This document shows positions 1-64,000 of a stretch of 64,000 nt of DNA, piece by piece (the first letter of the stretch is position 1; every line of letters starts with the position of its first letter). The stretch is from assembly GCA_904396495.1 (NCBI GenBank), contig CAJFOJ010000032.1:1-64000 (forward strand). The letters are read 5' to 3'. Source of the stretch: an uncultured Oscillospiraceae bacterium (GTDB taxonomy: Bacteria > Bacillota > Clostridia > Oscillospirales > Ruminococcaceae). The notes under the pieces were generated by a model. It had not been told where the DNA came from. It saw nothing but the letters and a program-made list of their open reading frames with translations, and did not search any database. The translations under genes were made by a program, and so were the position numbers.

Positions 1-1
1 A

Positions 2-100
2 AAACCTCGTGAAAACGGCACTTTTTCGACCGTACAAGGCGTGATGAAACCGGATGAAGAGGGTAGAAGGGTGTTCCCCACCATGAAATCTTTGGATTAG
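2..100 (+). CDS. C-terminal end of an unidentified protein (partial)
   Basis: An open frame runs in from the window edge and stops at TAG 98-100, giving 32 residues ending in FPTMKSLD. It is followed at once by a strong hairpin, which fits the end of a real transcription unit. The fragment is too short to recognise a family and nothing can be said of its function. Confidence 0.5.
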   Translation, partial: KPRENGTFSTVQGVMKPDEEGRRVFPTMKSLD

Positions 101-111
101 CAAACTCCTTT

Positions 112-143
112 CAAACCTCTTACCAAAAACGGTAAGAGGTTTG
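112..143 (+). terminator. 13-bp perfect hairpin, terminator-like
   Basis: The arms at 112-124 and 131-143 are exact reverse complements around an AAAAAC loop, 11 bases after the stop of the partial gene. No T-run follows directly, so termination would be weaker than at a classic intrinsic terminator, or the hairpin may protect the 3' end of the RNA. Confidence 0.6.
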
Positions 144-205
144 TCGCAAATAAGGAGAAATTGAATAAACTTTTATTTTTTTGTTAAATTTTAGGAGGTG
201 CTGCT

Positions 206-997
206 TTGGATTCAAAGAAAAATGACCAAGTTGCCGAAGAACAGCGGGAGCTCCAGGAGCTGATCGAGCTCAAAAAACAAAAGCAGGCTGCGGCAGAACA
301 CCCGGAAGCTGTTGAACAGCGGCCAAAGCAGCAGGAAGAAGAGCTCCGTCCAAAGACGTTTAAGGAAAAATGGGACAACTACTGGTACCACTATAAGCTG
401 GTGACGTGGCTTGCGGTTTTTGTTGTCTTTGTGGTTGGATGGTTTGTCAAGGATATCTTCTTTGGTGAAAAATATGATTTGGTCATCAATATCGCCAGCA
501 AATACACTTTCTCTGCTATCAATGAGGAAATGGGAAGCGATGCCGCCCAATATGCGGAGGATTACGATGGAAATGGTAAAAAGTCGGTTCAGGTAAATGA
601 AATGCAGGTTAATTACGATGGTACTGGCGGGACCAATCAGACGACGATGGTAGGGGAACAGAAAATCCTTGCGGTGTTAAACGCCGGTGTTGATTTGGTG
701 TTTATCCTAGATAAACAGACCTATGACCAACTTATCGGCAGCAATGATGGAGAGACTATTTTTACCGATTTATCTGAGCACTACCCGGATCAGCCGGAAC
801 TGGTGCAAGGGGACAAAGTGCTGATGAAACAGACCGAACTTGGGAAAAAATGGCGGATGGACGCTGTGGATTCGGAGCTTTACCTCTGTGTCCGCAAAAT
901 CGAAGGAAGTGTCAAAGACGACCAGGAAACGCGGGAAGAATACGAGGATGCCCTAAACTTTGTCGACCATATCGTCAAAGGTGAGGCAACCGAGTAA
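206..997 (+). CDS. Single-pass membrane protein of unknown function
   Basis: The 263-residue product has a charged, Gln/Glu-rich N-terminal region of about 60 residues that is probably helical or coiled coil. One hydrophobic segment follows at about residues 66-85 (LVTWLAVFVVFVVGWF), then a soluble part of about 175 residues rich in Asp, Gly and Gln. The positive charge before the segment suggests an inside N-terminus and an exported C-terminal domain. The start is TTG at 206, chosen because AGGAGG sits 8 bases upstream and no ATG fits. It lies 25 bases before ilvD and may share its transcript. I do not recognise the family and assign no function. Confidence 0.8.
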   Translation: MDSKKNDQVAEEQRELQELIELKKQKQAAAEHPEAVEQRPKQQEEELRPKTFKEKWDNYWYHYKLVTWLAVFVVFVVGWFVKDIFFGEKYDLVINIASKYTFSAINEEMGSDAAQYAEDYDGNGKKSVQVNEMQVNYDGTGGTNQTTMVGEQKILAVLNAGVDLVFILDKQTYDQLIGSNDGETIFTDLSEHYPDQPELVQGDKVLMKQTELGKKWRMDAVDSELYLCVRKIEGSVKDDQETREEYEDALNFVDHIVKGEATE

Positions 998-1022
998 ATC
1001 TACATAGAAAGAGGAGAAGATT

Positions 1023-2678
1023 ATGCGCAGTGATTTGATGAAAAGCGGCCCAGGAAGGATGCCGCATCGATCCTTGTTAAAGGCTATGGGCTTAACCGAC
1101 AGCGAGATTAAGCGCCCCTTTGTGGCAGTAGTCAGCGCCGAAAGCGAATACGTGGCCGGCCATATGCATTTGGGAATGCTGGCGGACGCTGTCAAAGCGG
1201 GGATTCGCAATGCGGGCGGCGTACCTTTTGAGTTTCATACCATCGGGGTATGCGACGGTCTCGCTATGAACCATGTGGGGATGAAATACTCCTTGGCCTC
1301 CAGGGAGTTGATCGCCGATAGCATCGAGGTCATGTTGACCGCCCATCCTTTGGATGGTATTGTATTTATTCCAAACTGCGACAAAATTGTTCCCGGCATG
1401 ATGCTGGCGGCAGCCCGGTTGAACCTGCCGTCTATCTTTATCAGCGGCGGGCCCATGGAGGCCGGTGTGGTCGGCGGCAAACGGGTCGGCTTTTCCGAAG
1501 GGTTTGAAGCGGTCGGCTCCTACAGCGCCGGAAAAATTACCGAAGCGGACCTCAAGGATTTTGAGGACAATGTCTGTCCCACCTGCGGCTCCTGCTCCGG
1601 CATGTACACTGCCAACTCGATGAACTGTCTGGTGGAGGCCATGGGCATGTCCTTGCCCGGCAGTGGAACCGCCCTCGCCACCTCTTCCAAACGGCTGCGT
1701 TTTGCCAAAGAGACCGGCGAACGTATTATGTACCTCATCGAACATCAGATTTTACCCTCCCAGATCCTCACCAAGGATAACATCAAAAACGCCTTGACCG
1801 CTGAAATGGCGCTGGGATGCTCGACCAATACTGTCCTCCACATTTTAGCTATTGCCTATGAGGCCAATGTGGATGTGGATTTGACTACCATCGAGGAATT
1901 GAGCCGGAAGGCTCCCCAGCTCTGTAAGCTCAATCCTGCTGGCAGCACTTTTATTCAGGATTTGGATGCTGTGGGCGGTATTCAGGCAGTACTCAAAGAA
2001 CTTTCAAGAGGCGGTTTCATCAACACTGATGTACTTACTGTCAGCGGCAAACAGTCTCAGCGCTTTGAGAACATCCCAGATGCAGACGGCAAAGTCATCC
2101 ACACGGTGGAAGAACCCATCCGCAAGGACGGTGGTATTGCAGTGCTCCGCGGAAACCTAGCGCCGGAGGGGTGTGTTGTAAAGCAGGGGGCAGTCTGCGA
2201 GGAAATGATGAAGCACCAAGGCCCGGCTAGAGTGTTTAACAGCGAAGGAGAAGCATGCGACGCCATCCGCGACGGAAAAATCGTTCCGGGTGATGTGGTG
2301 GTCATCCGCTATGAGGGCCCGAAAGGTGGTCCTGGCATGCAGGAAATGTTGGCCCCCACCGCATCGCTTGTGGGAATGGGATTGGATAAAGAGGTGGCCC
2401 TTATCACAGACGGACGGTTCAGCGGTGCGACAAAAGGTGCCGCCATCGGTCACATTTCCCCCGAGGCCGCGGCGGGAGGCATGATCGGCCTGATCGAAGA
2501 GGGAGACCAGATCGCGATCGATATCCCCAATCGCAGTATTACCTTGTTGGTAGACGATACTGAGTTGCAAAAACGGAAGGAAAATTTTGTTCCCTATCAG
2601 AAAGATGTCAAGGGATACCTAAAACGGTATGCAGCGATTGTGAATTCAGCTTCCAGGGGCGCAGTATACGACAAGTAG
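1023..2678 (+). CDS. ilvD: Dihydroxy-acid dehydratase
   Basis: This is the iron-sulfur enzyme that dehydrates 2,3-dihydroxy-isovalerate and -methylvalerate to the keto acids used for valine and isoleucine synthesis. The 551 residues match the family length. Visible hallmarks are [10 protein letters not shown] (Cys119), [14 protein letters not shown] (Cys185, 188 and 191) and the C-terminal DGRFSGAT and [11 protein letters not shown] blocks. ATG 1023 follows GAGGAG at a normal distance. No other ilv or leu gene is nearby, so ilvD stands apart from the rest of the branched-chain pathway here. A clear terminator follows. Confidence 0.97.
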
Positions 2679-2726
2679 GAAAATATATTAAAAAATTTTC
2701 GCTGAAGGCGAAATTTTTGAACAGCT

Positions 2727-2755
2727 ACAGCATGACCCAAAGGTCATGCTGTTTT
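2727..2755 (+). terminator. Intrinsic terminator of ilvD
   Basis: An 11-bp perfect stem (2727-2737 with 2742-2752), CAAA loop and TTTT tail. A second imperfect AT-rich inverted repeat (2691-2718) lies just before it, directly after the ilvD stop. Confidence 0.85.
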
Positions 2756-3078
2756 CCTTATATCCGATATTCAACCAACGCAGAATCCAATACTTCAGAG
2801 TTGTAAAAAACGATTCTAGTGTAACTTAACAGAGTGTCATAATCCGTGTATCGAATACCCCAATTAAATATAATTTTTTGGCAATTTACTTGAACTCCGA
2901 ATATTTTCATTTTTAACTGTATCCTAATTGATTTTTTGTGACGAGGTAATCTCCGCAGCCCGAGACAGTTTGCTTTGGATGGTATCCGGGACTTCTTTGG
3001 AGTAGGAGTGTGATGCCGTTACCTCGCATTAGTGCTGAATGTAAAATCCCGCTTTCCTTTTCCCTGGGAAAGGACATA
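2756..3078. other. Intergenic region without a convincing gene
   Basis: About 320 bp between the ilvD and metY terminators. Two copies of a nine-base block, GCGAGGTAA near 3030 and its complement near 2941, bracket about 85 bp. On the minus strand this bracketed stretch can be read as a short open frame (about 33 codons, ending IQSKLSRAAEITSS...) without a start codon or ribosome site. It could be a decayed gene end or a structured RNA; nothing is certain. Confidence 0.4.
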
Positions 3079-3117
3079 AAAGCCGTCCGGACAACAACTA
3101 TTTGTCCGGACGGCTTT
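3079..3117 (-). terminator. Intrinsic terminator of metY
   Basis: A 14-bp GC-rich perfect stem (3081-3094 with 3102-3115) and a 7-base loop. Read leftward it is followed by TTTT and lies about 30 bases after the metY stop. A short T-run on the other side could also stop rightward transcription. Confidence 0.85.
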
Positions 3118-3144
3118 CTAGCTCTAGCGACTATTTGGAAAGTC

Positions 3145-4425
3145 TCATATCTGCGAAAGAGCGAGCTTTAAGTCTTCTATTAGATCATCCACATGTTCCA
3201 ATCCGATGGACAGGCGGATTTGACTTTGATTGACGCCAGCTTTTTGTTGTTCTTCCGGCGTAAGCTGCTGATGGGTGGTGGAGGCGGGGTGGACAGCAAG
3301 AGATTTGGCATCGGCGACATTTGCAAGGTCGCTGAAAATTTCCAAGCGGTCAATGACGTTCCGGGCCGCTTTGCCTCCGCCTTTTACCTCAAAGGTGAAG
3401 ATGGAACCGGAGCCTTTTGGAAAATATTTTTTTGATAGGGCGTGATAAGGGCTGCTCTCCAGTGAGGGGTAATTGACACAAGAGACCTTGTCATGTCCTT
3501 CCAAAAAGGCGGCCACTCTTTTGGTGTTCTCCACGTGGCGTTCCACTCGGATCGACAGGGTTTCCAACCCCTGTAGGAACAAAAACGCGTGGAAGGGGCT
3601 GAGGCAGGCGCCGGTATCCCGGAGCAGTTGCACCCGGAGTTTTGTAATATAGGCCGCAGCGCCAATATCCTGCACATAGCGGATTCCGTGGTAACTGCTG
3701 TCCGGTTGGGTCAGATCCGGAAATTTTCCACTGGCCGCCCAGTCAAACTTACCGCTGTCGATCACGATACCACCGATGGAAGTCCCGTGACCGCCGATGA
3801 ATTTGGTGGCCGAGTGAACGACGATATCGGCGCCGTACTCAAACGGACGAATGAGATAAGGAGTGCCAAACGTGTTGTCCACAATCAGTGGAATACCGTG
3901 ATTGTGCGCAATTTCTGCCACTTTTTCCATATCGACGATGTTGATACTGGGATTTCCCAATGACTCGATGTAAAGTGCGCGGGTTTTGTCGGTGATTGCA
4001 GTTTCAAAATTCCGAGGATCGTCAGGATTTACAAAGACGGTGTGAATCCCAAGACGGGGGAGGGTTGCGCTGAAAAGATTGTATGTGCCTCCGTAAAGGG
4101 TGGAAGCTGCGACGATTTCATCTCCTGTCCGGGCAATATTTAAAATTGCGTAGGTGATTGCAGCGGATCCGGAAGCAGTAGCGACTGCTCCCACCCCTCC
4201 TTCCAAGACGGCCATCCGTTTTTCAAAGACGTCAGTTGTGGGGTTCATAATTCGGGAATAGATATTTCCAGTCGCTTTTAGTCCAAATAAATCCTCTGCG
4301 TGCTGGGTATCGTCAAAAACATAAGAGGTGGTTTGGTAGATGGGGACAGCCCTGGATTTGGTGAATGGGTCTACCGTTTGTCCGGCGTGGAGCTGTTGCG
4401 TCTCAAAGTGAAGGTTTCTAGGCAT
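3145..4425 (-). CDS. metY: O-acetylhomoserine aminocarboxypropyltransferase (sulfhydrylase)
   Basis: This PLP enzyme joins O-acetylhomoserine with sulfide to give homocysteine, the direct sulfhydrylation route to methionine. The 426 residues are typical of the family. It shows the HAGQ N-terminus, [12 protein letters not shown], the substrate loop [20 protein letters not shown]-like PLIVDNTF and the PLP lysine in [11 protein letters not shown] (about Lys208). Start ATG 4425 has AGGAGG upstream. It is a single-gene unit with its own promoter and terminator, and the promoter is overlapped by a palindrome (separate entry). Cystathionine gamma-synthase relatives are shorter, about 380 residues, so MetY is preferred. 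Confidence 0.95.
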
Positions 4426-4478
4426 GAGATTGCCTCCTTTTATTCCGTTATATTGTTTTGGTGGGAATATTTTTCCTT

Positions 4479-4517
4479 ATTATAGCGTTTAATTCATATT
4501 AAGTCAATAGGAATTAA
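4479..4517 (-). promoter_or_regulatory. metY promoter overlapped by a 29-bp palindrome
   Basis: Read leftward there is TTGACT (4502-4507), a 17-base spacer and TATAAT (4479-4484), a near-ideal vegetative promoter. A 29-bp interrupted palindrome at 4489-4517, with TTAATTC/GAATTAA ends and 24 of 28 outer positions symmetric, covers the -35 element and most of the spacer. This placement suits a repressor. The AT-rich motif with TTCC/GGAA arms recalls operators of Rrf2-type cysteine regulators such as CymR. That identification is inference. Confidence 0.7.
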
Positions 4518-4924
4518 TTGCGATTTTTCAAAAGATTTTGCTGCATAGGGATTCTTTTGCAGAAAAAGTGACCAAACTGATTTGGGTAGCTTTTATATGA
4601 GGATAGCCCTCAGAGATTGACAGATTTTGCCGGATCGTCGATAGAATAGAAGAGATGTAGGTAAAATACCGGCCTATTTTTAAAAGAAAACCGATATTAA
4701 GATGGCGTGTCTTTGTTCTTTCCCTTTGAAATAGGAGAATAGTTTGGCTGGAAAATGAGACGAAGACAAAAATTCCCAAATTTTTGTTAAAGGTTAAATT
4801 GGAAAAATTTAGTATTCATTCATAAATAAAAACGATTCGGGACCATTCCTTTAAATGCTGTTCATATCTGGAGAATATAATAAACAAATTATCAAATGAT
4901 GAGGGAATGAGAGGAGAACGGCGG
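4518..4924. other. Intergenic region before the ABC exporter pair
   Basis: About 400 bp of AT-rich DNA between divergent metY and the ABC genes. A TATAAT box at about 4877-4882 probably belongs to the ABC operon, but no good -35 lies 17 bases upstream. No MarR- or TetR-type regulator gene, common beside such exporters, is present. No RNA motif was recognised. Confidence 0.4.
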
Positions 4925-7144
4925 ATGACAAAAATCGCGAAATATTTAAAACCGTTTGCGGGCTCTATCGCAGTTGCTGTCATACTTGTATTTGTACAGG
5001 CGATGTGTGATTTGAAACTCCCGGATTACATGTCGGATATTGTCAATGTTGGCATCCAGCAGAGCGGTATTGAAGATGCAGTCCCGGAAAAGATACGGGA
5101 AAGTGAAGTAGAGAAGCTCTTTCTGTTCCTGCCAGAGGAAGAGCAGAGCCTTATCTCGGAGCATTATACGGGCGAGATGGGCGAAACGGGTGAAGATTAT
5201 TGGATTTTGCAGAAAAAAGGGCTCAGTAGTGCCCAGAGAAGAGAGATGAACGCGGCGTTTTCCAGAGCGTTTGCCACAGTCGGGACAATGGAGTCACTGG
5301 AACAAAATCCGGATGCAATGCGAAATATTTTGTCGGAGTTGGAAATTCCTGCAAAAGGGCAGGAATTTCCCGAAGGGAATACCGACCTGATCGCCTTAGC
5401 GTCCTCTTTGCCTTTTGAACAGCGGATGCAGGTCGCGGACAAGGTCATCGCCGAATACGACGCTTTGGGGGAGGGCATGCTGACCCAGGCTGCCATCCAG
5501 TTTGTCAAAGAGGAATATGAGGCGGTTGAACTGGATACTGCTGCACTCCAGCAAAATTACATTATCCGCACCGGCGGGGCGATGCTGCTGGTATCGCTAT
5601 TGGCCGCGGCCTGTACCGTTGTGGTGGGTTTTTTGGGTTCACGCATCGGCTCTGGTTTAGCGCGGGACCTGCGCAAACAGGTATTCCGGAAGGTAGAAGA
5701 TTTCTCCAATGCGGAATTTGATAAATTCTCCACTGCATCCCTGATAACCCGTACCACCAACGATGTAATTCAGGTGCAGATGCTAGTCATCATGGCAATT
5801 AGGATGGTAATTTACGCTCCCGTCATGGGCATTGGAGGCACCATCTACGCCTTGCAGAAAAGTGTGTCTATGTCTTGGATTGTCGCTTTGGCGGTCATTT
5901 TGCTTTTGGGCCTGATGCTGACGATTTTTGTCACAGTCATGCCGAAGTTTAAATCCATTCAGAAGCTCATCGACCGGTTAAATCAGGTCACCCGGGAAAA
6001 CCTGTCCGGACTCATGGTTTCCAGGGCCTACAATACCCAAAAATTTGAGGAGCAGCGCTTTGACACGGCTAACCAGAATCTGATGAAGACCCAGCTTTTT
6101 GTCAATCGAGTTATGGCGGCTATGATGCCGGTGATGATGCTCATCATGAATGGCATCAACGTGCTAATTATCTGGGTAGGTGCTCATCAGATCGCCGACG
6201 CCTCAATGCAGGTAGGCGATATGATGGCGTACATGCAGTACGCCATGCAGGTGGTCATGGCTTTCCTCGCTTTGTCGATGATGTTTATTATGTTTCCGAG
6301 AGCTGCCGTATCCGGCGAGCGCATTACCCAGGTGCTGGAGACGGAAATCTCTATTCAGGATCCGGAACATCCTGTTAAATTGGACAGCAACCCCAGTGAG
6401 ATTGGGGTTGTAACTTTTACAGACGTGACCTTCCGGTTCCCCGGGGCGGAGGAGGACACCCTCCATCACATCAGCTTTACCGCAAAGCCAGGGGAGACCA
6501 CCGCCTTTATCGGTTCCACCGGTTCGGGCAAATCCACCCTTGTAAATCTGATTCCTCGTTTTTACGACGTGACGGAGGGGGCTGTCACCGTCAACGGGGT
6601 GGATGTCCGCGACGTTTCCCAACACGATTTGCGGGAGCAGATCGGATATGTGCCGCAAAAGGCCATTTTGTTTAGCGGTACCATCAATTCTAACTTAAAA
6701 TACGGGGACGCCAACGCCTCCGAAGAAGACGTCAGGGCTGCCGCAGAAACAGCGCAGGCCTTAGAGTTTATAGAAAGCAAGCCCAATCAATTTGAAGAGC
6801 CTATCTCCCAGGGGGGAACTAACGTCTCCGGCGGACAAAAGCAGCGTCTTTCCATTGCGCGGGCACTGGTAAAAAAACCGTCTATCTACATTTTCGACGA
6901 TAGCTTTTCCGCTCTGGACTTCAAAACCGACGCGACCCTTCGGAAAGCGCTAAAAAAACAGACCTCAAACGCCACCGTTTTGCTGGTGGCACAGCGGGTG
7001 GGCACCATCCGACACGCCGAGCAGATTATTGTACTGGATGAGGGCAGAATCGTTGGCAAGGGCACCCACGATCAATTGATGGAAAGCTGCGAAGTGTACC
7101 GGCAGATCGCTTACTCGCAGCTCAGTAAGGAGGAATTGGCATGA
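4925..7144 (+). CDS. Heterodimeric ABC exporter subunit with degenerate ATP site
   Basis: A transmembrane domain fused to an ATPase domain, 739 residues counted from ATG 4925. That start was chosen because AGAGGAG lies 8 bases upstream; an ATG 18 bases earlier overlaps this site. A large soluble insert of about 190 residues, probably extracellular, separates TM1 (about 11-28) from TM2 (about 220-243). The ATPase has Walker A GSTGSGKST, signature VSGGQ and Walker B IYIFDD. Asp659 replaces the catalytic Glu and Gln690 (VAQRVGTI) replaces the switch His. This is the non-catalytic half seen in TM287/288- and BmrCD-type exporters. The product overlaps the next gene by 4 bases. Substrate unknown; multidrug or lipid-like compounds are likely. 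Confidence 0.9.
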   Translation: MTKIAKYLKPFAGSIAVAVILVFVQAMCDLKLPDYMSDIVNVGIQQSGIEDAVPEKIRESEVEKLFLFLPEEEQSLISEHYTGEMGETGEDYWILQKKGLSSAQRREMNAAFSRAFATVGTMESLEQNPDAMRNILSELEIPAKGQEFPEGNTDLIALASSLPFEQRMQVADKVIAEYDALGEGMLTQAAIQFVKEEYEAVELDTAALQQNYIIRTGGAMLLVSLLAAACTVVVGFLGSRIGSGLARDLRKQVFRKVEDFSNAEFDKFSTASLITRTTNDVIQVQMLVIMAIRMVIYAPVMGIGGTIYALQKSVSMSWIVALAVILLLGLMLTIFVTVMPKFKSIQKLIDRLNQVTRENLSGLMVSRAYNTQKFEEQRFDTANQNLMKTQLFVNRVMAAMMPVMMLIMNGINVLIIWVGAHQIADASMQVGDMMAYMQYAMQVVMAFLALSMMFIMFPRAAVSGERITQVLETEISIQDPEHPVKLDSNPSEIGVVTFTDVTFRFPGAEEDTLHHISFTAKPGETTAFIGSTGSGKSTLVNLIPRFYDVTEGAVTVNGVDVRDVSQHDLREQIGYVPQKAILFSGTINSNLKYGDANASEEDVRAAAETAQALEFIESKPNQFEEPISQGGTNVSGGQKQRLSIARALVKKPSIYIFDDSFSALDFKTDATLRKALKKQTSNATVLLVAQRVGTIRHAEQIIVLDEGRIVGKGTHDQLMESCEVYRQIAYSQLSKEELA

Positions 7145-9060
7145 GTGAAATAAAACGTCCTCCCAAAATGCGCGGCCCGATGGGACACGGCCCAGGCGCT
7201 GCCGCCATGCCGGGCGAAAAAGCCCGGAATTTTAAAGGGACTATCAAAAAACTGCTGATTTACCTGGGAAAATACAAGCTGGCTATTGTTTTGGTGCTGT
7301 TTTTTGCGGTGTTAAGCGCCTCCTTTAACATCATCGGCCCGAAAATTCTCGGCCAGGCTACCACCGAAATCTTTAACGGTATTATTGCCCAGATCCGGGG
7401 CACGGGCGGCATTGATTTTGGTTATATCGGTATGATCCTCCTCATAATGATGGCGCTCTATCTGTTCAGTTCCGGATTCAGCTTTATCCAAGGGTGGGTT
7501 ATGAATAACATCTCGATGAAGGTGACCTACCGGTTTCGAAAAGATATCTCAGAAAAAATCAACCGGATGCCTCTGAAGTATTTTGAGAGCACCAACCAGG
7601 GAGAAGTCCTCTCCCGCGTCACCAATGACGTGGACACGGTTTCCCATTCCCTCCAGCAGAGCCTGACCCAAATCATCACCTCCGCCACCACCATTATCGG
7701 CGTTTTGATTATGATGTTTACCATCAGTGTCCCCATGACGCTGACGGCGCTCTGTATTGTGCCGCTGTCGCTTATCTTTGTAACCTTGATCGTCAAAAAA
7801 TCTCAGCACTATTTTGTAGATCAACAGGATTATCTGGGCCATGTCAACGGACAGGTCGAGGAGGTCTACGGCGGTCATGTGGTGATGAAGGCGTTTAATG
7901 GGGAAAAAGACTGCGCCGAGACCTTTGAAAAATTAAACGAAACCCTTTATCGGTCTGCCTGGAAATCCCAATTTCTGTCCGGGCTCATCATGCCGGCCAC
8001 CAATTTTGTGGGCAATCTGGGCTATGTGGCGGTCTGTATCCTGGGCGGCACTCTGGCTGCCAGCGGAAATATCGCCGTAGGCGACATCCAGGCGTTTATT
8101 CAGTATGTCCGTACCTTCACCCAACCTATTTCCCAGTTGGCCAACATCACAAATATCCTTCAGCAGACGGCCGCTGCCGCGGAGCGGGTGTTTGAGTTTT
8201 TAGACGAAGCGGAAGAATCCCCCGAGGCGGAAAACCCCATCCGAGTCACAGCGGACAACGGCGCCTTTACCCTCCATTACACCGATAAAAACGGAAAGGA
8301 CGTTTCCGAGCCCTTCCACGGCAACGTCAGCTTCCAGCATGTAAACTTCGGCTACAATCCAGATAAAATTATTATTCACGATTTTTCCGCCGAGGTCAAA
8401 GCGGGGCAGAAGGTGGCTATCGTCGGCCCTACCGGCGCCGGAAAGACCACCATGGTTAAGTTGCTCATGCGCTTTTACGATGTGAACAGCGGATCAATCC
8501 TCATCGACGGCCACGACATCAGACAATTTACCCGTCATGACCTGAGAAGCCTATTTGGGATGGTGTTGCAGGAGACTTGGCTCTATCACGACACCATTCG
8601 GGAGAATATCCGCTACGGCCGCCTGGACGCCACCGACGATGAGGTGTTAAAGGCCTCCAAGGCGGCACGGGTCGACCATTTTGTTAAGACTATGCCGGAA
8701 GGATATGATGTCGTGATGAACGAGGAGTCCACTAACGTCTCCCAGGGGCAAAAACAGCTTCTAACCATTGCACGTGCAATTTTAGCTGACCCCAAAATCC
8801 TCATTCTCGACGAAGCCACAAGCTCGGTGGACACCAAAACCGAATTGGATATCCAAAAGGCCATGGATCAGTTGATGCAGCGCCGCACCAGCTTCGTCAT
8901 CGCCCACCGGTTGTCCACTATTCGCGACGCCGACCTCATTTTGGTCATGAACAACGGCGACATTGTGGAGCAAGGCAATCACAAAGAACTCCTCCGGAAA
9001 AACGGTTTTTACGCGAATCTGTACAACGCCCAGTTCGAGTCGGCAGAGGAGGCGTCTTGA
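7141..9060 (+). CDS. Heterodimeric ABC exporter subunit with catalytic ATP site
   Basis: The partner of the preceding gene, coupled through an ATGA overlap. It has 639 residues: a Pro/Gly-rich N-terminus (MRGPMGHGPGAAAMPG), six membrane segments and an ATPase domain with Walker A GPTGAGKTT, Walker B ILILDEATSS with the normal Glu, and switch His in IAHRLSTI. Its signature is VSQGQ rather than LSGGQ. This is the expected complement, since a weak signature here faces the degenerate Walker site of the partner. The pair therefore forms one active and one inactive ATP site. No regulator gene is adjacent. Confidence 0.92.
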   Translation: MSEIKRPPKMRGPMGHGPGAAAMPGEKARNFKGTIKKLLIYLGKYKLAIVLVLFFAVLSASFNIIGPKILGQATTEIFNGIIAQIRGTGGIDFGYIGMILLIMMALYLFSSGFSFIQGWVMNNISMKVTYRFRKDISEKINRMPLKYFESTNQGEVLSRVTNDVDTVSHSLQQSLTQIITSATTIIGVLIMMFTISVPMTLTALCIVPLSLIFVTLIVKKSQHYFVDQQDYLGHVNGQVEEVYGGHVVMKAFNGEKDCAETFEKLNETLYRSAWKSQFLSGLIMPATNFVGNLGYVAVCILGGTLAASGNIAVGDIQAFIQYVRTFTQPISQLANITNILQQTAAAAERVFEFLDEAEESPEAENPIRVTADNGAFTLHYTDKNGKDVSEPFHGNVSFQHVNFGYNPDKIIIHDFSAEVKAGQKVAIVGPTGAGKTTMVKLLMRFYDVNSGSILIDGHDIRQFTRHDLRSLFGMVLQETWLYHDTIRENIRYGRLDATDDEVLKASKAARVDHFVKTMPEGYDVVMNEESTNVSQGQKQLLTIARAILADPKILILDEATSSVDTKTELDIQKAMDQLMQRRTSFVIAHRLSTIRDADLILVMNNGDIVEQGNHKELLRKNGFYANLYNAQFESAEEAS

Positions 9061-9171
9061 CGACTGATTTTGAGAAAAGTTGTAAGCCCGCTGTTATTGA
9101 CTTTTCCCACATGCGGGGAATTTTTAACAAAAATTGTGTCCAAAGATTCATAAAAATTTAATACTTTAATC

Positions 9172-9222
9172 GCGTTAAATTTATAACAAATACTTGTATC
9201 TTCGGCGTTTTTGGTATAGAAT
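9172..9222 (+). promoter_or_regulatory. gap promoter with possible Rex operator
   Basis: TTGTAT (9194-9199), a 17-base spacer and TAGAAT (9217-9222) form the promoter. Just upstream, 9172-9189 reads GCGTTAA-N4-ATAACAA, which matches the Rex consensus TTGTTAA-N4-TTAACAA at 11 of 14 positions. Rex senses NADH/NAD+ and gap is a common target in Firmicutes. The operator call is an inference from this partial match. Confidence 0.5.
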
Positions 9223-9256
9223 AATACCAGAATAAAATTTTGGAGGTTTTATCATT

Positions 9257-10270
9257 ATGGCAGTTAAAGTTGCAATCAATGGCTTTGGCCGTATCGGCCG
9301 TTTGGCATTCCGTCAGATGTTTGGCGCAGATGGTTATGAAATCGTTGCCATCAACGACTTGACCAGCCCCGCCATGTTGGCTCACCTTCTCAAATACGAC
9401 ACCGCTCAAGGCCGTTACGAAGGCCACACCGTCACCGCTGGTGAGGATTCTATTACCGTTGACGGCAAGAAAATCACTATTTATGCGATTAAAGACGCCG
9501 CTGAGTGCCCCTGGGGCGAGTTGGGCGTAGACGTTGTTTTGGAGTGCACCGGCTTCTATACCAAGAAAGAGAAAGCTATGGCTCACATCAACGCTGGCGC
9601 GAAGAAAGTTGTTATCTCCGCTCCCGCTGGCAATGACCTGAAGACCGTTGTTTACAGTGTAAACGAAAAGGCCCTGACCAAAGACGATCAGATCATTTCC
9701 GCCGCTTCCTGCACCACCAACTGCCTCGCTCCTATGGCAAAAGCGTTGAATGATTACGCTCCCATTGAGAGTGGTATTATGACCACTGTTCACGCTTACA
9801 CCGGCGATCAGATGATTTTGGACGGTCCTCACCGTAAAGGTGATCTCCGTCGTGCTCGCGCTGGCGCTTCCAACATTGTTCCCAACTCCACTGGCGCCGC
9901 CAAGGCTATCGGATTGGTTATCCCGGAACTGAACGGCAAACTGATCGGTTCTGCTCAGCGTGTTCCTGTTCCCACCGGTTCTACCACCATCCTCGTCGCT
10001 GTGGTTAAGGGCAAAGACATTACTGTTGAGGGCATCAATGCCGCTATGAAGGCTGCCGCTTCCGATTCCTTCGGATACAACGAGGATCCGATTGTCTCTT
10101 CTGACGTCATCGGCATCACCTACGGTTCTCTGTTTGACGCTACCCAGACTATGGTCACCAAGATCGACGATGATACCTATCAGGTTCAGGTCGTTTCCTG
10201 GTACGACAACGAGAACTCCTACACCAGCCAGATGGTCAGAACCATCAAATACTTCGCTGAACTCGCATAA
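9257..10270 (+). CDS. gap: Glyceraldehyde-3-phosphate dehydrogenase, type I
   Basis: Glycolytic enzyme oxidising glyceraldehyde-3-phosphate to 1,3-bisphosphoglycerate with NAD+. The 337 residues show the Rossmann start [13 protein letters not shown], catalytic Cys152 in [12 protein letters not shown], the HAYTGDQ His region, GAAKAIG and the C-terminal [18 protein letters not shown] 9257 follows a GGAGG site. Codon use is strongly biased, as expected for a highly expressed gene. It is monocistronic, with its own promoter and terminator, and is not joined to pgk or tpi here. Confidence 0.98.
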
Positions 10271-10306
10271 TTAGCGCCTCTGTGAAGAAATACTTCTTTA
10301 CAAATC

Positions 10307-10345
10307 AAAATGTGCTGCCACGAAAAGCGGCAGCACATTTTTTTG
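10307..10345 (+). terminator. Intrinsic terminator of gap
   Basis: A 13-bp perfect stem (10307-10319 with 10329-10341), 9-base loop and a run of seven or more T. Confidence 0.95.
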
Positions 10346-10391
10346 AGAAGACAGAATGCCAATTGTTATGGCAAATCTTTAAGGGAGAACA

Positions 10392-10445
10392 GTTTGAAAA
10401 TTACTTTTTCAAACTTGGATTTTGTATTTTCGGTTAAAACCGAAA
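10392..10445 (+). promoter_or_regulatory. Tandem inverted repeats before the NifU-like/GGGtGRT operon
   Basis: Two separate perfect inverted repeats lie in the 150-bp upstream region: GTTTGAAAA-N5-TTTTCAAAC (10392-10414) and TTTCGGTT-AA-AACCGAAA (10428-10445). Neither is followed by a T-run, so they look more like protein-binding sites or RNA hairpins than terminators. A clear -35/-10 pair was not found. Their role is unknown. Confidence 0.45.
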
Positions 10446-10491
10446 TTTTACGATGTAAAACCATTCAAAATCGAAAGGAATGATTAAAAGT

Positions 10492-11181
10492 ATGATGTAC
10501 TCTCATGAAGTAGAGAGAATGTGCCCGATTGCCAAAGGGCCAAAGCACGGCCCTGCCCCCATCCCGGAGGAAGGCAAATGGGTAAAGGCCTACGACGTAA
10601 AGGACATTTCCGGATTGACACACGGCGTGGGTTGGTGCGCCCCTCAGCAAGGTACCTGTAAATTGACCTTAAACGTAAAGGAGGGTATCATCCAGGAGGC
10701 TTTGGTGGAGACCATCGGCTGTTCTGGCATGACCCACTCCGCTGCCATGGCGGGGGAGATCCTTCCCGGAAAAACCATTTTGGAAGCGCTTAACACTGAC
10801 TTGGTCTGCGACGCCATTAATGTTGCCATGAGAGAGCTGTTTTTGCAGATCGTTTACGGTAGAAGCCAGACGGCTTTTTCTGAGGGCGGCTTGCCCATCG
10901 GTGCGGGACTCGAGGACTTGGGTAAAGGTTTGCGTTCTCAGGTGGGCACTATTTTCTCCACTGGTGCCAAAGGTGTCCGTTATCTGGAAATGGCTGAGGG
11001 CTATATCTTAAAGATCGCCGTGGACGAGGACAACGAGGTTTGCGGTTATAAATTCGTGAGAGTGGGTAAAATGCTGGAGGATATCCGCCACGGCAAGGAT
11101 CCCAAAGAAGCGTATGAGAGCAATATCGGCACATATGGTCGTTATGAGGGGTACAAACATATCGACCCCAGAGAAGAATAA
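10492..11181 (+). CDS. NifU-like iron-sulfur scaffold family protein, partner of GGGtGRT
   Basis: About 229 residues, with conserved-looking cysteines in HGVGWCAPQQGTC and ETIGCSGMTHSAAMAGE, a context that resembles IscU/NifU N-terminal folds. It has neither the full IscU cysteine set nor a recognisable IscS partner nearby. The start is taken at ATG 10492, 12 bases after GAAAGGA. ATG 10480 abuts that site and ATG 10495 is a third possibility. The gene is followed after 13 bases by the GGGtGRT gene, a pairing that I recall as conserved in anaerobes. Iron-sulfur binding is inferred, not shown. Confidence 0.8.
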   Translation: MMYSHEVERMCPIAKGPKHGPAPIPEEGKWVKAYDVKDISGLTHGVGWCAPQQGTCKLTLNVKEGIIQEALVETIGCSGMTHSAAMAGEILPGKTILEALNTDLVCDAINVAMRELFLQIVYGRSQTAFSEGGLPIGAGLEDLGKGLRSQVGTIFSTGAKGVRYLEMAEGYILKIAVDEDNEVCGYKFVRVGKMLEDIRHGKDPKEAYESNIGTYGRYEGYKHIDPREE

Positions 11182-11194
11182 GTAAGGAGGTTCT

Positions 11195-12199
11195 GTGATT
11201 ATGGCAAAATTTGAAGGTCAAGAGAGAAGAATGCCTAAAATCGAGGCTTGCCTTGCGGAATACGGCTTTAAAACTCTGGACGAAGCAAGAGATTTCTGCC
11301 TTTCGAAAGGCATCGATGTGGATAAAATTGTCAAAGGTGTACAACCCATTGCGTTTGAAAACGCCTCCTGGGCCTACACCTTAGGCGTTGCTGTAGCGCT
11401 GAAAAAGGGAATTACCAAAGCTGCTGACGCCGCCGAGGCCATCGGCATCGGCTTGCAGGCTTTCTGCATCCCCGGTTCTGTCGCCGAACAGCGTCAAGTC
11501 GGCTTAGGACACGGAAATTTAGGCGCTATGCTCCTGAGAGAGGAGACAGACTGCTTCTGCTTCTTGGCGGGCCACGAGTCCTTCGCTGCGGCGGAAGGCG
11601 CAATCGGCATTGCCAGAACTGCCAACAAGGCGAGAAAGAAACCTCTGCGTGTCATCCTCAACGGTTTGGGAAAAGACGCTGCAATGATCATCTCCAGAAT
11701 CAATGGATTCACCTATGTGGAAACCGAATATGACTTTACTACTGGCGAATTGAAGATCGTCCGTGAGAAGGCTTATTCTGACGGCGATAAAGCGAAAGTC
11801 CGTTGCTATGGCGCCAACGACGTGCTGGAAGGTGTCGCCATCATGAAATACGAAAAGGCAGATGTTTCCATCACCGGTAACTCGACAAATCCCACCCGTT
11901 TCCAGCATTTGGTCGCAGGTACCTACAAAAAATGGGCTATTGAAAACGGCAAAAAGTACTTTTCCGTCGCCTCTGGCGGTGGAACGGGCCGTACCCTGCA
12001 TCCTGACAATGTGGCCGCTGGCCCCGCTTCTTACGGCTTAACTGACTCTATGGGCCGTATGCATGGCGACGCGCAGTTTGCCGGTTCTTCCTCTGTTCCC
12101 GCTCACGTAGAGATGATGGGTCTCATTGGCATGGGCAATAACCCTATGGTAGGCGCTACAGTTGCTTGTGCGGTTGCTGTCGAGGAAGCCAATCAATAA
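11195..12199 (+). CDS. GGGtGRT protein (conserved anaerobe family of unknown function)
   Basis: A 334-residue soluble protein carrying the motif that names the family, SGGGTGRTLHPDN, in its C-terminal part, together with a Gly-rich block LGHGNLGAMLLREETDCFCFLAGHESF in the middle (quoted here only as its ends LGHGNLG and CFCFLAGHESF). It follows the NifU-like gene at a 13-base gap with an AAGGAGG site, so the two are almost certainly co-expressed. No signal peptide or membrane segment is present. The biochemical activity of this family is not known to me. The bidirectional terminator just after it closes the operon. Confidence 0.88.
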   Translation: MIMAKFEGQERRMPKIEACLAEYGFKTLDEARDFCLSKGIDVDKIVKGVQPIAFENASWAYTLGVAVALKKGITKAADAAEAIGIGLQAFCIPGSVAEQRQVGLGHGNLGAMLLREETDCFCFLAGHESFAAAEGAIGIARTANKARKKPLRVILNGLGKDAAMIISRINGFTYVETEYDFTTGELKIVREKAYSDGDKAKVRCYGANDVLEGVAIMKYEKADVSITGNSTNPTRFQHLVAGTYKKWAIENGKKYFSVASGGGTGRTLHPDNVAAGPASYGLTDSMGRMHGDAQFAGSSSVPAHVEMMGLIGMGNNPMVGATVACAVAVEEANQ

Positions 12200-12254
12200 G
12201 AAATCAAGGAAGAAAAATGACGAGGGCATTTCCCCTTAACTTAATCCTGTGAAA

Positions 12255-12286
12255 AAAACGAGGCCAATTTATATTGGCCTCGTTTT
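12255..12286. terminator. Bidirectional terminator between convergent genes
   Basis: A 14-bp perfect stem (12255-12268 with 12273-12286), TTAT loop and T-runs on both strands. It serves the GGGtGRT operon rightward and the CAP-domain gene leftward. Confidence 0.93.
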
Positions 12287-12305
12287 ACAGTTATAGTCGT
12301 TATCA

Positions 12306-13337
12306 TTAATTTAAGGTAGTGGAAAAAAGCTGAACCCAGTATTCATCGCCGGAACTTTTTTTGAGATAGCAGATACCCATAAACCGAAAATCCGGATCGA
12401 GTATATTTCTTCGGTGATCGGAGGAATCCATCCAGCATTGAACCACTGCTTTCGGCGTCGAATAATTCCGGGCGATGTTTTCGCCGGTCCCATCGGCAGA
12501 TTGCCCAATTTCAGTAAACACGGTGTACCAGTTGGAGCCATCAGTCCTGGTATGATCGAATTTTAAGGCAATCTCTCCCGCACGGATCTTAGCGGCGAGG
12601 GAAAGGGAACTGGAATAGGCGAGTGGCGAAAGCCCGGCATCCTCCCTGATTTGATTTACTTCTTTTAAAACCTGTTGCTCGTATTCGGTTGCATCTTCAA
12701 TGGAAACAGCATTAGGCATTAAAGCGCCGTTGTCCTCAAAAACGTAGATGGTGCCATCGATAGATTGCCGCCCAGTAAGCATTTTTCCGTCCGATGCCAG
12801 GTAATAATCTTTGCCATTTAACCGGAGCCACCCAGTTTTCATCGAACCGTCGGCGCTTAGGTAATACCAATGTCCGCCGTTGAAAACCCACCCGGTTTTC
12901 ATAGCGCCGCCACCGTTAAAAAAGTACCATTTGTTGTTGTTCAGCAGCCATCCGGTTTTCATCGAGCCGTTTCCGGTGAGATAATACCAAGTGTTCTGGA
13001 GTTTGAGCCATCCGGTTTTCATGCTGCCGTTGCCATTTAAATAATACCACTTGTTGCCGGTGTAGAGCCATCCGGTCTTCATGGCACCGCTGCTATCAAG
13101 GTAGTACCAAGTCCCGTTTACCTGTTTCCAGCCGGTGGCCATAATGCCGTTGGCATCAAGATAATACCAAGTGTTTTGAAGCTTAAGCCAGCCGGTCACC
13201 CTGCGGTTTGAAGAATCATAATAGGACCAGGTGCCAGCGCTGTGTTTCACCCAGTCTGCAAAGACCGGCGCGCTGGTAGATAGGGCGACGGTTGCAGCTG
13301 CGGCAAGGGAAATCAGAGTTTTAGTGAGTCGTTTCAT
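12306..13337 (-). CDS. Secreted CAP/SCP-domain protein with choline-binding-type repeats
   Basis: The 343-residue product starts with a signal peptide (MKRLTKTLISLAAAATVALS, cleaved near VFA-D). Eight to nine tandem repeats of about 20 residues follow, of the pattern GWxxxNxxWYYLxxxGxMxT, typical of cell-wall (choline-binding-like) repeats. The last 130 residues form a CAP/SCP domain with HTRTDGSNW, GENIAR and WMDSSDHRRNIL. The start at 13337 was preferred because GAAAGGA lies 9 bases upstream; ATG 13346 abuts that site. It is likely a wall-attached, secreted protein. CAP domains in bacteria have no settled activity. It has its own terminator, shared with the convergent operon. Confidence 0.9.
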   Translation of the reverse strand: MKRLTKTLISLAAAATVALSTSAPVFADWVKHSAGTWSYYDSSNRRVTGWLKLQNTWYYLDANGIMATGWKQVNGTWYYLDSSGAMKTGWLYTGNKWYYLNGNGSMKTGWLKLQNTWYYLTGNGSMKTGWLLNNNKWYFFNGGGAMKTGWVFNGGHWYYLSADGSMKTGWLRLNGKDYYLASDGKMLTGRQSIDGTIYVFEDNGALMPNAVSIEDATEYEQQVLKEVNQIREDAGLSPLAYSSSLSLAAKIRAGEIALKFDHTRTDGSNWYTVFTEIGQSADGTGENIARNYSTPKAVVQCWMDSSDHRRNILDPDFRFMGICYLKKSSGDEYWVQLFSTTLN

Positions 13338-13636
13338 TAGTTTCATCCTTTCGCAGAAGATGGCCATTATGGATTTTCACCGTCTGCCATCCGGCTTTTC
13401 CATGATCCTGCGGTGCCGACATACGAAAAGGCATCTGATTGTTTCTTTATTTATATAGTACAAAAAGCCGTTCAATCAGACTTTTCTTATGTAAAATAGA
13501 GAAATTTGTGTTAGGGAATTGGCATTTTTTGTACTTTTCTTATTATATCATTGCTTTTTGGCATTCGTCAACAGATTGGAGAAATTTGTAACAAAATATA
13601 AACAACTAAAAACTAGAGTTTTTTGGGAATTTATTG

Positions 13637-13665
13637 TTGACAGAGGGAAAAGTATATGCTATAAT
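13637..13665 (+). promoter_or_regulatory. Promoter of the infC-rpmI-rplT operon
   Basis: TTGACA (13637-13642), a 17-base spacer and TATAAT (13660-13665): exact consensus hexamers. The 300 bp upstream, back to the CAP gene, are AT-rich and show nothing else recognisable. Confidence 0.93.
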
Positions 13666-13671
13666 ATCCCA

Positions 13672-13800
13672 GAACAATAAAGCAGAACGTTCCGTTCTCA
13701 CCCTTCGCTTTTGTGTTAGATGGGTCAATATGCAATCAAGGGATTATCCTGACGATAGTATTGGGCACGGACGGTTACAGTTCGTGCGTTTTTTGTTTTA
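13672..13800 (+). ncRNA. Attenuator leader of infC (L20-leader type)
   Basis: The roughly 165-nt untranslated leader contains a terminator hairpin at 13765-13787 (GCACGGAC/GTTCGTGC) followed by TTTTTTG, placed before the infC ribosome site. Many Firmicutes control this operon with an L20-binding leader that switches such a terminator. Position and layout fit; I did not verify the L20-binding fold base by base. Confidence 0.7.
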
Positions 13801-13839
13801 GCATTAAGATGATACCATGAGGTTGTGGAGGTGCTTACC

Positions 13840-14358
13840 ATTAGCAAAAAAGACTTGCTTATCAATGAAGAAATCCGCGAAAGAGAAGTCCGGGTCGTGG
13901 ACGCGGACGGAAGTCAGTTGGGGATTATGCCCACAAAACAGGCGCTTTCCCTTGCAATCGAAAAAGGATTGGATCTCGTTGATATCGCGCCGCAGGCGAC
14001 GCCGAATGTCTGCCGTATTATGGACTACGGAAAATATCGCTATGAGCAGGCTAAGCGCGAAAAAGAGGCGAGAAAGAATCAAAAGACGGTTGAAGTGAAG
14101 GAAGTGCGGATGTCGATGAACATTGACACTCATGACTTCGAAACCAAAGTCAATCAGGCGAATAAGTTCTTAAAGGGCGGGGATAAGGTTAAGGTATCCG
14201 TTCGGTTCCGTGGAAGGGAAATGGCCCATACCGATTTGGGTAGAAATTTGCTCGATCGGTTTAAGGACGCATGCGCTGAGTTTGGAGCAGTTGATAAGCC
14301 AGCCAAAATGGAAGGCAGGAGTTTGGCGATTTTTATGGCGCCTAAATCGGCAAAATAA
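13840..14358 (+). CDS. infC: Translation initiation factor IF-3 (ATT start)
   Basis: IF-3 binds the 30S subunit and checks the start codon. The product is 172 residues, beginning (M)SKKDLLINEEIREREV, with LVDIAP, the CRIMDYGKYRYEQ linker helix and VSVRFRGREMAH. The start is taken as ATT 13840, 8 bases after GGAGG (13827-13831). A GTG at 13825 overlaps that ribosome site and so cannot be the start. Rare AUU/AUC starts are known for infC and allow IF-3 to repress its own translation. It is the first gene of infC-rpmI-rplT. Confidence 0.93.
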   Translation: MSKKDLLINEEIREREVRVVDADGSQLGIMPTKQALSLAIEKGLDLVDIAPQATPNVCRIMDYGKYRYEQAKREKEARKNQKTVEVKEVRMSMNIDTHDFETKVNQANKFLKGGDKVKVSVRFRGREMAHTDLGRNLLDRFKDACAEFGAVDKPAKMEGRSLAIFMAPKSAK

Positions 14359-14409
14359 AATCGTTCCGCCACCGAAGGAGATCACAAAAGAATAAGGAGG
14401 ACTTACGAT

Positions 14410-14607
14410 ATGCCTAAAATTAAATCTCACAGCGGTTCGAAAAAGCGTTTCAGCGTCACCAAAAACGGTTTGGTAAAACGCGGCCAGATGGGGAAGCGTC
14501 ACATCCTGACCAAAAAATCTACAAAGCGCAAAAGAGCTCTTCGCAAGGGCGCTTATGCAGATAAGACGGTTCAGGCAACTATCAGGACAATGATTCCTTA
14601 TAAATAA
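14410..14607 (+). CDS. rpmI: 50S ribosomal protein L35 (bL35)
   Basis: 65 residues, the normal length, very basic, starting [14 protein letters not shown] and containing [18 protein letters not shown]. It sits between infC and rplT in the standard order, with a ribosome site AAGGAGG about 8 bases before ATG 14410. It is a structural protein of the large subunit and is co-transcribed under the infC leader control. Confidence 0.97.
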
Positions 14608-14659
14608 GGAAGGACTTTTTCACTGCGATTATTGAAACCGAATTTGGAGGTAGAAAACT

Positions 14660-15013
14660 ATGGCTCGTGTTAAGGGCGCGATGGCAACTCGCAAGAGAAG
14701 AAAAAAAGTACTCAAGTTAGCAAAAGGCTATTGGGGCGGTAAGAGCAAGCTCTTTAAAACTGCAAAAGAAGCTGTGATGAAATCCGGCCAATACGCATAT
14801 ATCGGCCGCAGACAGAAAAAACGCGATTTTAGAAAGCTCTGGATTACCAGGATTTCCGCCGCTTGCAAAATGAATGGCATCAATTATTCCCAGTTTATGA
14901 ACGGCCTGAAGAAGGCAAACGTCACCTTGAACCGCAAGATGCTTTCTGAAATTGCGATCCATGACGCTGCCGCTTTTACCGCTTTGGTGGAAAAGGCGAA
15001 GGCTGCATTATAA
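14660..15013 (+). CDS. rplT: 50S ribosomal protein L20 (bL20)
   Basis: 117 residues, basic, with the family start [20 protein letters not shown] and [22 protein letters not shown]20 is needed early in large-subunit assembly and, in many Firmicutes, represses this operon by binding the leader. It is the last gene of the operon; a hairpin follows the stop codon directly. Confidence 0.98.
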
Positions 15014-15057
15014 TGAGATTTTTACGCCCGGCTTTTTGGCCTGGGCGTTTGCTCATT
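15013..15057 (+). terminator. Terminator after rplT
   Basis: An imperfect GC stem (15024-15032 with 15039-15048) with one bulge, extended by AATGAG/CTCATT outer arms. T-rich stretches follow but the U-tract is broken, so read-through into the next gene is likely. Confidence 0.6.
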
Positions 15058-15111
15058 TTGGCGTTTTCTAAAACGTTTCCTCATGATAATATTTCTGATG
15101 TGGGGGTACAA

Positions 15112-15912
15112 ATGGAGAAAATTACAGCAAGGGACAATGAAAAAATTAAGCGGTATAAAAAACTCGCCTCCCAGAAAAAGGCGCGGGATGAACAAGGCCT
15201 TTTTGTCATCGAGGGCGTTAAGCTTTTTGAGGAGGCCGTTCGTTCCAATGTGGAGGTAGAGAGGGCGTTTCTATCAGAGCGTTTTTTGCCCCGGTGGGAG
15301 AACCTAAAAAAGCCGAATGATATGCCTCCTGTCTATCTGATTTCCGAAGAAGTGGAGCGCAAAATAGCGGTTTCTCTTTCCCCTCAGGGGATTTACGCTG
15401 TTTGCAAAAAACTTGACAAACCGTTAAACCTTGGTAAAATAGACAATAACGGCAAGTTTATTGCACTTTGGGATTTGCAGGATCCGGGCAACGTGGGAAC
15501 GATATTTCGTGCGGCCGACGCCATGGGGATTTCCGGTATTGTCATAAGTGAAAATTGTTGTGATTTATACAACCTCAAGACGATTCGGTCGGCTATGGGG
15601 TCGCTGTTCCGTGTGCCCTTTGTCGTAACAGACATGAAAACTTTTTTGCGAGAGTATGGAGAGGTGCTCCACCCCTATGCAGCTGTTGTCGACAAGAATG
15701 CTCTTCCGCTTTTGAAGGTTGATTTTGCTAGTGGGGGCCTCGTCGTCATCGGGAACGAGGGAAACGGCCTTTCTCCGGATCAGGTAAGTTGTTGCCGGGA
15801 CAGACTCACTATTCCCATGCCAGGAAGTGCCGAGTCATTAAACGCCGCCATGGCAGCTACGATTATCATTTGGGAGATGGCCAAAAACCGTTCAACGGAG
15901 GTCAAAGGGTAA
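15112..15912 (+). CDS. TrmH/SpoU-family RNA 2'-O-methyltransferase
   Basis: A SPOUT-class methyltransferase, 266 residues from ATG 15112 (MEKITARDNEKIK). An in-frame ATG 99 bases earlier would add a hydrophobic extension foreign to the family and would sit in the rplT terminator. An N-terminal substrate-binding domain (LFVIEGVKLFEEA) is followed by the knot domain motifs DPGNVGTIFRAADA, VVIGNEGNGLS and IPMPGSAESLNAAMAA. The target is probably rRNA, as for the similar TsnR/RlmB proteins, but the exact nucleotide cannot be told from sequence. luxS starts 1 base after its stop. Confidence 0.9.
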   Translation: MEKITARDNEKIKRYKKLASQKKARDEQGLFVIEGVKLFEEAVRSNVEVERAFLSERFLPRWENLKKPNDMPPVYLISEEVERKIAVSLSPQGIYAVCKKLDKPLNLGKIDNNGKFIALWDLQDPGNVGTIFRAADAMGISGIVISENCCDLYNLKTIRSAMGSLFRVPFVVTDMKTFLREYGEVLHPYAAVVDKNALPLLKVDFASGGLVVIGNEGNGLSPDQVSCCRDRLTIPMPGSAESLNAAMAATIIIWEMAKNRSTEVKG

Positions 15913-15913
15913 A

Positions 15914-16375
15914 ATGGAAAAAATCAAGAGCTTTTGCGTCAATCACAACAAATTAAAAAAGGGGATGTACCTGTCAAGAGTAGATGGGGACGCGATTACC
16001 TACGACATCCGTATGGCGGTGCCCAATAGTGGACAATATCTGGAAAACGATGGAATCCACAGTTTTGAGCACCTGTTTGCGACTTATGTTCGCAACTCAA
16101 AATACGCAGATTCGGTGATTTACGCAGGTCCCATGGGCTGTAGGACCGGATTCTACTTTATTTTACGGGATAAGGTTTCTCACAAAGAAGCGATTGCGCT
16201 GGTGCAGGATGCCTGCCGCTTTATTGCCGGCTATGAAGGGAAAATACCTGGTGTCAGCGCCATAGAATGCGGCAATTACCTAGAGCATGACCTGCAAAAG
16301 GCTAAAGCCTATGGCGAAGATATGTGCGAAGTGCTCGAACACTGGACGGTCGAACAGCTGCAATACGAGGTGTAA
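15914..16375 (+). CDS. luxS: S-ribosylhomocysteine lyase (AI-2 synthesis)
   Basis: LuxS cleaves S-ribosylhomocysteine to homocysteine and DPD, the precursor of the quorum signal AI-2. It recycles the methyl-donor by-product. The 153 residues show the metal site HSFEH (His49, His53) and Cys119 in AIECGNYLEHDL, plus catalytic Cys76 in GPMGCRTGFY. The gene lies 1 base after a methyltransferase and 13 bases before dprA. This places a quorum-signal/SAM-recycling enzyme in an RNA-modification and DNA-uptake neighbourhood. No pfs gene is in the window. Confidence 0.96.
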   Translation: MEKIKSFCVNHNKLKKGMYLSRVDGDAITYDIRMAVPNSGQYLENDGIHSFEHLFATYVRNSKYADSVIYAGPMGCRTGFYFILRDKVSHKEAIALVQDACRFIAGYEGKIPGVSAIECGNYLEHDLQKAKAYGEDMCEVLEHWTVEQLQYEV

Positions 16376-16388
16376 GGAAGTGATAACG

Positions 16389-17606
16389 ATGGATAACCGT
16401 GTTTATTGGATTTGGCTCTCCCTTTGCTTTTCCCACGGCAGCGGAAAGCCACAGCAGTTGGTGGAATCGGAGGATGCTGCTTCCATCTATCAAAACCGTC
16501 AAACCATCTGTCAATCCGTCGATTATCTCACTTCCCGGGATGGCGACAGGCTTTGCAAAATTTCTCTTGAACGGGCAAAACTTGTTTTGGAGCGCTGCGG
16601 TGAATTGGGAATACGGGTGGTGACCTTGAATGACCCTGTTTACCCTGAAAAGCTTCGCCATATCTATGGTGCGCCGTTGGTGCTCTATGTTCAGGGAGAT
16701 ATTTCCTATTTAAACGATGTGCCGGCTGTTGCGGTCGTGGGTACTCGAGAGGCCTCCCAATATGGGATGAATGTTACCGGAAATTTGAGCTACCAGCTTG
16801 CTTCGACTGGTGTAACTGTTGTCAGTGGTTGTGCCGTTGGTATTGACGAATACGCCCACCGTGGTGCTTTGAAAGCGGGCGGCAGGACTGTGGGTGTTTT
16901 AGGTTGCGGACACGATGTGGATTATCCCGCCAAAAACAAAAATCTCAAACAGGAGATTTTAAAGAGAGGTGGGGCGCTCATCGGAGAGCTGCCGCCTGGA
17001 ACCCCTGTAAACGGCAGGTATTTTCCCGTTCGGAACCGTATTATGGCGGGATTATCGGATGGTGTGCTGGTGACGGAAGCTCCGGCGAAAAGCGGCGCTC
17101 TCATTACGGCCCGGCTTGCAAACGATCTTGATCGGGATGTGTTTTGCGTACCGCCTTACAATATTTTTGATACGAAATACCTAGGCGTCGTTCCGCTTTT
17201 GCGGGAGGGCGCTAAAGCTGTTTTTGACGTAACTGACATTTTGGAAGAATATACCGTTCAATATGAGGGAAGGATTGATTTGGAGCGGATTACCCGCCCT
17301 GTTATCGTCCCGGCGAACAAAGAATCAGAACCAGAATTGAAGGTCGCCGGCGAAAGCGCTTACCGTGGCTCTCAAAAAGTTGCTTCTGATAGCCATCAGA
17401 CCCAAAAAGAGAAATTCCCGGCTCCAGAAGAACTGACGGACAAGCAAAAGAAATTGTACGATATTCTGACCTTTGATCCTGTTCACGCGGACGACCTTGC
17501 CCGCGAAGTGGGATGGGAGATTTACGAGGTCTTATCAGTTCTGACAGAACTGGAGCTTTTGGAACTGGTAACCGCCCATTCCGGAAGACGGTATTCCTTG
17601 TCATAA
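16389..17606 (+). CDS. dprA: DNA-processing protein DprA
   Basis: DprA loads RecA onto incoming single-stranded DNA during transformation. The 405-residue product, taken from ATG 16389 (MDNRVYW) with AAGGAAG upstream, has an N-terminal SAM-like region. The Rossmann core follows with VVGTREASQYG, SGCAVGIDEYAHRGAL, GVLGCGHDVDYPAKN and NRIMAGLSDG. A C-terminal winged helix ends at RRYSLS. An upstream in-frame ATG inside luxS was rejected. dprA is widespread and alone does not prove competence. Its usual neighbour topA follows. Confidence 0.95.
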   Translation: MDNRVYWIWLSLCFSHGSGKPQQLVESEDAASIYQNRQTICQSVDYLTSRDGDRLCKISLERAKLVLERCGELGIRVVTLNDPVYPEKLRHIYGAPLVLYVQGDISYLNDVPAVAVVGTREASQYGMNVTGNLSYQLASTGVTVVSGCAVGIDEYAHRGALKAGGRTVGVLGCGHDVDYPAKNKNLKQEILKRGGALIGELPPGTPVNGRYFPVRNRIMAGLSDGVLVTEAPAKSGALITARLANDLDRDVFCVPPYNIFDTKYLGVVPLLREGAKAVFDVTDILEEYTVQYEGRIDLERITRPVIVPANKESEPELKVAGESAYRGSQKVASDSHQTQKEKFPAPEELTDKQKKLYDILTFDPVHADDLAREVGWEIYEVLSVLTELELLELVTAHSGRRYSLS

Positions 17607-17719
17607 ACTTAAAAGCAGTAGCATAGTGTCTGCTGAACAGCAAGCGAATGTCGTTTGCCGTTCCGCAACCATTGTGTTAGAGAGAAAATCAATAGGTGTA
17701 TGGAGAAAGGTTTGATTAA

Positions 17720-19804
17720 ATGTCAAATTTGGTAATTGTGGAATCGCCTGCAAAGGCGAAAACCATTAAAAAATATTTGGGCAAAAACTATGAGGTTGTC
17801 GCCTCGATGGGGCATGTCCGCGACCTCCCCAAGAGCACGTTGGGAGTGGATGTGGATAACGACTTTACCCCTAAATATATCAATATCCGCAAACAGTCCG
17901 ACACCATCAAAATGCTCAAGGACGCGGCAAAAAAAAGTGACAAAATTTACCTCGCAACCGACCCTGATCGGGAAGGGGAGGCGATTTCCTGGCATTTGGC
18001 TAATCTCTTAAAGCTGGATGTCAATGCCAAGAACCGGGTTACCTTTAACGAAATCACCAAAACTGGTGTGAAGGAGGGCATGGCACATCCTCGTCAAATC
18101 GACATGGATTTATTCGACGCCCAGCAGGCACGGCGTATCTTGGACCGGATTGTAGGTTATAAGCTCAGCCCTTTTCTATGGAAGAAGGTGCGGCCGGGCC
18201 TCAGCGCGGGACGGGTTCAGTCTGTGGCGGTGCGTATCATCGTCGACCGGGAAAACGAAATCCGCAACTTTGTGCCGGAGGAGTACTGGAGCATCGACGC
18301 AAAGCTTTTGGCAAAATCCTCTAAAAAAGCTTTCAGCGCCAAATTTTACGGCAAAGACGGCAAAAAAATAGAACTGAAAACCAAGGAGGATACTGATGAA
18401 GTCCTCTCCCATATCCAGGATGCTGTTTTCTCCGTATCCGGCATCAAAACCGGCGTTCGAAAAAAGTCCCCTGCACCGCCCTTTACCACCTCTACCATGC
18501 AGCAGGAGGCCTCCCGTAAGCTGGGGTTCCAGTCCCGGAGGACGATGAAGGCGGCTCAGGAGCTTTACGAGGGTGTGGATATTCCTAAAATGGGGGCAGT
18601 GGGCCTCATCACTTACATGAGAACCGACTCGCTTCGGATTTCTAACGACGCCCGTGAAGCTGCCAATGCCTATATCCGGGAACGGTACGGCGACAGTTAC
18701 CTGCCGCCGGAGCCCAGGGTTTATAAGGCAAAAAACAACGCCCAGGACGCCCACGAGGCAATCAGACCCACCATGCCGAACTTGAGCCCGGAGCAGGTGA
18801 AACCCAGCCTCACAGGTGACCAGTATAAACTTTATAAGCTCATTTGGGAGCGGTTTATCGCAAGTCAGATGGCAAATGCTGAGTACAACACCGTTTCGGT
18901 AGACATCGACGCCAATGGCTACGATTTTAAAGCTAGCGGTTTTACTGTTAAATTTGACGGCTTTACGGTATTGTACGTGGAAGGCAAAGACGAAGAAGAG
19001 GAGAAGGAAGGCGCTTTGCCGAAGCTTGAGAAAGGCGATGTTTTGAAGGTTCAGAGCTTGGAAGGAAACCAGCATTTTACGCAGCCGCCTCCGCGTTTTA
19101 CCGAGGCTTCCCTCATCAAAGTGTTGGAGGAAAATGGCATTGGACGTCCTTCCACCTATTCGCCTACCATCACGACCATTTTAGCCCGCAACTACATTGA
19201 ACGGGATGGAAAGCAATTAAAGCCTACCCAACTGGGCGAAATTACCACCCAACTGATGAAGGATCATTTTTCTTCTATTGTGGACGAAAAATTTACCGCC
19301 CAAATGGAGAGCAATCTTGACTTGGTGGAAGAGGGGAAGAAACCCTGGGTTAAGACGTTGGAAGAGTTTTACGGCGATTTTGCCAAAACACTGGAGGATG
19401 CGGAGAAGAACCTAGAGGGCACTTATATGAAGGTGCCCGACGAGGAAACCGATATCGTCTGCGAGAAATGCGGCCGCAACATGGTCATCAAAAACGGCCG
19501 GTTTGGAAAGTTCTTAGCTTGTCCCGGCTTCCCAGAGTGCCGCAACACCAAGCGTATCGTGGTGGAGACCCCCGGCATTTGTCCCTTGTGTGGTGGAAAA
19601 ATATTGGAGAAAAAGTCCAAAAAGGGAAAGAAATTCTACGGCTGCGAGCATAATCCGGAATGCTCTTTCCTCTCCTGGGACGCCCCCATTGAGGAAAAAT
19701 GCCCCAAATGTGGTAAAAGCCTTTTAAAAAAAGTGGGAAGAGCGGCAAAAATATACTGCTCCAATCCCGAGTGTAATTATGAACGTCAAGACACCGACAA
19801 GTAG
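17720..19804 (+). CDS. topA: DNA topoisomerase I
   Basis: Type IA topoisomerase that relaxes negative supercoils. Of 694 residues, the TOPRIM domain is at the start (NLVIVESPAKAKTIKKYLG, LATDPDREGEAISWHL). The active tyrosine lies in GLITYMRTDSLRIS, and the HEAIRPT motif follows. The C-terminal 120 residues carry three Cys4-type zinc ribbons (CEKCGRNM, CPLCGGKI, CPKCGKSL), each binding DNA. dprA-topA-trmFO is a common Firmicute order. A 113-bp gap before ATG 17720 leaves room for its own promoter, but none stands out. Confidence 0.98.
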   Translation: MSNLVIVESPAKAKTIKKYLGKNYEVVASMGHVRDLPKSTLGVDVDNDFTPKYINIRKQSDTIKMLKDAAKKSDKIYLATDPDREGEAISWHLANLLKLDVNAKNRVTFNEITKTGVKEGMAHPRQIDMDLFDAQQARRILDRIVGYKLSPFLWKKVRPGLSAGRVQSVAVRIIVDRENEIRNFVPEEYWSIDAKLLAKSSKKAFSAKFYGKDGKKIELKTKEDTDEVLSHIQDAVFSVSGIKTGVRKKSPAPPFTTSTMQQEASRKLGFQSRRTMKAAQELYEGVDIPKMGAVGLITYMRTDSLRISNDAREAANAYIRERYGDSYLPPEPRVYKAKNNAQDAHEAIRPTMPNLSPEQVKPSLTGDQYKLYKLIWERFIASQMANAEYNTVSVDIDANGYDFKASGFTVKFDGFTVLYVEGKDEEEEKEGALPKLEKGDVLKVQSLEGNQHFTQPPPRFTEASLIKVLEENGIGRPSTYSPTITTILARNYIERDGKQLKPTQLGEITTQLMKDHFSSIVDEKFTAQMESNLDLVEEGKKPWVKTLEEFYGDFAKTLEDAEKNLEGTYMKVPDEETDIVCEKCGRNMVIKNGRFGKFLACPGFPECRNTKRIVVETPGICPLCGGKILEKKSKKGKKFYGCEHNPECSFLSWDAPIEEKCPKCGKSLLKKVGRAAKIYCSNPECNYERQDTDK

Positions 19805-19852
19805 ACGTCTTTCCAGAACGTTGTTTAGAATTTCAATGGAAAGGAAGTCCCA

Positions 19853-21169
19853 ATGAAGGCAACTGTCATCGGGGCGGGGCTCGCCGGCTGCGAAGCAGCC
19901 TACGCTCTTGCCTCTTATGGAATACCCGTCGACTTATATGAACAAAAGCCGAAACATTATTCCCCTGCCCATAAATATCCCGGTTTTGCCGAACTGGTAT
20001 GCTCAAACTCCCTCAAAGCTTCCCGGTTGGAGTCGGCCTCCGGTATGCTCAAGGAAGAAATGCGGATGCTTCATTCCCTGATCGTTCCCTGCGCGGAGCA
20101 AACAGCTGTTGCGGCGGGCGGTGCGCTGGCAGTAGATCGGGAGCTTTTTTCCGATCTCATCACCCGCAAAATTCGGGAAAATCCACTGATCCACGTCGTC
20201 GAAAAACAGGTTGCAAGCCTTGATTTTGGCGATCCCGTGGTGGTGGCGACAGGTCCCTTGACCAGCGATAATTTGGCGGATGTGATCCTAAGTCTAACCG
20301 GCAGCGAACATTTAAGCTTTTACGATGCGGCTGCTCCCATTGTCACGGCGGAGAGTGTGGATCAAAATATTGCCTTTGCCGCTTCACGTTATGGGAGAGG
20401 GGACGACGATTACCTAAACTGTCCCATGAACAGGGAAGAGTATGAGGCTTTTTTGGACGCCTTGGTTCATGCGGAGAGCGTTCCTCTAAAATCCTTTGAA
20501 CAGGAGCATTTCAAGGTCTACGAGGGTTGTATGCCCATCGAGGTCATGGCAAAACGGGGTTCCGACACCATTCGGTTCGGGCCTCTCAAGCCGGTGGGCC
20601 TCATTGACCCGCGAACGGGGCACCGGCCCTGGGCAGTGGTGCAGCTAAGAAAAGAAAACGCCGAGGGAAGCTTATACAACATCGTCGGTTTTCAGACAAA
20701 CCTCAAATGGGGGGAGCAAAAGCGGGTCTTTTCGATGATTCCCTCCTTACAAAATGCAGAATTTATCCGCTACGGCGTTATGCATCGCAACACCTTTCTC
20801 GACTCGCCTCGTTGCCTTAACCGGCATTTTCAGATGAAGAAAAATCCTTCTATCTGGTTTGCGGGGCAGCTGACCGGTGTTGAAGGGTACATGGAATCGG
20901 CGGCAAGCGGTCTCATCGTGGGACACAATTTAGCCCGGACGATGCTAAACATGCCTCTGATTGAGCTTCCGAAAGAAACCATGCTGGGAGCGCTGTCCGA
21001 CCATATAAGCGACGAGACTAAAGCGGAATTTCAGCCCATGGGCAGTAATATGGGAATTCTCCCTCCTTTGTCCCAGCGGATTAAGGATAAAAAAGAGTGC
21101 TATCGATTAACGGCACAGCGGGGGATCGAAGCCCTTCAAAAAACGCTTTCGGCAATTGCCTTTCAATAG
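19853..21169 (+). CDS. trmFO: Folate/FAD-dependent tRNA (uracil-54-C5)-methyltransferase
   Basis: TrmFO makes ribothymidine at position 54 of tRNA using methylenetetrahydrofolate and FADH2. The 438 residues begin with the FAD-binding GAGLAGCEAAYALA and show the family block ELVCSNSLKA and the C-terminal VEGYMESAASGLIVGHN. It sits in its usual place after topA, with an AAGGAAG ribosome site. Confidence 0.96.
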   Translation: MKATVIGAGLAGCEAAYALASYGIPVDLYEQKPKHYSPAHKYPGFAELVCSNSLKASRLESASGMLKEEMRMLHSLIVPCAEQTAVAAGGALAVDRELFSDLITRKIRENPLIHVVEKQVASLDFGDPVVVATGPLTSDNLADVILSLTGSEHLSFYDAAAPIVTAESVDQNIAFAASRYGRGDDDYLNCPMNREEYEAFLDALVHAESVPLKSFEQEHFKVYEGCMPIEVMAKRGSDTIRFGPLKPVGLIDPRTGHRPWAVVQLRKENAEGSLYNIVGFQTNLKWGEQKRVFSMIPSLQNAEFIRYGVMHRNTFLDSPRCLNRHFQMKKNPSIWFAGQLTGVEGYMESAASGLIVGHNLARTMLNMPLIELPKETMLGALSDHISDETKAEFQPMGSNMGILPPLSQRIKDKKECYRLTAQRGIEALQKTLSAIAFQ

Positions 21170-21200
21170 ATTATCATCCTTGCGGAAAGAAGGAAATCAT

Positions 21201-22208
21201 ATGAAAATTATCGTAGATGGGTTTGGGGGAGACAACGCTCCCTTAGCAGTGCTTCAGGGCTGCGAATTAGCCGTCCAGGAGTACGGCGTCGACCTCATCG
21301 TCACCGGCGACGAACAAATCCTCAAAAAAACTGCCCGGGAAAACAATATTTCGCTGGAAAGAATCAGTTTTTATCACGCCCCCGGCGTCATCGGAATGGA
21401 AGACGAGCCCACCTCCCTTTTAAAGGAAAAATCCGACTGCTCTATGGCGGCGGCTTTCAATCTTCTCAAGGGAGGGGCGGGAGAGGCCTTTGTCAGCGGC
21501 GGAAGCACTGGGGCAATTGTTATCGGGGCAAATTTTATTGTCAAGCGGATTAAGGGCATCAAACGGGCAGGCCTCGCCACTGTTATCCCCACGATCAACG
21601 GTTGCTACATGCTCATGGACGCCGGAGCGACCTTGGACTGTAAACCAGAAACCCTCACCCATTTTGGAATCATGGGCAGTATCTATATGCACAAGATCAT
21701 GGGGATTGAACAGCCCCGTGTGGGACTGGTCAACGTGGGAACCGAGGACACTAAGGGCAGCGAGCTCCAGCAAGGGGCTTTTTCCATGATGCAAACCGCC
21801 CCCATAAACTTTATCGGAAATATCGAAGCGAGGGATATCCCGGCGGGAGTGGCAGACGTGGCAGTGGCGGACGGCTTTACCGGAAACGTCATTCTAAAGC
21901 TCACCGAGGGCTTGGGTTCCATGTTCTCTAAAAAATTGAAAGAGATGTTTATGAGTGGGTTAGGGAGTAAGTTGTCAGCCCTCATGATGATGGACAAGCT
22001 GAAGGGCTTTAAGAAGTCTATGGACTACACCGAGTACGGCGGTGCGCCTTTGTTAGGAGTTATGAAGCCGGTCATCAAGGCCCATGGAAGCTCCAATCCC
22101 AAGGCGTTTAAAAACGCCATCCGGCAGGCGCGGGATTTTGCCGAACGGGATCTCGTCGGTGAAATCGAAGCTGCTGTCCAGCAGATGAAAAGCGTGAGCG
22201 AGGAATAA
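21201..22208 (+). CDS. plsX: Phosphate acyltransferase PlsX
   Basis: PlsX turns acyl-ACP into acyl-phosphate for membrane lipid synthesis. The product is 335 residues from ATG 21201 (MKIIVDGFGGDNAP), which has AGAAGGAAA upstream. An earlier in-frame ATG overlaps trmFO and was rejected. Motifs are FVSGGSTGAIVIGANF, LVNVGTEDTKG and VADGFTGNVILKLTEG. The usual acpP gene between plsX and rnc is missing here; rnc follows after 20 bases. Confidence 0.96.
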   Translation: MKIIVDGFGGDNAPLAVLQGCELAVQEYGVDLIVTGDEQILKKTARENNISLERISFYHAPGVIGMEDEPTSLLKEKSDCSMAAAFNLLKGGAGEAFVSGGSTGAIVIGANFIVKRIKGIKRAGLATVIPTINGCYMLMDAGATLDCKPETLTHFGIMGSIYMHKIMGIEQPRVGLVNVGTEDTKGSELQQGAFSMMQTAPINFIGNIEARDIPAGVADVAVADGFTGNVILKLTEGLGSMFSKKLKEMFMSGLGSKLSALMMMDKLKGFKKSMDYTEYGGAPLLGVMKPVIKAHGSSNPKAFKNAIRQARDFAERDLVGEIEAAVQQMKSVSEE

Positions 22209-22228
22209 GGCAAGGGGAGGGCACGGCA

Positions 22229-22906
22229 ATGGAACTGGAAGATAAAATTGGGTATCAATTTAAAAACAAGAATTTGCTTTTGCAGGCGCTGACCCACTCA
22301 TCCTACGCAAACGAAGGGAAAAAACACGGCCGCAACAATGAGCGGCTGGAATTTTTGGGGGATTCAGTGTTGTCAGTCATTGTTGCAAAACACCTTTTCC
22401 TCAAATACAAGGACATTCCAGAAGGGGAGCTAACAAAACTTAGAGCCAGTCTGGTCTGCGAAAAGGCACTGGATGTCTTTGCTCAGAAATTGGGACTGGG
22501 AGAATACCTCCGTTTGGGCAAAGGGGAGGAGATGACCGGTGGGAGGCAGCGCCCGTCTATCTTGGCCGATGCCTTTGAAGCGGTGATCGCCGCCCTCTAT
22601 TTGGATGGCGGATACCAGGCGGCCCAAAAGTTTGTTTTAAGTTTCATCCCTGAGGATTTAGACGTGAAAAGCGCCAATCAATTGGCCGACTATAAAACAA
22701 CCCTCCAAGAAATCATCCAGCAAAATCGAGAAGAGAAGATTGAGTACGTTTTGGCCGATGAAAAGGGACCCGATCACGCCAAGGTGTTCACCGCAGAGGT
22801 TCTGTTAAACTCCAACGTCATCGGTGTCGGCGAGGGGAGCAGCAAAAAACAGGCAGAGCAAAACGCGGCCAAAGAAGCACTAAAGCTCATGGGCTACGAT
22901 TTTTAG
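22229..22906 (+). CDS. rnc: Ribonuclease III
   Basis: Double-strand-specific RNase that processes rRNA and some mRNAs. The 225 residues have the signature NERLEFLGDSVLS, the second acidic site in LADAFEAVIAALYLDGG and a C-terminal dsRNA-binding domain (DYKTTLQEIIQ to KKQAEQNAAKEAL). It belongs to the plsX-rnc-smc cluster, common in Firmicutes. Confidence 0.97.
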   Translation: MELEDKIGYQFKNKNLLLQALTHSSYANEGKKHGRNNERLEFLGDSVLSVIVAKHLFLKYKDIPEGELTKLRASLVCEKALDVFAQKLGLGEYLRLGKGEEMTGGRQRPSILADAFEAVIAALYLDGGYQAAQKFVLSFIPEDLDVKSANQLADYKTTLQEIIQQNREEKIEYVLADEKGPDHAKVFTAEVLLNSNVIGVGEGSSKKQAEQNAAKEALKLMGYDF

Positions 22907-22915
22907 GGGACGTTT

Positions 22916-23929
22916 ATGAGCCACAGCAACGTCGCAATCTTTATTCCCCATAAAGGCTGTCCCCACGCCTGCAGCTTCTGCGACCAGAAGAGCATTTCTG
23001 GAGAGCAGAAGCAGGTGACCCCCTTGGACGTCCGCTTGGAACTTAGGGAGGCTTTTGCACGCCCTTTAGACGAGAAAAACACAGAAATCGCCTTTTTTGG
23101 CGGCAGCTTTACCTGTATTCCGCGGGGAGAAATGGAGGCTTTTTTAAAAGAGGCAGCCCCCTATGTACAGGGGGAAAAAGCCTGCGGTATCCGTATTTCC
23201 ACCCGGCCGGACGGCATTTCGGAGGAAGTGCTCGGCGTCTTGAAACGCTATGGCGTCCGTTCTATTGAACTAGGGGCTCAAAGCATGGACGACGATGTTT
23301 TGCGGTTAAACCGGCGGGGACATACGGCGGCTCAGGTTGAAAAGGCGTCTAGGCTCATCAAAGCATATGGATTTTCTTTAGGCCTTCAGATGATGGCGGG
23401 CCTGTATGGAGATCGTAAAGAAAGTCTATACCGCACAGCGGAGAGAATCATCGCCCTGCAGCCCGATACCGTGCGGATTTACCCCACTGTGGTCATCAAG
23501 GGAACATATCTTGACGAATTGCGGCGAAAAGGGCTTTACAGCCCCCTTTCCCTTGAACATGCGGTGGAACTCTGCGCTCCCCTGTTTTGGCAGTTCGAAC
23601 AAAACGGCATTCGGGTTATCCGGATGGGGTTGCACGCCTCTCAAACACTGGAACAGCGGCGGACGGGGGGCGCTTATCATCCAGCTTTTCGGGAACTGTG
23701 CGAAAGCTTCCTCAAACGGCAGCAGTTGGAGGAAGAGCTCCGACGTTTTCCAATTGGAAGCGAGGTTTTGGTAAAGGTTCCGGTATCGGAGCTCTCCAAA
23801 ACTATTGGACAAAAGAAATCAAATATCACTTGGGCAGAAAAGATGGGGTATCAACTGAAGGTGCATCCGGATAAATCGCTGGAAAAAGGAGAAATGAAGG
23901 CAGAACTGCTGCATTTTTTTCACACATAA
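22916..23929 (+). CDS. Elp3-like radical SAM protein
   Basis: A 337-residue radical SAM enzyme with the cluster motif CPHACSFCDQ (CX3CX2C) very near the N-terminus, then AFFGGSFTCIP and RISTRPDGI. It has the Elp3-type catalytic fold but lacks the acetyltransferase domain of true Elp3, so tRNA acetyl transfer is not expected. The gene lies 9 bases after rnc and 42 before smc, a placement common in Clostridia. The reaction is unknown; a role in RNA modification is only inferred from the neighbours and the Elp3 likeness. Confidence 0.88.
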   Translation: MSHSNVAIFIPHKGCPHACSFCDQKSISGEQKQVTPLDVRLELREAFARPLDEKNTEIAFFGGSFTCIPRGEMEAFLKEAAPYVQGEKACGIRISTRPDGISEEVLGVLKRYGVRSIELGAQSMDDDVLRLNRRGHTAAQVEKASRLIKAYGFSLGLQMMAGLYGDRKESLYRTAERIIALQPDTVRIYPTVVIKGTYLDELRRKGLYSPLSLEHAVELCAPLFWQFEQNGIRVIRMGLHASQTLEQRRTGGAYHPAFRELCESFLKRQQLEEELRRFPIGSEVLVKVPVSELSKTIGQKKSNITWAEKMGYQLKVHPDKSLEKGEMKAELLHFFHT

Positions 23930-23971
23930 TAAACGGTGGGGCTTGAACTCACCGGAAAGGAAACGGTGTAA

Positions 23972-26900
23972 ATGCGTTTAAAATCGCTGGAGATACAAGG
24001 ATTTAAATCCTTCCCCGACAAGACGAAAATCAGCTTTAACCAGGGAATGACCGCGGTAGTCGGCCCCAACGGAAGCGGTAAAAGCAACATCAGCGACGCC
24101 ATGCGCTGGGTCATGGGGGAGCAGTCTACCAAAACCCTCCGGGGCGGCAAGATGGAGGATGTGATTTTTGCTGGAACCGCTACCCGTAAACCCCAGGGGG
24201 CAGCTACCGTCTCTTTGAGCTTTGACAATAGTGGGCGTGAGCTCCCTGTAGATCACGACGAAGTGACCGTTACCCGCAAATACTACCGCTCCGGTGACAG
24301 CGAGTACCTCATCAATGGGGAACAGGTGCGGTTAAAAGATGTAAACGAGCTGTTCATGGACACCGGCCTGGGAAAAGACGGGTATTCGATGATTGGACAG
24401 GGGAAAATCGCTGAGATCGTCGGCGCCAAGAGCAAGGAGCGCCGGGAGATTTTTGAAGAGGCGGCCGGAATTTCTAAATACCGCTATCGCAAGGCAGAAG
24501 CGGAACGAAAGCTCGAGCAGGCGCAGGAAAACCTGCTGCGGCTATACGATATTTTGGGAGAACTGGAAGGCCGGGTGGAGCCTTTGCGTATCCAATCGGA
24601 AAAGGCCGCCCAGTTTATCGAATTGGCCGATCAAAAGAAATCGCTAGAGGTATCCCTTTGGCTCAAGACATTAGATAAATACAAAGCTGCGTTAAAGGCC
24701 CAGGAAAATAAATATTTGATCGCCAAGGGGGACGAGGAGCGCCTGGCCCTGGAGATCGAGCGGATCGAGGAAAAAATAAGCAGCGCATACGAGCAGATGA
24801 AGGACTGCCTCATCAAAAGCGAGGAGTACCAGAATATCAAAGGAAACCTCCAAAACCGCATTGGTGAGCTAAAATCGGAAATTGCCGTCAAACAAAACGA
24901 TATCGTCCACAACGAGGAGCATATTGCCCGCGTCGAGGAAGAATTAAAGCGCCAGCAGGAGAGCGATGCCGAGGCTGAGGCGGAAATCGCTGCCAAGGAA
25001 GGGCAACTAAAACAAATACAATTGGATTTAGACGCTCTCTTTGCCGAGAGAGCGCAAAAACAGCAGGAGCTTCAAACCCTGGTACAGAAGGGGGACGACT
25101 ATGACTCCCGCTTGCAGTCCCTCAACGCTGAGGAAAACCAAATTGTACTGGATCTGTCCCGGTACAACATGACGGTGTTAAACCTGGAGAACATGTCCGC
25201 GGATGAGCAACAGAGGCTTAACAGCGCTGAGCAGGAAACTTCTACACTAGAGGCTCAGCTTCAATCTGAACAGGAGACCATGACAGAAATAAAAGGGCTT
25301 TTAGAGGAAATCCAAAGCAAAAGGGCCGGGCTTTCCAACACCCTTTCCGGTCTCACCATGAAGCTCAAATCCCGGCAGGAGAAATACGAAGTAAGCCGCC
25401 AGGAATATGCAGCCCTCGACCTTTCGGTGAAGGAAAAGCTCCAGAAAGCAAAATTGTTGATGGATTTGGAGCAAAACCTGGAAGGTTTTGCTTTTAGCGT
25501 CAAAACGGTGATGAAAAGCGCTAAGGATGGCGCTCTACGCGGCATTCACGGTACCGTTGCCCAGCTTGTAAATGTCAAAAAAGAGTATGCTGTTGCGGTG
25601 GAGACCGCATTAGGCGGAGCTTTGCAGCAGGTGATTGTCGAGGACGAATCGGCTGCCAAAGCTGCCATCCGGCTGCTTTCTGAGCGCAAGGCGGGAAGGG
25701 CAACTTTCCTGCCCCTCACTTCGGTAAAGGGGAACCTTTTAGATGTACAGGGGCTCGGAAATTACGGCGGCTACGTGGCGTTGGCGTCAGGACTTGTCAC
25801 TTACGACGAAAAATATGAAGGCATTGTCCGCTCCCTACTGGGGAGGATCGCAGTGGTGGACGATTTAGATACCGCCATCGCTATCTCCAAAAAGTACGGC
25901 TATAAATTCCGCATCGTCACTTTGGACGGCCAGCAGGTCAACGCCGGGGGAAGCTTTACCGGCGGTTCCGCGTCGAAAAACCAGGGGATTTTGAGCCGTA
26001 AAAACGAGGCAGAGCAGCTAAAACAGGAAGCCCAGCGCCTAAACGAACAGAAAATCCTGATGGAGCAAAAGCTTCGGGAAATGGGGGAGCAGATCCGCTC
26101 TTTGCAGGCGCAGATCGAGGGAACCAACTCCGAGCTGATCGTCGCAAATGAGGATCAACTCCGATTTTCAGGCGATCTACAGCGGTATGAGCAGAGCCGC
26201 ACCCAGCTTTTGGGGCGTCGGGAACAACTTATCGCCCAAGTAGAGGAAAGCCGCCGCCGCATCGACGAGTCCGCTTCCGATATCGCCAAGGCTAAGACGG
26301 AAATTGAGGCGCTTTTGAAGCGGCAGACCTCCCTGAAGGAGGAACTCGCTGGGTTCCAGGGAAGTCAGGGAGATCTGACCCTCAAGAGGGACGAGCTTTC
26401 CGAGGCGCTCAATGGGTTGGCCCACCGGGAAATCGAGTGGAGAAAGGACATAGAATCCGTTTCCGCAGCGATTGAGGAGCTCCGTTCTCGAAAGCAAAAG
26501 TCCGACGAGGAAAAGGACGCTCTAAAGGCTCAGCGGGAGATTTACATTAACGCCGTGGAGGAGCTGAAGCAGTCCATCATTTCCCGCGAAAAAGACGGCG
26601 AGACCTTTTCGGCGCAGATCAAGGAATACGATCAGAAGATCAAGGCGGTTTTGGAAAAACGCCAGCAAATCGAAGGGGAAACCACCAAGTTTAGGGCGGA
26701 GGAACGAGAGATTTCAGCAAAAAAGGAAGCTGCTGCCGGGGACCTGGCCAGGTTGGAGGAACAGAAGCTTTCCGCTCAGAAGGACTACGATACCATTATC
26801 GCAAGGCTTTGGGAGGACTATGAACTGACCCGCAGCGAAGCGTCCGCCATCGCAGTGGAGATCAAAGACCAAAGCGCCGCCCAGAAGGAGTTAAATTCCA

Positions 26901-27550
26901 TCAAGAACAAAATTAAAAATTTGGGGACAGTGAACCTTTCCGCCATCGAGGAATACAAGGAGGTCTCCCAGAGGTACGAGTTTTTAAAGGAACAGGTGGA
27001 AGACGCCTCCCGTTCCAAGGACGAGCTCACCCGGCTAATTGCCTCCCTCACCAAGGAGATGGAGACTATTTTCTCGGAGAATTTCAAGAAAATCAACGAG
27101 AATTTCAGCCGGATATTCGTCGAGCTCTTTGGCGGCGGTAAGGCGAGCCTCACTCTCAATGAGCCTGATGACATTTTAAATTCCGGTATTGAAATCAACG
27201 TTCAGCCACCGGGAAAAATTATCAAAAATTTGGCTTCTCTCTCGGGTGGCGAGCAGTCCTTTGTGGCCATTGCCATCTATTTTGCCATTTTGAAGGTTCG
27301 TCCGTCCCCATTCTGTGTTTTGGACGAAATTGAGGCTGCGTTGGATGATGTTAATGTCAATAAATACGCAAGCTACTTGCGGATGCTCAGCGATAAAACC
27401 CAGTTTATCATGATTACCCACCGGCGGGGCACTATGGAAGAAGCGGATGTCCTCTACGGCGTGACTATGCAGGAGGAGGGGGTATCCAAGCTTCTTGAGC
27501 TCAAAGTCGCGGAAATCGAGGACAATTTTGGGGGAGAAAAGGGAGCATAA
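23972..27550 (+). CDS. smc: Chromosome segregation protein SMC
   Basis: A 1192-residue SMC ATPase that compacts and segregates chromosomes with ScpA and ScpB. Walker A GPNGSGKSN is at about residues 32-40, followed by two long coiled-coil arms (about 170-490 and 670-1000). A Gly-rich hinge (about 510-660, with LGNYGGYVALASGL and GGSFTGGSA) separates them. The C-terminal head has LSGGEQSFVAIAIYFAI and Walker B CVLDEIEAALDD. ATG 23972 is the natural start (MRLKSLEIQGFKSF). Confidence 0.98.
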   Translation: MRLKSLEIQGFKSFPDKTKISFNQGMTAVVGPNGSGKSNISDAMRWVMGEQSTKTLRGGKMEDVIFAGTATRKPQGAATVSLSFDNSGRELPVDHDEVTVTRKYYRSGDSEYLINGEQVRLKDVNELFMDTGLGKDGYSMIGQGKIAEIVGAKSKERREIFEEAAGISKYRYRKAEAERKLEQAQENLLRLYDILGELEGRVEPLRIQSEKAAQFIELADQKKSLEVSLWLKTLDKYKAALKAQENKYLIAKGDEERLALEIERIEEKISSAYEQMKDCLIKSEEYQNIKGNLQNRIGELKSEIAVKQNDIVHNEEHIARVEEELKRQQESDAEAEAEIAAKEGQLKQIQLDLDALFAERAQKQQELQTLVQKGDDYDSRLQSLNAEENQIVLDLSRYNMTVLNLENMSADEQQRLNSAEQETSTLEAQLQSEQETMTEIKGLLEEIQSKRAGLSNTLSGLTMKLKSRQEKYEVSRQEYAALDLSVKEKLQKAKLLMDLEQNLEGFAFSVKTVMKSAKDGALRGIHGTVAQLVNVKKEYAVAVETALGGALQQVIVEDESAAKAAIRLLSERKAGRATFLPLTSVKGNLLDVQGLGNYGGYVALASGLVTYDEKYEGIVRSLLGRIAVVDDLDTAIAISKKYGYKFRIVTLDGQQVNAGGSFTGGSASKNQGILSRKNEAEQLKQEAQRLNEQKILMEQKLREMGEQIRSLQAQIEGTNSELIVANEDQLRFSGDLQRYEQSRTQLLGRREQLIAQVEESRRRIDESASDIAKAKTEIEALLKRQTSLKEELAGFQGSQGDLTLKRDELSEALNGLAHREIEWRKDIESVSAAIEELRSRKQKSDEEKDALKAQREIYINAVEELKQSIISREKDGETFSAQIKEYDQKIKAVLEKRQQIEGETTKFRAEEREISAKKEAAAGDLARLEEQKLSAQKDYDTIIARLWEDYELTRSEASAIAVEIKDQSAAQKELNSIKNKIKNLGTVNLSAIEEYKEVSQRYEFLKEQVEDASRSKDELTRLIASLTKEMETIFSENFKKINENFSRIFVELFGGGKASLTLNEPDDILNSGIEINVQPPGKIIKNLASLSGGEQSFVAIAIYFAILKVRPSPFCVLDEIEAALDDVNVNKYASYLRMLSDKTQFIMITHRRGTMEEADVLYGVTMQEEGVSKLLELKVAEIEDNFGGEKGA

Positions 27551-27643
27551 GATATAATTTTACAAAATCAACACAACTTTTGAAGGCATTTTCTCTGTCT
27601 TTATGATATGGTAAAATTCTAAAATAGGACGGATGCAAAAAAT

Positions 27644-28000
27644 ATGAAGGGTATTGAAATGCACTTGCTACCCAGCCCCTTTGAGCAGATGAAAAACGGG
27701 CAAAAGCAGATTGAAATCCGGCTTTTTGATGAAAAGCGCCGGGTGCTTCGGGTGGGGGATCAAATTGTTTTTAAAAAGTTGCCTGACCAGCAGGATCAGC
27801 TGGAGGCGACGGTGACGGCTCTCAGCCGTTTTCCTACCTTCAGGGAACTGTTTGAAGCATTTGCGCCAAAACAGTTCGGCTTTGAAAATGCCGGCATGGA
27901 GGAGATGCTTCGGCAAATCCATGAAATCTACTCCTGTGAACAGGAGCGGTACTGGGGCGTTTTGGGAATACACCTGCAATTTGAATCAATAGAAAAGTGA
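27644..28000 (+). CDS. ASCH-domain (PUA-like) protein
   Basis: A 118-residue protein with the ASCH pattern: an N-terminal LPSPFEQMKNGQKQIEIRL strand-helix-strand, then DEKRRVLRVGDQIVFKK, and aromatic-rich C-terminal RYWGVLGIHL. ASCH domains are thought to bind RNA. It lies between smc and ftsY, where it is not a standard member. The start is ATG 27644 with AGGACGGA 10 bases upstream; ATG 27659 is possible. A weak ftsY ribosome site overlaps its end, so the two genes are coupled. Confidence 0.8.
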   Translation: MKGIEMHLLPSPFEQMKNGQKQIEIRLFDEKRRVLRVGDQIVFKKLPDQQDQLEATVTALSRFPTFRELFEAFAPKQFGFENAGMEEMLRQIHEIYSCEQERYWGVLGIHLQFESIEK

Positions 28001-28008
28001 GTGAAATC

Positions 28009-28914
28009 ATGGGATTTTTCAGTAAAATCAAAGAGGGCCTCCAAAAAACCAAAGAGTCGATGATGAGCAAGGTAGATGCGGTTTTAAACTCCTTCACCAA
28101 AATCGATGAGGACTTTTTGGAAGAACTAGAGGAAACCCTTATCATGTCGGATGTGGGTGTTTCCACCGCGTCCGATATCTGCGATAAACTCAGGGCGAAA
28201 ATCAAGGAAACTGGCGCCACCGACCCACAGGAGGTCAAAGGGCTACTAAAGGAGATCATTTCTGAAATGCTCAACGAAGAGGAGCCCTTCCATATGGAAA
28301 CCCAACCGTCTATTATTTTTGTCATCGGTGTAAATGGGGCTGGAAAGACCACCACCATCGGCAAAATGGCGGCGAACTTTAAGGCTCAGGGCAAAAAGGT
28401 ACTGGTGGCGGCGGCAGACACCTTTCGGGCAGCGGCTATCGACCAGTTGGAAATCTGGACTCAGAGAAGTGGCGTCGATCTTGTAAAGCATCAGGAGGGC
28501 GCTGACCCGGCGGCGGTGGTGTTCGATTCTATCGAAGCCGCCAAAGCACGCCGCGCCGACGTACTGCTCATCGACACGGCTGGACGGCTTCACAACAAGA
28601 AAAACCTGATGGACGAGCTTCACAAGATGTTTCGCATCGTCAGCCAAAAAGCAGAGAACTGTGACATGGAGGTGCTGCTGGTTTTGGACGCCACAACCGG
28701 TCAGAACGCTGTCAGTCAAGCAGAACTTTTTAAGGAAGCAGCCGATATCACCGGAATTGTGCTCACAAAGCTGGACGGCACCGCTAAAGGTGGAATCGTC
28801 ATTGCCATTAAAAATCATTTGGGGTTGCCGGTACGCTTTGTGGGCGTCGGCGAAAAAATAGACGATTTACAGCCCTTTGTGCCAGAGGACTTTGTTGAGG
28901 CACTATTTGAATAA
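28009..28914 (+). CDS. ftsY: Signal recognition particle receptor FtsY
   Basis: SRP receptor GTPase that docks ribosomes making membrane proteins at the membrane. The 301-residue NG domain has GVNGAGKTTTIGK (P-loop), AADTFRAAAIDQL, LLIDTAGRLHNKKNL and TKLDGTAKGG, and lacks the acidic A domain of E. coli FtsY, as in other Firmicutes. The start is ATG 28009 (MGFFSKIKEG). GTG 27997, which overlaps the stop of the ASCH gene, would add four residues. Confidence 0.95.
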   Translation: MGFFSKIKEGLQKTKESMMSKVDAVLNSFTKIDEDFLEELEETLIMSDVGVSTASDICDKLRAKIKETGATDPQEVKGLLKEIISEMLNEEEPFHMETQPSIIFVIGVNGAGKTTTIGKMAANFKAQGKKVLVAAADTFRAAAIDQLEIWTQRSGVDLVKHQEGADPAAVVFDSIEAAKARRADVLLIDTAGRLHNKKNLMDELHKMFRIVSQKAENCDMEVLLVLDATTGQNAVSQAELFKEAADITGIVLTKLDGTAKGGIVIAIKNHLGLPVRFVGVGEKIDDLQPFVPEDFVEALFE

Positions 28915-29008
28915 CAAATGAGGAGAATATCATCAACTCAAAAAAATTCGGGTTTTGCCGCTGAAGATTTGCAGGCATCATATATCCCGATTCAAAAGGA
29001 TGAAAGAT

Positions 29009-29587
29009 ATGGACATGATTATTGCCACCAACAACGCCCACAAGGTAGAGGAATTTAAACGGCTTTTAACCCCGTTGGGCCATCAGGCCTACTCCTTGAA
29101 AGACAGGGGCATTCGGGTGGAAATTGAGGAAAACGGCAGCACATTTGCGGAAAACGCCATGATTAAGGCAAAGACCATCTATGACATGGTGCATCTGCCC
29201 GTTATCGCCGACGATTCCGGCATCTGCGTCGATGCGCTGGACGGCCGCCCCGGTATCTATTCCGCCCGATACGGCGGCGAGGGCCTTGACGACCACGGCA
29301 GGAATCTGAAACTTTTAGAGGAGCTCAAAGGTATTGCCAACAGGGGAGCGCGTTTTATCTGCTCCATCGCATATATTGACGCCACGGGTGAAACACACAG
29401 TTTTGAGGGCGTCTGTGAGGGAGTCATCGGTTATGAGGAAAAGGGCGCAAACGGTTTTGGTTATGACCCGCTGTTTTTGGTGGGAGGAAAAAGCTTCGCC
29501 GAGCTAAGCGGAGCTCAAAAAGACGCTTTAAGCCACAGGGGAAAGGCCAACCGCCTGTTATGTGCGTTTCTCGCAAAGCAAAAGTAA
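29009..29587 (+). CDS. rdgB: XTP/dITP diphosphatase (RdgB/HAM1 family)
   Basis: House-cleaning enzyme that hydrolyses non-standard purine triphosphates. It is 192 residues from ATG 29009 (MDMIIATNNAHKVEEF), which has AAAAGG 9 bases upstream. Earlier starts abut or precede that site. Motifs are TNNAHKVEEF, ADDSGICVDALDGRPGIYSARY, GANGFGYDPLF and SHRGKA. It lies in the ftsY-rdgB-yhbY-nadD run. Confidence 0.94.
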   Translation: MDMIIATNNAHKVEEFKRLLTPLGHQAYSLKDRGIRVEIEENGSTFAENAMIKAKTIYDMVHLPVIADDSGICVDALDGRPGIYSARYGGEGLDDHGRNLKLLEELKGIANRGARFICSIAYIDATGETHSFEGVCEGVIGYEEKGANGFGYDPLFLVGGKSFAELSGAQKDALSHRGKANRLLCAFLAKQK

Positions 29588-29605
29588 GATAGAAGGAGAG
29601 CAGAT

Positions 29606-29899
29606 ATGCTAACTAGTAAACAGCGGGCCAAACTGAGGGGAATGGCCAATGGAATGGAAACCATTTTGCAGGTGGGAAAAGGCGGCATCAACGAAAATGT
29701 CGTCAAACAGGTGGTTGACGCGTTATATGCAAGGGAGCTTATTAAAATCCGGGTACTGGAAAACAGCATTTACACTGCCAAAGAAGCGGCTGCTCAGTTG
29801 GCGGAGGCCGCTCAGTGTGAAGTGGTGCAGGTGATGGGAAGCCGGGTTACCCTGTATAAACCCAATCCAAAAGAACCGGTTATCAACCTGAATGAGTAA
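29606..29899 (+). CDS. yhbY: YhbY/CRM-domain RNA-binding protein
   Basis: 97 residues forming a single CRM domain: KQRAKLRGMANGMETILQVG, then GKGGINENVVKQVVDALYARELIKI with the GxxG-like loop, and VVQVMGSRVTLYKP. YhbY-type proteins bind the pre-50S ribosome. The gene is 18 bases after rdgB and 5 before nadD and is part of the conserved run. Confidence 0.93.
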   Translation: MLTSKQRAKLRGMANGMETILQVGKGGINENVVKQVVDALYARELIKIRVLENSIYTAKEAAAQLAEAAQCEVVQVMGSRVTLYKPNPKEPVINLNE

Positions 29900-29904
29900 G
29901 GAAA

Positions 29905-30501
29905 ATGATGAAAAAAATTGGACTTTTTGGCGGGACCTTCAACCCGATACACAATGGGCATCTCAATCTATTGCGGCAGGTACAAGCTGAGATGCAGTTT
30001 GACGAGCTGCTGCTGATCCCATCCCACATCCCACCTCATAAGGCGGCTTCCGACCTGGCGTCTGGAAACGACCGGCTTGAGATGCTCCGACTGGCGATAG
30101 AGGACATGCCTGAAGCGGGGGTATGTGATATCGAGCTCCACAACAGCGGCAAAAGCTACACCATCGACACCTTAAAAAAATTGCGGCAGATTTTTCCCAC
30201 CGCGGATTTTTACTTTATTGTCGGTACTGATATGCTTTTGACCTTTGACGAGTGGAAGCAGTGGCGGGAAATTTTAAAGCTGACCTACCTGGTGGCGTCG
30301 GGACGGGATGAGGGAGAGTATGAGCGCTTATTGGAAAAGGCGCAAAAGCTAAATAAAGACCGAATTATTGTGTTGCATACGCAGCCCTTCCCCCTCTCTT
30401 CCACCCAAATCAGGCAAAAGGTGAAGGCGGGAGAGGACGTGTCTCAGTTGTTGCCTCCCAAGGTTTTGCGCTATATTAAGCAGAAAGGACTATATCGATG
30501 A
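29905..30501 (+). CDS. nadD: Nicotinate-nucleotide adenylyltransferase
   Basis: NadD makes deamido-NAD from nicotinate mononucleotide and ATP. The 198 residues show GLFGGTFNPIHNGHL (the HxGH nucleotidyltransferase motif), GTDMLLTFDEWKQW and the C-terminal LSSTQIRQKV. The start may be ATG 29905 or the adjoining ATG 29908; the AAGGAAAA ribosome site slightly favours the second. Its end overlaps yqeK by four bases (ATGA). Confidence 0.96.
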   Translation: MMKKIGLFGGTFNPIHNGHLNLLRQVQAEMQFDELLLIPSHIPPHKAASDLASGNDRLEMLRLAIEDMPEAGVCDIELHNSGKSYTIDTLKKLRQIFPTADFYFIVGTDMLLTFDEWKQWREILKLTYLVASGRDEGEYERLLEKAQKLNKDRIIVLHTQPFPLSSTQIRQKVKAGEDVSQLLPPKVLRYIKQKGLYR

Positions 30502-31094
30502 TACCATGGCAGGAATACGATGCGTTGCTTCGAAAAAAACTCTCCCCAAAGCGGTATCGGCATTCTGTCGCTGTGATGGAGCGGGCAGTGGAACTGGCCA
30601 AACGCTACGGCGTTGACGTTCAAAAGGCAAAGCTCGCGGGCCTTCTCCACGATGTGATGAAAAACGAGGACAAAAACAATTTGTTGCAATTCATCCGTAA
30701 CTCTGATATACTTTTATCAGTTGCTGAAAAAAACGGCCCGCCGCTCTGGCATGCCATCGGAGGGTATTTGTATGTCCGCGACGTATTAAAGATAGAAGAC
30801 GCGGACGTTTTAAACGCGATCCGATACCACACCACCGGCAGAGCGGGGATGTCCAAACTGGAAAAGGTAGTTTACCTTGCAGACCTCACTTCAGCTGACC
30901 GGGATTACGAGGACGTGGAGGAGGCAAGGACACGTTCTGAGGAGGGCCTCGACGTTGGAATGCGTTATTCCATCAATTTTTTGATTTGTGATTTGGTGAA
31001 AAAGGGAAACATGCTGCATCAGGATACCGTTGACTGTTACAACGAGCTGATAGAGCGGGAGTTGAATAAAAATGGCGAAAAAACAAAAGAATAA
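30498..31094 (+). CDS. yqeK: HD-domain phosphohydrolase YqeK
   Basis: A 198-residue HD-domain protein with HSVAVMERAVELAKRYG, the metal-binding HD in LAGLLHDVMKNED, and YHTTGRAGMSKLEKVVYLADLTSADR. YqeK proteins hydrolyse symmetric diadenosine tetraphosphate (Ap4A). The gene is translationally coupled to nadD (ATGA overlap), and its last 23 bases overlap the following LCP gene. Confidence 0.93.
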   Translation: MIPWQEYDALLRKKLSPKRYRHSVAVMERAVELAKRYGVDVQKAKLAGLLHDVMKNEDKNNLLQFIRNSDILLSVAEKNGPPLWHAIGGYLYVRDVLKIEDADVLNAIRYHTTGRAGMSKLEKVVYLADLTSADRDYEDVEEARTRSEEGLDVGMRYSINFLICDLVKKGNMLHQDTVDCYNELIERELNKNGEKTKE

Positions 31095-32136
31095 AAAGAA
31101 AAAGAAAAGACTATCTTTATTTGATCGGATTTTGACGGTTATTTCGGTACTTTTCATTGTGGCGTCAGTGGGTTCCATTGGGTATGTGGCGGTTATGAAC
31201 TGGCAACCCTTGAGCGAACTGGATCAGGAGGGAAACGTTGCCAGTATCGATGCCGATATTCAAAACGACGTGGACATTCAGAAAAAAGTGACCAATTTTC
31301 TAGTGACCGGTATTGACTATGCCGAGGGTACCGGCCGTGCTAAGCTCACAGATGTCATTATGGTTGTCAGTTTCAATCTGGAGACCAATGAAATCAATGT
31401 TCTGCAGATTCCACGAGATACTTATATCGGTTCAGAGTATCCCACCGGTAAAATCAATGCGGTTTACGGCAATAGCAGTAAAGGTGGCATCGAAAATGTG
31501 GCGAGAGTTATTTATGACCGGTTCCGGCTCCCCATCGATCACTACGTCACTATTAATATGGACGGCTTTGTCAACATTATTGACGCCATTGGCGGCGTAG
31601 AGATTAACGTGCAGGAATCTTTCACCTTGGAAGGTGTCACCATTAATCCCGGCCTACAGACTTTGGACGGGATCAAGGCGGAAAAATTCGTGCGCGAGCG
31701 GCACAGCCGCGGTGGAGATATTGGCCGCATCAATGGTCAGCGGGAATTTATGGCTGCCCTTGTGAAAAAAATGAAGAGTTTGTCTATTGGGGAACTCACT
31801 TCCCTTGCCCCAACCCTGATGACAAATGTTACCACTGATATGAACGTCAAGACAATTTTAACCTTTGCTCAACGGGCGATGGATCTGGATATGAACAGCA
31901 TCGAATTCCATATGGTTCCCGGAGAGGGCGCCACCATCAACGGCTATTCTGTTTGGACGGTGCACAAAGAGGTATTGGCCCAAACCCTCAACGAGAATTT
32001 CCGCCCGTTCAGCGATCCAGTTCCCGCATCGGAACTAAATATTACGGAGGTGCGGAATACCACCGACTATTACGATAATAACGACGTCACTGTCGACGAT
32101 TTGCTGGGTGGTGGGAGCTCCAGCACCCCAAATTGA
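31072..32136 (+). CDS. LytR-CpsA-Psr family wall-polymer ligase
   Basis: LCP enzymes attach teichoic acid or polysaccharide to peptidoglycan on the outer face of the membrane. The 354 residues begin with a very lysine-rich cytoplasmic tail, then one membrane segment (about 20-42, ILTVISVLFIVASVGSIG). The LCP domain follows, with NFLVTGID, DVIMVVSFN, IPRDTYIG, GKINAVYG and KFVRERHSRGGDIGRINGQREFM. The arginines of the last block bind the lipid pyrophosphate. The tail is Ser/Asp-rich. Which polymer is attached is unknown. Confidence 0.93.
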   Translation: MAKKQKNKKKKKRLSLFDRILTVISVLFIVASVGSIGYVAVMNWQPLSELDQEGNVASIDADIQNDVDIQKKVTNFLVTGIDYAEGTGRAKLTDVIMVVSFNLETNEINVLQIPRDTYIGSEYPTGKINAVYGNSSKGGIENVARVIYDRFRLPIDHYVTINMDGFVNIIDAIGGVEINVQESFTLEGVTINPGLQTLDGIKAEKFVRERHSRGGDIGRINGQREFMAALVKKMKSLSIGELTSLAPTLMTNVTTDMNVKTILTFAQRAMDLDMNSIEFHMVPGEGATINGYSVWTVHKEVLAQTLNENFRPFSDPVPASELNITEVRNTTDYYDNNDVTVDDLLGGGSSSTPN

Positions 32137-32153
32137 TTATGGGAGGATCTTGA

Positions 32154-32510
32154 ATGGATTCAAAAGATTTAATGGAGAAAATCGTCAGCATCCTCGACAG
32201 CAAAAAAGCGCAGGATATCAAGGCGATTAAAATTGGCGACCTAACGATTTTAGCGGACTATTTTGTCATCGCAACCGGGTCCAGCTCCACCCAAGTGAAA
32301 ATGCTCACCGACGAGGTGGATTATCAATTGGGACTTTTAGGAATTGAACCCCATAAAATTGAGGGCTATCGCTCTGAAAACTGGATTGTTTTAGATTACA
32401 CCGACGTTGTCGTCCACATATTCCACACTGAGACCAGGGAGTTCTATGGCCTGGAGCGGCTTTGGGCTGATGGCGAACAGGTGGATATTTCCCATTTACT
32501 GATAAAATAA
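32154..32510 (+). CDS. rsfS: Ribosome silencing factor
   Basis: RsfS (Iojap family) binds L14 and blocks joining of the ribosome subunits during starvation. The 118 residues have DIKAIKIGDLTILADYFVIATGSS, the HKIEGYRSENWIVLDYTDVVVHIF core and REFYGLERLW. It follows the LCP gene at 17 bases, matching the common yqeK-rsfS-leuS order with an LCP gene inserted. Confidence 0.95.
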   Translation: MDSKDLMEKIVSILDSKKAQDIKAIKIGDLTILADYFVIATGSSSTQVKMLTDEVDYQLGLLGIEPHKIEGYRSENWIVLDYTDVVVHIFHTETREFYGLERLWADGEQVDISHLLIK

Positions 32511-32564
32511 ATTTTGCGGCGGATTTTTAGACTACGTAGAATCAACAAAAGGGGTTACTAATTG

Positions 32565-34976
32565 ATGAAAAGCAGATACGATTTCAAGGCTATTGAAGAA
32601 AAATGGCAGAAATATTGGGATGATCATAAGACCTTTAAAGCGGAAAACGACTATACAAAGCCCAAATACTATCCGCTGGTGGAGTTTCCCTATCCGTCGG
32701 GACAAGGCCTTCATGTAGGGCATCCTCGTCCATATACCGCCCTTGACATTGTGGCGAGAAAACGCCGTTTGGAAGGCTACAATGTCCTGTACGCCATGGG
32801 GTGGGACGCTTTTGGCCTTCCTACTGAAAATTACGCCATCAAAAATAAAATTCACCCCGAGATCGTAACGAAAAGAAATATTGCCCGTTTTAAAAACCAG
32901 CTAAAATCATTGGGCCTTTCCTTTGACTGGGATCGGGAGATCAATACTACCGACCCCAATTACTATAAGTGGACCCAGTGGATCTTCATTAAATTGTTTG
33001 AGGCTGGGCTTGCCTATAAAAGTGAGATGAACGTCAACTGGTGCACCTCTTGTAAGGTCGTTTTGGCCAATGAAGAGGTGGTGGGCGGCGTCTGTGAACG
33101 CTGCGGCGGCGAAGTCGTCCATAAGGTCAAAAGCCAGTGGATGTTAAAAATCACCGAGTATGCCCAGCGGCTCTTGGACGATTTGCAGGACGTGGACTAT
33201 TTTGATCGCATCAAGGCCACCCAGATCAACTGGATCGGTCGCTCCACCGGTGCTGAGGTGGATTTTGGCACTACGGCCGGCGACACCCTCAAAGTCTACA
33301 CCACCCGACCCGACACTCTGTTTGGCGCCACCTATATGGTCGTGGCACCCGAGCATCCCTTTATCGAAAAATGGGCAGACCGACTGGAAAATTTGGACGA
33401 AGTTCGCGCCTATCAACAAGAGGCTGCCCGGAAATCCGACTTTGAACGCACCGAGCTCAACAAGGAAAAAACCGGTGTCATGTTAAAAGGCGTGAAGGGT
33501 ATCAATCCTGTCAACGGAAAAGAAATCCCTATTTTTATTTCGGATTACGTCCTTGTGAGCTACGGTACCGGCGCTATTATGGCAGTACCGGCTCACGACA
33601 CCCGCGACTATGAATTTGCCAAGGCCTTTCACTTGCCAATTATTGAGGTTGTAAAAGGCGGCGACGTACAGACAGCAGCCTTTACCGACTGCGAGACCGG
33701 CGTCATGGTAAACTCCGATTTCTTAAATGGCTTGTCGGTGGAAGATGCCAAGGAAAAAATCAAAGAATGGCTCCAGGCGAACGGCAAAGGTGTCCCCAAA
33801 GTGAATTATAAACTCCGCGACTGGGTGTTTGCACGTCAGCGCTATTGGGGCGAACCCATCCCCATTGTCCACTGCGACGATTGTGGTTATGTGCCGATTC
33901 CGATTAGCGAGCTTCCCTTAAAACTCCCCGAGGTAGAAAGCTACGAGCCCACCGACGACGGCCAGTCTCCTTTGGCGAAGATCACCGATTGGGTCAGCAC
34001 TACCTGTCCCAAATGCGGCAAACCCGCCAAGAGAGAAACCGATACCATGCCCCAGTGGGCGGGATCATCCTGGTATTTCCTGCGCTACTGTGATCCGCAC
34101 AACGACGATTGCCTCGCTTCCAAGGAGGCGCTTGATTATTGGATGCCGGTGGACTGGTACAACGGCGGAATGGAGCATACCACACTGCACCTTTTATACT
34201 CCCGGTTCTGGCATAAATTTCTTTACGATATCGGTGTGGTCTCCTGCAAAGAGCCTTATCAAAAGCGCACCAGCCATGGTATGATCCTGGGCGAAAACGG
34301 CGAAAAGATGAGCAAATCCAAGGGGAACGTGGTTAATCCCGATGATGTTATCGCCGAGTACGGCGCTGACACTATGCGCCTTTATGAGATGTTCATTGGC
34401 GATTTTGAAAAGACTGCTCCCTGGAGTAATAAGAGTATTAAGGGTTGTAAACGCTTTTTGGACCGCATCTGGGCGTTGCAGGAAAATGTCATCGATGGGG
34501 ACAGTTACCGAAAAGAAGTGGAGACCATCTTCCATCAGACCATCAAGAAAGTCTCCGAGGACATTGAGACGTTAAAATACAACACTGCCATTGCCGCTAT
34601 GATGGCGTTGTTAAACGCTATTGACAAAACTGGCGCCATCAATCGGGCAGAATACCGGGATTTGTTAATTTTGCTCAATCCCTTTGCCCCCCATATTACA
34701 GAGGAGCTTTTTGAGATCATGGGGTTTGGCAGTCCCATCACCTCTCAGAAATGGGTGACTTATGACGAAGCAAAATGCAAAGAATCCACTGTGGAAATTG
34801 CGGTACAGGTAAACGGGAAAATCAAAGCGAAGATTAACGTGGATGCGGAGATTTCTTCCGAGGATGCCATCGCTTTGGCCAAAGCTGAGGAAAAGGTGGC
34901 AGGTGAACTCACCGGTAAAAAGATCGTAAAAGAGATTTACGTCAAGGGCAAACTGGTAAACCTCGTTGCCAAATAA
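32565..34976 (+). CDS. leuS: Leucyl-tRNA synthetase
   Basis: Class I synthetase charging tRNA-Leu. It is 803 residues from ATG 32565; a TTG three bases earlier is less likely. It shows the HIGH-type [14 protein letters not shown], zinc-type cysteines (CTSCKVV, CERCGG), the CP1 editing domain ([30 protein letters not shown]) and the KMSKS loop [16 protein letters not shown] near residue 580. No T-box leader precedes it, since only 54 bases separate it from rsfS, so it is probably expressed with that gene. Confidence 0.97.
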
Positions 34977-35022
34977 CCTTAGACAGGAATTATTTTTCTG
35001 TGGGGGAAATCAGTATTTCCTA

Positions 35023-35052
35023 TTGACATTGCACAAGAGTTTGCTGTATAAT
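35023..35052 (+). promoter_or_regulatory. rpsU promoter
   Basis: TTGACA (35023-35028), an 18-base spacer and TATAAT (35047-35052). It lies about 150 bases before the rpsU start, leaving a long leader. Confidence 0.88.
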
Positions 35053-35059
35053 ATAAAGG

Positions 35060-35195
35060 ATAAATGTTGGTTTTGCAAGTGGATTTGCCTTGAAAAGGGC
35101 CCGTTTAACGGACGGGAAGAGGTTCCCTTTGCAAATCAAATCTTAGCGGCGGAACTGGCCTTTAAACCTCTGCCTCTGAGGCAAAGGGAGGGAAT
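35060..35195 (+). ncRNA. Structured 5' leader of rpsU
   Basis: The roughly 135-nt leader folds into a long hairpin: GATTTGC/GCAAATC (35082-35088 with 35131-35137) continues into AAAGGG/CCCTTT and CCCGT/ACGGG (35100-35116). A second small hairpin, TGCCT/AGGCA (35171-35183), and a CCTTT able to pair with AAAGG sit at the ribosome site. This could let S21 or the 16S 3' end control translation. That is inference; no known RNA family was recognised. Confidence 0.5.
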
Positions 35196-35198
35196 ATG

Positions 35199-35375
35199 AT
35201 GTCTGAAATCAGAGTAAAAGATAATGAATCTCTGGATAACGCTCTCAAGAGATTTAAAAGATCTTGCGCAAAATCTGGTGTTCTTGCGGAAGTCCGTAAA
35301 AGAGAGCATTATGAGAAGCCTTCTGTAAGACGCAAGAAAAAATCAGAAGCGGCAAGAAAACGTAAGTATAAATAA
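35199..35375 (+). CDS. rpsU: 30S ribosomal protein S21 (bS21)
   Basis: 58 residues, the normal size, beginning [21 protein letters not shown] (20-residue core from SEIRVKD to FKR) and ending in a basic tail [15 protein letters not shown]21 binds near the 3' end of 16S RNA and helps initiation. The second of two adjacent ATGs (35199) is used, 7 bases after GGGAGG. It is a single-gene unit with its own promoter, structured leader and terminator. Confidence 0.96.
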
Positions 35376-35386
35376 TTTACGTCATA

Positions 35387-35413
35387 AAAAAGCGGGCGTT
35401 ATGCTCGCTTTTT
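35387..35413 (+). terminator. Intrinsic terminator of rpsU
   Basis: Stem 35387-35397 with 35403-35413 (one G-U pair), GTTAT loop and TTTTT tail within the arm. Confidence 0.88.
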
Positions 35414-35555
35414 CGATTATATGGATGTCTGTTGGGAATAATGCTAGAAATATGTCCCACTTTTGGCAATGAGCTTTGCCAATTTGAATTTTCCATAAAG
35501 GGGAAATTTGTAAGAGGGTAAGATAAGCACAAAAAATTAAAAGGAAGGGGATTTT

Positions 35556-36059
35556 ATGGCGATTTTTCAGCCGACGGCAGTGTTTCGTCGCGTCACCGAT
35601 ATTCCTCTTTCTTTTTTCGCGGAACGCGATATTAAGGCTGTTATCCTGGATGTGGACAACACTCTGACGTCCCACAACAATCCGGTTCCGGCCGAGGGAG
35701 TAGGCCAGTGGCTTTTTCAGTTGAAGTGTTGCGGCTTGGAGGTGGCAATCCTTTCCAACAACAGCGCCAGGCGAGTGGCACCGTTTGCCAAGAAACTGGG
35801 GCTCGACTATGTTTCCCGTGCCTGTAAGCCACTCACCTTTGGTGTGACCCGAGCTTTGAAAAAATACGGTTTATCGCCAAATCAAGTGGTTCTAATCGGC
35901 GATCAGATTTTTACGGATATTATGGGCGGAAATCTAAAAGGCGTTTGCACCATTTTGGTGGAGCCTTACGAACTGGAACGGGGTTGTTTTTTCCGTTTGA
36001 AGCGAAAGCTGGAAAAACCGGTATTGAGAAAATATCGCCGCCTTTCCGGGAAACCCTAA
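35556..36059 (+). CDS. yqeG: YqeG-family HAD phosphatase
   Basis: A 167-residue HAD-IIIA hydrolase: motif I VILDVDNTLTSHN, motif II AILSNNSARR, motif III Lys region CKPLTFGVTRALKKYG, and motif IV IGDQIFTDIMGGN. YqeG resembles mitochondrial PGP phosphatases such as GEP4, so phosphatidylglycerophosphate is a possible substrate. GGAAGGGG lies before ATG 35556. It is the first gene of a run with a TIM-barrel enzyme and aroQ. Confidence 0.92.
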   Translation: MAIFQPTAVFRRVTDIPLSFFAERDIKAVILDVDNTLTSHNNPVPAEGVGQWLFQLKCCGLEVAILSNNSARRVAPFAKKLGLDYVSRACKPLTFGVTRALKKYGLSPNQVVLIGDQIFTDIMGGNLKGVCTILVEPYELERGCFFRLKRKLEKPVLRKYRRLSGKP

Positions 36060-36084
36060 AGAAAAGATTTGGTTGGAGGAAACC

Positions 36085-36942
36085 ATGAAAATTCGATTTG
36101 GCACAGCTGGAAAATCTGATAGCTTTGAAACACTGGGCTTCAAAAAAACCACTGATATTCCGGCTTATTTGAAAGAATTTGGACTCAGTGCCTATGAATA
36201 TCAGTGCGGCCGAGGAGTGCGGATTAACGAGGTCGCCGTCAGACAGCTTGGCGCTGACGCCAGGGAAAACGATATTGCCTTGAGCCTGCATGCGCCCTAT
36301 TATATCTCTCTTTCGTCGCTGGAAGAGGAAAAGCGGGTAAACAGCATCCGCTATATCGTGGACAGCGCAAAGGCAGCAAAAATCATGGGGGCCGACCGGA
36401 TCGTGGTTCATTCCGGCTCCTGTGGGAAGCTGAGCCGGGAGGAGGCGCTGACTCTTGCCCAAGATACCTTAAGAAAGGCGCTTGCTACACTAGACGAGCT
36501 GGGCCTTGGGGAAATTACAGTTTGCCCCGAGACCATGGGGAAAGTAAATCAACTTGGCAATCTTGACGAGGTGCTTTCCCTTTGTGAATTGGACGAGCGG
36601 CTGATCCCCTGCATTGATTTTGGGCATCTTTACGCCCGTACCTTTGGGGCAATCCAGGGGCAAGACCAGTACCGAGAGATTATTGACGCGATGGAAAACC
36701 GCCTGGGACACGACCGGCTGAAAGTCTTCCACTCCCATTTTTCCCGGATCCAATACACTGAAAAGGGCGGGGAAAAGTGCCACCTTACCTTTGCGGATAC
36801 CACTTACGGGCCACCTTTTGAGCCGTTGATGGACTTAGTGGCTGCAAAAGGGCTCACTCCCCGCTTTATCTGTGAATCTGCGGGAACCCAGGCGGAAGAC
36901 GCTAAAACCATGATGGAATATTACAAAAATATCCTCAAATAA
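36085..36942 (+). CDS. TIM-barrel protein of the AP endonuclease 2/xylose isomerase-like family
   Basis: A 285-residue protein from ATG 36085, whose ribosome site TTGGAGGAA overlaps an in-frame TTG. It has the metal-binding pattern of endonuclease IV-like barrels: SLHAPYY, RIVVHSGS, VCPETMGK, CIDFGHLYAR and KVFHSHFSRIQY. Endonuclease IV itself nicks DNA at abasic sites, and the three-metal His/Glu/Asp set appears present. Family members also include sugar isomerases, so DNA repair is likely but not certain. Confidence 0.82.
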   Translation: MKIRFGTAGKSDSFETLGFKKTTDIPAYLKEFGLSAYEYQCGRGVRINEVAVRQLGADARENDIALSLHAPYYISLSSLEEEKRVNSIRYIVDSAKAAKIMGADRIVVHSGSCGKLSREEALTLAQDTLRKALATLDELGLGEITVCPETMGKVNQLGNLDEVLSLCELDERLIPCIDFGHLYARTFGAIQGQDQYREIIDAMENRLGHDRLKVFHSHFSRIQYTEKGGEKCHLTFADTTYGPPFEPLMDLVAAKGLTPRFICESAGTQAEDAKTMMEYYKNILK

Positions 36943-36976
36943 TGGACAGGGGGATTCCCCTTGGGAAAGGATTTCT

Positions 36977-37411
36977 ATGAAAAAGCATATTTTGGTCATT
37001 CATGGACCGAACCTCAATTTAGTCGGTGAACGGGAAGTGGGCGTTTACGGCAGTGAATCCTTTGATTCCATCAACAAGGAAATTCAGGCCTTTGCCGAGA
37101 ATTTGGGACTGTCCTGTGAGATTTTCCAGTCCAACGTCGAAGGAGAGATCATCGACAAAATCCAGACAGAACGCCACCACTACGACGGCATTGTCGCCAA
37201 TATGGGAGCATACACCCATTACAGCTATGCCATCCGGGATGCCATTGCCAGTGTGAAGAAACCCTGTATCGAGGTGCATATGTCAAACGTCCACAACCGA
37301 GAGGAGTTTCGAAAAATATCTGTGATTGCCCCGGTCTGTGCCGGACAGATCAGCGGTTTTGGAAAATACAGCTATCTACTCGCTATCGAGGGCATCCACA
37401 AGCTGATTTAG
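36977..37411 (+). CDS. aroQ: Type II 3-dehydroquinate dehydratase
   Basis: Shikimate-pathway enzyme converting 3-dehydroquinate to 3-dehydroshikimate. The 144 residues fit the dodecameric type II form: HGPNLNLVGERE, catalytic Tyr in VGVYGSES, NMGAYTHYSYAIRDAI, and the catalytic-site EVHMSNVHNREEFR. Other aro genes are absent. In many Clostridia aroQ precedes a peptidase and efp; here efp follows directly, without the peptidase. Confidence 0.96.
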   Translation: MKKHILVIHGPNLNLVGEREVGVYGSESFDSINKEIQAFAENLGLSCEIFQSNVEGEIIDKIQTERHHYDGIVANMGAYTHYSYAIRDAIASVKKPCIEVHMSNVHNREEFRKISVIAPVCAGQISGFGKYSYLLAIEGIHKLI

Positions 37412-37515
37412 CGGTAATTTTCCGGCTCATTACCTTAATTGACAGTGTAAAATCTGGAAAAATCGGTTATTTTTCTCAAAACAACGGAAGAAAAGGACTT
37501 TTTTTGATTTTTCTA

Positions 37516-37544
37516 TTGCAAAAACGCCTCGATTACGGTAAACT
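37516..37544 (+). promoter_or_regulatory. Probable efp promoter
   Basis: TTGCAA (37516-37521), a 17-base spacer and TAAACT (37539-37544), about 100 bases before efp. The -10 is weak, so this is moderately supported. Confidence 0.55.
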
Positions 37545-37646
37545 GTTATATGCAGAGATTTCTGTTTTACAGAGCGGATATAGGTGCGCCCTGCTGATGC
37601 GGGGATTGCCAACCCATAGAGATTCAAATAAAATGGAGGTTTATCA

Positions 37647-38204
37647 ATGATATCAGCAGGTGATTTTAAAAACGGCTTGACCTTTGATATGGACGGGGAA
37701 GTCATGCAGATCGTGGAATTCCAGCATGTAAAGCCCGGTAAGGGAGCGGCTTTTGTCCGCACTAAGATCAGAAACGTAGTGACCGGTGCGGTGACAGAGA
37801 GAACCTTTAACCCCACGGAAAAATTTCCTCCCGCTTTTGTCGAGCGTAGAGAGATGGAGTACTTATATAATGACGAACATCTCTACTACTTTATGGACAC
37901 CGAAACCTATGAACAGGAAGCCATCGACGCCAAAAATTTGGACGACAGCTTTAAGTTTGTCAAAGAGAACATGACTGTCAAGGTTTTGTCCTATAAGGGC
38001 AAGGTGTTCGGCGTGGAAGCGCCTAACTTTGTTACCCTGCAGGTTACAAAAACTGATCCGGGATTAAAGGGCAATACCGCGACCAACGCCACCAAGCCCG
38101 CTACTTTGGAGACCGGCGCTGAGATCAAAGTCCCCTTGTTTATCGACGAGGGCGAGATGATCAATGTGGACACTCGCACCGGCGAGTATATGTCCCGCGC
38201 ATAA
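37647..38204 (+). CDS. efp: Elongation factor P
   Basis: EF-P frees ribosomes stalled at polyproline stretches. The 185 residues have the family start [13 protein letters not shown], the functional loop [10 protein letters not shown] with Lys32 at the tip, [18 protein letters not shown] and the C-terminal signature [14 protein letters not shown]. No EpmA/EpmB or EarP-type modification gene is nearby, so the state of Lys32 is unknown. GGAGG precedes ATG 37647. Confidence 0.98.
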
Positions 38205-38274
38205 TATTGAAAATACCGGTTGATTGATGTATCATCGGCCGTGTCACACTATAGAATATAAGGAGGTCTGTAAG

Positions 38275-38697
38275 ATGGAATTATTGGAGAAGGTTGCTTA
38301 TTTAAAAGGTATGCTCAACGGCATGGATTTGGATTCCGATAAAAAAGAGACCCGCCTCATCACCGCGATGATCGATGTCATTGACGATTTGGCCGCTTCT
38401 GTCACCGATTTGGAGGAAGAGACCAACGAAATGTGTGAGCTCATCGACGTTTTGGACGAGGACTTGGGCGAAGTTGAGGAAGCGGTTTTCGGTGATGATG
38501 ACGAAGCTGACGACCTGGAAGAAGAAATGTACGAAGTGACCTGTCCCACTTGCGGTGAGGTGCTCTGCGTCGACGAGGAAATGCTCGACGAGGGTGAGAT
38601 GACCTGTCCTAACTGCGGCGAAGCGTTGGAATTCGATCTGGATCTTGGCGAGTGTGACTGCGATGATTGCTGCGACAATCATGGTAGCGAAGAATAG
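38275..38697 (+). CDS. Acidic double-CxxC zinc-ribbon protein (CD1247-type)
   Basis: A 140-residue, very acidic protein from ATG 38275, which has AAGGAGG upstream. The N-terminal part is helical (ELLEKVAYLKGMLNGMDLD), followed by an Asp/Glu-rich linker and one zinc ribbon made of CPTCGEVLCV and CPNCGEALEF. The tail is Cys/Asp-rich (CDCDDCC). I recall related Clostridial proteins named after C. difficile CD1247; function unknown. It lies between efp and the FMN riboswitch. Confidence 0.85.
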   Translation: MELLEKVAYLKGMLNGMDLDSDKKETRLITAMIDVIDDLAASVTDLEEETNEMCELIDVLDEDLGEVEEAVFGDDDEADDLEEEMYEVTCPTCGEVLCVDEEMLDEGEMTCPNCGEALEFDLDLGECDCDDCCDNHGSEE

Positions 38698-38712
38698 TTT
38701 TTAGTAACGTTG

Positions 38713-38820
38713 TTTCGGGGCGGAGTGAGATTCTCCACCGGCGGTGACAGTCCGCGAACACGCTGTGCGTGCCGATTTGGTGAAATTCCAAGACCGACGG
38801 TATAGTCCGGATGAAAGAAA
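38713..38820 (+). promoter_or_regulatory. FMN riboswitch (RFN element)
   Basis: The conserved blocks are all present in order: TCGGGGCGGAGTGAGATTC, CACCGGCGGTGACAGTCCGCGA, GCCGATTTGGTGAAATTCC, AGACCGACGGTATAGTCCGGATGAAAGAA (each quoted part shortened to its known core). It senses flavin mononucleotide and precedes a terminator and the riboflavin transporter gene, as expected for an off-switch. Confidence 0.98.
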
Positions 38821-38871
38821 CACATCTCAAATGCTTTCCTATGTTGGGGGAGCCGATTTAGATGCGTGTTG

Positions 38872-38899
38872 CGCCCACAGAAATGTGGGCGTTTTTCTT
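38872..38899 (+). terminator. Riboswitch-controlled terminator
   Basis: CGCCCACA-GAAA-TGTGGGCG followed by TTTTTCTTTT, between the FMN aptamer and ribU. FMN binding should favour this stop. Confidence 0.93.
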
Positions 38900-38964
38900 T
38901 TGCAAGCTGGAAAAATAATATTAACCAGCAGGGCCCCAATTGGTGTCAGAAAGGAAGAATCGAC

Positions 38965-39576
38965 ATGCAGGCAAACAGTGTGACCAATAAGACCTTTAAT
39001 GTGAAAACTATGGCGAAAGTGGGGCTATTGGGGGCTATTTCTTTTGTCCTTATGTATTTGGAAATTCCCTTATGGTTTGCACCGGGATTTTACAAAATCG
39101 ACTTTAGTGAAGTGGCTGTGCTCATCGGGGCCTTCGCTTTAGGACCTGTTCCCGGAGTCGCAATCGAGTTGATAAAAATTCTTCTCCATCTGATTTTGAA
39201 GGGGACAACGACTGCGGGCGTCGGCGATTTTGCCAATTTTCTTATTGGGTGTGCTTATATCGTCCCCGCTGCCTTCATCTACCGGAAACATAAGACGATG
39301 AAGGGAGCACTGGCCGGCCTCGGGGTGGGGACGGCGTGTATGACCATTTTAGGTAGTTTGTTAAACGCTTTTATTTTACTGCCGGTGTACGCAACTGCTT
39401 TTGGAATGCCGCTCCAAAAAATTGTGGAAATGGGGACGGCGATCAATCCGGCTATCGATAATTTGGGGACATTTGTCCTGTTTGCGGTGGTTCCGTTTAA
39501 CCTACTAAAGTGTATTTTGGATTCCATTTTTACCGTGTTGCTTTATAAAAAAGTCTCTGGAATCTTACATAAATAG
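38965..39576 (+). CDS. ribU: Riboflavin ECF transporter S component
   Basis: A 203-residue membrane protein with about six hydrophobic segments, taken from ATG 38965 (MQANSVTNKTF) with AAAGGAAG upstream. It shows RibU-type features: AISFVLMYLEIPLWFAPGFYKIDFSEVAVLIGAFALGP (start AISFVLMYLE), ELIKILLHL and NFLIGCAYIVPAAFIYRK. It takes up riboflavin using the shared ECF ATPase module, which is not in this window. Control by the FMN riboswitch upstream supports the assignment strongly. Confidence 0.95.
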   Translation: MQANSVTNKTFNVKTMAKVGLLGAISFVLMYLEIPLWFAPGFYKIDFSEVAVLIGAFALGPVPGVAIELIKILLHLILKGTTTAGVGDFANFLIGCAYIVPAAFIYRKHKTMKGALAGLGVGTACMTILGSLLNAFILLPVYATAFGMPLQKIVEMGTAINPAIDNLGTFVLFAVVPFNLLKCILDSIFTVLLYKKVSGILHK

Positions 39577-39617
39577 TAAATGACCAAGGCCATAACAAAA
39601 CAGTGGGATTTTTGTGA

Positions 39618-39649
39618 AGGGGCAGTGTGAAACTGCTCCTTTGTTTTTC
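39618..39649 (+). terminator. Intrinsic terminator of ribU
   Basis: Stem AGGGGCAGT/ACTGCTCCT (39618-39626 with 39632-39640, one G-U pair), then TTTGTTTTT. Confidence 0.87.
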
Positions 39650-39740
39650 TAATACATCTAAATCTGCTGTTTTTTGCGGGATATTATATAATAAATTGCT
39701 GTTTTTTATGTAAAGTCTGTGTAAAATTTGCTTCCATCTT

Positions 39741-39769
39741 TTGCAAAGGATACCGATATATGGTATAAT
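39741..39769 (+). promoter_or_regulatory. Promoter of the Na/Pi cotransporter gene
   Basis: TTGCAA (39741-39746), a 17-base spacer and TATAAT (39764-39769). No PhoP-box-like repeats were seen beside it. Confidence 0.85.
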
Positions 39770-39775
39770 GAACGC

Positions 39776-39970
39776 AATATTCTAGGTATTCTGCGCAAAT
39801 CTTTGGCTACAAGTAATTTAATTGCTTATGTATTACCAGGCTGCATTTTTGCTATGGGCCCCAGTTGCTGCAGGCCGCCAAAAACAAACTGCGTTTTCCA
39901 GGTTTGACGGTAATTTATGCCTATGTGATGGGAATATTATAAGGGAAAATAAAAATGACGGAGGAAGATA
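39776..39970 (+). other. Long untranslated leader of the Na/Pi cotransporter gene
   Basis: About 195 nt separate the promoter from the start codon. It contains a GC-rich patch (GGGCCCCAGTTGCTGCAGG near 39858) inside AT-rich sequence. No terminator and no known riboswitch pattern was found; it may hold a regulatory RNA. Confidence 0.35.
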
Positions 39971-41770
39971 ATGGATATATTTAACATTATCAGCCTAGGC
40001 GGTGGCTTGGCGCTGTTCCTATTCGGCATGAATATCTTGGGAACTGGCCTTGAAAAAATTTCTAGCGGCCGCATGGAGAAAACGCTGGAAAAGTTGACAA
40101 ATAATGTTTTTTCCGGTGTACTATTGGGGGCTTTAGTGACGGCGGCGATCCAGAGTTCTTCGGCGACGACGGTCATTGTTGTAGGGATGGTCAATGCCGG
40201 GATTTTAAAGTTGCGCTCGGCTGTAGGCGTTATCATGGGCGCCAACATTGGAACGACGGTCACGGGGCAAATCCTTCGTTTGGGCGATCTGGAGAACAAC
40301 GCCAGTGCTGGCGTGTTAATGCAGTTTTTAAAGCCCACTACTTTGGCACCTTTGGTTGCCATAGTGGGTATTTTGATGTTCATGATATGCAAACATCCCA
40401 AAAAGAAAACGATTGGCGAAATCTTAATTGGATTTGGTATTTTGTTCCAGGGAATGTTTTCGATGGAAGCTGCGGTACAGCCGCTACAAGACTCGGAAAT
40501 GCTCAAAAACGTTTTTTTGCAAATCCAAGATATTCCACTTTTAGGAGTAATAGTAGGTGCTGTTGTCACCGCGATCATTCAGAGTTCTTCGGCATCAGTT
40601 GGCATTTTGCAGGCTCTTTCCTCTACGGGAGCCATTACCTATTCTTCCGCTTTTCCTATCATCATGGGGCAAAATATAGGAACCTGTATTACGGCGCTGT
40701 TAGCCAGTATCGGTACAAGTAAAAGCGCCAAACAGACAGCGATGGTACACCTTTACTTTAACGTGATTGGCACGGGGGTTTTCTTAACAGGTGTTTATTT
40801 GATCCAGCATTTTATCGGCTTCCCGTTCTGGTATGATAATATTGATAAGGGAGGTATCGCCAATATCCACACCATCTTTAATGTTGTGGTAACCGTTTTG
40901 TTTATTCCCTTTGCGGGAGGACTGGCTCGTTTGGCCGAATGGACGGTTCGGCAAAGCAAATCCGAAAAAGAGAAAGAACAAGAATCTCTGGAGCCTTTGG
41001 ATGAGCGCTTTTTGGTCTCCCCGGCCCTGGCGATTGGTCAGTGTGAAAATGTCTTAGATAAAATGGGCAGTTACGCTTTGCAAAACTATCGCGATGTAGT
41101 TACCCTTTTTGATAAGTACGACCTAAAAACTGTGGAAAGGGTTAACGAAGTCGAAGATGCGATTGATAAAATGGAAGACCGCATCAGTAACTACCTGCTT
41201 AGGATTAATGAAGAGGAAATAACTGAGGACGAAAGTAAGAATGTTACCCTTTTGCTGCGACTCGTTTCAGAATTTGAACGGATTGGAGACTATTCTATCA
41301 ACTTGATGGAGCGGGCGGAAGTCCTATACGACAAGCAATCCAAGTTCAGCGAAAAGGCCATGCGGGAGTTCCACACCATTTGCGATGCAGTGGAAGAGAT
41401 CGTCGGTATGGCTCTGGAAGCTTTCAGAAAAAAGGATATCTCGCTGGCTATGCATATTGAGCCATTAGAAGAAACCATTGATACATTGGAGGATACTTTA
41501 AAGCTCAAGCACATTCAGCGCCTCAAAAACGGACAGTGTACCATCGATGCAGGTCTGGTATTTTTAGAGGTTCTTACCAACCTAGAACGCATTTCTGACC
41601 ACTGTTCCAACATCGGTGTCTATCTTATTGGGCATCAGAAAGATAGTGAAACTTTAAATCGCCATGAGTACATCAAAAAGATGCACAAGGGGGATACCGG
41701 GGACTACAACCAGCTGATGCAGCAGTATATGGATAAGTATTTGTTAGAAATTACCAGTAAAAATTCGTAA
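39971..41770 (+). CDS. Na+/phosphate cotransporter family protein with PhoU-like tail
   Basis: A 599-residue protein with the duplicated transport core. The hallmark AAIQSSSATTVIVVG and TAIIQSSSASVGILQ repeats, plus GANIGTTVTGQ and GQNIGTCITALL, mark the NptA/YjbB (PNaS) family. Eight to nine membrane segments reach to about residue 320. The last 230 residues are soluble, helical and PhoU-like (SEFERIGDYSINLMERAE and LTNLERISDHCSNIGVYL). It probably imports or exports phosphate with sodium. It is monocistronic. Confidence 0.93.
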   Translation: MDIFNIISLGGGLALFLFGMNILGTGLEKISSGRMEKTLEKLTNNVFSGVLLGALVTAAIQSSSATTVIVVGMVNAGILKLRSAVGVIMGANIGTTVTGQILRLGDLENNASAGVLMQFLKPTTLAPLVAIVGILMFMICKHPKKKTIGEILIGFGILFQGMFSMEAAVQPLQDSEMLKNVFLQIQDIPLLGVIVGAVVTAIIQSSSASVGILQALSSTGAITYSSAFPIIMGQNIGTCITALLASIGTSKSAKQTAMVHLYFNVIGTGVFLTGVYLIQHFIGFPFWYDNIDKGGIANIHTIFNVVVTVLFIPFAGGLARLAEWTVRQSKSEKEKEQESLEPLDERFLVSPALAIGQCENVLDKMGSYALQNYRDVVTLFDKYDLKTVERVNEVEDAIDKMEDRISNYLLRINEEEITEDESKNVTLLLRLVSEFERIGDYSINLMERAEVLYDKQSKFSEKAMREFHTICDAVEEIVGMALEAFRKKDISLAMHIEPLEETIDTLEDTLKLKHIQRLKNGQCTIDAGLVFLEVLTNLERISDHCSNIGVYLIGHQKDSETLNRHEYIKKMHKGDTGDYNQLMQQYMDKYLLEITSKNS

Positions 41771-41897
41771 TAAAAAGTTATACTAAAAAATAGTATTTGA
41801 TTTCGTTTTCCAAAATGGATTTAACTAGAAAAAACTTTGATAATACTGACATTTTGTAGATTAAGGAAATCAAAACAATAAGGTTTTTTGACGCTTT

Positions 41898-41943
41898 GGT
41901 GCCAAAATGGTGCCCAAGTTTCCTGTGGCGATATAAAACGATA
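41898..41943 (+). repeat. Direct repeat, left copy (possible attachment-site relic)
   Basis: Contains AAATGGTGCCCAA and, further on, GATATAAAACGATA. A similar copy lies at 43102-43159 in the same orientation, 1.2 kb away, with a short extra stretch in the middle. The two enclose an AT-rich insert, which suggests ends of a mobile element now lost. Confidence 0.6.
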
Positions 41944-42192
41944 CGGGCAGATAAAAAGAAAAAACAGATTATGCGAGAGCGAAAGAACTTGTTGCTTTTG
42001 CTCTCTTGTCTGTCACATAAGCAGTGACAGATACACTTGTCAACAGAGGGCAAAGCCCGAGCACTTTGATTATTAACGAAAGTAGTTGGCTCTGCTATCT
42101 TGTGCATGATAGGATTGTGATTGAAAAATCCATATGTGAGTGCTACAATGTTATAATACAAATCAGTAAAGCAGGAGTTTTTGGAGGTAGAT

Positions 42193-42741
42193 ATGAATAT
42201 ATTGATTATAAATTGTAGTCCAGTGAAAAACGGTGCTACTTCTGAAATAGTAAACCTTGTAAATACATATACCAAAGAGAATAATGATGTAAGATGTGTA
42301 TGTATTGATGATTTTGATATAAAATTCTGTAAAGGATGCAGGCAGTGTCATACAACAGCGGAGTGTTTTCAAAAAGATGATACAGAAAAACTAATTGAAC
42401 ACTATAAATGGGCTGATAGAATTGTGTCTGTATCTCCGTCGTATTGGGCTGACATTCCAGGACAATTCAAAGTATTTATCGATAGGTGCACTCCTTGGTG
42501 CAATACCCATGAACCTCATGCAACGATACCACAAGGCAAGCGTGGTTATGTGATTGCCTTAAGAACCGGTCCCAGTATGCCTGAGTGTGAAAAAATAATT
42601 GGAAGCATCGAACATTTCTATGGACATCTTGAAATAAAATCATGTGGCAGTCTAGGATTATGCTCTGTTGAATACAAAGAAGATGTCACAAGCAGAGTTG
42701 ATGAAATAAAGTCGTTTTGCGAAAAGAATATTCTTGCATGA
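42193..42741 (+). CDS. Iron-sulfur flavoprotein / NAD(P)H-dependent FMN reductase-like protein
   Basis: A 182-residue flavodoxin-like protein from ATG 42193 with GGAGG upstream. It has the flavin-binding start ILIINCSPVKNGATSEI and a compact cysteine cluster CKGCRQCHTTAEC (C-x2-C-x2-C-x5-C), as in archaeal iron-sulfur flavoproteins that bind a 4Fe-4S cluster. SPSYWADIPGQFKVFIDR is the second flavin loop. Base and codon use are clearly more AT-rich than the neighbours, and the gene sits between imperfect direct repeats, so horizontal gain is likely. Its electron donor and acceptor are unknown. Confidence 0.87.
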   Translation: MNILIINCSPVKNGATSEIVNLVNTYTKENNDVRCVCIDDFDIKFCKGCRQCHTTAECFQKDDTEKLIEHYKWADRIVSVSPSYWADIPGQFKVFIDRCTPWCNTHEPHATIPQGKRGYVIALRTGPSMPECEKIIGSIEHFYGHLEIKSCGSLGLCSVEYKEDVTSRVDEIKSFCEKNILA

Positions 42742-42926
42742 ATTCCAAGTTAATAGAGTTTGGGATATTTCCGACAAGCGAAAGTCTCTCTTACTGTCGC
42801 AAGCAAAAGCGAGTATTTTTATGGAAAGGGTACCCTTTTCCTATGCTTGCTACGGAACTTTTAACAACGGAATGGAAAGGACACTCTAAACGAGTAGCGT
42901 TTCTCTTTGAAATGTTACGCAGTTAA
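42738..42926 (+). CDS. Possible small protein, element remnant
   Basis: A 62-codon frame starts at ATG 42738, overlapping the stop codon of the flavoprotein gene (ATGA). The product has many aromatic and basic residues (FLWKGYPFPML, WKGHSKRVAFLFEML) and no recognised domain. There is no separate ribosome site, so it would depend on coupling. It may be a real small protein of the lost element or a chance frame. Confidence 0.35.
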   Translation: MNSKLIEFGIFPTSESLSYCRKQKRVFLWKGYPFPMLATELLTTEWKGHSKRVAFLFEMLRS

Positions 42927-43101
42927 AGGGCATTTTTGAGAGAAGATATGTAAATGTTCTGTTCCATTGATTTTCGTGTCCGTAAGGTCTTGTTTACAAG
43001 GCTTATTACCCCTCTAATGCGTAACGTAAGAGGTAAAACAAGGCAATTCTAAACTGCCTTTATGGGAGTAATAACACAGTTATGTGTATCATCTTATTTG
43101 C

Positions 43102-43159
43102 GGTGCTCAAATGGTGCCCAACTTTACAAAACCAACTTATACGGGGATATAAAGCGATA
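43102..43159 (+). repeat. Direct repeat, right copy (possible attachment-site relic)
   Basis: Shares GGTGC-N2-AAATGGTGCCCAA and GGGATATAAAGCGATA with 41898-41943. Between 42927 and 43101 the insert also carries short inverted repeats (TTACCCCTC/GAGGTAA and AAGGCA/TGCCTT) but no gene. Confidence 0.6.
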
Positions 43160-43279
43160 AATAAAAATATGTGAAAAAGCCTTGATTTAAGCCACTTTCA
43201 AACGTTTTTTAATAAACACTTACAAAGACTTATAAGACGATTTTCGTCTATATGATCAATAAAAAATTATTCTATGGGA

Positions 43280-43335
43280 GTTTCAGAATATTGAAAAAGG
43301 CCGCCAAAAGGCGGCCTTTTTCAATATTCTGAAAC
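43280..43335. terminator. 26-bp perfect palindromic terminator
   Basis: The arms 43280-43305 and 43310-43335 are exact reverse complements around an AAAA loop, with CTTTTT / AAAAAG segments inside each arm. Lying between convergent genes, it can stop transcription from both sides. The perfect, long stem is exceptional in this window. Confidence 0.88.
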
Positions 43336-43395
43336 AGGTTATTAACCTGTCTTTTCCATCCGAATCCAAATTCATAAGATTATCCAGCCCTTAAC

Positions 43396-43977
43396 TTATC
43401 GGGCAAATTTTTTATAAAGCCCTGCTTTTTCTAGAGCTGGACGGAGCAAAGCCGCCAAAATAACTGAGATGATGATACCTAATGTGCCGTTAGCCAGAGA
43501 GATTGGCGCTTTGAATATGATATCGGCCCAAGCCGTCTCAATTGCACTGCCTAAGATGATGTCTTTGACAAAGGAGTAACCAAGATACAAAATTGTATAA
43601 CCGTACATTCCACAGACCGCCCCTAAAATGTTGAAAGGAACGCTTTTTCCCTCTTTTCCCTTTAAGCGTGGGATCCAACCTGCTAAAAACCCCATCACAA
43701 ATTTGTTGATAAGGGTTGACGGCGCACTAGTGGCCCAGCCTGTCAATAGGTCGAAAATACAGGAACCGATCCCAGCAGAAAGTCCTCCTCGTACTCCACC
43801 GAACAACAATCCGGACAGCAAGCAGAATATATTACCCATATGGACCATCATTTTTCCCACCGGTGTAGGAAATTCAATCCGAAAATTAGTGGCTACATAA
43901 CACACTGCCGCCATCAGCCCCACAACCACTAAGTCATAAACAGTTATTTTTCTTTTCGATTTTATAGTTTGCTCCAT
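43396..43977 (-). CDS. ECF transporter S component, probably vitamin B6-related
   Basis: A 193-residue membrane protein with about six segments: VVGLMAAVCYVATNFRI, HMGNIFCLLSGLLFGGVRGGLSAGIGS (start HMGNIFCLLSG), DLLTGW, INKFVMGFLAGWI and GTLGIIISVILAALL. It starts at ATG 43977, AAAGG lying 10 bases upstream; a GTG at 43986 is too close to that site. It lies 43 bases after a pyridoxal/pyridoxamine kinase gene on the same strand. The substrate is therefore inferred to be a B6 vitamer, as for PdxU-type S components. The shared ECF module is elsewhere. Confidence 0.87.
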   Translation of the reverse strand: MEQTIKSKRKITVYDLVVVGLMAAVCYVATNFRIEFPTPVGKMMVHMGNIFCLLSGLLFGGVRGGLSAGIGSCIFDLLTGWATSAPSTLINKFVMGFLAGWIPRLKGKEGKSVPFNILGAVCGMYGYTILYLGYSFVKDIILGSAIETAWADIIFKAPISLANGTLGIIISVILAALLRPALEKAGLYKKFAR

Positions 43978-44020
43978 GTCCTTCACGCCTTTCTCTCAAT
44001 GTGCTGAAGGAATCTGTCAA

Positions 44021-44884
44021 TCACAGCAGGCGATAGCGATCTAAAGTTTGGTCTTGGGTCAGCCAAGACAAACAGGATTCCAGCATGACGCCGTATCTAG
44101 TATCGCTTCCATAGCTAAAGGTGGTGCGGATGGCAATTTCCAGAAATCGCGTTGCCCGCTCAATAGCCATGGGGAGGCTGTCGCCCCCCAACATCGCCCC
44201 AACCATGACGCTGGCAAAAATATCGCCTGTGCCTGGATAGGAAGCCGGCACGTAATTGCAGTCCACCCGCCAATATTCGCCCCGTTCCCGGTCATACCCG
44301 ATATTGGCGATTTTACCGTCAGCCAACTCTACTCCAGTTACGGTGACGTACCGTGGGCCCAGTTCGCTCAAACGGGCCACGAGGCTTTTAGCCTCGGACT
44401 GCCGCAAAGGGGCGCTTGGAAAGGGAATCCCCAGTAGAATAGAAGCCTCCGTCAAATTGGGCGTAATCATGTCGGCCACTGCCACTAATTCATTCATCCG
44501 TCGGCACATATCGGAGGTATAGGTTCGGTAAGCTTTACCGTTGTCCCCCATGACCGGGTCAACCACCGCAAAAGCATCAGGATAGGCGGCAAAATATTGC
44601 AGGCAATGGTCGATTTGCTCCAGTGAACCCAAAAATCCGCTGTACACGCATTCAAAGTTGAGTTTTAATCTCTTGTAATGCTCCAGCGCGGGGGATAGAT
44701 AGTCGGTGAGATCCCGAAATACCACTTCTCCCAGCCCGCCGGTATGGGTGGACAGCACCGCCGTGACGACAGGGCATACCTGAACTTTCATAGCAGATAG
44801 GGTGGGCAGAATAACTGATAGAGAACATCTGCCAAAACCGGACAAATCGTGGATTGCAATGACGCGAGGCGGCCTTTTAAGCAT
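44021..44884 (-). CDS. Pyridoxal/pyridoxamine kinase
   Basis: A 287-residue ribokinase-fold kinase that phosphorylates B6 vitamers to make PLP. It has the PdxK/PdxY start VIAIHDLSGFGRCSLSVILP, TGGLGEVVFRDLT, VVDPVMGDNGKAYRTY, TPNLTEAS and the catalytic anion-hole/base motif YPGTGDIFASVMVG. Start ATG 44884 has GGAGGAA upstream. It is the first gene of a two-gene unit with the ECF S component, forming a compact vitamin B6 salvage module. PdxY and PdxK activities cannot be told apart from sequence alone. Confidence 0.93.
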   Translation of the reverse strand: MLKRPPRVIAIHDLSGFGRCSLSVILPTLSAMKVQVCPVVTAVLSTHTGGLGEVVFRDLTDYLSPALEHYKRLKLNFECVYSGFLGSLEQIDHCLQYFAAYPDAFAVVDPVMGDNGKAYRTYTSDMCRRMNELVAVADMITPNLTEASILLGIPFPSAPLRQSEAKSLVARLSELGPRYVTVTGVELADGKIANIGYDRERGEYWRVDCNYVPASYPGTGDIFASVMVGAMLGGDSLPMAIERATRFLEIAIRTTFSYGSDTRYGVMLESCLSWLTQDQTLDRYRLL

Positions 44885-45012
44885 AATGGAATTCCTCCGT
44901 GAATTACAGAAACCTCAGCATCTGTAATCTATTTTAGAAAAGAAAACGCGGGAAAGCAAATTACTTTAATTGTTGGTATTTTAGCAGAAAATCCTGCAAA
45001 ATCAACAAGAGT

Positions 45013-45044
45013 ATTATATCGCAATTTGCCTTGGTTGGCAAATT
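45013..45044 (-). promoter_or_regulatory. Promoter of the B6 salvage operon with overlapping palindrome
   Basis: Read leftward: TTGCCA (45036-45041), a 17-base spacer and TATAAT (45013-45018). A perfect inverted repeat AATTTGCC-N6-GGCAAATT (45023-45044) covers the -35 and the spacer, the place for a repressor. The 120-nt leader down to the kinase gene shows no terminator. Confidence 0.75.
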
Positions 45045-45270
45045 TCACCGACGAAAACAAAAAATATTTTTATCTCTCTAAGAGCTGTAAAACAAAATAA
45101 ACAAAATAAATATAATCCAAAACAGTATGCTTGTATATTTAGTAGAATCTTATCTTCCAAACATCGCCTCTATTATAAGATAACTTTCCGGGGATAATAT
45201 AATAACGGAATGCAGATGGGAAATAAAAACTGTTTGCTACAACCGTTCGAATAATCTGGGAGGTGTTATT

Positions 45271-45447
45271 ATGACAAAGACAATGAGCAATGTTGTGAAA
45301 GGAATTGCCGCTGGAATGTTGGTGGGAACTGCGGCATATGTGGCGGGCCATACTAGCAAAACCAAGGGCAAACAGATGAAAAAGAAAGCAGCCAAAGCCA
45401 TGAAAACAGTGGGGAATGTTTTTGAAAATATTTCTTATATGATGTAA
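45271..45447 (+). CDS. Small YtxH-like protein
   Basis: 58 residues: one weakly hydrophobic Gly/Ala segment (GIAAGMLVGTAAYVAGH) followed by a lysine-rich helix (KTKGKQMKKKAAKAMKTVG). This organisation resembles small YtxH/general-stress membrane proteins. GGGAGG lies 8 bases before ATG 45271, and a strong terminator follows 3 bases after the stop, which supports a real gene. Function unknown. Confidence 0.82.
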   Translation: MTKTMSNVVKGIAAGMLVGTAAYVAGHTSKTKGKQMKKKAAKAMKTVGNVFENISYMM

Positions 45448-45450
45448 AGT

Positions 45451-45480
45451 AAAAAGGCTGAAACCGTTTCAGCCTTTTTT
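45451..45480 (+). terminator. Intrinsic terminator of the small YtxH-like gene
   Basis: AAAAAGGCTGAAA-CCG-TTTCAGCCTTTTTT, a perfect 13-bp stem with its U-tract. Confidence 0.95.
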
Positions 45481-45502
45481 ATTTGCTCACAGTAGCGAAA
45501 AA

Positions 45503-45578
45503 TTTACATTGAAAAAGACAATTTTCTTGGCAATTTTTACATTTTTTTCTTTACAAAATGGTTTGTCCGTGGTATAGT
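45503..45578 (+). promoter_or_regulatory. Promoter of a non-coding stretch, with repeated TTTACATT boxes
   Basis: TTTACA (45550-45555), a 17-base spacer and TATAGT (45573-45578). Two TTTACATT boxes at 45503-45510 and 45536-45543 lie 33 bases apart, about three helix turns, directly before the -35. They may be activator sites. Confidence 0.7.
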
Positions 45579-45584
45579 ATGAAT

Positions 45585-45838
45585 ATACGCAAATTAAGGG
45601 GCACTCATGTAAAGATACAATAATGTATTTTTACATTAGCGCTGCTTAAATGGTTTTTCTTTTCGAAAATTGTGTCAATGTGGTGACGTTGGAAGCTGAG
45701 AACTGACTGACGGTTCTTTCTGTTGGGGGTTAGAAACGGCGGTCGGATTCTAGTCTACAAGGGATCTGTATTGGGACGGTGATTGGAAAGAGTAGATCAA
45801 TCACTTTTGAGTGCTCCTTTTGCACGCGTTACATACTA
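45585..45838 (+). ncRNA. Candidate structured RNA, first part
   Basis: About 250 bases after the promoter at 45550-45578 have no open frame of note but several hairpins. One is a 13-bp stem 45607-45619 with 45624-45636 and an ATAA loop. Others are AGAAC/GTTCT near 45698-45716, CTGAC...TTTCT/AGAAA...GTCGG near 45707-45746 and GTGATTG/CAATCAC near 45780-45803. No terminator closes it before the second promoter, so the transcript may run on to 45996. No family (6S, RNase P, tmRNA, SRP) was recognised. Confidence 0.5.
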
Positions 45839-45848
45839 TTTGTATAAT
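45820..45848 (+). promoter_or_regulatory. Second promoter in the non-coding stretch
   Basis: TTGCAC (45820-45825), a 17-base spacer and TATAAT (45843-45848). Confidence 0.75.
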
Positions 45849-45854
45849 GGCATG

Positions 45855-45996
45855 TCCTTATACGAAAATATGGGGATTTTCGATTGAATTAAGGATAATA
45901 TGTCGATATTATACATTTTGTAGTATTTTAAGTATCTTTTCATGTGTATAAAATATGATACAGCAGGGCTTGGAGTATTTCTAAGCCCTGCTTTTT
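45855..45996 (+). ncRNA. Candidate small RNA with own promoter and terminator
   Basis: About 140 nt between a good promoter and a strong terminator, with no reading frame. It can fold as an outer stem TCCTTA/TAAGGA enclosing CGAAAAT-ATGGGG-ATTTTCG. Next come ATAATAT-GTCG-ATATTAT and a GTATC/GATAC stem, then the terminator. The serial hairpins point to a functional RNA. It is not an mRNA leader for the next gene, which has its own promoter at 46115. Confidence 0.6.
45962..45996 (+). terminator. Terminator of the candidate small RNA
   Basis: AGCAGGGCTT (45962-45971), 11-base loop, AAGCCCTGCT (45983-45992), TTTTT. Confidence 0.93.
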
Positions 45997-46114
45997 GTGC
46001 AGAAAAATCCACTCCACAAATATAAATGATTCTGTTGATAGGGGTAAAAGTAACATTTTGTTTTAAAGTTATGGCTGATACCTATAGATGACGCCTACGC
46101 CTAAAGTTTTGACC

Positions 46115-46144
46115 TTGACAGCTCTTTGCCTTCCCCTCTATAAT
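46115..46144 (+). promoter_or_regulatory. Promoter of the HAD phosphatase gene
   Basis: TTGACA (46115-46120), an 18-base spacer and TATAAT (46139-46144), about 45 bases before the start codon. Confidence 0.88.
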
Positions 46145-46187
46145 GGATGAGAAACAGAGACCGTTATGATGAGAAAGGGAAGATTTT

Positions 46188-46853
46188 ATGATCCGACTGT
46201 GTATTTTTGATTTAGATGGAACACTGATTGATTCGCTGCAAGACTTGGCTAACAGCTGTAATGCTGTGTTGCGGGAAGATGGATTTCCTGTCCACTCGCT
46301 GGATGCATACCGCTACTTTGTAGGCAACGGGATTCCTAAGCTCATTGAGCGGATCCTCCCGGAAGACAAGCGGACAAAAGAACGCATGGCCGATGTGCAG
46401 AAACGGTTTGATAAATATTACCAAGTTCATTGCCTGGATGCTACAGGGCCTTATCCAGGGATTCAAGAATTGCTGACAGCATGTCGGGAAGAAAAAATTT
46501 TGCTTTCGGTATTGTCCAATAAAGCGGAGCCCTTTGCAAAACTCATCTGCCGGGAGATATTTGGAGATGGAATTTTTGATGCAGTGTGCGGCCAGAAGCC
46601 GGAGGTTCCCAAAAAACCCGCTCCAGACGGTGTATTTTCCTTATTGCGAAAATTTGCGATCCGGCCAGAACAGGCTATTTTGATCGGGGATTCCAATGTG
46701 GATATCTTGACTGCCCAAAATGCAGGTATCCATTCTATAGGAGCGTGTTGGGGATTTCGCGGCCGGGACGAGTTGACAGAGGCAGGCGCTGAAGCCCTTG
46801 CTAACACTCCAAAAGACTGTCAAGCTATCATTTTCCACAAAAATTGGGAGTGA
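46188..46853 (+). CDS. HAD-family phosphoglycolate-phosphatase-like hydrolase
   Basis: A 221-residue HAD hydrolase with motif I FDLDGTLIDSLQDL, a helical cap with RYFVGNGIPKLIERIL, motif II VLSNKAEPFA, motif III Lys in QKPEVPKKPAPDG and motif IV IGDSNVDILTAQNAG. This cap (GxxG near residues 48-52) is typical of Gph proteins. The in vivo substrate is not certain, since these enzymes act on several phosphates. It has its own promoter. Confidence 0.9.
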   Translation: MIRLCIFDLDGTLIDSLQDLANSCNAVLREDGFPVHSLDAYRYFVGNGIPKLIERILPEDKRTKERMADVQKRFDKYYQVHCLDATGPYPGIQELLTACREEKILLSVLSNKAEPFAKLICREIFGDGIFDAVCGQKPEVPKKPAPDGVFSLLRKFAIRPEQAILIGDSNVDILTAQNAGIHSIGACWGFRGRDELTEAGAEALANTPKDCQAIIFHKNWE

Positions 46854-46967
46854 AATGGCGCTTATTCACATATTATTTACATTTTAGAGCGCAACAAAAA
46901 AAAATATTGGGTACACTACTACTATGAACGCGGCCGGTGTGGCTGTGGTGAAAGGAACAATCGAAAG

Positions 46968-47552
46968 ATGAAAAAAATTGTAGTTCTGTTAATGGCTCTG
47001 CTATGTGCCGTTACATTTGTATCCTGCAGCAATTCGTCAGACGGTTCCGGGACGGCAGATAATTCCTTGGTCGGAGAGGTGAAAGAAAACGCCACTTCTG
47101 CAGAGATTTTTGACGCCATCAACTCGGCTTTTGCTGAGAAGTATCCCGATGTGGGGGCGGTAATCCCAAATGCGCCGCAAGACGTGGATGACGCCGTTCT
47201 CAAGGATAAGTTTGGAATTGATGTGGACGATGTAGAAGACTACAAAGGGCAGATTGCCGGAATGATGACCAATTGCGACATGCTGCTTATCGTTCGGGCC
47301 AAAGACGGAAAGATCGATTCTGTTCGTTCATCTCTCGAGAGTGCCAAGGAAGCACAAACAGAACAATTTGCATCTTATGGAGTCATGGGGAATAGTGAGC
47401 GGACAGCGGCCGCCAAGGTGGTAACCAACGGCGATTATGCTGCCCTGATCATGGTTGGGGTTCTGCCAGACGACCCGGATGCGGCTCTGGACTTCGACAG
47501 CGATGTAAAACTCGCGGAAGACACTTTTAACAAGACGATTGTCCGAACGTAG
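46968..47552 (+). CDS. DUF4358-type lipoprotein
   Basis: A 194-residue predicted lipoprotein: signal MKKIVVLLMALLCAVTF, lipobox VSCS with the acylated Cys at about residue 23, then a Ser/Gly/Asp linker. The soluble domain follows, with AEIFDAINSAF, VDDVEDYKGQIAGMMTNCDMLLIVRAKDGK (from VDDVEDY) and the C-terminal GDYAALIMVGVLPDDPDAA. It resembles the Clostridial DUF4358 family by layout. The role is unknown, acting outside the membrane. Two terminators follow. Confidence 0.82.
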   Translation: MKKIVVLLMALLCAVTFVSCSNSSDGSGTADNSLVGEVKENATSAEIFDAINSAFAEKYPDVGAVIPNAPQDVDDAVLKDKFGIDVDDVEDYKGQIAGMMTNCDMLLIVRAKDGKIDSVRSSLESAKEAQTEQFASYGVMGNSERTAAAKVVTNGDYAALIMVGVLPDDPDAALDFDSDVKLAEDTFNKTIVRT

Positions 47553-47646
47553 TAACAATTGTCAACAAAAGCTGTGAGCACACAGCGGTCAGATAATTTA
47601 TGAGAAAGTGGGAGGTGCGTTTTTAAAACAAAATGAAAACCAAGAT

Positions 47647-47683
47647 AAAAAAAGCGTACAGTTGGGGGTACGCTTTTTTTATT
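47647..47683 (+). terminator. Terminator 1 after the lipoprotein gene
   Basis: AAAAAAAGCGTAC/GTACGCTTTTTTT stem (47647-47659 with 47668-47680) and an 8-base loop. Confidence 0.92.
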
Positions 47684-47717
47684 TTGTATCATTAAAAAAG
47701 CAGGTTGAAAATCGTTA

Positions 47718-47766
47718 AATAGCAGAAGTCCTTTACGAAGATAAAGGACTTCTGCTATTTTTATTT
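47718..47766 (+). terminator. Terminator 2, tandem
   Basis: An 18-base arm 47718-47735 pairs with 47742-47759 around CGAAGA, followed by TTTTTATTT. It lies 35 bases after the first terminator with no gene between. Confidence 0.92.
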
Positions 47767-47917
47767 CATACAGTGTGACGGGGTACGGATATTTTGTCAA
47801 GAGGCAAACTTTTTGAAGGGTTATATCATCTCATTTTTAAAGGAAATTTATTAATCGCTTTTTTGAAATTGATAGTATTTTGAAAAAAGAAAGGGCTATC
47901 TGTAAAAGCGTATGTAT

Positions 47918-48083
47918 ATTTTTTGTAAAATTACAAAAAATCCCTGTATTTTTGTCAAAAGTTGTGTCATAATAACTTAGCGGTTACACCTGTTTGGAAA
48001 TCCGTTCGTATTTTTGATATAGAAGTAAAACGAGCTTAATTTGTTTCTCAATCCTTGACAAAACTTTTATAAGATGGTAGGCT
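47918..48083 (+). promoter_or_regulatory. Upstream region of the O-acetylation pair
   Basis: A 24-bp perfect AT-rich palindrome, ATTTTTTGTAA-AA-TTACAAAAAAT (47918-47941), lies in a 350-bp gap. A candidate promoter TTGACA (48055-48060), 17 bases, TAGGCT (48078-48083) precedes the MBOAT gene; the -10 is poor. Confidence 0.5.
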
Positions 48084-48117
48084 TTCTCAGTACTTTTGAA
48101 TAAATGGGGGAATTGAT

Positions 48118-49497
48118 TTGGTTTTCAGTAGCATTCTATTTTTATTCCGGTTTATGCCGGTGGCATTTTTGATTTATTACCTGTCCCCCAAAAAATTGAA
48201 AAACTTTTCCCTCATGGTATTGAGCATGTTTTTTTACGCCTGGGGGGAGCCGAAATATCTGCCGATTATGATTTACTCCATTTTGCTTGATTATTCCTGC
48301 GGCATGGGGATGAGGCGGTTTAAAGACAGCAAGGCGCTCAGGAGGATGTTCCTCTGCTTTTCGGTTGTAGGGAACTTAGGGGTTCTGTTCTTCTTTAAGT
48401 ACACCAATTTCTTTATCGACAACCTAAATGGGCTGTTTGGTTTATCTATACCAGCCATGTCACTGACTTTGCCGTTGGGCATCAGCTTCTACACCTTCCA
48501 GACCATGAGTTACTCCATTGACGTCTATCGAGGAAAGGTGGAGGCGGAGCCCAATATCATCAACTTTGGAGCATTTGTTGTGCTGTTTCCCCAGCTAATT
48601 GCCGGCCCCATCGTCAAATACTCGGATATATCCAACGAGCTCAAGAACCGGAAAATCAACCTTTGCCAAATTGAAGACGGCATTCGGCTGTTCATTATGG
48701 GGTTGGGAAGTAAAGTACTTATTGCCAACAACATCGGCGCCCTTTGGACAGAAGTGGAGGGAATGAATGTGGCGGGAATTTCTTCCGGCCTCGCCTGGCT
48801 GGGAATTATCGCCTTTTCCTTCCAGATTTACTTTGATTTTTCGGGGTATTCCCTCATGGCCATCGGCCTTGGAAAAATGCTGGGCTTTGAGTTCCCGCAA
48901 AACTTTAATTACCCCTACATTTCCCGCAGCATTACCGAATTTTGGCGACGCTGGCATATGACGCTCAGCTCCTGGTTTCGGGAATACCTCTACATTCCTC
49001 TGGGTGGGAACCGGGTCAAGCCCTGGCGGATGTACTTTAACTTGTTTGTGGTCTGGGCCTGTACCGGCTTCTGGCACGGGGCAAGCTGGAACTTTATTTT
49101 TTGGGGCCTGTTCTTTTTTGTGGTGTTGGTCATCGAGAAGACGGTGCTACTCAAACACCTGGAAAAAAGCAGATGGATTTCCCATGTCTATGTCATTATT
49201 TTGTTGATCCTCAGTTGGACGCTCTTTGCTATCACCGATATTGGGCAGTTGGGGCTGTACTTTAAGAAAATGTTCGATTTTACAGGGGGCGTGGACTGGA
49301 TCTACTACCTGAGAAATTACGGCGTCACCTTGATTTTATGCTGCGTTTTTTCCACTCCGCTTTTAAAAAAGCTGTACGAGAAAAAAATCCAACAGCACCC
49401 CATCCTCAAGACGGTGCTCTTGGGCATTGTATTGTTACTTTCGGTGGCTTATCTAGTAGATGCGTCCTATAATCCGTTTTTGTATTTCAGATTTTAA
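48118..49497 (+). CDS. MBOAT-family membrane O-acyltransferase (AlgI-like)
   Basis: A 459-residue polytopic enzyme that moves acetyl groups across the membrane onto surface polysaccharide. It has about ten membrane segments, MVFSSILFLFRFMPV at the start, LPLGISFYTFQTMSYSIDVYRG, FDFSGYSLMAIGLGKMLGFEFPQNFNYPY (from FDFSGYS) and the catalytic His in CTGFWHGASWNFIFWG. The start is TTG 48118, GGGGG lying 7 bases upstream; no ATG fits and VFSS is the family's usual first residues. The partner DHHW gene is 18 bases downstream. Confidence 0.93.
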   Translation: MVFSSILFLFRFMPVAFLIYYLSPKKLKNFSLMVLSMFFYAWGEPKYLPIMIYSILLDYSCGMGMRRFKDSKALRRMFLCFSVVGNLGVLFFFKYTNFFIDNLNGLFGLSIPAMSLTLPLGISFYTFQTMSYSIDVYRGKVEAEPNIINFGAFVVLFPQLIAGPIVKYSDISNELKNRKINLCQIEDGIRLFIMGLGSKVLIANNIGALWTEVEGMNVAGISSGLAWLGIIAFSFQIYFDFSGYSLMAIGLGKMLGFEFPQNFNYPYISRSITEFWRRWHMTLSSWFREYLYIPLGGNRVKPWRMYFNLFVVWACTGFWHGASWNFIFWGLFFFVVLVIEKTVLLKHLEKSRWISHVYVIILLILSWTLFAITDIGQLGLYFKKMFDFTGGVDWIYYLRNYGVTLILCCVFSTPLLKKLYEKKIQQHPILKTVLLGIVLLLSVAYLVDASYNPFLYFRF

Positions 49498-49515
49498 AAA
49501 GGGGGCGGCGATTAG

Positions 49516-50652
49516 ATGAAACAGCGTGAACAAAAACATTCCTGCCTCTGGCTCATTCTCTTTTTTGGGATTTTCATCGGGGCGTTTACAGTGTGGGATT
49601 TATTGTCGCCGGTTAAAAATTTCTCAGAATTTGAAAACCGGTATTTACAGCAGCGCCCCACCCTTACTTGGGACGGATTGATGGATAATAGCTACACCCA
49701 AAGTTATGAGACCTTTATCAACGACCAGTTTGTCCTTCGAAACCAGTGGATTGATTTAAAATCCAAGGCGGAGACAGGACTTCTAAAGGTGGAAAATAAC
49801 GGCATCGTCTACGGCAAGGAAGGGATGCTGTTTGAAAAGTATCAGTCCTTTGATCCGGCGCAGCTAGAGAAAAATCTGGGCTTTCTAGAAGAGTTCGCCC
49901 AGGGCAAGGAGAATTTGACCTTGGCGGTGATTCCGAGCGCTTATGAGATTTATCCGGAAAACCTGCCGTATGGGTTAAAGCAGGTGGACCAGAAAAGTGA
50001 GATCAAAACCATCTACAGCCGTATGGGCACTTATATGCAGACCATCGACCTGTACCCCACTTTGACTGAGCACAAGGATGAGTATATTTACTACCGCACC
50101 GACCATCACTGGACGACGGACGGAGCCTACCTGGCTTATGTTCAATATTGTGCCGCGAAGGGCCTGACACCGGTCAGCCTGGACAGCCTGACTAGGAAAG
50201 AGGTGGAGGGTTTTTACGGCACCTACTTTAACAAGAGCAAAAACACATCGGTCAATCCCGACGTCCTCATCTATTTTGATATCCCCATGGACAGTGTGAC
50301 GGTGGACGGGGTGGAAAAGGAAGGGTATCTGGACACCGATCAACTGGAGGGACGGGACAAATACGCTGCGTTCCTTTATGGGAATGGCGGGGTAACAGTG
50401 CTCAAAAGTGAGAATAGCGGGACGCCTCGGGATGGAGAGGCCTCTCGGATACTGCTCATCAAGGACTCCTTTTCCAACTGTTTTGCCCCCTTTCTCACTT
50501 ACAATTACGACGAGGTGTATGTAGTAGATTTGCGTTCCTTCCCCAAGGGGATGACAGAACTCCTGGAGAACACCGAGTTTGACGACATTCTCGTCATGTA
50601 CAATTTTATGAACCTGGAGTCGGACACCAATTTATACCGGCTCAAATACTAA
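49516..50652 (+). CDS. DHHW-family (AlgX/AlgJ-like) O-acetylation protein
   Basis: A 378-residue protein with an N-terminal membrane anchor (about residues 11-28, LWLILFFGIFIGAF) and an extracellular SGNH-like domain. The name-giving motif is YYRTDHHWTTDGA, and the C-terminal LLIKDSFSNCFAPFL carries the catalytic-type Ser. FENRYLQQRP is typical of the N-terminal part. With the MBOAT protein it probably acetylates a secreted or wall polymer. A terminator follows. Confidence 0.92.
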   Translation: MKQREQKHSCLWLILFFGIFIGAFTVWDLLSPVKNFSEFENRYLQQRPTLTWDGLMDNSYTQSYETFINDQFVLRNQWIDLKSKAETGLLKVENNGIVYGKEGMLFEKYQSFDPAQLEKNLGFLEEFAQGKENLTLAVIPSAYEIYPENLPYGLKQVDQKSEIKTIYSRMGTYMQTIDLYPTLTEHKDEYIYYRTDHHWTTDGAYLAYVQYCAAKGLTPVSLDSLTRKEVEGFYGTYFNKSKNTSVNPDVLIYFDIPMDSVTVDGVEKEGYLDTDQLEGRDKYAAFLYGNGGVTVLKSENSGTPRDGEASRILLIKDSFSNCFAPFLTYNYDEVYVVDLRSFPKGMTELLENTEFDDILVMYNFMNLESDTNLYRLKY

Positions 50653-50673
50653 AAGGGAAAGTAAACCAAACAC

Positions 50674-50706
50674 AAAAGGCAGGCGAATTTTCACCTGCCT
50701 TTTTTA
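50674..50706. terminator. Terminator between convergent DHHW and LysR genes
   Basis: AAAAGGCAGG (50674-50683), ten-base loop, CCTGCCTTTT (50694-50703), T-run. It serves DHHW rightward and overlaps the end region of the LysR gene. Confidence 0.88.
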
Positions 50707-51591
50707 TGCCAAAATATTGGTCTCTTCACGGCACAGCATGATAAAGCCCTGAAGCGCTGAGGAAAGATATTTGTTTTTGTGGTAGATAATATAAAATTTT
50801 CGCCTGAGTTCTAAATCCTTTACCGGTATCCTTTTGAGTTTCCCCTCTTTGAGGGCGCTGTCCACTAAACGGAAGGGAAGTACCGATATGCCAATGTCCA
50901 TTGCGACAGCGTTGAGGATGGCCTGGGTGCTGATGCATTCCCAATGGGGGGTCACCGGCAGGTTGTGGAGCATCATGGCATTGTCAAAAAGCTGCCTTGT
51001 GCCACTGCCGATTTCCCGCAAAATCAGTGGTTGATGGGTCAGTTCCTCGGGGAGGACTTCTTTTTTTCGCCACAGCGGGTTTTCCTTGCTGCAAACAACC
51101 ACCAATTCGTCGTCCAAAAAAGGGGAGACAATGAGCTGGTCAGAATGGGGGATTCCTTCGATGAGGGCTAAATCCAGTTTGTTTCCCAGCACCATTTTTT
51201 CGAGGATGTCGGAATTCTCCACTGTAGCCGATAAGGTGAGGTGAGGAAAGGCCGATTCAAATTTTTTGGCATAAAAGGGGAGCAAACAAGTGCCCACCGT
51301 AATGCTCGCCCCCACCCGGATGGTGCCGGAAGCCTCGGCGTTCTTGATGCGCTGTTCCATTTCTTCAAACAAATCGGTGATGTGCCTAGCATATCCCAAA
51401 ACCCGTTCTCCTGCTTCGGTTAGGTAGAGCTTGCGGGAGATCCGATCAAAGAGGCGGACGCCATAATAGTCTTCCAATTCGCTGATGGCAAGGCTCACCG
51501 AGGGTTGAGCGATATAAAGTGCCTCGGATGCCTTGGTGATGGTTTTATAGTCGCAAACGGCGACGAAAATTTTTAAATGCCGCAACGTCAT
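50704..51591 (-). CDS. LysR-family transcriptional regulator
   Basis: A 295-residue regulator: N-terminal winged helix (MTLRHLKIFVAVCDYKTITKASEALYIAQPSVSLAISELE, start MTLRHLKIF and core AQPSVSLAI) and a two-lobe effector domain (GTIRVGASITVG, VENSDILEKMVLGNKLDLALIEG from DILEKM, GSGTRQLFDNAM). It resembles CysL/CbbR-type members. Its ATG overlaps the stop codon of the gene before it (ATGA), so it is translated with the putative nuclease. Its target is unknown. Confidence 0.92.
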   Translation of the reverse strand: MTLRHLKIFVAVCDYKTITKASEALYIAQPSVSLAISELEDYYGVRLFDRISRKLYLTEAGERVLGYARHITDLFEEMEQRIKNAEASGTIRVGASITVGTCLLPFYAKKFESAFPHLTLSATVENSDILEKMVLGNKLDLALIEGIPHSDQLIVSPFLDDELVVVCSKENPLWRKKEVLPEELTHQPLILREIGSGTRQLFDNAMMLHNLPVTPHWECISTQAILNAVAMDIGISVLPFRLVDSALKEGKLKRIPVKDLELRRKFYIIYHKNKYLSSALQGFIMLCREETNILA

Positions 51592-52343
51592 GACAAATCC
51601 GTCCTTTCAGCGGTAATTTCATATAAAAAACTGCGCCCTTGCTTACCGATCCGTTTGATAATCCCCAAGCGGTGCAGAAGATTGACGGTGGTTTGGGATG
51701 CCTTGGGTGGAACAGCTGCCGCCTCGCGGAAATCCGCTGTGGTAAAAGGAATTTTAAGGCCGTCCGGCAGGAGGGAACAGTAATCCTCCGGCCGGTCGAT
51801 GGAAACCTCCCCCAAAATGGAGATGGGAATTCTGTCGCAGCGGACAGAGCCCCGCTTGCCGTTGTTCCCCCACCCGTTTTGGTAACGGTATTCCTCCAGT
51901 TCCAACAGAACAATTTTTAGGTGGAGGCGGGGATGGGCCAAAAAGGTACGGATTTTATAAAGCTCGTTGCAAATATCCTGGGACTTGCCTTTGCGGGGAG
52001 ATTTCCGTCGGGAGGAAACACTGCCTGTTTGGGGATCGATCCAAATAAGCCATTTAATGGCGGCCACGGGATAAACGATTGTGACGTCGCAAACCTCCAA
52101 AAAAGCGGAGAGCTTCTTGCGGAGTTTGTCAAAATTTCTTGTCTGGATTTCAATGATGCCATTTTCTCCCACAATATCGGCTACATAGCCGCCAATTTTA
52201 ATTTCGTGGTTTTCTTCCCGTGGTTCATAGCAATATTTAAGTACGGCATGAAGTGTTTTTTCCCCCAGCGTTCCGATGCCACAAGACTGCTGGTTGCCGT
52301 CTTGAACCCGATTTAAGGCCTGTTTAAATGCTTCAATGTCCAT
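51588..52343 (-). CDS. Putative PD-(D/E)XK-fold/winged-helix protein of unknown function
   Basis: A 251-residue protein. Residues about 25-100 read like the PD-(D/E)XK nuclease core: Glu28 in TLGEKTLHAVLKYCYEP, Asp57 in GGYVADIVGENG, then Glu65-x-Gln67 in IIEIQTRNF and a following helix and strand (KLSAFLEVCDVTIVYPV). Gln in place of the usual Lys is known in active members. After a basic stretch (SSRRKSPRKGKS), the last 60 residues look like a winged helix (FTTADFREAAAVPPKASQ, LLHRLGIIKRIGKQGRSFLYE). It lies between a lipoprotein gene and the coupled LysR gene. Nuclease activity is inference. Confidence 0.75.
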   Translation of the reverse strand: MDIEAFKQALNRVQDGNQQSCGIGTLGEKTLHAVLKYCYEPREENHEIKIGGYVADIVGENGIIEIQTRNFDKLRKKLSAFLEVCDVTIVYPVAAIKWLIWIDPQTGSVSSRRKSPRKGKSQDICNELYKIRTFLAHPRLHLKIVLLELEEYRYQNGWGNNGKRGSVRCDRIPISILGEVSIDRPEDYCSLLPDGLKIPFTTADFREAAAVPPKASQTTVNLLHRLGIIKRIGKQGRSFLYEITAERTDLS

Positions 52344-52373
52344 TGAATTCCCCTCTGTTTGAAGTGTTGGATG

Positions 52374-52943
52374 TTATGCAACAAATTCTTGCCGGGGAAA
52401 AGCACCCACGTAGGTTACTTTGGATTGCTCTGCCCCGCTGATCTCATATCGCATGCTACAACTGACATCTTCGCCGGATAGGTAAAACACATTCATTCCC
52501 TTTTGCAAGGTGATTTTTTTTGCCGTCCAAACGGTATCGTACGCTTCATCGGTGGCGCTTTCTAACTCAAAGGTGGTTTTGTCGTCCTCACCCTCCAGAT
52601 AATACCCAAATTTCACGCCCGGCTTCTCATGGGTGGTATAAGTGAAATCCATCGTCACTTTTGTCTCCTCCTGGACTTCGATATACAAAAATACCGCTTC
52701 GGTTTCCGAGAGATATACATCGAATTGGCCAGTGATGGGATTTCCATTGTTGGCGGTCAGCGAGCGGAAGATGCTGGTTTGGCTTCCAGCAGGATATTGT
52801 TCTCCTGAGGAGTCTTCTGAATTAATTTCTGGAATAGAATCTGAAATATCAGAAATAGAAGATGTGAGATCGCCGGCAATTCCACATGCCGTCATTACAA
52901 TGCAGCCAAGAAATCCGATAAACATACAGATTGCTTTTTTCAC
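52374..52943 (-). CDS. Predicted lipoprotein of unknown function
   Basis: 189 residues from GTG 52943, chosen because an AAAGG site lies 11 bases upstream and the sequence then begins with a proper signal (KKAICMFIGFLGCIV) and lipobox MTACG. A longer ATG start would bury the signal. After a Ser/Asp/Glu-rich linker the domain is beta-rich (GQFDVYLSETEAVFLYIEVQEETK from FDVYLSE, YEISGAEQSKVTYVGAF), like a ligand-binding or sandwich domain. It is 30 bases before no other gene on its strand in the same unit except the putative nuclease upstream of LysR, which reads in the same direction but starts at 52343, so the order on the minus strand is lipoprotein, nuclease-like protein, LysR. Confidence 0.75.
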   Translation of the reverse strand: MKKAICMFIGFLGCIVMTACGIAGDLTSSISDISDSIPEINSEDSSGEQYPAGSQTSIFRSLTANNGNPITGQFDVYLSETEAVFLYIEVQEETKVTMDFTYTTHEKPGVKFGYYLEGEDDKTTFELESATDEAYDTVWTAKKITLQKGMNVFYLSGEDVSCSMRYEISGAEQSKVTYVGAFPRQEFVA

Positions 52944-53202
52944 AGCTGAAACCGCCTTTCCTGTTTTACTATATATAACGATTTGGCTGGACAAGATTTT
53001 TCAGGGATACCGTCAAAAGATGACCTTTCACCCTGGCGCAGTTTGTGCAGTCAAAGCGGTTAATACAACAGATTTTACGTATCTTCGCAGGCCGTAAGCG
53101 TACCGCATGGAACGGTATAAAACGGCGTCGGACATTTTGAATATGGTGATCATCACCCACAGCAAAGTTTTGCTTTGAAAAATTTTACACAATAGGAGTT
53201 AG

Positions 53203-53364
53203 CACACAAAGTAAACTTATACTACATCCGTATTGAGAGGTGGGAGAAGCCCACTGCAGTGCAGCATCTGCAGGATCAGAGGATGATAAATGTTTCAAAA
53301 AATTCTCACGAGCGAGATCATGCGCCTTTGGGCACTTTACAAGTAGCATTGATGTTTGCTTGTG
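53203..53364 (-). ncRNA. Candidate leftward structured RNA, 6S-like outline
   Basis: About 160 nt after a consensus-like leftward promoter, without an open frame. The two ends can pair: CACAA/TTGTG, AAAC/GTTT and TGCTAC/GTAGTA separated by internal loops. The inner part forms GTGCCC/GGCGC, TCTC/GAGA, CTGCAG/CTGCAG and GTGGG/CCCAC hairpins. A long, interrupted closing stem of this size recalls 6S RNA. No T-run terminator was found after it and the call is uncertain; it could also be the long leader of the lipoprotein gene. Confidence 0.45.
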
Positions 53365-53369
53365 AAGTT

Positions 53370-53427
53370 ATTATACCACGTATGGTCAAAACCAGCAATT
53401 GGACAATCAAAGGATTTGTGATACAAT
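53370..53427. promoter_or_regulatory. Back-to-back divergent promoters
   Basis: Leftward: TTGCTG (53393-53398), 17 bases, TATAAT (53370-53375). Rightward: TTGGAC (53399-53404), 17 bases, TACAAT (53422-53427), for the metallopeptidase gene. The two -35 boxes are adjacent without a gap, so one regulator could affect both. Confidence 0.75.
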
Positions 53428-53457
53428 GAAGGCAGGACTAAATTTAGAGGTGGATGT

Positions 53458-54132
53458 ATGATTCCCTATCAGCTGGTCCGCTCCAAGCGGAAAACCATTG
53501 CTATTTGCATCACCAAAGATGCCCAGGTGGAGGTGCGGGCCCCGCTGCGGGCCCCTATTTCCTCCATTGAGGGATTTCTTATCCAGAAGGAATCTTGGAT
53601 CGAAACACAGCTAAAACAACGCAAACAGGAGCTTGAAAAGCAGGCGGCCTTCTCAGTGGAGGAAGGGGACCACCTTTTGTTCCTCGGGCGGGAATACCCG
53701 GTTCATCTGTCGCCGGACTGTGAGAAACCCTCCTTTGACGGGGAGCAGTTTCTTTTGCCGCAACAGGATTTTTCCCGCAACAAGCCGCTGATTGCCGCGT
53801 TGTACAAAAGCCTGGCACAAAATTATATCGAAAAACAAGTCGAGGTTTACAGCAGGCTCATCGGAGTCGTGCCGTCGGCAGTCAAGGTGGGGAGCGCCGA
53901 TACCCGGTGGGGAAGCTGCTCTGGGAAAAACAGTCTAAATTTTACCTGGAAACTGATGTTGGCGTCCAAAGAGGCAGTGGATTACGTGATTGTCCACGAG
54001 CTTTGCCACATCCTTCACCACAACCACTCTACGTGGTTTTGGCGGGAAGTGGAGAAAGTGATGCCAGACTATGGGGAACGGAAAAAGCTATTGTTCAAGC
54101 TTCAAAAACACCTTTTGGAGGAGGGTTGGTAA
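53458..54132 (+). CDS. YgjP/DUF45-type zinc metallopeptidase
   Basis: A 224-residue protein with the WrpP/YgjP layout: a beta-rich N-terminal part (SKRKTIAICI, VEVRAPLRAP), RWGSCSGKNSLNFTWKLMLA and the zinc site VDYVIVHELCHILHHNHS (HExxH with the third His after). The following FWREVEKVMPDY is typical. Such proteins occur with type I restriction systems in some genomes but there is none here. The substrate is unknown. ATG 53458 has AGAGG upstream. Confidence 0.9.
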   Translation: MIPYQLVRSKRKTIAICITKDAQVEVRAPLRAPISSIEGFLIQKESWIETQLKQRKQELEKQAAFSVEEGDHLLFLGREYPVHLSPDCEKPSFDGEQFLLPQQDFSRNKPLIAALYKSLAQNYIEKQVEVYSRLIGVVPSAVKVGSADTRWGSCSGKNSLNFTWKLMLASKEAVDYVIVHELCHILHHNHSTWFWREVEKVMPDYGERKKLLFKLQKHLLEEGW

Positions 54133-54138
54133 AAAGGG

Positions 54139-54167
54139 TTGCAAAACTGTTTTATTTGCGTTAAAAT
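54139..54167 (+). promoter_or_regulatory. Promoter of the hydrogenase-maturation operon
   Basis: TTGCAA (54139-54144), a 17-base spacer and TAAAAT (54162-54167), 7 bases after the stop of the metallopeptidase gene. Confidence 0.75.
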
Positions 54168-54173
54168 AATGAC

Positions 54174-54443
54174 AAACGGGTAGGCGGATTGCATCTGCGT
54201 GCCGGTTTTCAAAGTTTTTAGATTTCTGACCCAATTGTGAGGATTTTCCGAGCAAACGGAACAGTATCGTCATTGGGCTCCCAATTTGATTAGGGAGTTT
54301 TCCGCATATGATTATACACTCCTTTTTGCTCTGGCAAAGAGGAGTTTTTGTTTGTATGCCAATCAGAAATCGCCATAGGGGGCTTGAGCCTCCGCCCTCA
54401 GGAAAGCGGAGAGACAACAAAATGGAAAGGGATGGTTGCTTGC
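54174..54443 (+). ncRNA. Structured leader with terminators before TM1266-hydEGF
   Basis: About 270 nt of leader. CCCAAT (54230-54235) can pair with ATTGGG (54272-54277) around a TTCCG/CGGAA hairpin; CCCAAT recurs at 54280. CTCCC/GGGAG followed by TTTT (54278-54301) and a 12-bp hairpin 54318-54329 with 54334-54345 followed by TTTTT are two terminator-like elements. They lie between promoter and first gene, the layout of an attenuator or riboswitch. No known riboswitch was recognised. Alternatively, the terminators only end the previous transcript. Confidence 0.55.
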
Positions 54444-54689
54444 ATGGAAAAAAGGCTGGGTGTCGTCGGAATTGTGGTGGAGGACAACAGTGTATCCGAT
54501 GAAATCAATGGGTTGCTGCATCAATACCGGGATATTATCGCCGGCAGGATGGGTTTACCCTATCGGGAGCGGCAGGTTGCAGTGATTTCCCTCATTGTAG
54601 ACGGCACGATGGACCAGATCAGCGCCATGACCGGAAAGCTTGGGAAGCTCCCTGGGGTTTCGGTCAAATCAGCTATTTCGAAAGGATAG
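54444..54689 (+). CDS. TM1266-type iron-only hydrogenase system regulator
   Basis: 81 residues with an ACT-like fold pattern: MEKRLGVVGIVVEDNSVSDEINGLLHQY (start MEKRLGVVGIVV), GRMGLPYRERQVAVISLIVDG and KLGKLPGVSVKSAISKG. This small family accompanies hydE, hydF and hydG and is called a putative regulator by association. ATG 54444 is used; ATG 54432 abuts the GGAAAGGG site. hydE starts 3 bases after the stop. Confidence 0.9.
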   Translation: MEKRLGVVGIVVEDNSVSDEINGLLHQYRDIIAGRMGLPYRERQVAVISLIVDGTMDQISAMTGKLGKLPGVSVKSAISKG

Positions 54690-54692
54690 GGC

Positions 54693-55700
54693 ATGAGTGA
54701 GATTACTGATGTTCTAAAAGAAATTGCCGCAGGAAAGGATTCGACGCCTGAGTTGCTCATCCCGGCGCTGGAGGCGGAAGAGGAGAATCTTTCTACCCTT
54801 TTTGAATTTGCCGACCGGCAGCGGAAAGAGTTTTGCGGGGACGTGGTACACATCCGGGCGATTTTGGAGTTCTCGAACTACTGCCGCTGCGATTGCGCCT
54901 ACTGTGGGCTGTTTGCAGGGAACAAAAATCTTGCCCGCTACCGGATGACGCCGGAAGAAATCGTCGGGACAGCGTTGGAGGCGGCGCAAGCCGGATACCG
55001 GACGCTGGTGCTACAGAGCGGGGAGGATTTGTGGTACACAAAAGAGCGCTTAGGAGAAATCGTCCGGGAAATCAAGGAGAAATCGGAGCTCGCCGTGACC
55101 TTGAGCGTGGGGGAACGGCCCTTTGACCATTATGCATACTGGAAAGAATGCGGCGCCGATCGGTTTCTCATTAAGCATGAGACGGCAGACCAGGCGTTAT
55201 ACGACCGGTATCATCCACATAGCAGCTATATGCGGCGGCTCGCCTGCCAGAAGGAGCTGTACCGGCTGGGGTATGAGCTGGGGAGCGGTTTTATGGTGGG
55301 ACTGCCCGGCCAGACGATGAAAACCCTTGCCGAAGATATCCTCCACCTAAAGGAGTTACAGGTGTCTATGGCGGGCATCGGCCCCTACATCTGTCATCCG
55401 GGAACCCGGCTTCGGGGCAACCAAGACGGCAGCGCCCAGCTGACTCTCAAGGCGGTGGCGGTGTCACGCATCCTATTAAAAGATGTAAATCTTCCCTCAA
55501 CGACGGCGCTCAATATCAAGGGTGGACTGCGGGACGCGCTCAATTGCGGGGCCAACGTCATTATGCAGAAGGTGACGCCAAGCCGGTATCGGGATTTGTA
55601 CGACATCTACCCCGGGAGGGAGACCAAAGAGATGGATCTCGCCCGGCAACTGAGCGATTTGAAATACAATTTGTCCCAGATGGGGAGAACAGGTCTTTGA
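54693..55700 (+). CDS. hydE: [FeFe]-hydrogenase H-cluster radical SAM maturase HydE
   Basis: HydE acts in building the bridging dithiolate part of the H-cluster two-iron site. The 335-residue radical SAM barrel has the cluster motif CRCDCAYCGLF (CX3CX2C), then RYRMTPEEIV, LVLQSGEDLWY, KHETADQALYDRYHP and SGFMVGLPGQT. It is followed by hydG after 53 bases. Confidence 0.96.
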   Translation: MSEITDVLKEIAAGKDSTPELLIPALEAEEENLSTLFEFADRQRKEFCGDVVHIRAILEFSNYCRCDCAYCGLFAGNKNLARYRMTPEEIVGTALEAAQAGYRTLVLQSGEDLWYTKERLGEIVREIKEKSELAVTLSVGERPFDHYAYWKECGADRFLIKHETADQALYDRYHPHSSYMRRLACQKELYRLGYELGSGFMVGLPGQTMKTLAEDILHLKELQVSMAGIGPYICHPGTRLRGNQDGSAQLTLKAVAVSRILLKDVNLPSTTALNIKGGLRDALNCGANVIMQKVTPSRYRDLYDIYPGRETKEMDLARQLSDLKYNLSQMGRTGL

Positions 55701-55753
55701 GAAAAATAAGATGGATATGATTGACAATTTGAATGGATAAGGAGACGAATGAA

Positions 55754-57202
55754 ATGGCAGTGTATAACCCCAAATCTCTCCGTGCGGAGGAGTTTATCAA
55801 CGACGAAGAAATTTTAGAGACGCTGGAATACGCGGAGAAAAACAAACACAACGTCGCGCTCATCGACGAGATACTAGATAAGGCAAGGCCCCAGAAAACT
55901 GCAACGGGTACGGTCTGCAAAGGACTCAGCCACCGGGAAGCATCTGTCCTATTGGCCTGCGATATCCCGGAAAAAGTGGAAGAAATTTATCGCATCGCCG
56001 AGGACATCAAGCTTGCTTTTTACGGCAACCGCATCGTCATGTTTGCGCCCCTCTATCTTTCCAATTACTGTGTGAATGGCTGCCTCTACTGCCCTTACCA
56101 CCTAAAAAACAAGCACATCGCCCGGAAAAAGCTCACCCAGGAGGAGGTGCGGCAGGAAGTCATCGCATTGCAGGACATGGGACACAAGCGGTTGGCCATT
56201 GAGGCAGGGGAGGACCCTGTCAACAACCCGATTGAGTACATCCTCGACTGTATCAAAACCATTTACAGCGTCAATCACAAAAACGGGGCGATCCGCCGGG
56301 TTAACGTAAACATAGCCGCTACCACGGTGGAAAACTACCGGAAGTTAAAAGAGGCGGGGATCGGCACCTATATCCTGTTCCAGGAGACCTACCACAAAGA
56401 GAGTTACTTAAAGCTTCATCCCACTGGGCCAAAACACGACTATGACTACCACACCGAGGCCATGGATCGAGCCATGGAGGGCGGTATAGACGACGTGGGA
56501 CTGGGGGTACTGTTCGGACTGGAACTCTATAAATACGAATTCGCGGGACTCATTATGCACGCCGAGCATTTGGAGGCCGTCCACGGCGTTGGCCCTCACA
56601 CCATCAGCGTTCCGAGGGTCAAACACGCTGACGACATCGACCCGGACGTCTTTGACAACTCGATTCCCGACGAGATGTTTGAAAAGATCATTGCTTGTAT
56701 CCGCTTGGCGGTGCCCTACACCGGGATGATCATCTCCACGAGAGAGTCGGAAGAGGTGCGGGGAAGGGTGCTCAACCTGGGCATCTCTCAAATCAGCGGC
56801 GCCTCCCGCACCTCTGTCGGCGGGTACACCGAGGAAGAACGCCCCCACGATTCCGAACAGTTTGATGTCTCCGACCAGCGCACTTTGGACGAGGTAGTTC
56901 GCTGGCTGATGGAAAATGGGCACATCCCGTCCTTCTGCACCGCCTGTTACCGGGAGGGGAGAACGGGAGACCGGTTTATGAGCCTTTGCAAGAGCGGGCA
57001 GATTTTAAACTGCTGCCATCCAAACGCTTTGATGACCCTGACCGAATACCTGGTGGATTATGCGTCGGAGGAGACCAAAAAAATCGGCTTTGCGCTGATT
57101 GACGAGGAACTTAAGAAGATTCCCAAGGAAAAGGTCAGGGCCATTGCCTCCCAGCACATCGAGGACATCAAAAACTCCAACCGCCGGGATTTCCGGTTCT
57201 AA
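55754..57202 (+). CDS. hydG: [FeFe]-hydrogenase H-cluster radical SAM maturase HydG
   Basis: HydG splits tyrosine to give the CO and cyanide ligands of the H-cluster. The 482 residues start at ATG 55754 (MAVYNPKSLRAEEF). An ATG 21 bases earlier contains the AAGGAG ribosome site. The SAM cluster motif is CVNGCLYCPYH, and the C-terminal auxiliary-cluster motif is CTACYREGRTGDRFMSLC with CCHPNA. It also has LAIEAGEDPVNNPIEYIL, typical of HydG and ThiH. Confidence 0.97.
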   Translation: MAVYNPKSLRAEEFINDEEILETLEYAEKNKHNVALIDEILDKARPQKTATGTVCKGLSHREASVLLACDIPEKVEEIYRIAEDIKLAFYGNRIVMFAPLYLSNYCVNGCLYCPYHLKNKHIARKKLTQEEVRQEVIALQDMGHKRLAIEAGEDPVNNPIEYILDCIKTIYSVNHKNGAIRRVNVNIAATTVENYRKLKEAGIGTYILFQETYHKESYLKLHPTGPKHDYDYHTEAMDRAMEGGIDDVGLGVLFGLELYKYEFAGLIMHAEHLEAVHGVGPHTISVPRVKHADDIDPDVFDNSIPDEMFEKIIACIRLAVPYTGMIISTRESEEVRGRVLNLGISQISGASRTSVGGYTEEERPHDSEQFDVSDQRTLDEVVRWLMENGHIPSFCTACYREGRTGDRFMSLCKSGQILNCCHPNALMTLTEYLVDYASEETKKIGFALIDEELKKIPKEKVRAIASQHIEDIKNSNRRDFRF

Positions 57203-57216
57203 AAGGAGGGAACAAC

Positions 57217-58386
57217 ATGCAGGATACGCCCCGGGCTAACCGGTTGCACATCTCCTTTTTCGGCCGCACCAACAGCGGCAAATCCACCCTGTTAAATAAT
57301 TTGGCGGGCCAGGAAATCTCCATCGTCTCCGACGTGGCGGGAACCACCACTGACCCCGTCTACAAGGCGATGGAACTGCTTCCCATCGGGCCGGTGGTGC
57401 TCGTCGATACGGCGGGGTTCTGTGATGACAGCGTTTTGGGAAAACAGCGGCTCGAAAAAACGCTGGAGGTGGTGCGAAAAACCGATTTGGCGGTCTTGGT
57501 GGTCTCGTCAGAGCAGAAAGAATTTGAAGAGGAACGGCGATATCTCGACCTTTTGCGGGAACACAAGGTGAAGACTGTCTGTGTGGTTAACCGGTTTGGG
57601 ACGGAGGAGGAAACTGCTCTTCCCTTCGAAGTGCCCACGTTATCTATCGATGCCTCCAACCCCGCAGAGATGGGGGCCTTTAAAAAATTCCTCATTCAGC
57701 ATGCCGACTGTGATTTTGAGATTCCCTCTTTAACGGGACACCTTGTGAAACCCGGCGATTTGGTAATCTTGGTGGCCCCGCAGGATATCCAGGCCCCCAA
57801 GGGGCGGCTCATCCTCCCCCAGGTGCAGACCATTAGAGATTTATTGGACAACGATTGCAGAACAGTGGTGTTGAAGCCAGCCGACCTGCCGCCGATGCTT
57901 CAACTGCTCAAGGAACCGCCAGCACTGGTGATTACCGATTCCCAGGTATTCAAAGAGGTGGACGGGATGCTCCCAAAGGAAATCCCCCTCACCTCCTTTT
58001 CGGTGCTCTTGTCGGAGAACAAGGGTAATATCCAGAGCTTTGTGGAGGGGGCCAAGACGATTTCGTCTTTGAAACCTGGCGACCGGGTGCTGATTATGGA
58101 ATCCTGCACCCATCATGCCCTCCTCGATGACATTGCAAGGGAAAAGCTTCCCCGGCTGCTCCAAAAATACGTGGGCGGCAAGCTCGAGATTGAGCTGTTT
58201 TCCGGGCAGGGTTTTCCCCACAATATGGAGGGGTACAAGCTCATTCTTCATTGCGGAGGTTGCATGGTCAACCGCAAGAACATGCTCTCCAAAATCAGCG
58301 AAGCGGAGCAGTTCGGAGTGCCGATGACGAACTTCGGCATTGCCATCGCCTATATGAACGGGATGCTCAATCGGATTTGCTGGTAG
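57217..58386 (+). CDS. hydF: [FeFe]-hydrogenase H-cluster maturation GTPase HydF
   Basis: HydF is the scaffold that carries the two-iron precursor to the hydrogenase. The 389 residues have a GTPase domain (P-loop FFGRTNSGKST, DVAGTTTDPV, LVDTAGFCDD), a dimerisation region, and the iron-sulfur domain with Cys297-x-His299 (SCTHHALLDD) and Cys346/Cys349 (HCGGCMVNR). It starts 14 bases after hydG and ends the operon. The hydrogenase itself is not in the window. Confidence 0.97.
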   Translation: MQDTPRANRLHISFFGRTNSGKSTLLNNLAGQEISIVSDVAGTTTDPVYKAMELLPIGPVVLVDTAGFCDDSVLGKQRLEKTLEVVRKTDLAVLVVSSEQKEFEEERRYLDLLREHKVKTVCVVNRFGTEEETALPFEVPTLSIDASNPAEMGAFKKFLIQHADCDFEIPSLTGHLVKPGDLVILVAPQDIQAPKGRLILPQVQTIRDLLDNDCRTVVLKPADLPPMLQLLKEPPALVITDSQVFKEVDGMLPKEIPLTSFSVLLSENKGNIQSFVEGAKTISSLKPGDRVLIMESCTHHALLDDIAREKLPRLLQKYVGGKLEIELFSGQGFPHNMEGYKLILHCGGCMVNRKNMLSKISEAEQFGVPMTNFGIAIAYMNGMLNRICW

Positions 58387-58394
58387 CTGAAATC

Positions 58395-58439
58395 AAAACC
58401 CGACAGGTGACGATTTTTCGTCACTTGTCGGGTTTTTTT
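58395..58439 (+). terminator. Terminator of the hyd maturation operon
   Basis: A 19-bp stem (58395-58413 with 58418-58436, one G-U pair), TTTT loop and T-run. Confidence 0.95.
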
Positions 58440-58464
58440 GTTAAGCCTAAAGGCACTAAATAAA

Positions 58465-58497
58465 AAAATCGGCGTCGTTTCATACGACGCCGATTTT
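58465..58497 (-). terminator. Terminator of the flavoprotein gene
   Basis: A 14-bp perfect stem (58465-58478 with 58484-58497); read leftward it starts on the stop codon itself and is followed by seven T. Confidence 0.9.
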
Positions 58498-59722
58498 ACG
58501 CATATAACGCCGCCAGATGGGCGGTGGAAAAAGCGATTTGCAGGTTAAATCCGCCGGTATAGCCGTCAACGTCCAGCACTTCGCCGGCAAAGAACAGACC
58601 CCCCGTGAGCTTTGATTCCATTGTCTTGGGATTCACCTCTTTGACGTTTACGCCGCCACTGGTGACGATGGCCTCCTCAATGGGCCGAAAGCCGGTGGGA
58701 TGGAGAGAAAAGGCTTTGATGGCGTGAAGGAGGGACTGCCGCTCCGCTTTGGTGACTTCGTGAATTTTTGTTTCAAAGGGTATACCGGAGCGCTTTAACA
58801 CTACCGGGATTAGCTTGCGGGGAAGTAAGGCGTTCAGGCTGTTGATAATATCCCGGTTGAGATTTTGGGAAAAATCCCGGAGGAGCCGTTTGTCCAACTG
58901 TTCTTCCGTGAGACCAGGCTTTAGGTCAATTTCCATCCGGTACTGCCGTTTGTCCGCTTCCCTCATGTGCGCTGACGCGGATAGTACAAGCGGTCCGCTG
59001 ACACCAAAGTGAGTAAAAAGCATCTCCCCCAACTCAGAGTAAATATTTTTTCCCTTTTGAGAAACCGTCAAGATGACGTTTTTGAGGGAAAGCCCCTGCA
59101 TTTCTTTCACATCTGTTTCTTCAGTGAGAACGGGGATGAGGGAGGGGGTTAGCGGAACGATGGAATGCCCAGCTTGCTTTGCCAGCTCATAGCCGTCACC
59201 TGTAGAACCGGTGAGGGGATAGGATTTACCTCCTGTGGCAATGATGGCTGAGGAAGCTAAATATTCCGAACCGCTTTCACAGCGGACGCCGGTGACATGC
59301 CCGCCGTCCAGTAACAGCTGGAGCGCCCGTTCGGTGCGAATTTCCACTTTTAGAAGGCGAAGCTCCCGCTCCAGGGCATTGGCTACATCCAGCGCCCGGT
59401 CAGACTGGGGAAAGACCCGGTTACCCCGTTCGGTTTTTACCGGCACGCCTAAGTTTTCAAAAAAGGAAATAGTATCTTCTGAGGAAAAATTATGAAAAGC
59501 CGAGTATAGAAACCGAGGATTTCTGGGAATATTTGCAATGAGGCCGTTTATATCGCAGTTGTTTGTGATGTTACAGCGTCCTTTACCAGTTATGAGGAGC
59601 TTTCTTCCCAATCGGGGGTTCCGCTCCAACAACAGGACGGATTTCCCGTAACGTCCCGCTGCCATGCAAGCTGCTGTCATTCCAGCTGCGCCGCCGCCTA
59701 TGACAATCAGATCGTAGCTCAT
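58496..59722 (-). CDS. HI0933/YhiN-family NAD(P)/FAD-dependent oxidoreductase
   Basis: A 408-residue flavoprotein from ATG 59722 (MSYDLIVIGGGAAGM), chosen for the AAAGGA site upstream; earlier ATG starts run into the RpiR gene. Dinucleotide fold IGGGAAGMTAA, LGRKLLITGKGRCNITN, ALIIATGGKSYPLTGSTGDGY-like IIATGGKSYP, GPLVLS and the C-terminal GGLFFAGEVLDVDGYTGGFNLQ are family hallmarks. The reaction of this widespread family is not known. It lies 10 bases after the RpiR regulator on the same strand. Confidence 0.92.
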   Translation of the reverse strand: MSYDLIVIGGGAAGMTAACMAAGRYGKSVLLLERNPRLGRKLLITGKGRCNITNNCDINGLIANIPRNPRFLYSAFHNFSSEDTISFFENLGVPVKTERGNRVFPQSDRALDVANALERELRLLKVEIRTERALQLLLDGGHVTGVRCESGSEYLASSAIIATGGKSYPLTGSTGDGYELAKQAGHSIVPLTPSLIPVLTEETDVKEMQGLSLKNVILTVSQKGKNIYSELGEMLFTHFGVSGPLVLSASAHMREADKRQYRMEIDLKPGLTEEQLDKRLLRDFSQNLNRDIINSLNALLPRKLIPVVLKRSGIPFETKIHEVTKAERQSLLHAIKAFSLHPTGFRPIEEAIVTSGGVNVKEVNPKTMESKLTGGLFFAGEVLDVDGYTGGFNLQIAFSTAHLAALYA

Positions 59723-59732
59723 AAAATCCTTT

Positions 59733-60605
59733 CTATTCTGCGGAGTCTTTCTTTTCGCTGTTCTGATAGACGTGGTATTCTGCCCAGATGTGTTCCAGAT
59801 GGTTGAAGGTGGACATAACTTCCTCCTGTTTTTGCAATCCAACAGCTGCAATCAGAGCGTTGATAAGGCTCAACGGTGCTACCAATGAATCCACAAAGGA
59901 GGTCATGTCGCTGCGGGCGGTGAGCAAAACCGTGGCGTCCTTCGCCAAGGGAGAGCTGGGGCCATCTGTAATGGCTACGACGGGAGCGCCGGTTTTGGCG
60001 GCGAACTCAAAGGCTTGGACTGTCAGGTTAGAATACCGGGGAAAGCTGATACCGATCAATACGTCGCTGCTTCCTAGCCGGATAATCTGTTCATACAGCT
60101 CGCTGGAACTGGAGGTGTGAACCATCCGGACATTGTTGAACATCAAGTTAAAATAGTACTCCATAAAACGGGCCAGAGCGGAAGCGCTTCGGTCACCGAT
60201 GATGTAAATGTTGCGAGCATTTGAGATAGCGGTTGCAGCCCGTTCAAAATCCTGATGGGAGGTTTCCTCCAGCGTCCGCTTAATTTTTTCCATGTCAGAC
60301 TGCAATACCTTATTTAAAATGTCGTCGTTGCCGATCCGTTCCTTGGTGACAGCGATCCGTTGGACTGATGTCAACTGGGTTTTGATGGTCTGCTGAAGAG
60401 CTTTGGACATTTCAGGATATCCGTTAAAACCCAGTTCGTAGGCAAAGCGGACCACGGTGGACTCACTGACGCCAACTGTCTGCCCCAGCTTTGCAGCCGT
60501 CATAAACGCCGCTTTGTCAGCGTGTTCTTGGATATAGTTGGCGATCCGTTTTTGCCCTTTGGAGAAGGTGCGCCATTTTGCTGTAATTTGTTCAATAATA
60601 TCCAT
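59733..60605 (-). CDS. RpiR/MurR-family transcriptional regulator
   Basis: A 290-residue protein: N-terminal helix-turn-helix (FSKGQKRIANYIQEHADKAAFMTAAKLG from FSKGQKRI, SESTVVRFAYELGFNGYPEM) and a C-terminal SIS sugar-phosphate-binding domain (NIYIIGDRSASALA, DVLIGISFPRYS, APVVAITDGPSSPLAKDATVLL). Such regulators usually sense a phosphosugar. No sugar-use genes are adjacent; it shares the leftward unit with the flavoprotein gene. Confidence 0.93.
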   Translation of the reverse strand: MDIIEQITAKWRTFSKGQKRIANYIQEHADKAAFMTAAKLGQTVGVSESTVVRFAYELGFNGYPEMSKALQQTIKTQLTSVQRIAVTKERIGNDDILNKVLQSDMEKIKRTLEETSHQDFERAATAISNARNIYIIGDRSASALARFMEYYFNLMFNNVRMVHTSSSSELYEQIIRLGSSDVLIGISFPRYSNLTVQAFEFAAKTGAPVVAITDGPSSPLAKDATVLLTARSDMTSFVDSLVAPLSLINALIAAVGLQKQEEVMSTFNHLEHIWAEYHVYQNSEKKDSAE

Positions 60606-60982
60606 AAAAATACAGCCTTTCTTCTGGCGGAGATTCCCGCCTTTTCATTCCTATTGAGCCGTCGGTACAACTTTGATTGCGCATCAATGAAAATTGGTTT
60701 CTACTTCTTTGCGCTGTATGAGTTGATTCATCAATATTATAAAAATCGTTTTTTAGAATAAATCGCCTGCGTTGTGGCTCGCCGCTCTTTGTGTTATTAG
60801 ATGTTAAATTAAACATCTGATCCTGCGTTTATTATATCATGTTCCAGTATTTTTGCAAGAAGGAAAAAGAAATATTGCAAAAAACTTTGTTTTCGGGCTT
60901 CTGCTTTTGCTAATGCCGTGATATCTTAAAAAAGAAAAATAAAATTGGCAATGAAAGTTCATAAATCGTTTAAAATTCGCCC
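60606..60982. other. Divergent intergenic region RpiR-hrcA
   Basis: About 380 AT-rich bases hold the unseen RpiR promoter and the hrcA promoter region. An ATTTAACATCTAATAAC stretch near 60796-60818 is AT-rich but not a clear site. No gene or known RNA was found. Confidence 0.35.
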
Positions 60983-61042
60983 TTGACAATTCTGGAAATC
61001 CGTGTTAAATTATATTTAGCACTCAAAGATTAAGAGTGCTAA
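60983..61042 (+). promoter_or_regulatory. hrcA promoter with CIRCE operator
   Basis: TTGACA (60983-60988), a 17-base spacer and TAAATT (61006-61011). A perfect CIRCE element follows, TTAGCACTC-N9-GAGTGCTAA (61016-61042). HrcA binds it and represses the operon until heat shock. Confidence 0.98.
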
Positions 61043-61061
61043 AACAAAAAGAGGTGATACC

Positions 61062-62156
61062 GTGAAGGAACTGAACGAGCGCAAACTCCAGATTCTCAAG
61101 ACAGTTGTGGAGCGGTATATCAAAACCGGTGAACCAGTGGGTTCCAAGGTGATTGCTGAAGAATTCAAGCACGCGGTCTCCTCCGCTACCATAAGAAACG
61201 ACATGGCTGTCTTGGAACGTTTGGGTTACTTAGAGCAGCCTCATACGTCGGCAGGGCGGACGCCGTCTTATCGTGGCTATCGGTTTTACATCTCCCATTT
61301 GATGCAGAAGGTCCCTCTATTAGAAGAAGAGAAGGCGGCCACTGAGCAAAAGCTGGTCAAAGGGGATTTAAACCCCAAGACTGTTATCAGCAATGCGATG
61401 GAGCTGTTGGCCGATATGACCGGTTGTGCCGTGATCAGCAAATCGGAGCAGATGAGTTTTTCGGTGATTACTCACGTGGAAGTCATTCCAGCGGGGCGCC
61501 GGCTGTACGCTTTGCTGATGCTCACCTCAAACGGCGCAGTGGAAAACAGGGTTTGTAGGCTGGAGTTCGACCTGAGCCACGAGCAGATTGATTATTTTGT
61601 CAATTTTATCCAAGCCAACATTACGGGGCTCCGGGTGGAGGACTTGACTAACGAAAAGGTGTTGGAGTTGGGCGTAGCGCTGGGAAGTTACATGGTGGGG
61701 TTGGCGCCGCTTTTGTACGGTGTTTACGACATTACCAATCAGCTTCGCAAAAAGAGCGTGGAAATTAAAAATGAGTCGAGCTTGCTCGCCCGAAGCGATT
61801 TTCAAAACCGCGACGTGGCGGCGCTTCTGAGCCGTAAAGACGATTTGGAAGCGGTGCTTGACAAGGCATTTGACGGCATTAACGTCATATTTGGAGACGA
61901 AGAGGGCGATTTTGCCATTACAAATTCCAGTTTGATTTTGTCCTCTTATAACCAGGGGGACCGCCCAGCTGGCTCCTTTGGAGTGCTGGGGCCGCTCAGA
62001 CTTGACTACAGCAGAATTATTCCTTATGTGGAATATCTGTCGGATACGGTGTCCAGACTGATGACGGAGGCCTTTGAAGCCGATCGTGACAAACCGAGCC
62101 GGGGAGTGAGAAGAGATATTGTAATCGGCCCGGAAGATCACGATTCACATAGATAA
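61062..62156 (+). CDS. hrcA: Heat-inducible transcription repressor HrcA
   Basis: HrcA binds CIRCE and needs GroEL to stay active. The 364 residues start at GTG 61062, with GAGGTG upstream. An N-terminal winged helix (LNERKLQILKTVVERYIKTGEPVGSKV from LQILKTVVE, SSATIRNDMAVLERLGYLEQPHTSAGR from SSATIRNDM) is followed by a GAF-like domain. It represses its own operon through the element just upstream. Confidence 0.97.
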   Translation: MKELNERKLQILKTVVERYIKTGEPVGSKVIAEEFKHAVSSATIRNDMAVLERLGYLEQPHTSAGRTPSYRGYRFYISHLMQKVPLLEEEKAATEQKLVKGDLNPKTVISNAMELLADMTGCAVISKSEQMSFSVITHVEVIPAGRRLYALLMLTSNGAVENRVCRLEFDLSHEQIDYFVNFIQANITGLRVEDLTNEKVLELGVALGSYMVGLAPLLYGVYDITNQLRKKSVEIKNESSLLARSDFQNRDVAALLSRKDDLEAVLDKAFDGINVIFGDEEGDFAITNSSLILSSYNQGDRPAGSFGVLGPLRLDYSRIIPYVEYLSDTVSRLMTEAFEADRDKPSRGVRRDIVIGPEDHDSHR

Positions 62157-62190
62157 GTAAGCGGCATAAGTGCCGCGGCAGAAAGGAAGG

Positions 62191-62757
62191 ATGGCTCAAG
62201 TGGCAAAGCAGGATCACAAGGCAAAGGACAAGAAGGAAACTATAGAGAAAGAGCCGGAAACAAAAGTGGAGGAATCCGTTGAGGAGAAAGCCGTAAAGGA
62301 GCAGGAGAAAGCATCCGATGAAACTGAAACCCTTGTGGAAAAGAACAAGGAGCTAGAGGACAAATTGCTTCGGCAGATGGCGGAATTCGATAACTTCCGC
62401 AAAAGGACCCTTAAGGAAAAAGAGGAAATTGGCGCCGTGGCTAAAACTAAATGTATTTCGGAGCTCTTGCCTGTCTTAGATAACTTTGAGCGGGCCCTTC
62501 AAACTGAATGCGCGGACGCTGATTTTAAAAAGGGAGTGGAGATGATTTTCACCTCCCTCAAAGACACCCTGACCAAAATGGGCGTGGAGGAAATTGACGC
62601 CAAAGGCCAGATATTCGACCCGGAACTTCACTATGCGGTTAGTCGTATAGAGGATGAAAACCTAGGGGAAAACGTTGTGGCAAACGTTTTGCAAAAAGGC
62701 TATAAGATCGGCGAAAAAGTTATTCGCCACGCCATGGTGGCGGTCGCCAATCCGTAG
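62191..62757 (+). CDS. grpE: Nucleotide exchange factor GrpE
   Basis: GrpE releases ADP from DnaK. The product is about 188 residues: a Lys/Glu-rich N-terminal tail, a long helix (ELEDKLLRQMAEFDNFRKRT) and the C-terminal beta domain VANVLQKGYKIGEKVIRHAMVAVA (from VLQKGYKIG). The start is ATG 62191, though it abuts the AAAGGAAGG site; GTG 62200, 9 bases from that site, is a serious alternative. It lies between hrcA and dnaK. Confidence 0.95.
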   Translation: MAQVAKQDHKAKDKKETIEKEPETKVEESVEEKAVKEQEKASDETETLVEKNKELEDKLLRQMAEFDNFRKRTLKEKEEIGAVAKTKCISELLPVLDNFERALQTECADADFKKGVEMIFTSLKDTLTKMGVEEIDAKGQIFDPELHYAVSRIEDENLGENVVANVLQKGYKIGEKVIRHAMVAVANP

Positions 62758-62795
62758 TATTTTTGAGATAAATCGCAGATACCGTTATGAAATAG

Positions 62796-64000
<1,205 letters not shown>

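Follow-up and report, generated by a model that had tools for sequence, protein, structure and literature searches.

What kind of element occupies positions 45503-45996 of the window, by which we mean the whole 64,000-nucleotide stretch of DNA analysed here, and from what did it arise? The initial annotation described a non-coding locus there, at coordinates that proved correct, and read it as one or two unnamed non-coding RNAs under regulation. The locus is preceded by a 58-aa open reading frame (45271-45447) with its own terminator (45451-45479) and followed by a gene for a HAD hydrolase. As had been claimed, it holds no usable reading frame on the + strand: the longest is 46 aa, and stop-free runs within 45585-45829 reach at most 32 codons. 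On sequence grounds, its interpretation as a non-coding RNA gene is well supported by a strand-biased fold, a conserved promoter, hairpins and a closing helix with compensatory change, and the lack of an Rfam match. This gene probably descends from a dual-purpose mRNA of the lipid kinase gene dagK, whose reading frame would have been lost at least two times while the RNA was retained.

Transcription signals and predicted fold

The first of the two promoters proposed earlier is borne out and is of the extended -10 type (Table 1). The second exists as a string, either TTTGCA-18-TATAAT at 45819-45848 (10/12) or TTGCAC with a spacer of 17 from 45820, but has no counterpart in relatives, and the stretch 45823-45961, which includes most of it, is not significantly folded (z -1.2). 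One RNA is consequently well supported, whereas the second is not. Promoter-like sites number 13 in 44880-46200, compared with 4.5 ± 2.1 in shuffles. The paired TTTACATT boxes, which had been taken as a regulatory signal, did not hold up: the window contains six copies where 3.05 ± 1.58 are expected, and the pair is missing in relatives. With a box frequency near chance, the proposed regulation by phased boxes is not supported. The strong terminator was recovered at the 3' end of the locus, and the following HAD gene does have a promoter of its own 3' of it, a perfect consensus (TTGACA-18-TATAAT, 46115-46144).

Table 1 Features of the RNA locus in the window
Feature	Position	Strand	Basis and remarks
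RNA promoter	45550-45578	+	TTTACA-17-TATAGT, TG before -10 (extended -10), 10/12; alignment with intact dagK and RNA loci
Structured RNA core	45585-45829	+	Predicted start ~45585; three-way junction plus outer helix; z -6.95 to -8.3
Outer helix, 5' strand (GCAAA)	45589-45593	+	Pairs with 45819-45823; relatives have CTGA/TCAG here
P1 closing helix, 5' strand	45596-45607	+	Fold; test of cognate versus swapped arms
Relict Shine-Dalgarno (AAGGGG)	45596-45601	+	Now within P1; alignment with L192 AAGGAG-CACTTT-ATG
Relict start codon ATG (45607-45609), then TAA (45610-45612)	45607-45612	+	Alignment, sequence
P2 hairpin	45608-45635	+	Equals the 13-bp stem 45607-45636 of the initial annotation
P3 long arm with internal loops	45651-45799	+	14 G.U-type mismatches, 1 A.C-type mismatch
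Apical GUUGGGG loop	45722-45728	+	Common to all relatives, there within a hairpin that formerly encoded KLGNR
P1 closing helix, 3' strand (GAGTGCTCC)	45808-45819	+	Corresponds to the KSAPSA codons of dagK
Outer helix, 3' strand (TTTGC)	45819-45823	+	Fold prediction
Intrinsic terminator	45962-45996	+	Hairpin 45962-45992 plus T-tract; likely end of primary transcript

The predicted transcript is strongly structured. Positions 45585-45825 fold at -86 kcal/mol (z -6.95; no shuffle matched), and 45585-45996 give a z of -8.1. The fold is biased toward the + strand (-82.3 kcal/mol vs -50.7 kcal/mol for the - strand), and across 36-60 kb the scan gave just one more extreme + strand fold, a long hairpin near 43280 that resembles a bidirectional terminator; eight coding controls gave z values near zero. 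The 13-bp stem noted before recurs as P2 in this fold. What had been missed is P1, a 12-bp helix (45596-45607/45808-45819) that spans ~200 nt and closes a three-way junction of P1, P2 and the ~150-nt arm P3. Together, P1 and P3 account for most of the structure. Alignment of the halves of P3 by Watson-Crick matches only left 14 mismatches of the G.U type and one of the A.C type (binomial ~5e-4); an inverted repeat in decay should accumulate both types equally, which suggests that selection has acted on the + strand RNA. A palindromic DNA element was considered separately and was rejected in view of the strand-biased fold, the many G.U pairs and the weaker DNA fold.

Relatives beside pdxK

The locus returned no Rfam 15 match at the gathering score, and matches with E up to 10 were attributable to chance; nine contigs holding frame-less relatives likewise gave no Rfam match. 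Sequence searches did not lead further: BLASTN searches with the locus in 397 family genomes, in phages and in plasmids yielded chance matches only, a covariance model built from the single sequence (R1) matched only the window itself, and a search of the genome contigs with the HAD protein found no close relative. The window's genus is represented by one genome in the comparison set. Synteny of pdxK (44024-44884) led instead to two neighbouring genera, g93 with 84-86% identity and g31 with 74-81%, and also to g67 (74%). Genomes of g31 and g93 carry a non-coding stretch beside pdxK with a TTTACA-17 promoter and a central hairpin, e.g., CTGTT-TAAAGTTGGGG-AACAG. Arm P3 of the window ends in the same GUUGGGG as this hairpin, while the flanking stem differs.

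With the window left out of its construction, a model of the apical hairpin (R2) matched every g93 genome (six) and every g31 genome (seven) in the family sample; over all g31 genomes it matched 12 of 14, and one of these 12 matches lies in the intact dagK gene of genome G426. Matches of R2 in other genera (E 0.002-0.05) were judged to be chance after reading L169, L171, L172 and L173. Frame-less loci amount to 17 relatives in g31 and g93, or 18 counting the window, and measure about 240 to 515 nt; counts of loop conservation among them are partly circular, as the motif itself served to find several relatives; synteny was the first route to ten loci, that of the window among them. R2, a short and sequence-driven model, does not find the window, just as R1 links the window to no relative. 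Since R2 misses it and little long sequence identity exists, membership of the window in a dagK-derived RNA family rests on synteny, promoter, helix and loop: the locus has the slot beside pdxK with TTTACA-17-TAnnnT, the coevolving closing helix, and GUUGGGG as the loop of a hairpin.

The comparison of paired bases with relatives that had been proposed for this locus came out in favour of an RNA, in that the closing helix and the apical hairpin are conserved with compensatory changes. When the arms of P1 were swapped between loci, the cognate sets of 5' and 3' arms had the best total energy of 720 arrangements (six loci) and of 40320 (eight loci), in a test that ignores relatedness and in which the 3' arms were placed partly by eye. 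Two of six pairs in the apical hairpin are changed on both sides, and its covariation score was reached in 0 of 500 shuffles; the alignment of five g31 genomes contains 14 pairs with double changes, with a covariation term of +2.5 that is not favourable, so that the detailed fold of the long form is provisional. Significant folding was found at 11 of the 12 loci tested, with + strand z values of -3.8 to -8.3 that were always more extreme than those of the - strand; the exception is L161 (z -1.0). Promoters are kept with the same 17-nt spacing at all loci, and g31 neighbours are separated by many indels with lengths not divisible by three. Before GTTGGGG the loci have a run of three, four or five A, with GTTGGGG itself unchanged, which indicates that the loop was kept and the frame was not. 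In G092 (L199) and G290 (L200) the block comprising the small ORF, pdxK and ECF is apparently inverted and the RNA gene lies on its other side; because it kept its promoter beside the inverted block, the RNA appears to be an independent gene and not a leader of HAD.

Correspondence with dagK

The R2 match in G426, a g31 genome, falls inside an intact protein gene, that of a YegS/DagK lipid kinase (PF00781, PF19279). Intact dagK also occurs in two g67 outgroup genomes, in the same slot as the window RNA, and the g67 gene order (pdxK, small ORF, dagK, HAD, DUF4358, MBOAT, DHHW) is that of the window with dagK replacing the RNA. The intact gene of G426 has the same promoter as the RNA loci and the leader GAACGCCTGAGAAGGAGCACTTTATG. 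In the alignment of leaders, GAACGCCTGAGAAGGAGCACTTT-ATG of G426 stands opposite ATACGCAAATTAAGGGGCACTC-ATG-TAA of the window, and AAGG(A/G)GCACT and the ATG of the window are in register with intact dagK. Because this ATG directly precedes TAA, no protein is expected from the old start, and in the g31 RNAs the former ATG is now TTT or TTG. In P1 the former ribosome-binding region, AAGGGGCACTCA, pairs with TGAGTGCTCCTT, which lies ~200 nt downstream and matches the dagK codons for KSAPSA. Within this downstream strand the window reads AGTGCTCCTTTTGCACG and G426 reads AGTGCTCCCTCAGCACG, a correspondence equalled in 26 of 5000 shuffles; the single-arm similarities of the window RNA have p of only about 0.005-0.07. 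Neither the ORF list nor tblastn of DagK revealed a reading frame with a DAGK_cat domain at the window locus, the latter giving no match there, and the frame-less loci contain no recognisable GGDGT or GND catalytic motif. Likeness to the YegS/DagK gene (PF00781 + PF19279; G066, G159, G426) thus comprises position, promoter, Shine-Dalgarno leader and KSAPSA codons, with the closing helix also in G426, whereas the window differs in having no frame, in its far shorter length and in lacking the catalytic motifs. Judged by these correspondences, the window locus appears to descend from the dagK transcript and to occupy the place of dagK.

The intact G426 gene is coding and structured at once. Its mRNA has a z of -8.7 over 760 nt in dinucleotide shuffles, and this structure is long-range, because halves of 400 nt reach only about -2. 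In synonymous-codon shuffles that fix protein and codon usage the z is -5.1 (0 of 60 shuffles), as against -0.3 and -1.0 for the dagK mRNAs of the g67 outgroup. In the predicted fold of the G426 mRNA, the KSAPSA codons are base-paired to the Shine-Dalgarno leader, which is the later P1; of all its coding windows, the two with the greatest complementarity to the leader are those retained in the g31 RNAs. The two leader-complementary pieces are a hint, drawn from complementarity, of two alternative pairings. In the pdxK tree (clade support 100/99) G426 is nested in the RNA-bearing clade; this implies two or more losses of the frame, unless the gene in G426 was re-acquired. These observations allow the tentative proposal, to which we give somewhat less than an even chance, that the dagK mRNA was bifunctional, with an RNA role hidden in or around the coding sequence, and that it turned into a pure structured RNA repeatedly in one clade, the frame having disappeared independently in two or more lineages and G426 still being dual-purpose.

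A separate observation concerns the g31 RNAs (L145-L147, L187, L188), in which the 5' leader has two mutually exclusive partners, one derived from the EVRFY codons and one from KSAPSA, both of which are kept. A two-state RNA is possible in this genus; if true, the two alternative leader partners would make the RNA a two-state switch.

Proposed course, competing explanations and known systems

In the course of events that we favour, the dagK mRNA of this clade would have had a function at the RNA level besides coding, and the RNA would have been kept and shortened as the frame was lost at least twice. Transcription in the window would start at ~45585 and proceed without translation, and should stop at the terminator, perhaps with subsequent trimming to P1. 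The product may act as a free-standing structured RNA, its mechanism being the least certain step. P1 could keep ribosomes off and stabilise the molecule, and the exposed GUUGGGG loop might, as a guess, be a contact site for a protein or a target RNA.

A neutral relic, i.e., a dagK pseudogene in decay that has no RNA function and in which the promoter and some fragments have yet to be erased, would fit a locus that is the positional counterpart of dagK and the occurrence of several lineages without a frame, with lengths varying from about 240 to 515 nt. We consider it unlikely, as the retained pieces are those that pair in the RNA while GGDGT and GND are unrecognisable, and as strand-biased folds, compensatory change, the excess of G.U over A.C and the constant 17-nt promoter spacing count against it; in G092 and G290, moreover, RNA and promoter are intact beside the inverted pdxK block. 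An improbable alternative is that an unrelated structured RNA came to lie in the former dagK slot and resembles the g31 and g93 RNAs by chance. The weak similarity in primary sequence and the different architecture within the closing helix are in keeping with this, but slot, promoter type, the register of AAGG(A/G)GCACT and ATG, the pairing partner and the apical GUUGGGG are all shared. HAD directly follows the locus in the window, G384 and G030, as would be expected if the locus were a cis-regulatory leader or attenuator of that gene, yet the strong terminator (45962-45996) and the consensus promoter of HAD itself (46115-46144) intervene and other genes follow in g93 and most g31 genomes, which makes such a leader very improbable. 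Least probable of all is an orphan retron msr-msd or a second 6S RNA: the order of closing repeat, short hairpin and long hairpin resembles a retron RNA, but no reverse transcriptase (PF00078) occurs anywhere in the draft genome (97% complete), 6S RNA is present elsewhere (C32:160682, 74 bits) and the locus has no RF00013 match.

Descent from a dagK mRNA, which we prefer to these readings, has partial parallels. In SgrS/SgrT, a dual-function sRNA, a small peptide is encoded inside a regulatory RNA. Such sRNAs resemble the dagK case in that one transcript has coding and RNA roles and the coding role can be lost; the starting point in the dagK case, however, is the mRNA of a full-length enzyme. 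Dual-function sRNAs have been treated as a class (PMC8383071). In E. coli, the ipeX sRNA derives from the porin transcript of a cryptic prophage, is processed from a longer RNA and acts on ompC (PMC12197685). It is, like the window RNA, a bacterial RNA derived from the transcript of a protein gene, whereas in the window a whole gene would have become a structured RNA, and in a chromosomal lineage. Mammalian lncRNAs that descend from protein genes, e.g., XIST from Lnx3 (PMC5577775, PMC12101419), share with the window RNA a transcript that outlives its frame and keeps inherited elements; the window RNA differs in being bacterial, compact and kept by base pairing, with an intact dual-purpose relative still extant. 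In the literature searched we found no account of a gene for a bacterial enzyme having become a conserved structured RNA, which is not proof of absence.

How bacteria acquire new structured RNAs is poorly known, and conversion of the mRNA of a lost lipid-kinase gene into a folded RNA would be a rarely seen route. Starting gene, dual-purpose intermediate and several frame-less descendants can be compared side by side, which makes the step from enzyme mRNA to RNA gene testable. The locus also serves as a warning that "pseudogenes" and "empty" intergenic regions can contain conserved RNAs invisible to Rfam and BLAST.

The surroundings of the locus contain further features. The 58-aa protein encoded at 45271-45447 is conserved, has no Pfam match, often adjoins pdxK and has a relative in 70 of 148 family genomes. 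An FMN riboswitch (RF00050, 104.7 bits) lies at 38707-38826, upstream of an ECF transporter gene. About 400 bases at 42741-43150, between a flavodoxin-like gene and the 43280 hairpin, have no clear gene and may hold remnants of an old gene. The hairpin itself (43280-43335), flanked by two convergent genes, is a perfect inverted repeat of 26 bp whose loop measures 4 nt; no stronger fold occurs in 36-60 kb on either strand, and it would be a long bidirectional terminator or a repeat element. After the DUF4358 gene, 47641-47760 holds two strong hairpins in tandem, one at 47641-47686 and the other a perfect 19-bp pair (47717-47735/47742-47760).
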